Source of the DNA: Geminicoccaceae bacterium | Lineage (GTDB): Bacteria; Pseudomonadota; Alphaproteobacteria; Geminicoccales; Geminicoccaceae | Assembly (NCBI GenBank): GCA_025054575.1 | Contig: JANWZN010000011.1 | Location: forward strand, 1-39,737 | DNA length: 39,737 nucleotides | Direction of reading: 5' to 3' | Shown here: positions 1 to 39,737 of the stretch, one piece after another | How positions within the stretch are numbered: the stretch's first letter is position 1 | How the letters are laid out: each line of letters starts with the position of its first letter | Program-made: the position numbers and the translations under genes | Notes under the pieces: generated by a model | Database searches by the model: none | The model's input: only the letters and a program-made list of their open reading frames with translations | What the model was told of the DNA's origin: nothing

Positions 1-69
1 CGGCCCGCCGACCTCGTCCTGGCGGAAGCGCTGCTCGCCCGCCGGGCGAGCCTCGGAGCGGCCTCGTGA
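1..69 (+). CDS. C-terminal tail of an unidentified upstream gene (partial)
   Basis: An open frame enters from the left edge and ends at the TGA at 67-69, giving 22 visible residues rich in Ala, Leu and Arg. The stop overlaps the GTG start of the metallophosphoesterase by four bases (GTGA, 66-69), the same junction type seen between later genes of this arm, so it is probably the preceding gene of the same operon. Too little is visible to assign a family. A further sphingolipid or head-group gene would fit the context, but that is inference. Confidence 0.6.
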   Translation, partial: RPADLVLAEALLARRASLGAAS

Positions 70-986
70 GCAGCGTCTTCCGGCTCGCGCATCTGACCGA
101 CGTCCATCTCGGGCCCCTGCCCCGGCCGCGGCCTGGCGAGCTCTTCTCCAAGCGGATCACCGGCTTTCTCTCCTGGCAGCTGCGCCGCCGCCGGATCCAC
201 CGCACGGACGTCCTCGACGCCACGCTCGCGGCGCTCGCGAGCGCGCGTCCCGATCACACGGTGGTGACCGGCGATCTCTGCAACATCTCGCTGCCGGGCG
301 AGTTCGTGGCGGCACGCGACTGGCTCTTGCGGCTCGGCCCACCCGCACGCGTGACGGCGATCCCCGGCAACCACGACGCCTATGTGCCGGGTGCCGCCGA
401 GGCCCATTGGCCGCTGTGGCGCCCGTGGATGGAGGGTGCCGGCGCGCCCCGCGACTTCCCCTTCGTCCGCCGGGTGGGGCCGCTCGCACTTCTGGGCCTG
501 TCGAGTGCCGTGCCGCGGCCTTGGGGCGATGCCGCGGGCGAGCTCGGCTGCGCCCAGCTCGAGCGGCTCGCCGTCCGGCTCGCCGAGCTGCGCCGCAGCG
601 GGCTGTGCCGTGTCGTCCTCGTCCACCACCCGCCCGTGCCGGGCTGGAGCCCGCCGCGCAAATGCCTGCTCGACGCCGCGGCGCTGGGTGCGGTGCTCGC
701 TCGCGAAGGCGCCGAGCTCGTGCTCTGCGGCCACGACCACCGCCTCGCGAGCGGCGCCTTGCCCGGCCCCTCGGGCCCGATTCCGGTCCTGGCCGGGCCC
801 TCGGCCTCGCTCGCCGCGGCCGAGCCCGAAAAGCGCGGCGGCGGTCTCCTGCTCGCGATCCGACGGGCGGACTCCGGCGCCGGTTGGCGGATCGAGGCCG
901 AGGCGTGGCGCTTCGACCCGGCGCTCGCGCGCATGGCGCATGAAGCGGTGCCGATGCCGCCTTCGGTCGTGGCGGCGCTCGCCTAG
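66..986 (+). CDS. Calcineurin-like metallophosphoesterase
   Basis: This 306-residue protein has the ordered motifs of the calcineurin-like phosphoesterase fold: DVH at residues 12-14, GD at 69-70, GNHD at 101-104, HH at 187-188 and GHDH at 222-225. These bind a dinuclear metal centre and hydrolyse phosphomono- or diesters. The GTG start overlaps the stop of the upstream gene by four bases. No signal peptide or membrane segment is apparent, so it is probably cytoplasmic. It resembles the broad CpdA/Icc-like group, but its position beside a lipid kinase and a CDP-lipid-type nucleotidyltransferase suggests a lipid-phosphate or nucleotide-lipid substrate. The fold is sure; the substrate is inferred only from neighbours. 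Confidence 0.85.
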   Translation: MSSVFRLAHLTDVHLGPLPRPRPGELFSKRITGFLSWQLRRRRIHRTDVLDATLAALASARPDHTVVTGDLCNISLPGEFVAARDWLLRLGPPARVTAIPGNHDAYVPGAAEAHWPLWRPWMEGAGAPRDFPFVRRVGPLALLGLSSAVPRPWGDAAGELGCAQLERLAVRLAELRRSGLCRVVLVHHPPVPGWSPPRKCLLDAAALGAVLAREGAELVLCGHDHRLASGALPGPSGPIPVLAGPSASLAAAEPEKRGGGLLLAIRRADSGAGWRIEAEAWRFDPALARMAHEAVPMPPSVVAALA

Positions 987-1087
987 TCGACCGGGGCACT
1001 CTCGGCTATGAGCGCTGCGGTGTCGCGGTCGCGGCGGCGACTGCACGCCTTCTTGCATCCACCGCCCCGGTGCCGCACGCGGCGCGC

Positions 1088-2308
1088 ATGAGCCTCTTCG
1101 GCCGCTACATCGCGAGTCTCGTTCTTCGGCCGATGATCGCCATCGTGCTGGTGGCGCTCGCGGTCTTGCTCGCCGAGCGGATGCTGCGCGTGCTCGACAT
1201 CGTGATCGGCTGGCGCGGCAGCGTCCTCGTCCTTCTGGAGATGCTCGGCTATCTGATCCCGCACTATATGAGCATCGCGCTGCCGGCTGCCTTCTTCATC
1301 GCGATGTTGTTGGTGTTCTCGCGCCTGTCGCGCGACGGCGAACTCGACGCGATGGCGGCGGCGGGGCTCGGCCTGCACGGGCTCCTGCGCCCGCTGCTCG
1401 CGATCGCCTTCGTCCTGCTCGCCGTCAACGCGGTGGTCGTGAGCCATCTCCAGCCCTATGGCCGCTACGCCTATCGGGCGGCGCTGTTCGCCCTCTCCAA
1501 CGTCTCCTTCCTGGCGCTGTTGCGCGAGGGCAGCTTCGTCACCCTCGCCGGCACCACCTACACGGTGGCGAGCCTCTCGCCCGAGCGCGACCGCTTCACG
1601 GGCCTCGTCCTCTTCACGCGCACCAAAGACGGCGACACGCTCACCGTCACCGCCCGCCGCGGCCGCATCCTGCCGGCCGAGGGCGACCAGCCGATCATCC
1701 TCGATCTCGAGGACGGGGTGCACCAGTTCGTGCCCGCGGCCACGGCAGCCGGCGCCGAGCGGAGCGGTGCCCGGCCGCCGGAAAGCACCGCCGTGCGGTT
1801 CCGCACCTTCCGCACCGATGTCCGCGGCGGCGAGCCGAAGCCGTTCCGGCCACGCGGCGAGGACGAGCGCGAGCTCACCTTGCCCGAGCTCTGGCACGGG
1901 CTCGCTCGGCCGATCAAAGGGATCGATCCCGAGGAGATCGCCGCCGAGTTCCACGGCCGGCTCGCGCGCATCCTCTCGCTGCCGCTGCTGCCGCTTCTGG
2001 CCCTGCCGCTCGCGGCGGCCCGGCGGCGCGCCAAGCGATCCTACGGCATCCTCGTCGGGCTCGTGCTGCTGATCGCCTACAACCAGCTCTTGAACTTCGG
2101 CGAGTCCCTGGCCGACGACGGCAAGGCCTCGCCCTGGCTCGCGATCTGGCTGCCCTTCGCGCTGTTCGCGACCCTCGGCGTCCTGCTCACCTGGTGGAAG
2201 GCGACGCGGGTGCCGCGCGCCGGCGGCGCCGGCCGGCTCGACCTCTTGGTCGAGCGGCTCGAGAGCTGGGCGGCGCAGCGCTTCGCGGCGCGGGAGCCGA
2301 CGCCGTGA
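1088..2308 (+). CDS. lptF: LptF-type permease (YjgP/YjgQ family)
   Basis: The 406-residue protein has the LptF/LptG layout. Three N-terminal membrane helices (about residues 10-32, 53-78 and 93-115) are followed by a beta-rich periplasmic domain (about 130-290) and three C-terminal helices. LptF and LptG form the inner-membrane permease that, with the LptB ATPase, extracts a lipid and feeds it into the periplasmic Lpt bridge. ATG 1088 is chosen over an upstream GTG (1070) because it begins MSLFGRYI, which places the first helix as in the family. The stop overlaps the lptG start (GTGA 2305-2308). In many alphaproteobacteria lptFG adjoin lptD-surA-pdxA; here they lie among sphingolipid genes, so they may be a dedicated paralogue rather than the LPS pair. 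Confidence 0.85.
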   Translation: MSLFGRYIASLVLRPMIAIVLVALAVLLAERMLRVLDIVIGWRGSVLVLLEMLGYLIPHYMSIALPAAFFIAMLLVFSRLSRDGELDAMAAAGLGLHGLLRPLLAIAFVLLAVNAVVVSHLQPYGRYAYRAALFALSNVSFLALLREGSFVTLAGTTYTVASLSPERDRFTGLVLFTRTKDGDTLTVTARRGRILPAEGDQPIILDLEDGVHQFVPAATAAGAERSGARPPESTAVRFRTFRTDVRGGEPKPFRPRGEDERELTLPELWHGLARPIKGIDPEEIAAEFHGRLARILSLPLLPLLALPLAAARRRAKRSYGILVGLVLLIAYNQLLNFGESLADDGKASPWLAIWLPFALFATLGVLLTWWKATRVPRAGGAGRLDLLVERLESWAAQRFAAREPTP

Positions 2309-3429
2309 GCCGGCTCACCCGCTATCTCAACCGACTCTACCTCGTCCGCTTCGCGGTCGTGCTCCTGGCGGTGGCCGGCTTCGCGCTTCTGTTCGACCTG
2401 CTCGATGTCGGTGCCAAAGTGGTGCGCCGCAGCGGTGGCTCGAGCTGGGCGCTCGTGAGCTACGCGCTCATCCGCCTGCCGACGCTTTTGACCGAACTGT
2501 TGCCGATGGTGGCGCTCTTGGCGGGCCTGTTGACGGCCGCCGATCTGCTCCGCTTCCGCGAGCTCGTGGCGATGTGGAGCGCCGGCCTCTCGCGGCTCGG
2601 CCTGGCGGTGCGTTTGTGGCCGGCGGCGCTCCTGATCGTCGCCGGCAAGCTCGTGCTCGACGACGTGGCCGTGCCGGCCACCATCCCGACGTTGCGGGCC
2701 CTGGGCGTGGCCGACGTCAAGACCGTGGGCCTGCCGACCGGCGATGCGATCTGGCTCACCACCGACGGTGCGGTGCTGCGGCTCCCGGCCGAGGCGGCGG
2801 TGCAGGGCGAGCCGCGCGATCTCTTGATCCTCCGCCTCGATCCCGAAGGCCGATTGGTCGAGCGCCTCGAAGCGGCGCGCGGCGAGCCCGGGCCGGAGGG
2901 CTGGCTCCTCCGCGACGTGGTGCGCCGGCCGGCCAGTGCCGCCCCCAGCGAGCGGCTCGACACCCTCCTTCTGCCGATGCGGATCGATCTCGAGACCGTA
3001 GCGCTCATGGCCAAGCTGCCGCGCGAGCTGTCGATCGCCCAGCTCCTTCGGGTGATCGGGGCGGATGGCTACGGGATCGGCGGGACCGAGAGCCACCGGA
3101 CCTGGCTCCACGCTCGTCTCGCCGGCCTGGTCGGGCTCTGGGCGTTGATCGTGGTGCCGGTCCTCCTGGTCCGTCGCGCCGAGCGGACCGGTGCCACGCT
3201 CGCCATCTTCACGCGCGGGCTCGCGATCGGCTTCGCCTATCTGATCGGCAACGGCCTCATGCTCGCCAGGGGCGAGCTCGGCCTGGCGCCCCCGGCCGTG
3301 GCCGCTTGGACCGTGCCGTTCCTCTTGGCGGCCGGCGCGCTCTCGGGCGGGGGGCTCCTCGAGCCGAGGCGCGGCCGGCCGGTCGCGGCCCCGCCCCCAC
3401 CCTCGGCGACCCTGCGGACCGCGCCATGA
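2305..3429 (+). CDS. lptG: LptG-type permease (YjgP/YjgQ family)
   Basis: The 374-residue partner of the preceding LptF-like protein has three N-terminal hydrophobic helices, a periplasmic domain (about residues 120-270) and three C-terminal helices, the last ending near residue 360. The GTG at 2305 lies inside the lptF stop codon and gives MSRLTRYLNRLYLVRF, the usual LptG-like opening, so translational coupling is likely. Its own stop overlaps the lipid kinase start (ATGA 3426-3429). This places the permease pair in one transcription unit with a lipid kinase and a nucleotidyltransferase. The family call is firm. Whether the cargo is LPS or an anionic sphingolipid cannot be told from sequence alone. 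Confidence 0.85.
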   Translation: MSRLTRYLNRLYLVRFAVVLLAVAGFALLFDLLDVGAKVVRRSGGSSWALVSYALIRLPTLLTELLPMVALLAGLLTAADLLRFRELVAMWSAGLSRLGLAVRLWPAALLIVAGKLVLDDVAVPATIPTLRALGVADVKTVGLPTGDAIWLTTDGAVLRLPAEAAVQGEPRDLLILRLDPEGRLVERLEAARGEPGPEGWLLRDVVRRPASAAPSERLDTLLLPMRIDLETVALMAKLPRELSIAQLLRVIGADGYGIGGTESHRTWLHARLAGLVGLWALIVVPVLLVRRAERTGATLAIFTRGLAIGFAYLIGNGLMLARGELGLAPPAVAAWTVPFLLAAGALSGGGLLEPRRGRPVAAPPPPSATLRTAP

Positions 3430-4394
3430 GCGCCACGTCGGTGATCGGCTTCGTCAACAACAGCCGCAGCGAGCGCAACCGCCGCGGCATGGCCGACCTC
3501 GAGGCGGTACTCGCGCGCCACCCCGAGTTGGTGCGGCTCGACTTCGACGGCCTCACCCGTCTGCGCGACATCGCCACCGATCTCGCGCGGCTGCGGCCGG
3601 CGCTGATCGTGGTCAACGGCGGCGACGGGACGGTTCAGGGCCTGCTGACCGAGCTGCTCGAGCATCGCCCGCTCGATCCGCTGCCGCCGATCGCCATCTT
3701 GCCGCGGGGCATGGCCAACATGACCGCGGCCGATTGCGGCTTGCGCCGGCGCGGACCGGGTGCCGTGGTCCGCCTGCTCGAGGCGGCGCGCTCCGGGCTG
3801 CTCGACCGGTTCACCGTCAAACGCCGCGTGCTGCGGATCGAGGGGCTCGCCGAGCACGGCGTCCAGCGAGGCATGTTCATGGGAGCGGCCGGAATTACGG
3901 ATGCGATCCATCTCTGCAAGAGCCGCATCCACGCGATGGGCATCAAGGGCGAGGCCGCTCATTTCGTGACGCTCGCCGGGCTGTTGTGGGGCCTCGCCCG
4001 GGGCCGGCGTCCGCCCGGGATGCTCGAAGGAGCGCCCGTGGCGATGCGGTTCGAGGACGGCGAGGTCCGCGAGGGCCGCCAGCTTCTCCTCTTGGCGACC
4101 ACGCTCGACCGCCTCGTCCTCGCCTCGCGGCCGTTCTGGAACGCGCTCGCCCGGCCGTTCCGCTTCACCGCGATCCGCTGCCCGGCCGAGGGACTCGTGC
4201 GCCGCACGCTGCGCGTGCTCTACGGCGGCGACTGGCGCGATCTGCCACGCGACAGCTATTTCAGCCGCGGCGGCGCGCGCCTCGAGCTCGAGCTCGAGCG
4301 GGAGATCACGATCGACGGCCAGTTCTATCGGCCGGAGCCGGGCCGCCCGCTGATCGTGACCGCGCCCGACGAGGTCCGGTTCGTCCGGCTGTGA
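3426..4394 (+). CDS. DAGK-family lipid kinase, probable ceramide kinase
   Basis: The 322-residue protein carries the diacylglycerol-kinase catalytic signature NGGDGT at residues 64-69, followed by the Pro-Arg-Gly-Met-Ala-Asn segment near 90 that usually reads PxGTxN. This is the YegS/LCB5/DAGK fold, which transfers the gamma-phosphate of ATP to a lipid hydroxyl. Caulobacter crescentus has a DAGK-family ceramide kinase (CpgB) encoded near its ceramide genes. This gene lies in the corresponding setting, so ceramide is the favoured substrate; diacylglycerol and sphingoid base are alternatives. The product would be ceramide 1-phosphate, a possible substrate for the next gene. Start and stop both sit in 4-bp overlaps with the neighbouring genes, indicating tight co-expression. 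Confidence 0.8.
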   Translation: MSATSVIGFVNNSRSERNRRGMADLEAVLARHPELVRLDFDGLTRLRDIATDLARLRPALIVVNGGDGTVQGLLTELLEHRPLDPLPPIAILPRGMANMTAADCGLRRRGPGAVVRLLEAARSGLLDRFTVKRRVLRIEGLAEHGVQRGMFMGAAGITDAIHLCKSRIHAMGIKGEAAHFVTLAGLLWGLARGRRPPGMLEGAPVAMRFEDGEVREGRQLLLLATTLDRLVLASRPFWNALARPFRFTAIRCPAEGLVRRTLRVLYGGDWRDLPRDSYFSRGGARLELELEREITIDGQFYRPEPGRPLIVTAPDEVRFVRL

Positions 4395-5317
4395 GCGAAA
4401 GCCGTCGCAACGGCGATGCCGGCGATCCGATCCTCGAGCTCGTCCGCGCCGAGATGGCGCGGCCGATCCCGGCCGCGGTCCGGGCCGTGGCCGAAGCCGC
4501 CCGTGCCCGCTTCGGCACGGCGATCCAGGCGGTCCTGTTCTACGGCAGCTGCCTGCGCGACGGCGAGGAGCGCGGCCGGCTCGTCGATCTCTACCTGTTG
4601 GCCGAGGACGAGGCGGCGGTGACACCGTCGCCGCTGCGCGCCCGGCTGCTGCGGCTGCTGCCGCCCGACGTCTATCACGTGGCGGCAGCGTTCGAGGACC
4701 GCACGGTCCGCGCCAAGGTGTCGGTGATGGCGCTCTCGACCCTCGAGCGGGCGGTCGCGCCTTTGACCCTGGAGCCTTATTTCTGGGCCCGGTTCGCCCA
4801 GCCGACGGCCCTGCTCTGGGCCGCCGACCCGGCGACCGCCGATCGCGTCCACCGGCTCCTGGCCCGCGCGATCCGCACCCTCGCGGCGGAGGTGCGGCCG
4901 CTTCTGGGCCCGGCCGTGGAACCGCTCGCGCTGTTCGAGCGCGCCTTCGCCGAAACCTACCGGACCGAGCTGCGGGCCGAGCCGCCGGAGCGAGCGCGCG
5001 CCCTCTTGGCCGCCGATGCGGCGCGCTATCGGCGGCTGGGCGCGCTCCTGCTGGCCGAGCTGCCGGTGCCCAGCGCCGCGGACCGAGCCGCCGCCGAGCG
5101 GCGCTGGGCCCGCCGCCGCCGCCTGGGCAAACTCCGCTCGATCCTGCGCCTGGCCAAGGCGGCCTCGACCTTCGAGGGTGGTGCCGAGTACCTGGCCTGG
5201 AAGATCGAGCGCCATTCGGGCGTGGCGATCCGGCTCGCCCCCTGGCAACGCCGCTACCCGCGGCTCGCGGGCCTGTTGCTTCTGCCGCGGCTGTTGCGGC
5301 GTGGTGCGGTGCGCTGA
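4391..5317 (+). CDS. Tam41-like nucleotidyltransferase, possible CDP-lipid synthase
   Basis: This 308-residue protein starts at a GTG that overlaps the kinase stop (GTGA 4391-4394). A nucleotidyltransferase-fold motif, FYGS at residues 50-53, is followed by an aspartate in VDLYLL at 65-70. Downstream, about residues 110-145, comes a segment with a conserved-looking Lys-x-Ser-Val, then an aromatic/Phe-Ala-Gln-Pro stretch. This pattern (YGS, a lone Asp in a hydrophobic strand, then a Lys-x-x-Val and W/Y-x-x-x-Phe-x-x-Pro segment) resembles Tam41/MMP37, the mitochondrial-type CDP-diacylglycerol synthase. The second acidic residue of the generic Dh[DE]h motif is Tyr, which is compatible with Tam41 but not with many other families. 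Activation of ceramide phosphate with CTP is inferred from the adjacent kinase. The Tam41 resemblance was judged by eye and needs a profile search. Confidence 0.6.
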   Translation: MSESRRNGDAGDPILELVRAEMARPIPAAVRAVAEAARARFGTAIQAVLFYGSCLRDGEERGRLVDLYLLAEDEAAVTPSPLRARLLRLLPPDVYHVAAAFEDRTVRAKVSVMALSTLERAVAPLTLEPYFWARFAQPTALLWAADPATADRVHRLLARAIRTLAAEVRPLLGPAVEPLALFERAFAETYRTELRAEPPERARALLAADAARYRRLGALLLAELPVPSAADRAAAERRWARRRRLGKLRSILRLAKAASTFEGGAEYLAWKIERHSGVAIRLAPWQRRYPRLAGLLLLPRLLRRGAVR

Positions 5318-5344
5318 GCCTCGCTCTTCTCCGCCGGCGCTCGC

Positions 5345-6556
5345 CTATTCGGCAGCGATCGGGGCGGCCAGCCGCTGCAGTTCGGCTGCGAGCGTCGCGA
5401 ACCGCTCGAGCACGGTGTCGATCTGCGCATCGGTGTGCGCGGCCGAGACGCTGCAGCGCAACAGGCAGACCCCTCCCGGGGTCCCGGGCGGGAGCGCCAG
5501 ATTGACGTAGACACCGAGCTCGAGGAGGCGGTTCCAGGCGAACACGGTGGTCCGCTCGTCCGGCAGGCGGATCGACAGGATCGGCCCGGGCGGTGCCGCG
5601 AGCGCGAAGTTGAGCGCCGCGAGCCCGGCGTGGATCCGCTCGGCGTTCGCCCAGATCCGAGCGCGCAGCTCGGGCCGTGCGACGATTTGCGCGAGCGCCG
5701 CGCGCACGGTTGCGATCGTCGCGGGGCCCGGGGAGGCGGTGAACATGTAGGGCCGCGCCGCCACCCGCAAGAGCTCGAAGCGCGGATGGTCGGAGACCGC
5801 GAAGCCGCCGATGGCACCCAGCGACTTCGAGAAGGTGCCGACGATGAAGTCGATCTCGGCTTCGACCCCCAGCGCCTCGGCGACACCGCGGCCGCGTTCG
5901 CCGAACACCCCCATCGAGTGCGCCTCGTCCAAGAGCAAGAAGGCGCCGTGGCGCTTCTTGACGGCGGCGATCTCGGCCAGACGGGCGACGTCGCCCAGCA
6001 TCGAATAGAGGCCCTCGACGATCACGAGCCGGATCCCGCCCGGGGTCGGGTTGCGCTCGAGGCGCCGGTCGAGATCATCGGGATCGTTGTGGCGGAAGCG
6101 GACGACCGTGGCCCCGGACAGCCGGCAGCCGTCGAAGATCGAGGCGTGCCAGTCGGAATCGACGAAGATCGTGTCCTTGGGTCCGGCGAGGCCGGCGATC
6201 GTCGCCAGGTTCGCCTGATAGCCCGTGGTGAAGACGATCGCCGCGCGCCGGCCCATGAAGGCGGCGATCTCGGCCTCGAGGGCCTTGTGGCCGCCATAGG
6301 TGCCGTTGGCGATGCGCGAGCCGGTGGTGCCGGTGCCGAAGCGGCGCAAGGCCGCACATCCCGCCTCGATGCAGGCCGGATCGAAGGTGAGACCGAGATA
6401 GTTGTTGGTGCCGAGCAGGATCGTGCGCCGGCCGCGGATCGTGGCTTCGCAGGGGCCGAAGAGCTCTTCGATCTCGAGGTCGAACGGGTCGGCGCCGGCG
6501 CCCAAGAGCTCGGCGCGACGTGCGGCCAGCGTCTCGTATTTGTCGAAGATGTCCAT
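5345..6556 (-). CDS. spt: Serine palmitoyltransferase
   Basis: This 403-residue alpha-oxoamine synthase condenses serine with an activated acyl group to give 3-oxo-sphinganine, the first step of sphingolipid synthesis. Visible features are the Schiff-base lysine K244 in TFSKSLG, DEAH at 210-213 for the PLP ring nitrogen and ring packing, His137 in the DWHASIFDG segment, and the GTGTTGSR glycine loop at 74-81. KAPA synthase and ALA synthase share this fold. The neighbouring ACP, CerR-type reductase and acyl ligase, as in Caulobacter, select serine palmitoyltransferase. ATG 6556 is preferred over the longer reading from 6604 because it opens MDIFDKYETL and lies just past the ACP stop at 6558. 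It converges with the Tam41-like gene, 27 bp away. Confidence 0.88.
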   Translation of the reverse strand: MDIFDKYETLAARRAELLGAGADPFDLEIEELFGPCEATIRGRRTILLGTNNYLGLTFDPACIEAGCAALRRFGTGTTGSRIANGTYGGHKALEAEIAAFMGRRAAIVFTTGYQANLATIAGLAGPKDTIFVDSDWHASIFDGCRLSGATVVRFRHNDPDDLDRRLERNPTPGGIRLVIVEGLYSMLGDVARLAEIAAVKKRHGAFLLLDEAHSMGVFGERGRGVAEALGVEAEIDFIVGTFSKSLGAIGGFAVSDHPRFELLRVAARPYMFTASPGPATIATVRAALAQIVARPELRARIWANAERIHAGLAALNFALAAPPGPILSIRLPDERTTVFAWNRLLELGVYVNLALPPGTPGGVCLLRCSVSAAHTDAQIDTVLERFATLAAELQRLAAPIAAE

Positions 6557-6557
6557 C

Positions 6558-6815
6558 TCAGCCTCGTTGCGCGAGCTGGCGGGCGACGAGATCGACGAGA
6601 TCACCCAAGGTCACGAGATCGGCGATCTCGTTGACCGGGACGTCGATGCCGTAGCGATCCTCGATCTCCATGACGAGATCCATGGCCTGGACCGAATCGA
6701 TCGAGAGATCGCTCGTGAGCTCGCTGCTGCGCTCGAGCACCGCACCCGGTGGCGCGAAGCGGCGGACGAGCTCGGCGATCTCGGCGAACAGCTGCACCGG
6801 GTCGGCGGTGGTCAT
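6558..6815 (-). CDS. acp: Acyl carrier protein for sphingolipid synthesis
   Basis: This 85-residue protein has a phosphopantetheine-binding helix with the attachment serine at residue 41 in the sequence SIDSVQAMDL. The usual DSL reads DSV. The acidic helix after it (EIEDRYGIDV) is typical of ACPs. ATG 6815 gives the family-typical length; an upstream in-frame ATG at 6881 would add 22 low-complexity residues. It sits between spt (its stop is one base from the spt start) and the cerR-like gene, as in the Caulobacter ceramide cluster. It should carry the acyl chain loaded by the downstream-encoded acyl-AMP ligase and present it to serine palmitoyltransferase. It is clearly a dedicated ACP rather than the fatty-acid-synthase AcpP. 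Confidence 0.88.
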   Translation of the reverse strand: MTTADPVQLFAEIAELVRRFAPPGAVLERSSELTSDLSIDSVQAMDLVMEIEDRYGIDVPVNEIADLVTLGDLVDLVARQLAQRG

Positions 6816-6877
6816 GGGCGGTGCATGGCCGCTCCGCCCGCCCGACGCAATCCCCTGTGGAAGCCCGGCACCCGCGC

Positions 6878-7834
6878 TCACAGCCAGCCCTCGGCCCGGT
6901 ACCAGGACAGCGTGCGCGGCAGCCCCTCCTCGAACGGTACGCGCGGCCGCCAGGATCGTGCCTCGAGCCCGTCGCGGCGCGCGAGCCAGTCCGGGTGGAA
7001 GAGCTCGGCGATCTTGCCGCGCGAGAGCCGCGGCGGCCGACCGAGCGGCCGGGCACTCGCTTCCGCCAGGAGTGCGGCCGTGGTCATGAGGCTGCGCGGC
7101 AGCTCGACGAGCCGGACCGGGCGGCGCAGGCGCGCGGCGGCGAGATCGGCGAGATCGCGCCAGCGATAGCCCTCCGGCCGACCGTCGTCGGGCTCGAGCG
7201 GCACCCGCGAGGGCGCCCCCTCCAGCACGGCGGTGGCCAGGAGATCGGCCAGGTCCTCGACATAGATCAAGGAGAAGCGGTTGGCCCGGGCCCGCGGTGC
7301 CAGCAGCAACCCGCGCGCGAGCTGGGCCATGATCGGCAAGGTGGCCTTGTCGCCCGGCCCGTAGACGGCGGGCGGCCGTACGACGATGGGCTCCAGGGCA
7401 TCGGCGGCGGCCTCGACCAGACGCTCGGCCTCGCGTTTGCTCCAGGCGTAGGCCGAGAGCGCGGGCTCGCGTGCGGCGAGCGAGGAGACGAGGACGAAGC
7501 GGGCGCCCTCGGCCCGGCGGCGCGCGGCCGCGACCAGCCGAGCGGTACCCTCGACATTGGCGCGGGCGAAGGCGGTGCGGCTCGGCGCCGCGACGAGCCC
7601 GGCCACGTGCACGATCGCGCCCGCGCCCGCGACGAGGGCCTCGAGCGCGGCCGGATCGTCGAGGCCACCGCGCACGAGCTCGACCCCTTCGGTTGCGAGC
7701 CCGGGATCGTCGCGGCGGACGAGGGCGCGCAGGCGCAGGCCGCCGGCGCGCAAGCGGCGGGCGACGTGACGGCCGACGAAGCCGGTGGCGCCGGTCAGGG
7801 CGACGAGTTCGGGATCCGGAGGAGGCGCGGGCAA
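6878..7834 (-). CDS. cerR: CerR-type NAD(P)-dependent epimerase/reductase
   Basis: An extended short-chain dehydrogenase of about 318 residues. The Rossmann glycine motif TGATGFVG lies at residues 14-21, Ser117/118 and the YAWSK catalytic pair (Tyr129, Lys133) follow, and RPPAVYGPGD is the extended-SDR signature. In bacterial ceramide synthesis CerR reduces the keto group of 3-oxo-ceramide; the clustering with spt, acp and acyl ligase supports that role. The start is uncertain. TTG 7834, 13 bp after the acyl-ligase stop, is the first plausible start that avoids reading through the ligase and puts the Rossmann motif near the N-terminus. The open frame extends to 7957 but the added residues look unconserved. 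The 62-bp gap before acp suggests one operon. Confidence 0.8.
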   Translation of the reverse strand: MPAPPPDPELVALTGATGFVGRHVARRLRAGGLRLRALVRRDDPGLATEGVELVRGGLDDPAALEALVAGAGAIVHVAGLVAAPSRTAFARANVEGTARLVAAARRRAEGARFVLVSSLAAREPALSAYAWSKREAERLVEAAADALEPIVVRPPAVYGPGDKATLPIMAQLARGLLLAPRARANRFSLIYVEDLADLLATAVLEGAPSRVPLEPDDGRPEGYRWRDLADLAAARLRRPVRLVELPRSLMTTAALLAEASARPLGRPPRLSRGKIAELFHPDWLARRDGLEARSWRPRVPFEEGLPRTLSWYRAEGWL

Positions 7835-7847
7835 GTCCCGGCCGGGC

Positions 7848-9653
7848 TCAGCTCGCCCGGGCGAGCGCCGGGCGCTCGGTGTTGGCCGGGCAACGCGACG
7901 GTTCGGCCGCGTCGATCCCGCCCAGATCGCGGATCGTGCCGGCGAGATAGCCGGCACGCGCCGCGGCTCGGCTGAGCTTGCCCGAGGTCGTGTAGACGAG
8001 CGAGCGCGGCGGAGCGAGCACGAGCTCGCACTCGGTCCCGGCCTGGCGGTTGACGAGGCCCTGTACCTCGCGGCGGAAGGCGGCGAGCTGCAGTGGATCG
8101 GTGATGCGGCACTGGACGATGACGACGATCCGCTCGCGCTCGTCTTCGCCGCCCACCGCGAAGGCGGCGACGTCGCCCGGGCGGACGCCGTCGAGCCGCT
8201 CGACCGCCCATTCGAGATCCTGCGGCCAGATGTTGCGGCCGTTGATGATGATCAGGTCCTTGCTGCGGCCGGTGACGACGAGCTCGCCGTCGGCGAGGTA
8301 GCCCATGTCGCCGGTATCGAGCCAACCGTCCTCGAGCATCACCTGCCGGGTGGCCTCCGGATTGCGGAAATAGCCGGTCATCAGGCTCGGGCCCTGCAGG
8401 CAGATGCGGCCGACCCGCCGCTCGGGCAAGGTGCGGCCGTGCTCGTCGCGGATCTCGATCCGGTAGCCGGGCATCGGCCGGCCGCAGATCGCGAAGGCGC
8501 GGGTGCGGCGCGCTCGCGGACCGGCCGGCAGCGCCAGGCGCCGGCGCTCGAAGGCCTCGCCCTGCTCGACGAGATCGGTCCGCACGCCTTGCCCGAGCGG
8601 TGCGAAGGTGACGGCGAGCGTCGCCTCGGCGAGGCCGTAGGAGGCCAGGAAGGCGCGCTCGTCGAAGCCCGCGGGCGCGAACACGCGCGCGAACTCCGAG
8701 AGTGCCTTGGGCCGGATCATCTCGCCGCCGATCCCGGCCACGCGCCAGCGGCTCAGATCGAAGGCGAGCAAGCTCGCCGGATCGCGCGAGCCGGCCCGCA
8801 GAGCACAGAGCTCGTAGCCGAAGGTGGGCGCGAAGGAGATCGTCCCGCCGGTGCGCGACAAGAGCTCGAGCCAGACCAAAGGGCGCCGGGCGAAACCGGA
8901 GGTGGCGAGATAATCGACGCTGATCTGGTTCAAGATCGGCGTGAGACAGCAGCCCACGAGGCCCATGTCGTGGTAGAGCGGCAGCCAGGAGGTGCAGCGG
9001 TCGCCCGGCCGCAGGGCGAGGCCGTGCTCGGCGATGGCGCGGGCATTGGCGGTGATCGCCTGTTGGGTCACGAGCACGCCGCGCGGGAAGCTCGTGCTGC
9101 CCGCGGAATATTGGATGTCGCTGGGCTGGTGGGGTCCGAGCGGGCGAAGCTCGGACGCGACCGGCTCGAGCGCGGCCAGTTGCTCGTGGCTGCCGACCCA
9201 GGCGACCTCGGTACCGACCACGGCCTCGTCGAGCGGGCCCAGATAGTCCGCCGAGGCGATCGCCACGCGTGCGCCCGAACTCTCGAGCATGCCGCGCAGC
9301 CGCGCCACGTGGCTGCGGTGGGTCCCGGGGCTCAGCGCCAGGGGCAGCGGTACCGGCACGAGACCGGCATATTGGCAGGCCAGGAAGGCGATCAGGAACT
9401 CGGGCCGCGTCTCGGCGAGGATGGCGACGCGCTCGAGGCGGGGAAGGCCCAGGCCCGTGAGCTTGCGCGCGAGCTCGAGCGCGCTGGCGCGCAGCTCGCG
9501 GTAGGGCAGCACGCGGGCGAGCTCGCCGCGATCGGTGTAGAAGTTGACACCGGTCTCGCCACGGGCGGCGTAGTCGAGACCCTCGGCGAGCGTGCGAAAG
9601 CCGCTCGTGCGGAACGGCAGGTCGGCATTGGCGGTCGGCGTCGGCACCAGCAT
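7848..9653 (-). CDS. Fatty acyl-AMP ligase (FAAL-like, ANL superfamily)
   Basis: The 601-residue adenylate-forming enzyme has the nucleotide-binding motif YSAGSTSFPRG at residues 182-192, the core DTGDMGYLADGELVVTGR and the hinge-plus-loop KDLIIINGRNIWPQD. These are characteristic of fatty acyl-AMP ligases that load an ACP rather than CoA. A C-terminal SGKLSR supplies the usual catalytic lysine. It would activate a fatty acid as acyl-AMP and transfer it to the adjacent ACP. A homologous acyl-ACP synthetase belongs to the Caulobacter ceramide gene set. ATG 9653 is chosen over GTG 9659 because AGAGGG lies about 7-10 bases upstream of it. It is the first gene of the minus-strand ceramide operon. 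Confidence 0.87.
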   Translation of the reverse strand: MLVPTPTANADLPFRTSGFRTLAEGLDYAARGETGVNFYTDRGELARVLPYRELRASALELARKLTGLGLPRLERVAILAETRPEFLIAFLACQYAGLVPVPLPLALSPGTHRSHVARLRGMLESSGARVAIASADYLGPLDEAVVGTEVAWVGSHEQLAALEPVASELRPLGPHQPSDIQYSAGSTSFPRGVLVTQQAITANARAIAEHGLALRPGDRCTSWLPLYHDMGLVGCCLTPILNQISVDYLATSGFARRPLVWLELLSRTGGTISFAPTFGYELCALRAGSRDPASLLAFDLSRWRVAGIGGEMIRPKALSEFARVFAPAGFDERAFLASYGLAEATLAVTFAPLGQGVRTDLVEQGEAFERRRLALPAGPRARRTRAFAICGRPMPGYRIEIRDEHGRTLPERRVGRICLQGPSLMTGYFRNPEATRQVMLEDGWLDTGDMGYLADGELVVTGRSKDLIIINGRNIWPQDLEWAVERLDGVRPGDVAAFAVGGEDERERIVVIVQCRITDPLQLAAFRREVQGLVNRQAGTECELVLAPPRSLVYTTSGKLSRAAARAGYLAGTIRDLGGIDAAEPSRCPANTERPALARAS

Positions 9654-9962
9654 CCTCACCCTCTCGCGGCGTCACCTCGCGATCGGCCACGGCCGGCGGG
9701 ATTTCGCCCCGCGCCCTCGGCCTGGCGCGTCACCCTCAGCTACACCGTGTCGGGGGGCCGGATCACCGAGCCGCCGGCCTCGCCCCGTATTCTCCTCCGC
9801 GGACCGCGCTCCGCTTTCTCGGCCGCGGATCGCATCCCTCCGCGCACCATCCTCTCGCGGCGATCTTAAAGGGGCGACCGCGCTCGGCCACTCAAGTCGT
9901 GTTTCAGAATGTTACATCCAGGCCGATCCTGTGGCCGACGGGCCACGAAGCGAGCGGGATCG
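9654..9962. other. Intergenic region upstream of the ceramide operon
   Basis: These 309 bp separate the acyl-AMP ligase start from the stop of a small secreted-protein gene on the same strand. No convincing gene was found in any frame; open frames here are GC-driven and have no recognisable residues. The AT-richest part is about 9861-9915, the most likely place for a promoter of the minus-strand operon. Confidence 0.5.
9865..9895 (-). promoter_or_regulatory. Weak candidate promoter for the ceramide operon
   Basis: On the minus strand a TTGAGT (9890-9895) is followed after 19 bases by TTTAAG (9865-9870), in the only AT-rich patch upstream of the acyl ligase. The spacing is long and the -10 poor, so this is a weak candidate. 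Confidence 0.22.
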
Positions 9963-10250
9963 TCAACCGCGCCCTCGCGGCAGCGGCCGCTCGGTACAGC
10001 GGATGCGGCGCTCGCCGATCCGGCTCGTCCGCTCGAGCCGGCAGGCGGCGAGCCGTCCGCCCTCGGGATCCACGAGCCAGAGCCGCTCGCCGGCCACGGC
10101 CGCGGGCGCCGAGCGGGCGGGCTCGGCCAAGGGCGCCGGCCGCGGCCCCGGCGTGCCGCGCAGCACGAGCACCCCGTTGTCCGCTCGCGCAGCCTCGGCG
10201 AGCGCGAGCATCGCCAGGCCCGCGAGCACGGCAACGCCGATCGTTCGCAT
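9963..10250 (-). CDS. Small secreted protein of unknown function
   Basis: A 95-residue protein with a clear Sec signal peptide: MR, then a hydrophobic stretch to about residue 20, and a likely cleavage after the ARA at 21-23. The mature part is about 70 residues, Pro/Arg-rich at both ends, with two cysteines in the second half that could form a disulphide. A strong purine-rich ribosome site (GGGGAGGGAG) lies just upstream of ATG 10250, which supports translation. I recognise no family. It is transcribed in the same direction as the ceramide operon but lies about 300 bp away, so co-transcription is possible but not shown. The mature protein would be in the periplasm. Confidence 0.65.
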   Translation of the reverse strand: MRTIGVAVLAGLAMLALAEAARADNGVLVLRGTPGPRPAPLAEPARSAPAAVAGERLWLVDPEGGRLAACRLERTSRIGERRIRCTERPLPRGRG

Positions 10251-10438
10251 CGCTCCCTCCCCTTCACCCGGCCACCCGGCCTCTTCCGGGGCCGCGCCGC
10301 GGTCCGGTCGTCACCGGCCCGGCAGAAGCGAGCCTGCCACGGCCCCGAGCACCCCGCAGCCTCGGTTCGCGGGCTTGCACAACCGGTTACGATCCGTTCA
10401 CCTTGCCGGTCGAGCGAGCGATCGAGGGGAGGAACACC

Positions 10439-11128
10439 GTGCGTCTCACCTGGCTCGGCCATTCCGCGGTCCATCTCGAGGCCGGCGGCAAGAGCGTCCT
10501 GATCGACCCCTTCCTCACCGGCAATCCGAAATATCCGGCGGGATGGGAGGACCGGCTCTCGAGGCTCGATGCGATCGTCCTCACCCACGGCCACGACGAC
10601 CACGTGGGCGACACCGTGCGCCTGGCCAAAAAGTACGGGGCCGTGCTGGTGGCGCAGTGGGAGATCTGCATGACGCTCGCCGCCGAGGGGGTCGAGAAGC
10701 TCGAGCCCATGAACACGGGCGGCTGCGTCACGCGCGAGGGCGTGCGCTTCTGCATGGTACCGGCCCTGCACAGCTCGGCGCGGATGGCCGACGGCCGGGC
10801 GGTGACGATGGGCGATCCCGCGGGCTTCGTGATCACGATCGACGGCACCGCCGTCTACCACGCCGGCGACACGGCACTCTTCTCCGACATGGCGCTGATC
10901 CAGCGCCTCCATCGGCCGAAGGTCGGGTTCCTTCCGGTGGGCGACCGGTTCACGATGGGCCCCGAGGCGGCGGCGATCGCCTGCAACGAGTTCCTGGAGC
11001 TCGAGCTCGTGGTGCCGATCCACTGGGGCACCTTCGACCTCTTGCACGGCGACCCGCACGCGTTCGCCAAGCATGTGAAGCGCGGCCGGGTGCACGTCGC
11101 GACCCCGGGCGAACCGTTCGAGGTCTGA
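10439..11128 (+). CDS. Metallo-beta-lactamase-fold metal-dependent hydrolase (UPF0173 family)
   Basis: The 229-residue protein begins VRLTWLGHSA, with strand one of the metallo-beta-lactamase fold, and has the metal motif THGHDDH at residues 49-55. Further metal ligands are expected in the YHAGDTALF segment and the IHWGTF segment near the C-terminus. This is the short UPF0173 (YtkL-like) layout, not a beta-lactamase; the physiological substrate is unknown. GTG 10439 is chosen because GAGGGGAGGA lies about 5-8 bases upstream and the first strand starts there; the frame is open further upstream without conserved residues. It converges with dnaE2 across 53 bp that include a 16-bp palindrome (11131-11146) without a T-tract. 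Confidence 0.85.
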   Translation: MRLTWLGHSAVHLEAGGKSVLIDPFLTGNPKYPAGWEDRLSRLDAIVLTHGHDDHVGDTVRLAKKYGAVLVAQWEICMTLAAEGVEKLEPMNTGGCVTREGVRFCMVPALHSSARMADGRAVTMGDPAGFVITIDGTAVYHAGDTALFSDMALIQRLHRPKVGFLPVGDRFTMGPEAAAIACNEFLELELVVPIHWGTFDLLHGDPHAFAKHVKRGRVHVATPGEPFEV

Positions 11129-11181
11129 GCCGGCCGGCGCCGGCCGAGCGGTGCGGCCGCGACGGTCGAGGACGCGCGGCT

Positions 11182-14100
11182 TCAGCGGAAGTTGCGGCCT
11201 TCGGGCAGCACCCGGCGCAGATCGCGGGCGTCGTGGCGGGCCTCGTCCGCGCGCGCCATCGCCCCGTCGAAGGTCGCGGGGTCGAGCGCCTCGCCGCGCA
11301 GAAGCGCGAGCTCGTCGGTCCAGTCGGCCAGCCGGTCGGCGACGAGATGGATCACCCGACCCTCGCGCTGCAGCCGGCCCGTAGCCGCGAGCAGGCGGGC
11401 GACCATGAGCGTGGTGCGGTAGCGGGCGAAGACCTGCGGCCAGACGATGAGGTTGGCGAAGCCGGTCTCGTCCTCGAGGGTGGTGAAGACGACCCCCTTG
11501 GCGCTGCCCGGCCGCTGGCGGACCAGCACGAGGCCCGCGACCACCACCCGCGTGCCGGGCGGGATCGTCCAGAGATCCCTGGCCGTGACGACGCGCCGCC
11601 CGGCGAGCCGCTCGCGCAACAGGGCGAGCGGGTGGGCGCGCAGCGACAGGCGCAGCCGGGCATAGTCCTCGATCACCGCTTCGCCCAGGGTCGCGGGCGG
11701 TAGCTCGAGCCAGGGCTCGTCGCCGCCCTCGAGCGGCGGGAGGTTGGAGCCGGGGGGCTCGGCGGCCTCGGCGTGGGCGAAGAGCGGCAGCGGCCGCTGT
11801 GCCAGCGCGTGCACCGCCCAGAGCGCCTGGCGGCGGTCGAGGCCCATCGAGCGGAAGGCATCGGCCTCGGCCAGGATCACGAGCGTTTCGCGGCTCACCC
11901 CCGCTCGGCGCTGCAGCTCGGCGAGGCTGCGGTAGGGCCGAAGGCGCGCGGTCACGATCCGCACCGCCTCGGCCTCGGCCAGTCCCTTGACCTCGCGCAA
12001 GCCCAGCCGGACCGCGTGCGAGAGCGGCCCGCGCCGCGGCAGGGGCTCGAGGGTCGAATCCCAGAAGGAATGGTTGACGTCGACCGGGCGGACCTCGACC
12101 CCGTGCTCGATCGCGTCGCGGACGAGCTGGGCGGGGGCGTAGAAGCCCATCGGCTGGGCGTTGAGGATCGCCGCCAGGAACACGTCCGGATAGTGGCATT
12201 TGAGCCAGGCCGAGACGTAGACGAGGAGCGCGAAGCTCGCGGCGTGGCTCTCCGGGAAGCCGTAATAGCCGAAGCCCTCGATCTGCTTGAAGCAACGCTC
12301 GGCGAAGGCGCGCTCGTAGCCGCGCGCGACCATGCCTTCCACGAGCTTCTCGTGCCAGCGCTCCAGCCGGCCGCGGCGGCGGAAGGCGGCCATCGAGCGG
12401 CGCAGCCCGTCGGCTTCGGCGGGGGTGAAGCCCGCGGCGACGATGGCGATGCGCATCGCCTGCTCCTGGAAGAGCGGCACGCCCAGGGTCTTGCCGAGCA
12501 CCGCCTCGAGTTCCTTCGACGGGAAGGTGACGGGCTCGAGCCCCTCGCGCCGGCGCAGATAGGGGTGGACCATGTCGCCCTGGATGGGGCCGGGGCGGAC
12601 GATCGCGACCTCGATCACGAGATCGTAGAAGCAGCGCGGCTTGAGCCGCGGCAGCATGCTCATCTGCGCCCGGCTCTCGACCTGGAAGACGCCGATCGAA
12701 TCGGCCTTCTGCAGCATGGCGTAGACGGCCGGGTCCTCGGCCGGGACGCGCGCCGTGTCGAGCTCGAGGCCGTAATGCGCGCGCAGGAGCTCGAAGGCGC
12801 GGCGGATGCAGGACAGCATGCCGAGTGCTAGGAGGTCGATCTTGAGCATCTTCAAGGCGTCGAGATCGTCCTTGTCCCACTCGACGACAGTGCGACCTTC
12901 CATGGCCGCGTTCTCGATCGGCACGAGCTCGCGCAAGGGGCTCTTGGCGATCACGAAGCCGCCCACGTGCTGCGAGAGGTGGCGCGGGAAGTCCTGCAGC
13001 TCCATGGCGAGCTCGAGCGTGCGGGCGAGGGTGGGATCGTCCGGGTCGAGGCCGAGCTCGCGCATCGAGCGCCGATTCAGTCCCTCGCGGCCCATGCCCC
13101 AGACGGTCTTGGCGAGCGTCTCTTGCACGTCCGCCGAGAGGCCCATGACCTTGGCGACCTCGCGCAAGGCCGATTTCGCCCGGTAGCGGATGACGGTGGC
13201 GGCGAGTGCTGCGTGGTCGCGGCCGTAAGTGCCGTAGACCCACTGGATGACTTCCTCGCGCCGCTCGTGCTCGAAATCGACGTCGATATCGGGCGGCTCG
13301 TCGCGCTCGGCCGAAACGAACCGCTCGAACAGGAGGTCCATCCGAGCGGGATCGACGGCGGTGATGCCGAGCACGTAGCAGATCGCCGAATTGGCCGCCG
13401 AGCCGCGGCCCTGGCAGAGGATTCCACGGCTTCGGGCGAAGCGGACGATGTCGTGGACGGTGAGGAAGTAGGGGGCGTAGCGGAGCTCCTCGACGAGTGC
13501 CAGCTCGTGCTCGAGCAGCTTTCGGACCTTCTCGGGCAAATGGTCGGGATAGCGCTCCTTCGCCCCCTCCCACACCCGCCGTGCCAGTTCCTGATCGGGG
13601 CTGCGGCCGTCGTAAGCGTCGCGGATCGGATAGTCGTAGGCGAGCTCGTCGAGCGAGAAGCGGCAGCGTTCGACGATCGCGAGGCCGGCCTCGATCGCCT
13701 CGGGCCAGCGGGCGAACAGCCGCGCCATCTCACGAGGCGGCTTCAGATGGCGTTCGGCGTTGGCCTCGAGCCGAAGCCCGGCCTCGGCGAGCGTCACCTT
13801 CCCGCGGATGCAGGTGAGGACGTCCTGCAAGGGCCGCCGCGCCGGGTCGTGGTAGAGGACGGCGTTGGTGGCGAGGAGCCGGGCGCCGGTGGCGGCGGCG
13901 AGGCCGGCGAGCGCGTCGATCCGCGCGCGATCGTCGCCGCGGTAGAGGAAGTGTGCCACGAGGTGGAGCCGGTCGCCGACCGCGGCTCGCAAGCTGCGCA
14001 GGAGTTCGCCGAAGGCGGGATCGGGCTCCTCGGGCGGCAGCACGCCCAGGACCTGGCCTTGCGCATGCGCGAGCAGGTCGGCGAGGCGCAAGGAGGAGGC

Positions 14101-14409
14101 GCCCTTGGGCGCGCGCCTGCGGCCTTCGGTCAGGAGCGAGGAGAGCCGGCCGTAGGCGGCGCGGTCGCTCGGCCAGACGAGCAGCGAGGGGGCGTCCTCG
14201 AGATCGACCCGGGCGCCGACCACGAAGCGCAGGCCCAGGCGCTTGGCGGTGACGTGGGCGCGGACGACCCCGGCGAGGCTGTTGCGGTCGGTGACCGCGA
14301 GGGCCGCGAGGCCGAGCTCGGCGGCGCGCTCGACCAGCTCCTCCGGGTGGGAGGCGCCTTCGAGGAAGCTGAAATTGGTCGTGACCTCGAGCTCGGCGTA
14401 GGCGGGCAT
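11182..14409 (-). CDS. dnaE2: Error-prone DNA polymerase DnaE2 (ImuC)
   Basis: The 1075-residue alpha-type polymerase begins with a PHP domain (SFLEGASHPEEL near residue 14). It has the active-site loop CQGRGSAANS at 332-341 and the catalytic aspartates in PDIDVDFE at 373-380, then the fingers, helix-hairpin-helix and a C-terminal OB-fold (segment GVVFTTLEDETGFANLIVWP). The length and the terminal GRNFR match DnaE2 rather than replicative DnaE1. With ImuA and ImuB it forms the damage-inducible mutasome, where DnaE2 does the lesion-bypass synthesis. ATG 14409 is fixed by the conserved opening MPAYAELEVTTNFSF; the open frame further upstream is non-coding. A LexA box lies 32-46 bp upstream. The gene is uninterrupted, which is notable given the frameshifts further right. 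Confidence 0.95.
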   Translation of the reverse strand: MPAYAELEVTTNFSFLEGASHPEELVERAAELGLAALAVTDRNSLAGVVRAHVTAKRLGLRFVVGARVDLEDAPSLLVWPSDRAAYGRLSSLLTEGRRRAPKGASSLRLADLLAHAQGQVLGVLPPEEPDPAFGELLRSLRAAVGDRLHLVAHFLYRGDDRARIDALAGLAAATGARLLATNAVLYHDPARRPLQDVLTCIRGKVTLAEAGLRLEANAERHLKPPREMARLFARWPEAIEAGLAIVERCRFSLDELAYDYPIRDAYDGRSPDQELARRVWEGAKERYPDHLPEKVRKLLEHELALVEELRYAPYFLTVHDIVRFARSRGILCQGRGSAANSAICYVLGITAVDPARMDLLFERFVSAERDEPPDIDVDFEHERREEVIQWVYGTYGRDHAALAATVIRYRAKSALREVAKVMGLSADVQETLAKTVWGMGREGLNRRSMRELGLDPDDPTLARTLELAMELQDFPRHLSQHVGGFVIAKSPLRELVPIENAAMEGRTVVEWDKDDLDALKMLKIDLLALGMLSCIRRAFELLRAHYGLELDTARVPAEDPAVYAMLQKADSIGVFQVESRAQMSMLPRLKPRCFYDLVIEVAIVRPGPIQGDMVHPYLRRREGLEPVTFPSKELEAVLGKTLGVPLFQEQAMRIAIVAAGFTPAEADGLRRSMAAFRRRGRLERWHEKLVEGMVARGYERAFAERCFKQIEGFGYYGFPESHAASFALLVYVSAWLKCHYPDVFLAAILNAQPMGFYAPAQLVRDAIEHGVEVRPVDVNHSFWDSTLEPLPRRGPLSHAVRLGLREVKGLAEAEAVRIVTARLRPYRSLAELQRRAGVSRETLVILAEADAFRSMGLDRRQALWAVHALAQRPLPLFAHAEAAEPPGSNLPPLEGGDEPWLELPPATLGEAVIEDYARLRLSLRAHPLALLRERLAGRRVVTARDLWTIPPGTRVVVAGLVLVRQRPGSAKGVVFTTLEDETGFANLIVWPQVFARYRTTLMVARLLAATGRLQREGRVIHLVADRLADWTDELALLRGEALDPATFDGAMARADEARHDARDLRRVLPEGRNFR

Positions 14410-14440
14410 GGGTGAACCTCGCGGGTCCCCGAGAAAGCAT

Positions 14441-14455
14441 GTTCTTGTTTCGTTC
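14441..14455 (-). promoter_or_regulatory. LexA (SOS) box upstream of dnaE2
   Basis: The sequence reads GTTC-TTGTTTC-GTTC, a perfect match to the alphaproteobacterial LexA operator GTTC-N7-GTTC. It lies 32 bp upstream of the dnaE2 start and 70 bp upstream of the divergent Uma2 gene, so LexA could control both. It differs from the imuA box at only one of fifteen bases. Confidence 0.9.
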
Positions 14456-14525
14456 TCAAGAGTGCCGACCGCCGCGACGGTGCGGGCGGGATCGGCTATC
14501 CTCGCGGCGAGCGGGAGAGGGTGCC

Positions 14526-15089
14526 ATGGCGAAGCGGCGCGAGGACGTGCGGCGGATGACGATCGAGGAGTTCCTCGCCTGGGACGACGGCACCGAGACG
14601 CGCTACGAGCTCGACCGCGGCGTGCCGGTAGCGATGAACCCGCCGCTCGTGCCGCACGCGCGGATCGCCGCGAACGTCGTGCGCGTGGCCGATCGGCAGC
14701 TCGAGGGACGTCGGCCGTGCCGCGTCCTGACCGGCGCCGGTGTCGTCGTGAGCCGGGCCGAGCACACGTTCTACGTCCCGGATGTGGTCGTGACCTGCGA
14801 GGAGCCGCGCGAGAGTCCCTATGTCGAGGCGCCGAGGCTCGTGGTCGAGATCCTCTCGCCCTCGACCGAGCGGCTCGACAAGACGATGAAGGTCCCGGCC
14901 TACGGCCGGCTGCCGACCGTCGAGGAGATCTGGCTCGTCTCGGCGGCGCGCCGTTGGGTGCTCGTCTGGCGCAAGACGGAGGGCGGCTGGCTCGCGCATC
15001 TTCCCTACGAGGGCGAAGCGAGCTTCCCGAGCCCGGTGCTCGGCGGCGAGGTGGCACTCGCGGAGCTCTACGACCTCTCGGGGCTCTGA
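14526..15089 (+). CDS. Uma2-family (DUF820) restriction-endonuclease-like protein
   Basis: The 187-residue protein has the Uma2 pattern: an N-terminal MTIEEFLAWDD segment, ARIAANV, then FYVPDVVVT supplying the first catalytic acid and LVVEILSPSTERLDK supplying the E-x-[x]-K part of a PD-(D/E)XK-like nuclease core. The family is widespread in cyanobacteria and some proteobacteria and its cellular role is largely unknown. ATG 14526 follows GGGAGAGGG at a good distance. A TATCCT at 14497-14502 could be a -10 element, but no -35 is clear. The gene is divergent from dnaE2 and converges with imuB 14 bp away, so it lies inside the SOS mutasome region. Uma2 membership is fairly sure; function is not. 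Confidence 0.85.
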   Translation: MAKRREDVRRMTIEEFLAWDDGTETRYELDRGVPVAMNPPLVPHARIAANVVRVADRQLEGRRPCRVLTGAGVVVSRAEHTFYVPDVVVTCEEPRESPYVEAPRLVVEILSPSTERLDKTMKVPAYGRLPTVEEIWLVSAARRWVLVWRKTEGGWLAHLPYEGEASFPSPVLGGEVALAELYDLSGL

Positions 15090-15103
15090 GCCGCATCGGC
15101 GGT

Positions 15104-16606
15104 TCAGGCGAAGCTTCCGAGCACGCGCCAGACGGGCGGGTCGGGCTCCCCCCAGAGCCCCTCGCGGGCGCACCAGAGCTCGCGGCCGTCCTCGAGCCGC
15201 ACCCGGAAGAAGTCGCGCGGCCGGGCTTTCTCGTCCTCGCGGTGCCACCATTCGGGGAGGATCCGCTCGGGGCCCGAGGCCGCGATCACCCGCCCCGCGA
15301 CCGGCCCGTCGAGCCGCAGCGGCGGGCCGTCCGGGACGAGCGCCGTCGCCCGCACCGGCAGCGCCCGCTCGAAGAGGCGCAAAGGTCGCCGCGGGTCGGC
15401 TGTCCAGGGGCCGGGCTTCGGCTCGACCCCGGCCGGGCACCAGCGCACCGCGCGCTCGGGAACATGCGTGGCGACCGGCTCGGGGCGGAGCACGCGCTCG
15501 GCGCCGAGCCGGGCCGCGAGCCGGTCGATCAGGACCGCGGCCGCGCCCGGATCGGCCGCGGCACCGAGCTCGGGCTGTTCGGCCGGAAGCTCCACCGTCT
15601 CGGGGGCCTCGAGGATCGCGAGCTCGACGCCGAAGCCGAGCTCGAGCCCGTCGAGGCGGTGGCGGAAGAGGCGGAAGAGATGGGCCGGATCGCGGCTCGG
15701 CCGCGAGGTGCCGGCCTCGAGCCGGGCGACCACCCCGTCGACCCGATGGAGACCGAGAAGGAGCCGGCGCGCCCCCTGCCCCGCCCGCTCGAGGGCACGG
15801 CAGAGGTCGCGGGCGAGCTTCGCGCAGGCGGCCTCGATGCCGGCATGCGTGGCCACCGGCTCGGGCCAGGCGATCCGGGCCGAGAAGCGGGCCGGCTCGG
15901 CGAGCGGGACGAACGGCCCTTCCGGGCCTCCCTCGAGGAGGTCGAGGCGGGTGGCGAGCGCGAGGCCGAGGCGACGGGCGAGTGCCGCGCGCGGCAGGCG
16001 ACGCAGCTCGGCGATCGTCCGCAGGCCCAGCCGGCGCAGGCTCGCAGCCGTCGCCGCGTCGAGCCCGAGCGCGTCGACCGGGAGGGGATCGAGCGCGCGC
16101 GGGCCCGGCAGGATCCCGCCCGGGCCGAAGCGGGCCCAGATCCGCGCGGAGAGCCGGCGGTCGGCGAGTGCTGCCCGGTGCTCGAGGCCGAGCCTGGCGA
16201 ACGCCGCGGCGACCGTGGCGAGCAGGCCCGCCTCCCCGCCCCAGAGATGTGCGCAGCCGAGCACGTCCAGCATCAGCCCGTCGGTGCCGTCGACCGCGAC
16301 CCGCGGGCTCCAGCGCGTACCCCAGAGGGCCATGGCCTCGAGCGCGCGGGCGTCGTCTTCGGGGGCGGCCGGCAGGACGCGCAGCGTCGGACAGGCGGCC
16401 CGCGCATCGGTGAGGAGGAGGCCGGGGCCGAGCCGCAGCGCCTCGGCCGCCGCGTTCACCGCGACGAGCCGCGGCCCGCCCGCTGCGGGTGCGACGAGGG
16501 CGAGCGGCTCAGCCTCGGGCCAGGACGCGCCGCTGCGCCGGGCCAGGAGCCGCAGCCGCTGGATCGGCCAGCGCGGGAGCAGGATGGAGAGCCAGCGTCC
16601 GCTCAT
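15104..16606 (-). CDS. imuB: ImuB, Y-family polymerase homologue without catalytic activity
   Basis: The 500-residue protein opens MSGRWLSILLPRWPIQRL, the usual ImuB start in which the first Y-family metal ligand is lost. The second catalytic position, normally a Ser-x-Asp-Glu, reads LGCAHLWGGE, also typical of ImuB. Fingers, thumb and little-finger regions follow, and the C-terminal segment PRDFFRVRLEDGRELWC is the ImuB-specific tail. It acts as the hub that binds the sliding clamp, DnaE2 and ImuA. A weak clamp-binding candidate (EQPELG, about residue 340) is visible. ATG 16606 is chosen for the conserved opening. The open frame runs much further upstream, but only because of high GC. The gene overlaps the 3' end of imuA by 98 bp. 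Confidence 0.92.
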   Translation of the reverse strand: MSGRWLSILLPRWPIQRLRLLARRSGASWPEAEPLALVAPAAGGPRLVAVNAAAEALRLGPGLLLTDARAACPTLRVLPAAPEDDARALEAMALWGTRWSPRVAVDGTDGLMLDVLGCAHLWGGEAGLLATVAAAFARLGLEHRAALADRRLSARIWARFGPGGILPGPRALDPLPVDALGLDAATAASLRRLGLRTIAELRRLPRAALARRLGLALATRLDLLEGGPEGPFVPLAEPARFSARIAWPEPVATHAGIEAACAKLARDLCRALERAGQGARRLLLGLHRVDGVVARLEAGTSRPSRDPAHLFRLFRHRLDGLELGFGVELAILEAPETVELPAEQPELGAAADPGAAAVLIDRLAARLGAERVLRPEPVATHVPERAVRWCPAGVEPKPGPWTADPRRPLRLFERALPVRATALVPDGPPLRLDGPVAGRVIAASGPERILPEWWHREDEKARPRDFFRVRLEDGRELWCAREGLWGEPDPPVWRVLGSFA

Positions 16607-17228
16607 CGACCCGCACCTCCACGGCACCTTCCACCCCGCTCTTGGCCCGCCACAACTCGAGCCGCAGCCGCGGCGGCCCCTCGCCCACCGGCAGGGGTGC
16701 CACCCACCAGCGCGTGGTGGCGGCACTCGGGGCCGGATCGCGGGCGGGGCGCAGGAGCAGCCCGAGCCCGCCACCGCGCTCGAGCGCGAGCTGCAGGCGG
16801 CGGGTGCGGTCGAGATCGGCGCGGGCGAGCTCGGCCACGACGACCGCAGCAGCCGGCGAGGCCGAGGCTTCCTCGACCGCGCGGGCCAGGGCCGCGGCAT
16901 CGGGGGCGCGGACCAGCAGGAGCCGGTCGGGATCGAGCCCGCGGGCGGCGAGCCCGGGCGGCCAGGGGATCCCGCGGGCGCGCAGCCCGGCCTCGTCCAG
17001 GCACCAGACGAGCAGGCCCGGGCGGTCGAGGGCGGCCTTCGCGATCGCGAGGGCGAAGAGGGTGGCGGCGGGACCGGCGAGCTCGTGCAGCGCTTTCCGG
17101 GCGAGCCCGCCTTCGGGCAAGAGCCTCGCGAGCGCCGGGCCGAGGGCGACGGGCGGGACCGCGAGCCCCGCGCCTCTTCCTTCGAGGGCTCGGATGCGGG
17201 CGCGCAGGGCCGCGAGCCGGTCGTCCAT
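16509..17228 (-). CDS. imuA: ImuA, RecA-like mutasome accessory protein
   Basis: The 239-residue protein starts with a short coiled segment (MDDRLAALRARIRALE), then a RecA-like core with no intact Walker A P-loop, consistent with ImuA proteins. The region LHELAGPAATLFALAIAKAA corresponds to the family-typical HEL..G start of that core. It is the first gene of the imuA-imuB operon. ATG 17228 lies 20 bp from the LexA box and is the first start in frame. Its 3' end extends 98 bp into imuB, a longer overlap than the usual few bases, and the last 25 residues are Pro/Ala-rich and look unconserved. Function follows from the family: supporting ImuB and DnaE2 in SOS mutagenesis. Confidence 0.88.
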   Translation of the reverse strand: MDDRLAALRARIRALEGRGAGLAVPPVALGPALARLLPEGGLARKALHELAGPAATLFALAIAKAALDRPGLLVWCLDEAGLRARGIPWPPGLAARGLDPDRLLLVRAPDAAALARAVEEASASPAAAVVVAELARADLDRTRRLQLALERGGGLGLLLRPARDPAPSAATTRWWVAPLPVGEGPPRLRLELWRAKSGVEGAVEVRVDERTLALHPAPALADPAAAAPGPAQRRVLARG

Positions 17229-17247
17229 ACCGTCTCCGACGGAGGTT

Positions 17248-17262
17248 GTTCTTGTTTTGTTC
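17248..17262 (-). promoter_or_regulatory. LexA (SOS) box upstream of imuA
   Basis: GTTC-TTGTTTT-GTTC, a perfect GTTC-N7-GTTC operator 20 bp upstream of the imuA start. It covers the likely -10 element, so LexA binding would block RNA polymerase. Confidence 0.93.
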
Positions 17263-17287
17263 TAGATCGGGCGACGCCGTTCGGCAA
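17259..17287 (-). promoter_or_regulatory. Candidate sigma-70 promoter of imuA-imuB
   Basis: On the minus strand TTGCCG (17282-17287) and TAGAAC (17259-17264) are separated by exactly 17 bases. The -10 shares four bases with the LexA box, the expected arrangement for an SOS-repressed promoter. It lies just downstream of the flippase remnant. Confidence 0.6.
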
Positions 17288-17300
17288 GCCCGAACGGCCT

Positions 17301-18858
17301 TCAGCGCGCTCCGGGCGGGTGTCCGGCAAGACCGCCGCGAGCCAGCCCCAGCAGGGTCGCGAGGAAGGTTGGCGTCGAGCAGCCGCAAGGCGACACCGAA
17401 GGTCAGAACGCCGAGCGGCAGCTCGATCGCGAGCCGGGCGACGGGTGCCGGGCCGGCAGTGCCGACCGGGGGCAAGACCAGGATAACGAGGGCCATGGCG
17501 CCACCCGCCGCGAGGCGGGGCAGGAGGCCCCCCTCGAGCACGCGCACGCCGAGCCCGAGGCGAGGCGCCAGAAGGCCGGTGACGAGGCGCAGGCAGCCGG
17601 GCTGAACCACGACCCGGCCGAGCAACGGCGGCAGCAGAAGGACGGGAGCCGAGGGGGCGGTGGCAGCGGCTGCCGGCACCAGGGTGAACCCCGTCGCGGC
17701 CAGGCCGGTCCTCGGGTGGCCCGCGGCGAGGAGTACTCGGCTCGCGACCGCCGCCAGCCCGAGCACCACGCCCGACGGCGCCAGCACCCGCAGCACCGGG
17801 ACGGTGCCGTGCCAGCCCGCGCCGAGGAGCGCGAGGACGAGCGGCTCGCCCACCAGTGCCATGCCGAGGAACGACGGGAGGCAGACCATCGCGGCGAGCT
17901 CGAGGGAGCGGCGCGCGGCTCGGACTTGCGCGCCGTGCTCGCCCTGCAGACTGGCCAGCGCCTGCGGCGACGGATCGGCGACCGACCCGCCGGTCAGCAT
18001 CAGGCTTTGCTGGACGAGGTGCTTTCCTACGTCGAAGAAGCCGACGGTCCTGGCCGGCAGGAAGACGCCCGAGGCGAGCGTTGCCGCGGTGGCGCTGGCG
18101 TCGGGCAGGGCTTGGCCGGGACCGGTACGCCCAGATCGCGAGCTTCGCTGCAGCCCAAGCGGGTACGTGGTCGAGGGCGGCTCGCGAGGAGTTCGGTGAC
18201 CAAGCGCGCGAGGGCGTCGAGGATCCGCATGGTGACCAGTGCCCGGGCGCCAGTCCGGCGAACGCGATGCCCGCGGCATAGGAGAACGCCGGGGCAAGGA
18301 GCGGGTGCAGGGCGCTGCCGCGATAGGCGAAGCGGTGGTGGAGAAGGCCGATGCTGACGGAGGTGGCGGCGTGAACAAGGCAAGTCGGGGCCGCCGCGCG
18401 GAGGATCGGCGCGAGCCGCGGCTCGTCGGCCAAGGCCACGATCGGCATCGCGGCGACCGCCACGACAAGGGTGGCGGCGAGACCGATGCCCGGGTCGGCC
18501 CAGAGCGCGGGGTGCAGAGCCGCTCGGTCGGCCGCAGATGCTGGACGATCGACTCCGCGTCTGCGAAGCGGGCGGCGAGAAGCGGCAAGGCCAACGTGAC
18601 AGTGGCGATCGCCGCCAGGCCGAAATCTTCCGGCCCCGAGCAGACTCGCCACGAGGAGGGCGACAACGAAGGTCAGCGGCTCGCCGCCGACGACCTCGAC
18701 GACCCGCCAGACGGCGGTGCGCGGGACGACCTCGCTGGCGACGGGCAAGGGCGGATTCCTGCCAGCTGGACCCTCGCGAGGGAGCAGGACGCTCGTCCCG
18801 GGCGCCGGCCGGCGGGTCGCGGCGGATCCGGCCCGGCGGTCGCCCGAGCGTCGCTCAC
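17301..18858 (-). pseudogene. Oligosaccharide flippase (Wzx/WzxC-like), multiply frameshifted
   Basis: Pieces of a membrane flippase appear in succession in all three minus frames. These are a first hydrophobic segment (VVEVVGGEPLTFVVALLVAS), then a GPEDFGLAAIATV piece in the next frame, then WADPGIGLAATLVVAVAAM, then ALVTMRILDALARLVTELL in the third frame, and then a long C-terminal part from about 18080. LLG-PEDFGL is the canonical WzxC N-terminal signature and is rejoined by removing one G near 18637. Another junction (near 18247) is repaired by adding a G and another (near 18510) by adding a C. The end, TFLATLLGLARGGLAG then TGA at 17301, is in yet another frame. At least five single-base shifts are needed. 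The GTG start overlaps the glycosyltransferase stop (18855-18858), so it was once translationally coupled. A functional product is unlikely unless the shifts are sequence errors. Confidence 0.8.
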
Positions 18859-20077
18859 GGCCGCGCCGCGGATCCGATCGGAGGTGCCGCCGGCAGCGAC
18901 CGGGAAGTCGCTGCGCGGGCCAGGGCCTGCCGATAGACCGCGAGCTGCGGTCGCCGATCTCCGCCCAGCTCGGGTGGCGGGCCCGCTGCTCGGCCATGGC
19001 ACGGGCGAGCGGGACGAGCTGTTCGGGCCGTTCGGCGAGATCGCCGAGGACCCGAGCCAGGGCCGCGACGTCCTCGGGCGGAAAGAGAATACCGCCACGA
19101 CCACCGCCGAACAGTTCGGCGAAGCTCGGGATGGCACTCGCCACCACCGGCCGCGCCGACGCGATGGCGCCCATCGCCACGGCGCTCGCATCGATCAGTC
19201 GGTAGGGAAGCACCAAGGCGTCGGCCTCGTCCACCATCCGGGCGAGCTCGCCGTCCGCGAGCCAGCCAGGGCGCAATTCGACGATCGCGCCGAGCCCTTC
19301 CCGAGCGATCAGCTCCCGGAAAGGAGTGAGGTCCATGAACACGCGCCCGGCGATCGTGACCCGAAGCCGAGCGCGTTGCGGCGCCGGCAGTCGGGCCAGG
19401 GCCGCGAGCAGCAGATCGATGCCTTTGTAAGGCTTCATGGCACCGACCATCACGAGCTGAATCGGCCGGTCGCGGGTTATGGGCCGTGGCGGTGCCTCGC
19501 TGCCGAGGTCGATCAGCCCGTGGGGCACGTGATGAACCCGCTCGGGCGGATGACCGGCGGCGATCATTCGCCCGCGCGCCTCCTCGGTGTGGACGATGAG
19601 AGCGTCGACCGAGCCCAGGAAGCGCTCTAGTCCCCAGACCAGGGGGCCACCACGGCTGCCGTTGTAGGGTCGCGAATCGTGCACCGTGAAGACGACCGGC
19701 ACCCGTCGCGCCAGCGGCTCGACGAAGAGCCTGTCGAGCAGGGGCAGCGGGGACCACTGGATGTGCGGGACGTCGATCCCTTCCCGTTCGAAGACGCCGG
19801 CCATCGACGCGAGCTGCGGGCCGTGCTCGAGGCCTTTAACGAGCGATACCAGGCTCTCGGGCAACTTACGGGCGAGACGGCCGTTGGCGAAGCGGTAGAA
19901 GTGGCAGATCTTGTCGATCCGCGGGTCCGTCGGCGGCCGGCCTGCCATGCCCCAGAGGCGGACGGTGCACCCGACTTCCGCGAGCCCACGGGCCAAGGCC
20001 TCGTTGTGAGGCGGCGTGAAGTCCCCGGGATCGACCAGCGCCACCCGGAGGCCGGCGGGTCCTGCGCCGGTGCTCAT
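18855..20077 (-). pseudogene. Family 4-type glycosyltransferase with a late frameshift
   Basis: About 405 residues of a GT-B glycosyltransferase. The N-terminal half contains HIQWSPLPLLDRLF and VVFTVHDSRPYNG. The C-terminal donor-binding half contains VMVGAMKPYKGIDLLLAAL, and LPYRLIDASAVAMGAIASAR carries the usual GT4 E/D-x7-E region in a weakened form. It would add a sugar to a lipid-linked oligosaccharide. The reading frame breaks near 18957, after SWAEIGDR. The expected helix QLAVYRQALARA continues in another frame to the TGA at 18855 and is restored by adding one base. Without repair the frame runs on into the flippase remnant, producing a spurious very long open frame. ATG 20077 has AAGGGGG about ten bases upstream. 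Only the last ~35 residues are affected. Confidence 0.78.
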
Positions 20078-20333
20078 CGCATGGCCCCCTTGCCGATAGG
20101 ACGCGGGCCACGACCGCTCGTCGCAGCGAGAGGTGACGCTCTAATTGGGTCGCAGCGACCGGCGAACGCGTCGTCCGTCTTCTTCGCTGAAGGCCCGCGC
20201 ACCTGCGCGGTACGAACGAGAGGACGGAGCGCGATCGGCCGCGCTGGTGCCATTGGGTGGCGGTTAGTTATGCGTCGAGCCAGTGGCTTGTATTGGCGTG
20301 CGCCGGAGTGTGACGGTGAGCCGGGCCCGTCTG

Positions 20334-20800
20334 TTAGTAGGCCTCCTCGGTTAGAAGGCTGGCGAGCGGTGTGCGGAACAGGATCTCTATGTCGAGCCAG
20401 AAGGACCAGTTGTCGATGTAGCGGAGGTCGGCGCGAACCCGCTCGACGAGCTTTCGCTCAGTGTCTGTGTTTCCGCGCCAACCCTCCACCTGGGCGAGCC
20501 CGGTCATTCCCGGCTTGACGCGCAGCCGGCGCGCAATGTCTGGAACAACTTCGGCGTAGGCACGGCCACCGGCCACGGCCTCGAGCGGATGCGGGCGCGG
20601 CCCGACGAGCGACATCTCTCCCGTTAGCACGTTCAAGAGTTGGGGCAGCTCGTCGAGGCTGGTCCGACGCAGGAAGGCACCGACGCGGGTCACGCGCGGA
20701 TCGTTGCGGAGCGTGAGTCGCCGTCCGCCCGGATCGCTGGCATTGTGGCACATCGTGCGGAATTTCCAGATCCGGAACACCCGGCCACCAGGGCCGGCGT
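20334..20800 (-). pseudogene. Undecaprenyl-phosphate sugar transferase fragment (ExoY/WcaJ type)
   Basis: About 155 residues of the bacterial sugar-transferase domain are intact: FRIWKFRTM, the [21 protein letters not shown] segment, [18 protein letters not shown], and PGMTGLAQVEGWRGNTDTE, ending at a TAA at 20334. Such enzymes transfer hexose-1-phosphate to undecaprenyl phosphate to start exopolysaccharide repeat units. The expected N-terminal membrane helix and the SPGPVFFRQ-like strand before FRIWKFRTM are not found in any frame upstream, so the gene is truncated and probably inactive. The frame is open to 21104 but without conserved residues. It shares strand with the glycosyltransferase; the 256 bp between them (20078-20333) hold no gene and look less GC-rich. 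Confidence 0.75.
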
Positions 20801-21256
20801 CACGCAGCAGCCGTCGTTTCTCTCCGATCTGCCTCGAGCCAGAAGGTGGCCACGACGCCGACGCCAGCGACCACCTCGGCGAGCGATTCGGGCCCCCGGA
20901 GGATGCCGACGCCCTGCCGAGCCCGGCTCGAGGCGGAAGCACATGGCCGTCCTCCGCGATCTGCTTCGTGCCTCTCCCGCGACCAAGCAAACCACGGGCG
21001 GAAACGGGGCCACACGGTTCGCCCGGCGGCAACGCGTGCTTCGTGGCGGCCACTGGTCCGGATCGGCCGCGATACCCTTCGGTACGCACAACCGCCCTCC
21101 GCACGCATCACGGTGGCTGCGGCGCGGCCCGCTCTTCGAAAAGGTCGAGGCCAGGGCTTGCCGACGATTCCGCCGCGCGCGAACCTCCCAGCGGGGCTGG
21201 CGGGGACGCGGCCGCGCGCGCATCTTTCGCGGCGCAGCATCGCCCGGAGCGCCGAC
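20801..21256. other. Stretch without a recognised gene, between the sugar-transferase remnant and adenine deaminase
   Basis: These 456 bp should hold the missing 5' part of the sugar-transferase gene, and part of it must be the adenine deaminase promoter region. Open frames run through it on both strands but I see no conserved motif. One minus frame has a short hydrophobic run ([15 protein letters not shown], near 20880-20830) that could be a relic of the lost membrane helix. Confidence 0.4.
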
Positions 21257-22957
21257 GTGTCCGACCTCGCCCGACGCATCGCCCAGGGTTCGGGAGCCGA
21301 GCCCGCCGATCTCGTGATCCGCGACGTCCGCCTGCTCGATCTCCTCACGGGCGAGTTGCTGCCGGGCGATATCGCGATCTGCGGCGAGCGGATCGTCGGC
21401 ACGCTCGAGCGCTACGAGGGCGCGCGGGTGATCGAGGGCCGCGGCCGGATCGCCGTGCCCGGCTTCGTCGACACCCATCTCCACGTCGAATCCTCGCTCC
21501 TCACCCCGGCCGAGCTCGCCCGCTGCGTGCTGCCGCGGGGTGTGACGACGCTGATCTGCGACCCGCACGAGATCGCCAACGTGCTGGGCGTCGAGGGAAT
21601 CGCCTGGATGCTCGCCTGGGCCGAGGTCCTGCCGCTCGATCTACGGGTCCAGCTCTCCTCTTGTGTGCCGGCCACGGCCTTCGAGACGGCGGGCGCACGG
21701 CTCGAGGCCGCCGACCTCCTGCCCCTGCTCGCCCACCCCAAAGCCCTGGGCCTAGCGGAAGTGATGAACTTCCCGGGCGTGCTCGCCCGCGATCCCGGCC
21801 TATTGGCCAAGCTCGAGGCCTTCGCCGGCCGGCCGATCGACGGCCATTGCCCGCTCCTTTCCGGCAAGGCGCTGTGCGGCTACGCGGCCGCCGGCATCCG
21901 CAGCGAGCACGAGGCGACCGGTCCCGCCGAAGCGCTCGAGAAGCTCAGGAAGGGCTTCCAGGTTCTGGTTCGCGAGGGCTCGGTCTCCAAAGATCTGCAC
22001 GCGCTGGCGCCGTTGATCTCGGCCGACACCTCGCCCTTCCTCGCCTTCTGCACCGACGATCGCAATCCGCTCGACGTCGAGGAGGAGGGTCACCTCGACT
22101 TCCTGGTCCGCGCGGCGATCCGCGCGGGCGCGCCGGCGCATCACGTCTATCGGGTCGCGAGCTGGTCGGGGGCGCGGGCGTTCGGCCTCGCCGATCGGGG
22201 CTTCCTCGCCCCCGGCCGCCGCGCCGACATCGTGCTTTTGGACGATCTCGAGACCTGCGCGGTCTCGCAAGTGATCGTGGGCGGGCGGCTCGCCGAGGAG
22301 GCGCTCGCCGGCCTCGGCCCCGGCCCCGCGCCCGTGGGGCGGGCGAGCGTACGGCTGCGCAGGCTCCTGCCGGCCGATTTCCGGATGCCGGCACCGGCCG
22401 CGGCGAGCCTGCCGGTGATCGGCGTGATCCCGGGCAAGATCATCACCGAGCGGCTCCTGGCCACCCCGCCGCGTCGCGATGGCGTGCTCCTGGCCGATCC
22501 CGAAGCGGACCTCGCGAAAGTCGCCGTGATCGAGCGGCACGGCAAGAACGGCAATATCGGCAAAGGCTTCGTGAAGGGCTTCGGGCTGCGGGAAGGGGCG
22601 ATCGCGAGCTCGGTCGGCCACGACAGCCACAACCTCACGGTCGTGGGTGTCGAGGACGCGGCGATGGCGCTGGCCGCCAACCGGGTGGCCGAACTCGGGG
22701 GCGGGTTCGTGGTCGCCACGGCCGAGCGGGTCGTGGCCGAGCTCGCGCTGCCGATCGCGGGGCTCGTGTCCGATCGCACCTTCGCCGAGGTCACGCTCGC
22801 CCTGCGGCGGCTGCGGGCCGCCGCCCGCGAGCTCGGCTGCCGGCTGCCCGAGCCCTTCCTCCAGGTCTCGTTCCTGCCCTTGCCCGTGATCCCGCACCTC
22901 AAGATCACGGACATGGGCCTGTTCGACGTCGATCGTTTCGAGCTCGTGCGGCTCTGA
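21257..22957 (+). CDS. ade: Adenine deaminase (amidohydrolase superfamily)
   Basis: The 566-residue enzyme deaminates adenine to hypoxanthine in purine salvage. The metal-binding HxH is in [10 protein letters not shown] (residues 71-80), followed by [15 protein letters not shown] (98-111). [11 protein letters not shown] and the C-terminal SVGHDSHNL plus [12 protein letters not shown] segments are hallmarks of bacterial Ade. Length matches the family (about 550-600). GTG 21257, beginning [11 protein letters not shown], is chosen because conservation starts there; the open frame extends back to 20846 without recognisable residues. It is monocistronic by appearance and converges with msrP, 24 bp away. 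Confidence 0.93.
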
Positions 22958-22981
22958 GGGGCGCGCGCGGCGGCGGGTGCC

Positions 22982-23908
22982 TCAGCGGAAATAGACCGGA
23001 TCGCGCAGGTCCGGATAGAGATGGGCGACCCACTCGCCGTAGCCGTTGAAGATCTTCGTCGGGATCTTCTCGCTCTCGCCCAAGGGCTGCTCGGTCTTCT
23101 GGCTCCAGCGCGGATGCGGCACGTCCGGGTTGACGTTGGCCCAGAAGCCGTATTCGTGCGGCGCGATCTCCTCCCAAAAGGTCTCGGGCCGGTCTTCGAC
23201 GAAGCGGAAGGCGACGATCGACTTGATGCTCTTGAACCCGTACTTCCACGGCACCGCGAGCCGGATCGGCGCGCCCATGGAGTTCGGCAGGGGCTTGCCG
23301 TAGGCCCCGGTGACCAGGAAGGCGAGCTCGTGGGTGGCCTCGGCCAGGGTGAGCGCCTCGGTGTAGGGCCAGGGATACCAGAAGGCGCGCTGCCCGGGGG
23401 CCGTGCGGGCGTCCAGGAAGGTCTGCATCACCAGGTACTTGGCCGAGCCGAGCGGGCGGGCGAGGGCGACCAGGTCGGCGAGCGGGAAGCCGGTCCAGGG
23501 GACCACCATCGACCAAGCCTCCACACAGCGCAGCCGATAGATCCGCTCCTCGAGCGCCACCTTGGCCAAGAGATCGTCGATGTCGAGCGTCGTTTCCTTT
23601 TCGACGAGGCCCTCGATCCGGATCGTCCAGGGCCGGGTTTTCAAGGCCTCGGCCGCTTTCGCGATCTGCTTGTGCGAGCCGAACTCGTAGAAATTGTTGT
23701 AGGTCGTGGCGAGCTTCTCGTCGGTGAGCTTCCTGTCGTCGGCCGTGTAACGCGGGTTGCGCGGGACCGCGGCGTCCGCGAGCCGGACACCCGCACCGGC
23801 GAGCGCGGCCAGCGCGCCCAAGAGCGCGCGGCGGCCGAGCACCAGCGGCTCGGGGGTGACGAGCCGCTCGGGTAGTTGCCAGGGCCGATGGCGAAGCGGG
23901 CGGGGCAT
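22982..23908 (-). CDS. msrP: Protein-methionine-sulfoxide reductase catalytic subunit MsrP
   Basis: The 308-residue molybdopterin enzyme repairs oxidised methionines in periplasmic proteins. A twin-arginine-type signal, [15 protein letters not shown] (residues 25-38), directs Tat export with the cofactor in place. The Mo-ligating cysteine is C128 in [10 protein letters not shown], followed by [33 protein letters not shown] and the terminal [11 protein letters not shown] are family-typical. ATG 23908 is chosen over the longer reading from 23986 because it starts [11 protein letters not shown]. The membrane haem partner MsrQ, which usually lies directly downstream, is not next to it: downstream is the convergent adenine deaminase gene. 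It may be co-transcribed with the TRAP genes 74 bp upstream. Confidence 0.93.
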
Positions 23909-23982
23909 GGCGGCGACCTCGGCTGTCCTCTCTCGCTCCGACGAGATAGGGCGCCGATGCCCGCCCGTCCCGTTCCGGCCGC

Positions 23983-25841
23983 TCACGTTCCCGGGAGCGC
24001 GGCCGCCGGCCGGCGGGACTGGAGGAATGCGACCGCGGCGAGCAGCACCGCACCGGCCGCCGCGGCGATCGGGGCCGGGCTCACGAGGAGCGCCGCGGCG
24101 AGGCCCAGAGCGAGCCGCTCGAGGAGCGTGCAGGTTCGCAACAGCCGACCGGCCAAAGCGGCCGCCAGCGCGAGAACCCCCGGCCCGGCCGTGCCGACCG
24201 CGAGCAGGACGTCGAGGGGCGCGCCGATCAGGAGGAGCTCCGGGCGATAGACGAAGAGGAACGGGACGAGAAAACCCGCGGCCCCGATCCGTACCGCCTC
24301 GAGGCCGGTCGCCCAGAGCTCGCTCTTGGCGAGCCCCGCGGCGGCGTAGACGGCGAGCGCCACGGGCGGGGTGATCGCCGAGAGGATGGCGAAATAGAAG
24401 GCGAACATGTGCGCTGCCGGGGTCGCCACCCCGAGCTCGACCAGCGCCGGCACGAGCAGCGCCACCATCACGATGTAGGCCGGGGTGGTCGGCATCCCCC
24501 CATGCCCAGGACGATGCCCGCCACCATCGTGATCACGAGTGCGAGGACGAGACTGTTCTGCGCGAGTGTCACGAGCCGAGCGGTGAGCGTCATGCCGAGA
24601 CCGGTGAGCGCGATCGTGCCGATCACGATCCCGGCGCAGGCGCAGGCGAGCGCGACCGGAACGGTGTTGCGGGCGCCGTCCTCCAGAGCGTCGAGAAGCA
24701 CGCGCCAGTGCAGACCTTCGCGCGTGCCGCGCCGCAGGAGCGCCACGGGGAAACAGGCCAAGAGCCCGACGAGCGCCGCCCGGGGCGCGCTGTAACCGGC
24801 GAGCAGGGTGGCGAGCAGGAGGCCGATGGGCACGAACAGATGACCGCGCTCGCGCATCACCGTGCCGAGTTTCGGCACCTCGGCCTCGGCGAGGCTTGCG
24901 AGGCCGGCCCGCTTGGCCTCGAGATGCACCGTGGCGAACGCCGCGAGGTAGAAGAGGAGTGCAGGTACGAGCGCCCAGATCGTGACCTGGAGGTAGGAGA
25001 CGCCCACGAACTCGGCCACCTCGAAGGCCGCGGCCCCCATCACCGGTGGCATGATCTGGCCGCCTGTGGAGGCCACCGCCTCGACCGCCGCGGCGAAGGC
25101 CGGCCGAAAGCCGGTCCGCTTCATGAGCGGGATCGTGATCTGGCCGGTGACCATGACGTTGGCCACGGCACTGCCCGAAACCGTGCCGAACAGGGAGGAG
25201 GAGAGCACCGCGACCTTGCCCGGCCCGCCGGCACTGCGGCCGGTGGCGGCGATCGCGAAATCCGTGAACAGGCGGCCGGTGCCAGAGCGCTCCATGAAGC
25301 TGCCGAACACCACGAAGACCACGACGTAGGCGGCCGAGACGCCAAGCACCGAGCCGAAGACGCCCTCGGTGGTGAGGTAGAGCTGATCGAGCAGCGTCGC
25401 GGGCTCGATCGTCGTGAAGGCGAGCGCGTAGACGAGAAAGGCCGCGGCGGTGGCCGGCAGCGCCCAGCCCAGCAGGCGTCGGGTCGCCTCGAGCACGAGC
25501 AGGACGCCGAGCGCGGCCATCGCCAGACCGAGCCGGCCGGGCTCGTCGATATACGGGATGCGATTGGCGAGCTGCTCGTAGGTCCAGACCGGGTAGAGGG
25601 TGACCACGGCGCCGAGCAGGAGGAGGAGAAGATCCTCGAGCCCCGGCCGGCCGCGCCCGGGACGGGCCGGCACCAGCAGAAAGGCGAGAAGGAGGGCGAA
25701 GAGGAGGTGCAGGGCGCGGAAGATCATCGCCACCGGGGGGCCCATCGCGGCCACCCAGAGGTGCCAGAGCGCCATGGCGACAGCGATCGCCCGGACCGCC
25801 CGGCGGGCGGGACCGGGCCCGCTCGCACGCTCCTCGCTCAT
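23983..25841 (-). pseudogene. Fused TRAP transporter permease (TAXI type), single frameshift
   Basis: A 4TM/12TM fused TRAP permease of about 619 residues if repaired. The N-terminal small-subunit helices include MALWHLWVAAMG. The large-subunit core includes GSFMERSGTGRLFTDFAIAA, SGSAVANVMVTGQITIPLM and STGGQIMPPVMGAAAFEVAEF, characteristic of TAXI-TRAP systems. The frame breaks at 24490-24500 in a run of six G on the coding strand, within LGMGG; the MPTTPAYIVMVALLVPAL continuation is in another frame. Adding one G to the run restores it, and 1859+1 bases is an exact number of codons. It follows the binding-protein gene by 42 bp. It would form the sodium- or proton-driven channel for the TAXI ligand, an unknown organic acid. 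Confidence 0.85.
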
Positions 25842-25883
25842 CGACCGGTCGGTGCCGGGAGCCCGCGCGAGCCCCGCCGCCCC

Positions 25884-26821
25884 TCAGAGCACGCCCTGCG
25901 CCCGGTAGAAGGCGACCGCCCCAGGATGGAAGGGCACGCCGATGTCCTGCGCCATCGCCTCGGGCGCGAGACCCTGGATCGCCTCGTTGGCCGCCACGAG
26001 GTCGCCGAGATTGGCGACCAGGGCCTCCAGCAACGTCGTCACCTGCGCCTCGGGCAGCTTGCAGGAGACGAAGAGGTGGGTGGCGTAGCCGACCGCCTGC
26101 ACCTCCTTGCTCTGCTCGGGGTACGTGCCGGCCGGGATCGGCACCGCGGCGTGGCCGGGCTTGATCTTGCGCAGGGCGGCGATCTCGTCGTCGTCGAGCG
26201 GGAGGAGCTCGATGTCGCGTGCGGAGGCGAGGTCCATGACGGCACCCGAAGGGATCGTCGTGCCGAGGGTGAAGGCCTGGACGTGCCCGTCCTTCATGAG
26301 CGAGACGGCGTCGTTGTAGGAGGCCATGAAGTTGACCTTGAGGTCGTTGTAGGAGAGGCCGAAAACCTGGAGTACGTGCTGGGTGACGATCTCCGCCGTG
26401 TCGCCGCGGGTCTGTACTGCGAGGCTCTTGCCCTCCAGGTTGGAGACCGACTTGATCCCGGCGTCGGCCAGCACGACGATCTGGAAATATTGTGGGTAGA
26501 GGTCACGAGGTTGCGCAAGTGCTCGGTCTTCTTCGGGAAGGGTGCCGCCCTGTTGTGGCGGTCGACCGTCGAGACGGTGTTGCCGAAGCCCATCTCGGCC
26601 TCGCCCTCGTCGACCCCGCGGACGTTGGCGATGCCGGCACCGGGCAGCGTCTGCACGCTGACGCCCGGCAGAGCCCGCTCCCAGATGCCCTCGAGGGCCC
26701 CGCCGAGCGGCACCCAGACGCCGCCCTGGGGTCCGGTCACGAGACGCAGCGTCTCCGCCGACGCCGCTCCCGCCACCATCAGCAAGGCCCCGGCCGCCGC
26801 CGTCGTCGGCCATGCGCGCAT
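25884..26821 (-). pseudogene. TAXI-family TRAP solute-binding protein, single frameshift
   Basis: About 312 residues if repaired. A signal peptide (residues 1-22, ending AASA) precedes ETLRLVTGPQGGVWVPLGGAL, the TAXI opening, and then ANVRGVDEGEAEMGFGN. The frame breaks near 26507 after KKTEHLRNLV; the continuation LYPQYFQIVVLADAGIKSV is in another frame. Adding one G in the GTGACC junction restores it, and 938+1 bases is an exact number of codons. The C-terminal part (GLAPEAMAQDIGVPFHPGA) is normal TAXI. ATG 26821 is preceded by GGGGAGG. It captures the substrate in the periplasm for the fused permease. Either this and the permease are both inactivated, or both carry base-calling errors. Confidence 0.85.
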
Positions 26822-27159
26822 CGCTTGCCTCCCCGTTCGCTCGGCTCGGCGGCCCTCCTAGCCGGCCCCGAACCTTCCTGCGAAGAGCGAGACGGGGGCG
26901 GCTCCGGGCTGCCCACGCCCGGCGCGGCATCACCCTCGCGAAGCGCTGCCCGCGCCGGCAGCCCGGGCGACCTCGAACGGTCTTCTGATCGAAGCGACGC
27001 TCGACGGCCGTCGTTGTTCGCGAGGCGAGACACGGGGGCAGGGTCGCCTGCGCAGGACGACGATCGCGCGGGCCCGCCATGTCGGCTCGCTCGCGGGCTT
27101 CGCCCGAGCGGCCGGAGCAGCCGAGCGATCGACCGCGGCGATCGGTTTCCCCGCCGACC
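26822..27159. other. Intergenic region upstream of the TAXI gene
   Basis: These 338 bp lie between the yqhA stop and the TAXI start, both on the minus strand. I see no gene. The ribosome site of the TAXI gene is at its left end. A bulged hairpin (about 27087-27110, CGGGC-TTC-GCCCG core) could lie in the yqhA 3' end, but there is no T-tract. Confidence 0.5.
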
Positions 27160-27666
27160 TCACCCGTGGGCGCTTTTGGCCTTCTCCGAGATCCAGTCCA
27201 TGAGCGCCAGGAGCACGCCCGAGATCACGAAGGCCATATGGACCACCACGAGCCAGAAGATGTCGTCCTTGCTCACCGCGGAGACGTTCATGAACGCCTT
27301 CAAGAGATGGATCGCCGAGATCGCGACGATCGAGGCGACGAGCTTGAGCTTGAGGCCAGAGAAGTCGAGCGTACCCATCCATTCCGGGCGATCGGTGTGG
27401 TCGGCGGTCTCGATCTTCGAGACGAAGTTCTCGTAGCCCGAGAAGATCACCATCAGCACGAGCGAGCCGGCGAGCGTCAGGTCGACGAGTGCCAGCACCG
27501 CCAGCACGAGATCGCTCTCCTTCATCGAGAGCACGCCCGGGATGTAGTGCAGCAGCTCCTGCACGAACTTCACGAGCAACATCGCAAGCGCGATCACGAG
27601 CCCGACGTAGAAGGGCGCCATGAGCCATCGGCTCGCGAAAATCAGCCGCTCGAGCGAGCGCTCCAT
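27160..27666 (-). CDS. yqhA: YqhA family inner-membrane protein (UPF0114)
   Basis: A 168-residue protein with four hydrophobic segments (about residues 10-32, 48-72, 100-122 and 132-155). The YqhA hallmarks include ERLIFASRWLMAPFYVGL at the start, LALVDLTLAGSLVLMVIFSGYENFVS in the middle and LVVVHMAFVISGVLLALMDW near the end. Its function is unknown; it is an integral membrane protein. ATG 27666 is chosen because GGAG precedes it by about ten bases and the conserved RSLERLIF starts there; two in-frame ATGs upstream (27681, 27693) have poorer ribosome sites. It is divergent from the AcuI-like gene across 241 bp that must contain both promoters. Confidence 0.9.
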   Translation of the reverse strand: MERSLERLIFASRWLMAPFYVGLVIALAMLLVKFVQELLHYIPGVLSMKESDLVLAVLALVDLTLAGSLVLMVIFSGYENFVSKIETADHTDRPEWMGTLDFSGLKLKLVASIVAISAIHLLKAFMNVSAVSKDDIFWLVVVHMAFVISGVLLALMDWISEKAKSAHG

Positions 27667-27907
27667 GGTGCGGTGCTCCATTCGTGACGACAACGAGGGG
27701 ACCGGTCGGCGAAAGCCGGCGGCGACGGCGACGCTCTAACCCGACGGGCGCCGCATCTCCACCCTCCGCGCGGCCGAGGCCGGCGTGCGCCGGCCACTCC
27801 TCGCCGGGCCCTCCGGCCGCGGGTGCGCGCGAGGGCACCCTCGACAGCCGGGCGCCTCCGCGCCAGAAGCGGCCGGCAGCGATCGCCGCGCGACGAAGGA
27901 GCCGAGC

Positions 27908-28909
27908 ATGGCGGAGCGTTTCGAGGCCCTCGTGCTGCACCAGGAGGACGGCCGCACCGTGCCGCGCCTCGAGAGCCTGTCGACCGATGCCCTGCCCGAG
28001 GGCGAGGTCCTGCTCGAGGTGCTCTGCTCGACCCTCAACTACAAGGATGCGCTCGCGATCACCGGTGCCGGCAAGATCGTCCGCTCCTTCCCGTTCGTGC
28101 CGGGGATCGACCTCGTGGGCCGGGTCGTCGCGTCGAGCGACCCGGCCTGGCGGCCGGGCGAGCTCGTGCTGGTCACGGGCTGGGGCATGGGCGAGCGACA
28201 CTGGGGTGGGCTGGCGCAGAAGGCGCGGCTGCCGGCGGCCTGGCTGCAGCGGCTGCCGGAAGCGATGACCCCGCGCCGAGCGATGGCGATCGGCACCGCC
28301 GGGTTCACCGCGATGCTCTGCGTGATGGCCCTCGAACGCGAGGGCGTGCGGCCGGGCGACGGCGAGGTGCTGGTCACCGGTGCCGCGGGCGGCGTCGGGT
28401 CGATCGCCGTGATGCTGCTCGCGCGCGCCGGCTATCGGGTGGTGGCCTCGACCGGCAAGGCCGAGTCGGGGCCGCTCTTGCGAGAGCTCGGCGCGGAGCA
28501 GATCGTCGATCGCAAGAGCGTGGCCGAGCCCGGCGCCGGCCCCCTCGCCTCGGCGCGCTGGGCCGGGGCGGTCGATACGGTGGGCGGCCCGGTCCTGAGC
28601 GGGTTGCTCAAGGCGATGCGCTACCGCGGAACGGTCGCGGCCTGCGGCAACGCCGGCGGGGTCGAGCTGCACACCACCGTCTTCCCCTTCATCCTGCGCG
28701 GGGTCCGTCTGATCGGGATCGATTCGGCGCTGGCGCCGATGGCCGAGCGCGAAGCGGCCTGGGCTCGTCTCGCCCGTGATCTCGATCCGGACAAGCTCGA
28801 CAGGCTCACGAGCGTGATCGGCCTCGAGGAGGTCGCAGCGATCGCCCCGCGTTTCCTCGAGGGGAAGGTCGCGGGCCGGATCGTGGTGCGGATCGATCCG
28901 AACGCGTGA
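27908..28909 (+). CDS. acuI: AcuI/YhdH-type NADPH-dependent acrylyl-CoA reductase
   Basis: The 333-residue medium-chain reductase lacks the zinc-binding residues of alcohol dehydrogenases. It shows STLNYKDALAITG (residues 41-53), FPFVPGIDLVGRV (61-73) and the NADPH motif GAAGGVGS at 158-165. These are characteristic of AcuI/YhdH, which reduces acrylyl-CoA to propionyl-CoA and protects against this reactive intermediate. ATG 27908 follows AAGGAG at seven bases. No dimethylsulfoniopropionate or 3-hydroxypropionate genes lie nearby, so a general detoxifying role is as likely as a pathway role. Confidence 0.88.
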   Translation: MAERFEALVLHQEDGRTVPRLESLSTDALPEGEVLLEVLCSTLNYKDALAITGAGKIVRSFPFVPGIDLVGRVVASSDPAWRPGELVLVTGWGMGERHWGGLAQKARLPAAWLQRLPEAMTPRRAMAIGTAGFTAMLCVMALEREGVRPGDGEVLVTGAAGGVGSIAVMLLARAGYRVVASTGKAESGPLLRELGAEQIVDRKSVAEPGAGPLASARWAGAVDTVGGPVLSGLLKAMRYRGTVAACGNAGGVELHTTVFPFILRGVRLIGIDSALAPMAEREAAWARLARDLDPDKLDRLTSVIGLEEVAAIAPRFLEGKVAGRIVVRIDPNA

Positions 28910-28959
28910 CGGTTCGGTGACGCCGGGCGGTGCCGCCGCGGCCCTCGCTCGATCGACGG

Positions 28960-28987
28960 TTGCAGCCGGAGCGGGGGCTGCTATAGA
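28960..28987 (+). promoter_or_regulatory. Candidate promoter of accB-accC-aat
   Basis: TTGCAG (28960-28965) and TATAGA (28982-28987) are 16 bases apart in an otherwise very GC-rich gap, 155 bp upstream of the accB start. This is the best-looking sigma-70-type promoter in the right half of the window. Confidence 0.5.
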
Positions 28988-29142
28988 GCAGGCCGCGCGA
29001 CGGTGCCGGGTTGCCGCCGCGCCTTCGTCGTTGCCCGCAGCGACCTTTCGGCCGGTCGAACCGCGCCGGGAAACGGCGCCGAATCGGGCATGGGGCGGCG
29101 CTCGTGGCCGGGACCCGCGGCCGCGGCTTGTCGGAACGGCGG

Positions 29143-29604
29143 ATGGCCAGCATCGACATCGACATCGGCTACGTCGAGAAGCTCGCCGAGCTCCTGCAGC
29201 GCACCGGTCTCACCGAGATCGAGATCGGCCAGGGCGATGCGCGCATCCGGGTGGCCCGCCAGATCCAGCAGACCGTCGAGGTGCAGACGGTGACGGCGGC
29301 GGCGCCCTCGGCGGCGGCAAGCGCGAATGCGCCCCTCGCCCTGGAGCCCGCCCCGAGCGAGCTCAACCATCCGGGGCTCCTCACCTCGCCCATGGTCGGC
29401 ACGGCCTATCTCGCACCCGAGCCCGGAGCCGCCCCGTTCGTGACCGTCGGCCAGGAGGTGCGCGAGGGAGCGACCGTGCTCATCATCGAGGCCATGAAGG
29501 TCATGAACTCGATCCGGGCGCCGCGCAGCGGCCGGATCACCCGCATCTTCGTCGAGAACGCGCAGCCCGTGGAGTTCGGCGAACCCCTCATGATCATCGA
29601 GTGA
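29143..29604 (+). CDS. accB: Acetyl-CoA carboxylase biotin carboxyl carrier protein
   Basis: A 153-residue protein with an N-terminal helical part, a Pro/Ala linker (about 45-75) and a C-terminal biotinyl domain. The biotinylated lysine is K119 in EAMKVMN. It carries the carboxyl group between biotin carboxylase and the transferase, feeding malonyl-CoA to fatty-acid synthesis. ATG 29143 is chosen for the conserved MASIDIDIGYVEKLAELL start; the longer frame from 29011 has no conserved residues. accC follows after four bases. The aroQ gene that commonly precedes accB in proteobacteria is not here. Confidence 0.95.
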   Translation: MASIDIDIGYVEKLAELLQRTGLTEIEIGQGDARIRVARQIQQTVEVQTVTAAAPSAAASANAPLALEPAPSELNHPGLLTSPMVGTAYLAPEPGAAPFVTVGQEVREGATVLIIEAMKVMNSIRAPRSGRITRIFVENAQPVEFGEPLMIIE

Positions 29605-29608
29605 GCCC

Positions 29609-30955
29609 TTGTTCCGCAAGGTCCTGATCGCCAATCGAGGCGAGATCGCGCTGCGCATCTTGCGCGCCTGCCGCGAGCTCGGGATCGCCTCCGTCGCCGT
29701 CCATTCGACGGCCGACGCGACGGCGATGCACGTCCGGCTCGCCGACGAGAGCGTGTGCATCGGCCCGCCGCCGGCTTCGGAATCCTACCTCAACCCGCTC
29801 GCGATCCTGGCCGCGGCCGAGATCACCGGTGCCGATGCGATCCATCCGGGCTACGGCTTTCTCTCCGAGAACGCCGACTTCGCCCAGATGGTGATCGAGC
29901 ACGGCTTCACCTTCATCGGCCCGTCGCCCGAGCATCTGCGGCTCATGGGCGACAAGATCCTGGCCAAGAAGACCGCGGCCGAGCTCGGGCTGCCCGTGGT
30001 TCCCGGCACCGAGGAGGCGATCGCGAGCGAAGCCGAAGCGCTCGCCGCGGCCGAACGGATCGGCTTTCCGCTGCTGATCAAGGCGGCGGCGGGCGGCGGC
30101 GGGCGCGGCATGACCGTGGTGCAGAACCGCTCGCAGCTCGAGGAGGCGCTCCGGCTCGCCCGGCGCGAAGCCAAGCTCGGCTTCGGCGACGATCGCGTCT
30201 ATCTCGAGCGCTACCTCGACCGGCCGCGCCACATCGAGGTCCAGGTCCTGGGCGACCAGCACGGCAATCTCGTGCATCTGGGCGAGCGCGATTGCACCCT
30301 CCAGCGCCGCCACCAGAAGGTGGTCGAGGAGGCTCCCTCGCCGGTTCTCGGCGGCCGCGAACGCGCCGAGATCGGCGAACGGGTGGCCCGCGCCCTGCAG
30401 CGGCTCGGCTACGCCAACGCCGGCACGGTCGAGTTCCTCTGGCAGGACGGTCGCTTCTACTTCATCGAGATGAACACCCGGCTGCAGGTCGAACATCCGG
30501 TGACCGAGCTCGTCACCGGGGTGGACATCGTCCGCGAGCAGATCCGGATCGCAGCCGGCGAGCGGCTCGGCCTGCGTCAGGAGCAGATCCGCATCCAGGG
30601 CCACGCGATCGAGGTCCGGGTGACGGCCGAGGACCCGAAGACCCTCGTGCCGGCGCCGGGGCGGGTGCGGGCCTATCACCCGCCGGGCGGGCCGGGCGTG
30701 CGGGTCGATTCCGCGCTCTACGCCGGTTACACGGTGCCGCCGCACTACGACAGCCTGATCGCCAAGCTGATCGTCCACGACGTCGACCGGCCGACCGCGA
30801 TCCGCCGGCTCGAGCGCGCGCTCGCCGAGTACGTGATCGACGGCATGGCGACCAACCTGCCGCTCCTGCGGGCGCTGTTCGCCACCGACGAGGTGCGCGA
30901 GGGGCGCTACGATACCCGCTGGCTCGGCCAGTTCCTCCAGGGCTGGCGCGGCTGA
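29609..30955 (+). CDS. accC: Biotin carboxylase subunit of acetyl-CoA carboxylase
   Basis: The 448-residue ATP-grasp enzyme carboxylates biotin on AccB. It shows FRKVLIANRGEIALRI at the start, HPGYGFLSEN (residues 79-88), the glycine-rich ATP loop GGGGRG at 162-167, LEVQ-type strand IEVQVLGD, and EMNTRLQVEHPVTE, the active-site signature. Length is that of standalone AccC. The start is a TTG at 29609, four bases after the accB stop; no better start exists and the first residues match the family exactly. The TTG probably depends on translational coupling to accB. Confidence 0.96.
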   Translation: MFRKVLIANRGEIALRILRACRELGIASVAVHSTADATAMHVRLADESVCIGPPPASESYLNPLAILAAAEITGADAIHPGYGFLSENADFAQMVIEHGFTFIGPSPEHLRLMGDKILAKKTAAELGLPVVPGTEEAIASEAEALAAAERIGFPLLIKAAAGGGGRGMTVVQNRSQLEEALRLARREAKLGFGDDRVYLERYLDRPRHIEVQVLGDQHGNLVHLGERDCTLQRRHQKVVEEAPSPVLGGRERAEIGERVARALQRLGYANAGTVEFLWQDGRFYFIEMNTRLQVEHPVTELVTGVDIVREQIRIAAGERLGLRQEQIRIQGHAIEVRVTAEDPKTLVPAPGRVRAYHPPGGPGVRVDSALYAGYTVPPHYDSLIAKLIVHDVDRPTAIRRLERALAEYVIDGMATNLPLLRALFATDEVREGRYDTRWLGQFLQGWRG

Positions 30956-30978
30956 GGGGCGGCGCGGGCGCGACCGGC

Positions 30979-31656
30979 TTGGTGCTGCTCACCCCGCACC
31001 GGTTGCTCCGCTGCTACGCGACCGGGCGCTTTCCGATGGCCGACGGCCGGCACGACCCGGTCGTCTACCTGGTCGACCCGGAGCGACGCGGCATCCTGCC
31101 GCTCGACGGCTTGCACGTCCCGCGCTCGCTCAAGAAGGTGATCCGGCGCGGTGGCTTCGAGATCAGAATCGACGCGGACGTCCCGGCGGTGATCGAGGCC
31201 TGCGCCGAAGCGACCCCCGAGCGGCCCTCGACCTGGCTCAACGACGAGCTGATCGCGCTCTATGCCGAGCTCGCGGCGATGGGCCATGTCCACAGTGTCG
31301 AGACCTGGCGGGACGGGCGACGGGTGGGCGGGCTCTACGGCGTCGTCCTGGGCTCGGCCTTCTTCGGCGAGTCGATGTTCTCGCGCGTGCCCGATGCCTC
31401 CAAGGTCGCTCTCGTCGAGCTCGTGGCGCGCCTGCGCGCGGGCGGCTTCACGCTCCTCGACACCCAGTTCGTGACCGATCACCTGCGCCGGTTCGGCGCG
31501 ATCGAGATCCCCCGTGCTGCCTATCTCTTGCGGCTCAAAGCAGCACTCGCCCGGCCGGCGGTCTTCCCGCGCGAGCCGGGCTGCTACGCTCAGCGGCTCG
31601 TGGCGGAGGACGGCGCGGCGAGCGGCTCGCGACAATCCAAGAGCCAGACGTCGTAG
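30979..31656 (+). CDS. aat: Leucyl/phenylalanyl-tRNA--protein transferase
   Basis: About 225 residues. It adds Leu or Phe from aminoacyl-tRNA to proteins with N-terminal Arg or Lys, marking them for ClpAP via the N-end rule. The family signature is RLLRCYATGRFPMAD near the start, then RRGILPLDGLHVPRSL, FGESMFSR and LLDTQFVTDHLRRFGA. The start is either TTG 30979 or GTG 30982; both are adjacent and neither can be preferred strongly. It is 23 bp after accC, the usual accBC-aat order of alphaproteobacteria. Its 3' end overlaps the oppositely oriented DUF2155 gene by 67 bp. Confidence 0.93.
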   Translation: MVLLTPHRLLRCYATGRFPMADGRHDPVVYLVDPERRGILPLDGLHVPRSLKKVIRRGGFEIRIDADVPAVIEACAEATPERPSTWLNDELIALYAELAAMGHVHSVETWRDGRRVGGLYGVVLGSAFFGESMFSRVPDASKVALVELVARLRAGGFTLLDTQFVTDHLRRFGAIEIPRAAYLLRLKAALARPAVFPREPGCYAQRLVAEDGAASGSRQSKSQTS

Positions 31657-32003
31657 ACCGGATGCTCGAGGGCGGAGAGACCCGGGCTCGAGGCGAACAT
31701 CCAGCCCTGGAACCGCACCACCTCGCCTCGCTGCGGCCCGTCCTGCTCGCGGATCTCGAGAAAAGCGGCGCGCTCGGGCGGTTCGATCGGCGGGGCGACG
31801 AGGCAGGCGCGCGGGGTGACCCTGAGCGTGCCGAACCGCGTCGCGGTATCGATCGGCGCCTCGATCGTGCCGACCCGTGCCGTCACCTTGTCCAGGGTGC
31901 GCAACACGGCGATCCGATGCGGCTCGCTCGGCCGGCTCCACGCGGTCGCGGCCGGAAGCAGGAGGAGCGCCAGCAGGATCGATAGGCCCGCTGGCTTTCT
32001 CAT
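31590..32003 (-). CDS. DUF2155 domain-containing periplasmic protein
   Basis: A 137-residue protein with a Sec signal peptide (hydrophobic core LSILLALLLLPAATA, cleavage near residue 22). The DUF2155 motifs are LDKVTARVGTIEAPI and, near the end, FQGWMFASSPGLSALEHPVYDVWLLDC. The domain has no assigned function but is widely conserved in alphaproteobacteria beside aat and mlaD, suggesting an envelope role. Its ATG overlaps the mlaD stop (32000-32003), so it is coupled to mlaD. The last 20-odd codons overlap the 3' end of aat on the other strand. Confidence 0.9.
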   Translation of the reverse strand: MRKPAGLSILLALLLLPAATAWSRPSEPHRIAVLRTLDKVTARVGTIEAPIDTATRFGTLRVTPRACLVAPPIEPPERAAFLEIREQDGPQRGEVVRFQGWMFASSPGLSALEHPVYDVWLLDCREPLAAPSSATSR

Positions 32004-32488
32004 TCGGCCTTCTCCCCGGCGCGGCCGGCCGGCGCGCCGCCGCCTGCAGCCTGGCCGCTGAAAACGTAGCGGCCGATCAGGTCTTCGAGATTGACCGAGG
32101 ATTGGGTGAAGGTGAGCTCCTCGCCAGGCTTGAGCATCCGATCCTCGCCGCCCGGCACGATCGAGAGATACTTGCCGCCCAGGAGCGAGGAGCTCGCCAC
32201 CGCGGCCGTGCTGTCGGCCGGCAGCTCGATCCCCTTTTTGACCGAGAAGCGCACCAGGGCGCGGAAGGTCTCGGGGTCGATGTCCTGCGCCAACACCCGG
32301 CCGACCTTGATGCCGGCGATCTTGACGTCCGCGCCGACCTCGAGCCCGTCGACCCGCTCGAAGCGCGCCACGAGCGTGTAGCCGCCCGGATCACCAGCGC
32401 TGCTCTGGCCGTAGGCCCAGCCGAAAAAGCCGATCGCGGCTGCGAGGACGACGGCACCGAGGATCGTCTCGACGAGATTGTGCTGCAT
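32000..32488 (-). CDS. mlaD: MlaD, MCE-domain protein of outer-membrane lipid asymmetry
   Basis: A 162-residue protein with one N-terminal membrane helix (about 8-26), then a single MCE domain: YTLVARFERVDGLEVGADVKIAGIKVGRV, and later SSLLGGKYLSIVPGG. The C-terminal tail is Gly/Ala-rich. MlaD forms the hexameric ring of the MlaFEDB transporter that moves phospholipids between outer and inner membranes. The other mla genes are not in the window; an isolated mlaD beside DUF2155 is common in alphaproteobacteria. The NDUFA12-like gene often seen between aat and mlaD is absent here. ftsY lies directly upstream, 21 bp away. Confidence 0.93.
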   Translation of the reverse strand: MQHNLVETILGAVVLAAAIGFFGWAYGQSSAGDPGGYTLVARFERVDGLEVGADVKIAGIKVGRVLAQDIDPETFRALVRFSVKKGIELPADSTAAVASSSLLGGKYLSIVPGGEDRMLKPGEELTFTQSSVNLEDLIGRYVFSGQAAGGGAPAGRAGEKAE

Positions 32489-32509
32489 GCCTCCTCGCTC
32501 GTTCGCGGC

Positions 32510-33472
32510 TCAAGCGCGAGCGATCTCCTCCTCGCGGTCCTGCTCGTCGAGGCCGAGCAGGGCGCGGGCGAAGGCGCGGGCCTCGAACGGCCGCAGGTCC
32601 TCGATCCCCTCGCCTACGCCCACGGCGTGAATCGGCAGGCCGAAGCGCTCGGCCAGCGCCACCACCACCCCGCCTTTGGCCGTCCCGTCGAGCTTGGTGA
32701 CGATCAGGCCCGAGACGTCGACCATGCTCTTGAAGGTCTCGACCTGATTGTGTGCGTTCTGACCCGTGGTCGCATCGAGCACGAGGATCGTATCGTGCGG
32801 GGCGTCCGGATCGAGCTTCTTGAGCACGCGCACGATCTTCTTGAGCTCGTCCATGAGGGCCTGCTTGTTGTGCAGCCGTCCCGCCGTATCGATCAAAAGA
32901 AGATCGGCCCCGTCCGCGCGCGCTTTCTCGAGGGCAGTAAACGCGAGGCCGGCCGGGTCGGCCCCTTCCTTGCCGCGGATCACCGGCACGGCATTGCGCT
33001 CGCCCCAGATCGCGAGCTGCTCGACCGCGGCGGCGCGGAAGGTGTCGCAGGCCGCGAGCACGACCGACAGGCCCGCGTCTCTGGCCTGTTTGGCGAGCTT
33101 GCCGATCGTCGTCGTCTTGCCGGTGCCGTTGACGCCGCAGACCAGCACCACCTGCGGCCGGTAGCGCACCCGGTGCGGGATCGGCTGGGCCAGGGGCTCG
33201 AGGATCAGGGCGATCCGCTCGGCCAGGAAGGCGCGCACCTCCTCCTCGCTCACCTCCTTGCCGAAGCGTTCCTTCTTCAGAGCGGCGATCAGCTTCTGCG
33301 CCGTCTCGACGCCGAGATCGGCGGCGATCAGGACCTCTTCGAGCTCGTCGAGCGTCTCCTGGTCGAGCCGGCGGCGACGCACGACGGCCTTGAGCCGCTC
33401 CTTGATCGCGGTCGAGGAGCGCTTGAGCCCGGCGCGCAGCCGGCCGAGCCAGCCGATCTTCTGCTCGCTCAT
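32510..33472 (-). CDS. ftsY: Signal recognition particle receptor FtsY
   Basis: The 320-residue SRP GTPase receives ribosome-nascent chain complexes from Ffh at the membrane. A short, basic N-terminal segment (no long acidic A domain) is followed by the four-helix N domain. The G domain has GVNGTGKTTT (113-122), DTFRAAAVEQL, DTAGRLHNK, TKLDGTAKGG and GVGEGIEDLRPF. Its start overlaps the mtaB stop (33469-33472), so it is translated after mtaB in the dapF-mtaB-ftsY operon. The receptor and its partner Ffh are encoded about 2.3 kb apart on opposite strands. Confidence 0.97.
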   Translation of the reverse strand: MSEQKIGWLGRLRAGLKRSSTAIKERLKAVVRRRRLDQETLDELEEVLIAADLGVETAQKLIAALKKERFGKEVSEEEVRAFLAERIALILEPLAQPIPHRVRYRPQVVLVCGVNGTGKTTTIGKLAKQARDAGLSVVLAACDTFRAAAVEQLAIWGERNAVPVIRGKEGADPAGLAFTALEKARADGADLLLIDTAGRLHNKQALMDELKKIVRVLKKLDPDAPHDTILVLDATTGQNAHNQVETFKSMVDVSGLIVTKLDGTAKGGVVVALAERFGLPIHAVGVGEGIEDLRPFEARAFARALLGLDEQDREEEIARA

Positions 33473-34761
33473 GCGGCGCGCTTTCCAACACCCGCCGGCC
33501 GCACCAATCGCACGAGGAGAGCACCGTCTCGAGCGTCTTCGACCTCGAACTCGGCGAGCGTTCCGGCCGGCACGGGCTCGCCCGCCAGCCGGAAGGGCGC
33601 GTACTGGTCGGTGTGGCCACGGCCGCCCTGCTCGACGAGCCCGTGCACCCGGGTCCCGATCTGGGCGGCGAGGAAGGCCGAAAGCCGCCGGGCCCCGGCC
33701 TCCCTGAGCCGCGCCGCCCGCTCCTTGCGCACCGCCGCGGGGACTTGCGGCATGCGCGCAGCCGGCGTGCCCGGCCGTGCGGAATAAGGGAAGACGTGGA
33801 GGAAGGTCAGCCCGGCCTCCTCGACGAGCTCGAGCGTGCGCTCGAACATCGACTCGTCCTCGGTCGGAAAGCCGGCGATGAGATCGGCGCCGAAGACGAG
33901 CTCGGGCCGCATCGCGCGCAACCGTTCGGCCAGTCGGATCACGGTCGCCCGATCGTGGCGCCGCTTCATCCGCTTCAAGATCAGATCGTCGCCCGCCTGC
34001 ACCGAGAGGTGGAGATGCGGCATCAGCCGCGGCTCGGAGCCGAGGCGCTCCTCGAGCTCGGGGTCGAGCTCGGCCGGATCGAGCGAGGAGAGCCGCAGCC
34101 GGCCGAGCTCCGGCAGCTCGTCCAGAAGCGCCCCCACGAGCCGCCCGAGCCGTGGCGCGCCGTCGAGATCGTGGCCCCAGGAGGTGAGATCGACCCCGGT
34201 CAAGACGATCTCGCGGAAGCCCGCGTCGAGCAGCCGGCGGGCGCGCGCGACCACCTCGGCCACGGGAACCGAGCGCGAGGGACCGCGTGCGAAGGGGATG
34301 ATGCAGAAGGTGCAGCGATGATCGCAGCCCTGCTGGACCTCGAGAAAGGCGCGGGTGCGCCCGTCGAAGCCGTCGAGGAGATGCCCCGCGGTCTCCTTGA
34401 CCGCCATGATGTCGCCGACCTCGACCCGCTTCGCACCGGCCGGCAGCCGCGCGAGGGCCCGCCAGACCGCGGGATCGAGCTTTTCGGCGTTGCCGAGCAC
34501 GTGGTCGACCTCGTCCATCGCCCGATAGCGCTCGGCCGCGAGCTGGGCGCTGCAGCCGGTGACCACGATCCGGGCGTTCGGGTTGGCCCGCTTGGCGCGA
34601 CGGATCGCCTGGCGGGCCTGGCGCTCGGCCTCCGCGGTGACGGCGCAGGTGTGGACGACGACCACGTCCTCGAGCCCCGCGGCCCGTGCGTGCCGGCGCA
34701 TCACCTCGGATTCGAAGGCGTTGAGCCGGCAGCCCAGGGTCAGGATCTCGGGCCCGCTCAA
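33469..34761 (-). CDS. mtaB: tRNA (t6A37) methylthiotransferase MtaB
   Basis: The 430-residue radical-SAM enzyme adds a methylthio group to t6A37 in ANN-decoding tRNAs. The N-terminal methylthiotransferase domain has three cluster cysteines (C11 in LGCRLN, C39, C70). The radical-SAM cysteines are C146, C150 and C153 in CDHRCTFC, and the C-terminal TRAM-like region is near 370-425. The TLGCRLN start and domain lengths match MtaB rather than MiaB or RimO. It uses a TTG start (34761) overlapping the dapF stop (TTGA 34758-34761); no other start fits, since the frame continues upstream through dapF without homology. Confidence 0.94.
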   Translation of the reverse strand: MSGPEILTLGCRLNAFESEVMRRHARAAGLEDVVVVHTCAVTAEAERQARQAIRRAKRANPNARIVVTGCSAQLAAERYRAMDEVDHVLGNAEKLDPAVWRALARLPAGAKRVEVGDIMAVKETAGHLLDGFDGRTRAFLEVQQGCDHRCTFCIIPFARGPSRSVPVAEVVARARRLLDAGFREIVLTGVDLTSWGHDLDGAPRLGRLVGALLDELPELGRLRLSSLDPAELDPELEERLGSEPRLMPHLHLSVQAGDDLILKRMKRRHDRATVIRLAERLRAMRPELVFGADLIAGFPTEDESMFERTLELVEEAGLTFLHVFPYSARPGTPAARMPQVPAAVRKERAARLREAGARRLSAFLAAQIGTRVHGLVEQGGRGHTDQYAPFRLAGEPVPAGTLAEFEVEDARDGALLVRLVRPAGVGKRAA

Positions 34762-35600
34762 GGGGTCCGGCCCTCGAGCAGCTCGGCCGCGATGCGGCCT
34801 TCGAAGACGACCGCGACGGGGCCGGTCATCGAGACCGGTCCCTTGCCGTCCCAGGCGATCTCGAGCGGTCCACCGTCGAGGATCAGGCTCGCGACCTCGC
34901 CCACGAGCCCGCGCCGGCGCGCCGCCACCATGGCGGCACAGGCGCCGGTGCCGCAGGCCGGGGTGAGGCCGGCGCCGCGCTCGAACACCTTGAGGCGGAT
35001 GGTCGAGGGGCCGATCCGCATGGCGAAGCCGATATTGGCGCGCTCGGGAAAGATCGGGTGGCGTTCGAGCTCGGCCCCGAGCCGCTCGCCGTCGCGCGCG
35101 GCGAGATCGTCGCCGAAGACGGTCGCATGCGGGTTGCCCATGCTCGTGGCGGTGGGCCGCGGCAGCCCCGCGTGGTCGAGCGGCACCTCGAGGGTATCGC
35201 AGGCGACGGCCAGGGGAATGTCGCGCCAGTCGGTGCGCGGCACGCCCATCTCGACCGTGACGAGCCCGTCCCGCCGGCGCCGGGCGCGCAACAGCCCGCC
35301 CTTGGTCTCGAGCCGGAGCTCGTCGCGATCGCCTTCCATCATCAAGAGCCGGCTCACGCAGCGGGTGCCGTTGCCGCACGCCCCCGCCTCGCTGCCGTCG
35401 GCATTGAAGAACAAGAGCCGCGCGTCGGCGATCTCCGAGGGTGCAATCGCCACGAGCTGATCGAAGCCCACGCCGCGCCGGCGGTCGGCGAGCCGCTGGA
35501 TCGCCTCGGGCGAGAGGTCGAGCGTCTCCTCGCGGGCGTCGATCACGACGAAGTCGTTGCCGAGCCCGTGCATCTTGGTGAAGGGGAGCGAGCGCGCCAT
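34758..35600 (-). CDS. dapF: Diaminopimelate epimerase
   Basis: The 280-residue enzyme converts LL- to meso-diaminopimelate for peptidoglycan and lysine. The two catalytic cysteines are C75 (GACGNGTRC) and C216 (TPACGTGACA). The opening MHGLGNDFVV (residues 10-19), NADGSE and GNPH are family-typical. ATG 35600 is chosen because the conserved LPFTKMHGLGND starts a few residues later; the longer frame from 35780 adds a low-complexity leader. It is the first gene of dapF-mtaB-ftsY and is divergent from ffh across 200 bp. Confidence 0.95.
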   Translation of the reverse strand: MARSLPFTKMHGLGNDFVVIDAREETLDLSPEAIQRLADRRRGVGFDQLVAIAPSEIADARLLFFNADGSEAGACGNGTRCVSRLLMMEGDRDELRLETKGGLLRARRRRDGLVTVEMGVPRTDWRDIPLAVACDTLEVPLDHAGLPRPTATSMGNPHATVFGDDLAARDGERLGAELERHPIFPERANIGFAMRIGPSTIRLKVFERGAGLTPACGTGACAAMVAARRRGLVGEVASLILDGGPLEIAWDGKGPVSMTGPVAVVFEGRIAAELLEGRTP

Positions 35601-35667
35601 GCGCCGCAGATAGGCGCCGCACCCGCCGCGCGCAACCGCGGCCGTGGCCGACGCTTTCGGCTCGTCC

Positions 35668-35696
35668 TTGACTCCACCCGGCCCGCGGCGCATGTG
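35668..35696 (+). promoter_or_regulatory. Weak candidate promoter of the ffh operon
   Basis: TTGACT (35668-35673) is a good -35, and 17 bases later lies CATGTG, a poor -10. It is 104 bp upstream of the ffh start in the divergent dapF/ffh gap. Only the -35 is convincing. Confidence 0.25.
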
Positions 35697-35800
35697 TCGT
35701 GGGCTCGCGGGCACCTCGCCCGCGCGCGCAAGCGGTAGCGAAATCGGGCGCGCGGTGCCGCCTCCGAGGGAGGTCGGCACGCGCGCTTTCGGGCGTAGGG

Positions 35801-37171
35801 ATGTTCGAGAACCTCACCGGCCGCCTCGGTCGGGTGTTCGACCGGCTCAAAGGGCGCGGCGTCCTCTCCGAGAAGGACGTCGAGGAGGCGTTGCGCGAGA
35901 TCCGCGTGGCGCTGCTCGAGGCCGACGTCGCCCTGCCGGTGGTCAAGGAGTTCGTGGCCGGGGTTCGCGAAAAGGCGGTGGGCCAGGAGGTCCTGCGCTC
36001 GATCACGCCCGGCCAGATGGTCGTCAAGATCGTCCACGACCGGCTCGTCGAGCTCTTGGGCGGTGCCGGCACGGGCGAGCTCGTGCTCGCGGGCTCGCCC
36101 CCCTTCGTGATCTTGATGGCCGGGCTGCAGGGCTCGGGCAAAACGACGACTGCGGCCAAGCTCGCCCGCCGGCTCAAGCTCAAAGAGAAGAAGAAGGTGC
36201 TCTTGGCCTCGCTCGACGTCCAGCGCCCGGCGGCCCAGCACCAGCTCGAGGTCCTGGCACGCCAGGTCGAGGTCGCCTCGCTGCCGATCGTCCCGGGCCA
36301 GCCGCCCCTCGAGATCGCCCGCCGCGCGCTCGAGACGGCCCGCCGCGAGGGCTACGACGTCTTGATCCTGGATACGGCCGGGCGCCTGTCGATCGACGAA
36401 GCGCTCATGGAGGAGCTCGTCCGGATCCGCGATCTCGTGCGGCCGCACGAGACCCTGCTCGTGGCCGACGCGCTCACCGGCCAGGACGCAGTCAACACCG
36501 CACGCATTTTCCACGAGCGGGTCGGCATCACCGGGATCGTTCTCACCCGGATGGACGGCGACGCGCGCGGCGGTGCCGCCTTGTCGATGCGACAGGTCAC
36601 GGGTCGACCGATCCGGTTCGTGGGCACGGGCGAGAAGCTCGACGCGCTCGAGCCGTTCCATCCCGAACGGGTGGCGGCCCGCATCCTCGACATGGGCGAC
36701 GTGGTGAGCCTGGTCGAGAAGGCGGCCGAGACGCTCGACAAGGAGCAGGCCGAGAAGCTCGCCAAGAAGATGGTCAAGGGCGAGTTCGACCTCGAGGATC
36801 TCAAGAGCCAGCTCCAGCAGCTGCGCAAGATGGGCGGGATGGGCGGTATCCTCGGCAAGCTGCCCGGCATCCAGAAGGTCAAGAAGCAGCTCGAAGAGGC
36901 CAAGCTCGACGACCGGCTCTTGATCCGCCAGATGGCGATCATCGATTCGATGACGCCCGCCGAGCGTCGCAACCCCGACATCATCAACGGCTCGCGCCGG
37001 CGGCGGATCGCCAAGGGCTCGGGCACCGAGGTCAGCGAGGTCAATCGCCTGCTCAAGCAGCACCGGCAGATGCGCGACATGATGCGGCAGATGCGCAAGG
37101 GCGGGGGCCTGCAGCGCCTGTTGGGCGGCCGCTTGCCACCCGGCCTGCCGCCGGGCCTGATGCCGCGCTGA
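35801..37171 (+). CDS. ffh: Signal recognition particle protein Ffh
   Basis: The 456-residue SRP54 homologue binds signal sequences and 4.5S RNA. It has an N domain (residues 1-95), then a G domain with [10 protein letters not shown] (108-117), [31 protein letters not shown] and [13 protein letters not shown] methionine-rich M domain from about 330 includes [13 protein letters not shown], and the tail [20 protein letters not shown] binds RNA. ATG 35801 gives the family start [14 protein letters not shown]; the frame upstream is unconserved. It is the first gene of ffh-rpsP-rimM-trmD-rplS. The 4.5S RNA gene was not seen in the window. Confidence 0.97.
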
Positions 37172-37238
37172 CGTCGCGCACCGCTCGGATCACCCGTTCC
37201 GGATCGCAACCGACCAGGCAACAGCACAGAGGACCCAG

Positions 37239-37571
37239 ATGGCCGTTCGTATCCGCCTCGCCCGCGGGGGTGCCAAGAAGCGCCCCTTCTACCGGATCGT
37301 CGCCGCCGATGCGCGCGCTCGTCGCGACGGCCGCTTCATCGAGCGGCTCGGCAGCTACGCGCCGCTGCTGCCCGACGGGCACCCGCAGCGGATCGTGCTC
37401 GACGAGGAGCGGATCCGCTATTGGCTGAGCCAGGGTGCGCAGCCCAGCGATCGGGTCCACCGCTTCCTGTTCAAGGCCGGCATCGTGAGCGAGGCGCCGC
37501 GTCTGCGCGGCACCGGCAAGAAGGCGCAAGAGCTCGCCAAGAAGCGTGCCGAGGCCGAGGCCAAGAGCTGA
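37239..37571 (+). CDS. rpsP: 30S ribosomal protein bS16
   Basis: A 110-residue bS16 with the family opening [38 protein letters not shown] and the segment [21 protein letters not shown] Lys/Glu/Ala-rich C-terminal tail from about 88 is longer than in E. coli, as is usual in alphaproteobacteria. The ATG is preceded by AGAGGA. It helps assemble the 30S body. It lies 67 bp after ffh. Confidence 0.97.
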
Positions 37572-37587
37572 GGCCGGGATCCGATCG

Positions 37588-38136
37588 ATGCGCCGGCGCC
37601 CGCGGCTCGTTCGTCTGGCGGTCGTGACCGCACCGCACGGGGTGCGCGGCGCCTTCCGTTTGCGCTGCTTCACCGAGCGCCCGGAGAACGTCGCCGCCTA
37701 CGGACCGGTCTGCGACGAGGCGGGCCGCGAGCTGTTCGCGCTCGAGGTGCTCCACCGGGTGCCGGGCGGCGTCGTCGTCCGCGCCCCCGGGATCGGCGAT
37801 CGCGACGCGGCCGAGCGGCTGCGCGGCAAGGCGCTGTTCGTCCCCCGCGCGCGCCTGCCGGCGCCTGGCCCCGACGAGTTCTACCACGAGGACCTTTTGG
37901 GCCTCGAGGCGGTCGAGCCTTGCGGTCGGCGGCTCGGCCGGGTGGTCGCCGTCTACGATCACGGCGCGGGCGATGTGCTCGAGATCGAAACGGAACGCGG
38001 CGAGCGCGTCGATCTGCCGTTCACCCGCGCGGTCGTGCCGGAGGTCGACCTCGAGGGCGGCCGGCTCGTGATCGTGCGTCCGGCCGAGATCGAGGCCGGG
38101 CCGTCCGGCGAGCCCGCCGCGGAGCGCGCGGCATGA
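37588..38136 (+). CDS. rimM: Ribosome maturation factor RimM
   Basis: The 182-residue protein assists 16S rRNA processing and 30S head assembly. The N-terminal RimM barrel has [22 protein letters not shown] (near residue 12 on). The C-terminal PRC-barrel includes [31 protein letters not shown] and [21 protein letters not shown] 37588 is preferred over 37546 because the latter lies inside rpsP and adds no conserved residue. Its stop overlaps the trmD start (ATGA 38133-38136). Confidence 0.95.
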
Positions 38137-38897
38137 GCGGCGCGCCCTGGACCGCCACGGTGTTGACGATCTTCCCGGAGATGTTTCCGGGACCGCTCGG
38201 CCATTCGCTCGCCGGCAAGGCGCTCGCGCGCGGGCTCTGGCGGCTCGACCCGGTCGACTTGCGCGATTTCGCGACCGACCGCCACCGCACGGTCGACGAT
38301 GCGCCCTTCGGCGGCGGTGCCGGCATGGTCATGCGCGCGGACGTGATCGCCCGCGCGGTCGACAGCGTGCAAGCGCGCGGCGCGCCCGGACCGCTCGTCT
38401 ATCTCTCGCCACGCGGTACGCGCCTCGATCAACGCATCGTCCGCGAGCTCGCGGCCGGTCCGGGTATCGTTCTCCTGTGCGGTCGCTTCGAGGGGGTCGA
38501 CGAGCGCGTGCTCGAGGCGCGGCCGTTCCGCGAGCTCTCGATCGGCGACTTCGTCCTCTCGGGCGGCGAGCTCGCGGCCATGGTCGTGATCGACGCCTGT
38601 GTCCGGCTTTTGCCGGGCGTGGTCGGCGACGCCGCCTCGCTCGAGGAGGAGAGCTTCGCCGACGGCCTGCTCGAATATCCGCACTATACCCGACCGGCCG
38701 AATGGGAAGGCCGCAAGGTGCCGGAGATCCTGCTGTCCGGCCACCACGAGCGGATCCGCGCCTGGCGCCGGCAAAAAGCGCTCGAGATCACCCGGGCGCG
38801 GCGACCCGACCTCTTGACGGAAGCCGCCGAGCTCGCATGCTCCGCCGCCCGCGACCGCGCGGCGCCGCCCCTGCCCCGGACCGCCGAGGAAGCCTGA
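38133..38897 (+). CDS. trmD: tRNA (guanine-37-N1)-methyltransferase TrmD
   Basis: The 254-residue SPOUT enzyme methylates G37 next to the anticodon, preventing +1 frameshifting. It shows [12 protein letters not shown] at the start, [13 protein letters not shown], the trefoil-knot strands [11 protein letters not shown] and [13 protein letters not shown], then [26 protein letters not shown] and [14 protein letters not shown] are further signatures. ATG 38133 overlaps the rimM stop. The C-terminal 25 residues are a variable extension. Confidence 0.96.
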
Positions 38898-38910
38898 GCG
38901 AGGAACCACC

Positions 38911-39318
38911 ATGAATCCGATCCAGGAGCTCGAGCGCGAGCAGATCGCGCGGCTCACCGCCGAGCGGCCGATCCCCGAGTTCGGACCCGGCGATACCGTC
39001 CGTGTCAACGTCAAGGTGATCGAGGGCAATCGCGAGCGCGTCCAGGCGTTCGAAGGCGTCGTGATCGCCAAGAAGAACCGCGGTATCAACTCCTCCTTCA
39101 CCGTTCGCAAGATCTCCTACGGCGAAGGGGTCGAGCGCATCTTCCCGCTGTTCAGCCCGCGGATCGAGAGCATCGAGGTCGTCCGCAAGGGCAAGGTGCG
39201 GCGTGCCAAGCTCTATTACCTGCGCGGCCGCACGGGCAAGGCGGCGCGGATCGCCGAGCGGCGGACCGAGCCCAAGGCCGCCGGTGCCGGGGCGAGCGAG
39301 CCCGCAGCCGAGGCCTGA
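38911..39318 (+). CDS. rplS: 50S ribosomal protein bL19
   Basis: A 135-residue bL19 with [45 protein letters not shown]-type [19 protein letters not shown] and [15 protein letters not shown]. The Ala/Glu-rich tail after residue 115 is a lineage extension. It sits at the 30S-50S interface. The ATG follows GAGCGAGGAA, and the gene is 13 bp after trmD, closing the conserved ribosomal operon. Confidence 0.97.
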
Positions 39319-39355
39319 TCCCGTTCCGGACGGACGCGCGCGAGGAGGAACGCCC

Positions 39356-39737
39356 GTGGGCCGCACGCTCTTCGAGAAGATCTGGGACAGCCACGTCGTC
39401 GACCAGCAGCCCGACGGCACCTGCCTCCTCTACATCGACCGTCACCTCGTCCACGAGGTGACGAGCCCGCAGGCCTTCGAGGGGCTCCGCGTCACGGGCC
39501 GCAAGGTGCGCCGTCCCGACCTCACCCTGGCCGTGCCCGACCACAACGTGCCGACCACCGACCGCCGGCTCGGGATCGCCGATCCGGTCTCGCGGCTCCA
39601 GGTCGAGACGCTCGAGCAGAACTGCCGCGAGTTCGGCATCCGCCTGTTCGGGATGAACGACATCCGCCAGGGGATCGTGCACGTCATCGGGCCCGAGCAG
39701 GGCTTCACCTTGCCCGGGACGACGATCGTCTGCGGCG
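39356..39737 (+). CDS. leuC: 3-isopropylmalate dehydratase large subunit (5' part)
   Basis: The first 127 residues of LeuC are present and run off the right edge. The GTG at 39356 follows GAGGAGGAA at a good distance. The opening [35 protein letters not shown], and [10 protein letters not shown] are unmistakable. With LeuD it isomerises 2- to 3-isopropylmalate in leucine synthesis using a [4Fe-4S] cluster, whose cysteine ligands lie beyond the window. Its place after rplS is conserved in alphaproteobacteria. Confidence 0.95.

Follow-up and report, generated by a model that had tools for sequence, protein, structure and literature searches.

Genes of the locus

The window, by which is meant the whole stretch of 39,737 nucleotides analysed here, carries the following genes at its left end.

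1..69, + strand: C-terminal end of a MobA-like nucleotidyltransferase of the CC_1153 type (PF12804), truncated at the contig edge; its sequence agrees with the tail of that gene in two genomes of the same genus
66..986, + strand: metallophosphoesterase, positional equivalent of CC_1158 (PF00149, E 3.6e-12; conserved position; GTGA overlap with the preceding gene)
1070..2308, + strand: LptF-type permease, LptF2 position (PF03739, E 2e-62)
2308..3429, + strand: LptG-type permease, LptG2 position (PF03739, E 1.2e-39; approximate start; its stop and the kinase ATG overlap)
3426..4394, + strand: putative DAGK-family kinase of the CpgB (ceramide) type, 322 aa (PF00781, E 1.3e-10; synteny)
4391..5317, + strand: CpgC-family protein with a predicted Tam41 fold, proposed CTP:ceramide-1-phosphate cytidylyltransferase (model, motifs, PF09139 matches of relatives)
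5345..6604, - strand: serine palmitoyltransferase, spt (NF047599, 600.8 bits against a cut-off of 500)
6558..6881, - strand: acyl carrier protein, acpR position (PF00550, E 2.3e-10; start approximate)
6878..7957, - strand: NAD-dependent epimerase/reductase, cerR position (PF01370, E 9.3e-26; start approximate)
7848..9659, - strand: fatty acyl-AMP ligase, aasR position (NF006624, 766.5 bits, above cut-off; start approximate)

The serine palmitoyltransferase and the adjoining acyl carrier protein, epimerase-family reductase and fatty acyl-AMP ligase identify this as a sphingolipid locus, as the earlier note had presumed. Beyond these genes lies a further one (9899-11128, + strand), a metallo-beta-lactamase-fold hydrolase by eye, the position of which is kept in the same-genus loci and in two other relatives.

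The kinase possesses a DAGK_cat domain (41.4 bits against a cut-off of 23.6), with NGGDGT, the GGDG motif, at residues 64-69. The GTG start of the CpgC-family gene is located inside the kinase stop (GTGA at 4391-4394), and its 308-residue product contains FYGS at residues 50-53 followed by D66, the sole acidic residue on the next strand and invariant in 50 relatives. The kinase family, the overlap and the FYGS with its lone aspartate had all been read correctly from the bare sequence. In 46 of the 51 related loci examined, the kinase gene is the immediate upstream neighbour and has the same orientation.

At the left edge, frame 1 reads RPADLVLAEALLARRASLGAAS up to a stop. The remainder of this nucleotidyltransferase gene is found at the end of contig C19 of the window genome (G000:C19:3-680), so the two contigs adjoin; the C19 end also carries a GNAT ceramide synthase gene and a fatty acid hydroxylase. 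A hydroxylase gene of this type (PF04116) is situated beside the GNAT ceramide synthase gene at L001:984-1748 and at equivalent sites in 19 neighbourhoods, and may act in these clusters to hydroxylate ceramide. The earlier note had suggested that either the truncated gene or the metallophosphoesterase completes the lipid head group. The former is MobA-like and of the CC_1153 type, not a CDP-alcohol transferase, and the latter is the positional counterpart of CC_1158, the loss of which lowers CPG2 only slightly in Caulobacter (PMC11324152); neither proposal found support.

The window gene for the CpgC-family protein lies between the cpgB-type kinase and a convergent spt, an arrangement in the order of CC_1152-CC_1165, and spt is convergent next to the CpgC-family gene in many loci. 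A plasmid of Roseomonas haemaphysalidis carries, in order, genes for a phosphocholine cytidylyltransferase family protein, a nucleotidyltransferase family protein, a GNAT protein, LptG, LptF, HIT, DUF2141, a metallophosphoesterase, a CDP-alcohol phosphatidyltransferase, a DAG kinase family protein, a hypothetical protein (the CpgC-family member), serine palmitoyltransferase and acyl carrier protein. This is the order of CC_1152-CC_1163 in Caulobacter (PMC11324152) save for DUF2141, with HIT replacing CC_1157. The window kinase shows 31% identity to that of the Roseomonas cluster. Since the order is shared with CC_1152-CC_1163, the window pair is, by synteny, the putative counterpart of Caulobacter cpgB-cpgC, and orthology of the window protein with CpgC (CC_1161, CCNA_01219), which likewise has the CpgB kinase on one side and serine palmitoyltransferase on the other, is supported. 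Caulobacter CpgB (CC_1160) is also a DAGK-family protein with a GGDG motif encoded directly upstream of cpgC; the window kinase is assigned to it by synteny and family, and its probable role as ceramide kinase follows from the synteny.

Phosphosphingolipid clusters are present on Roseomonas and Pseudomonas plasmids (L098 and L099; NZ_CP061179.1 and NZ_CP073662.1), where CpgC is annotated as a hypothetical protein, and their plasmid location suggests horizontal spread. DUF2141 genes recur at loci L064, L067, L073-L075, L079 and L098.

Tam41-like features of the CpgC family

Tam41 is the mitochondrial CDP-diacylglycerol synthase. The usual bacterial enzyme, CdsA (PF01148), which shares the reaction type proposed here for CpgC, is an integral membrane protein with a fold other than that of Tam41. 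Tam41 comprises a nucleotidyltransferase domain, a winged-helix domain and a basic, membrane-binding C-terminus (PMC7018664).

Searched alone, the window protein (4391-5317) has no sequence match in Pfam, NCBIfam or the PDB, and PF09139, the Tam41 family, has no match in the window genome. Over 398 genomes of the phylum PF09139 matched only once, inside a CpgC-family homolog and short of its curated cut-off (E 2.2e-4). The profile search proposed in the earlier note was negative for the window protein itself, whereas three of 50 CpgC-family relatives match PF09139 (best E 5.4e-5); against a gathering score of 24 bits, L013, one of the relatives, reaches 21.8 bits (E 1.4e-4). PDB searches with CpgC-family profiles returned weak matches alone, the best being a small nucleotidyltransferase domain. 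Profile-profile comparison of the family with two Tam41 sequences revealed a collinear alignment of 169 columns (E 0.0026, with a low probability of 11.6% from only two template sequences). Its score is modest at 28.4, the highest of 60 shuffles reaching 22.8.

The protein was modeled using AlphaFold2 from an alignment of the window protein and eight relatives from public genomes (mean pLDDT 83.2, pTM 0.83), and Foldseek ranked Tam41 first (6ig4, E 2.1e-6). Structural alignment, which had also been put forward as a check on the proposed likeness, gave Tam41 as the best fold, with Z scores of 17.7 over 222 residues for the Firmicutes protein with CTP-Mg (7ecd) and 14.7 for yeast Tam41; ANT(4′), the fold ranked second, scored 7.1. 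The model displays a nucleotidyltransferase domain and a second helical domain of Tam41 topology, an architecture common to Tam41/TAMM41 (PF09139) and 7ecd.

Comparison with the Tam41 letters of solved structures (6ig2, 7ecd) reveals the same motifs in the same order: YGS, one Asp, a Lys on a later strand, RFxQP and Y..(D/E).R...E. The family YGS aligns on Tam41 YGSG and D66 on its single Asp; K109 in (R)AK(Y)AV aligns on IKYGV; R134-F-x-Q-P138 aligns on GRFQKP, with xQP here for QKP; and Y190..E193.R195.E197 aligns on SY.GD.RM..AENP. Across 50 sequences little or no variation is seen at YG(S/A), D66, K109, R134, Q137, P138, E193, R195 and E197. A basic C-terminal region is shared as well, whereas the long, strongly conserved block that occupies it in the CpgC family (W..RR...K..R..K....F.GG..Y..WK..RHSG) distinguishes that family from Tam41, as do an identity of 13-15%, scores below the Pfam threshold and its occurrence in sphingolipid loci. 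Predicted fold, sub-threshold PF09139 matches of relatives and ordered motifs together uphold the likeness to Tam41 proposed earlier. The CpgC family is well supported as Tam41-like; it is described in this way rather than as a member of PF09139 because the threshold of that family is not reached.

For CC_1161 of Caulobacter an InterPro CDP-DAG synthase domain has been described, and the proteins inspected for membrane helices do not include it (PMC11324152), in agreement with a soluble enzyme.

A shared fold does not by itself determine the substrate. The fold might serve another lipid phosphate or nucleotide, or the protein could be a non-catalytic partner of the kinase, and the low identity to Tam41 and the altered surroundings of the active site (YGSC for YGSG, ARFxQP for GRFQKP) are in keeping with such a use. 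The near-invariance of the residues listed above argues for catalysis, and we regard this explanation as unlikely.

Distribution of the cpgA and cpgD genes

The CpgC family is found in 42/385 genomes of the class. Among 50 genomes possessing CpgC, cpgA (E below 1e-90) and cpgD (E below 1e-40) are both present in 30 and both missing from 20, without exception. This joint presence or absence is new here. The agreement does not stem from one inherited event, because the joint state changes at least seven times on supported branches of the CpgC tree, and nine times in the best tree. The CC_1153-type nucleotidyltransferase, on the other hand, is present in 49 of the 50 genomes, including those lacking cpgA and cpgD.

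The window genome (G000; 96% complete, 429 contigs) differs from Caulobacter, which has both genes. In searches that included positive controls, cpgA gave no match in it and cpgD only a partial, weak one (E 5.7e-4, 61 residues), so that a complete CPG2 pathway, defined by cpgA and cpgD in the genome, is not found there. Two same-genus genomes likewise lack both genes, and one same-genus genome without them is on one contig. Because cpgA and cpgD are absent, CPG without CPG2 is predicted for this lineage, that is, for the window genome and the two same-genus genomes.

The simplest reading is that a core of kinase, CpgC and CC_1153-type protein produces the first head group, and a cpgA-cpgD module the second. 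This division fits the supply of CDP-glycerate to CpgA by CpgD; the spread of the CC_1153 type is less easily reconciled with a role for CC_1153 confined to the CPG2 step. Aquibaculum arenosum, a relative available in culture, also has the core but neither cpgA nor cpgD.

Proposed reaction and its alternatives

Loss of CC_1160 or CC_1161 abolishes CPG in Caulobacter (PMC11324152), and CpgB makes ceramide-1-phosphate in vitro (PMC10331486). By analogy, the window kinase would generate ceramide-1-phosphate. A soluble nucleotidyltransferase of the Tam41 fold, its basic C-terminal helical region in contact with the membrane, would then allow the phosphate of this lipid to attack CTP at a Tam41-type active site, releasing CDP-ceramide and pyrophosphate, and a further enzyme would displace CMP by glycerate or phosphoglycerate to yield ceramide phosphoglycerate (CPG). 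The CDP-ceramide reaction is considered probable for CpgC; the nature of the product, the nucleotide used and all later steps we infer. To the reading as a whole, in which the window pair corresponds to cpgB-cpgC and acts through CDP-ceramide to CPG, we assign a probability of roughly 0.6.

The idea of such an intermediate is not new. Olea-Ozuna et al. proposed in 2024 that the ortholog CC_1161/CpgC makes NDP-ceramide (PMC11324152), and the present evidence strengthens that proposal. The mechanism of CpgC was still called unidentified in papers of 2025 and 2026 (PMC12275187, PMC13228409); in the literature searched, neither an assay of any CpgC nor the term CDP-ceramide was found.

The step after CDP-ceramide is without a candidate, because no CDP-alcohol phosphotransferase is encoded in the window locus, or in the core-only loci, and no PF01066 protein is tied to it. 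The genome possesses four of the latter, namely a PgsA-like and a PssA-like protein (both by sequence reading), a 201-aa CDP-alcohol transferase and one further, all of which were considered as the glycerate transferase and set aside. The gene for the 201-aa CDP-alcohol phosphatidyltransferase adjoins the PssA-like gene (G000:C385:45005-46306), and the pair also occurs in G416 and G512. One may speculate that phosphoglycerate is the acceptor and that the metallophosphoesterase strips off the surplus phosphate, by analogy with the synthesis of phosphatidylglycerol.

CpgC might instead use this fold as a nucleotidyl or phosphoryl transferase and form CPG in one step, with no free CDP-ceramide, from ceramide-1-phosphate and a nucleotide-activated glycerate made by the CC_1153-type protein. 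The near-universal presence of that gene in genomes with CpgC, even in those lacking cpgA and cpgD, speaks for this, as does the description of CC_1153 as a CofC-like, activating nucleotidyltransferase (PMC11324152). CPG, however, holds one phosphate (PMC11324152) and needs the kinase, which fits CDP-ceramide plus glycerate; a donor bringing a phosphate of its own fits poorly, giving one too many. Moreover, CPG builds up in the CC_1153 mutant instead of disappearing (PMC11324152), and Tam41-type active sites target the alpha-phosphate of the nucleoside triphosphate. One-step synthesis appears rather improbable. Least probable is a soluble CDP-diacylglycerol synthase serving glycerophospholipid synthesis, for although Tam41 acts on phosphatidic acid (PMC7018664) and CpgB phosphorylates diacylglycerol in vitro too (PMC10331486), nearly all loci place the gene beside the ceramide kinase and sphingolipid genes, CC_1161 loss abolishes CPG, as noted above, and phosphatidic acid is unchanged on cpgB loss (PMC10331486).

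Returning to the route through CDP-ceramide, its extension to bacteria at large, in which phosphosphingolipids arise via CDP-ceramide from a Tam41-fold enzyme, mirroring CDP-diacylglycerol, with a core and a separable cpgA-cpgD module of which the window lineage has the core only, stands at about an even chance. The co-occurrence data divide the genes into those for the first head group and those for the second, and they call into question the restriction of CC_1153 to the CPG2 step. The pathway enables Caulobacter to survive in the absence of LPS, and its open step is that from ceramide-1-phosphate to CPG; the predicted Tam41 fold and the motifs of CpgC make one specific reaction directly testable. 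If correct, this would add CDP-ceramide as a biosynthetic intermediate, the sphingolipid counterpart of CDP-diacylglycerol.
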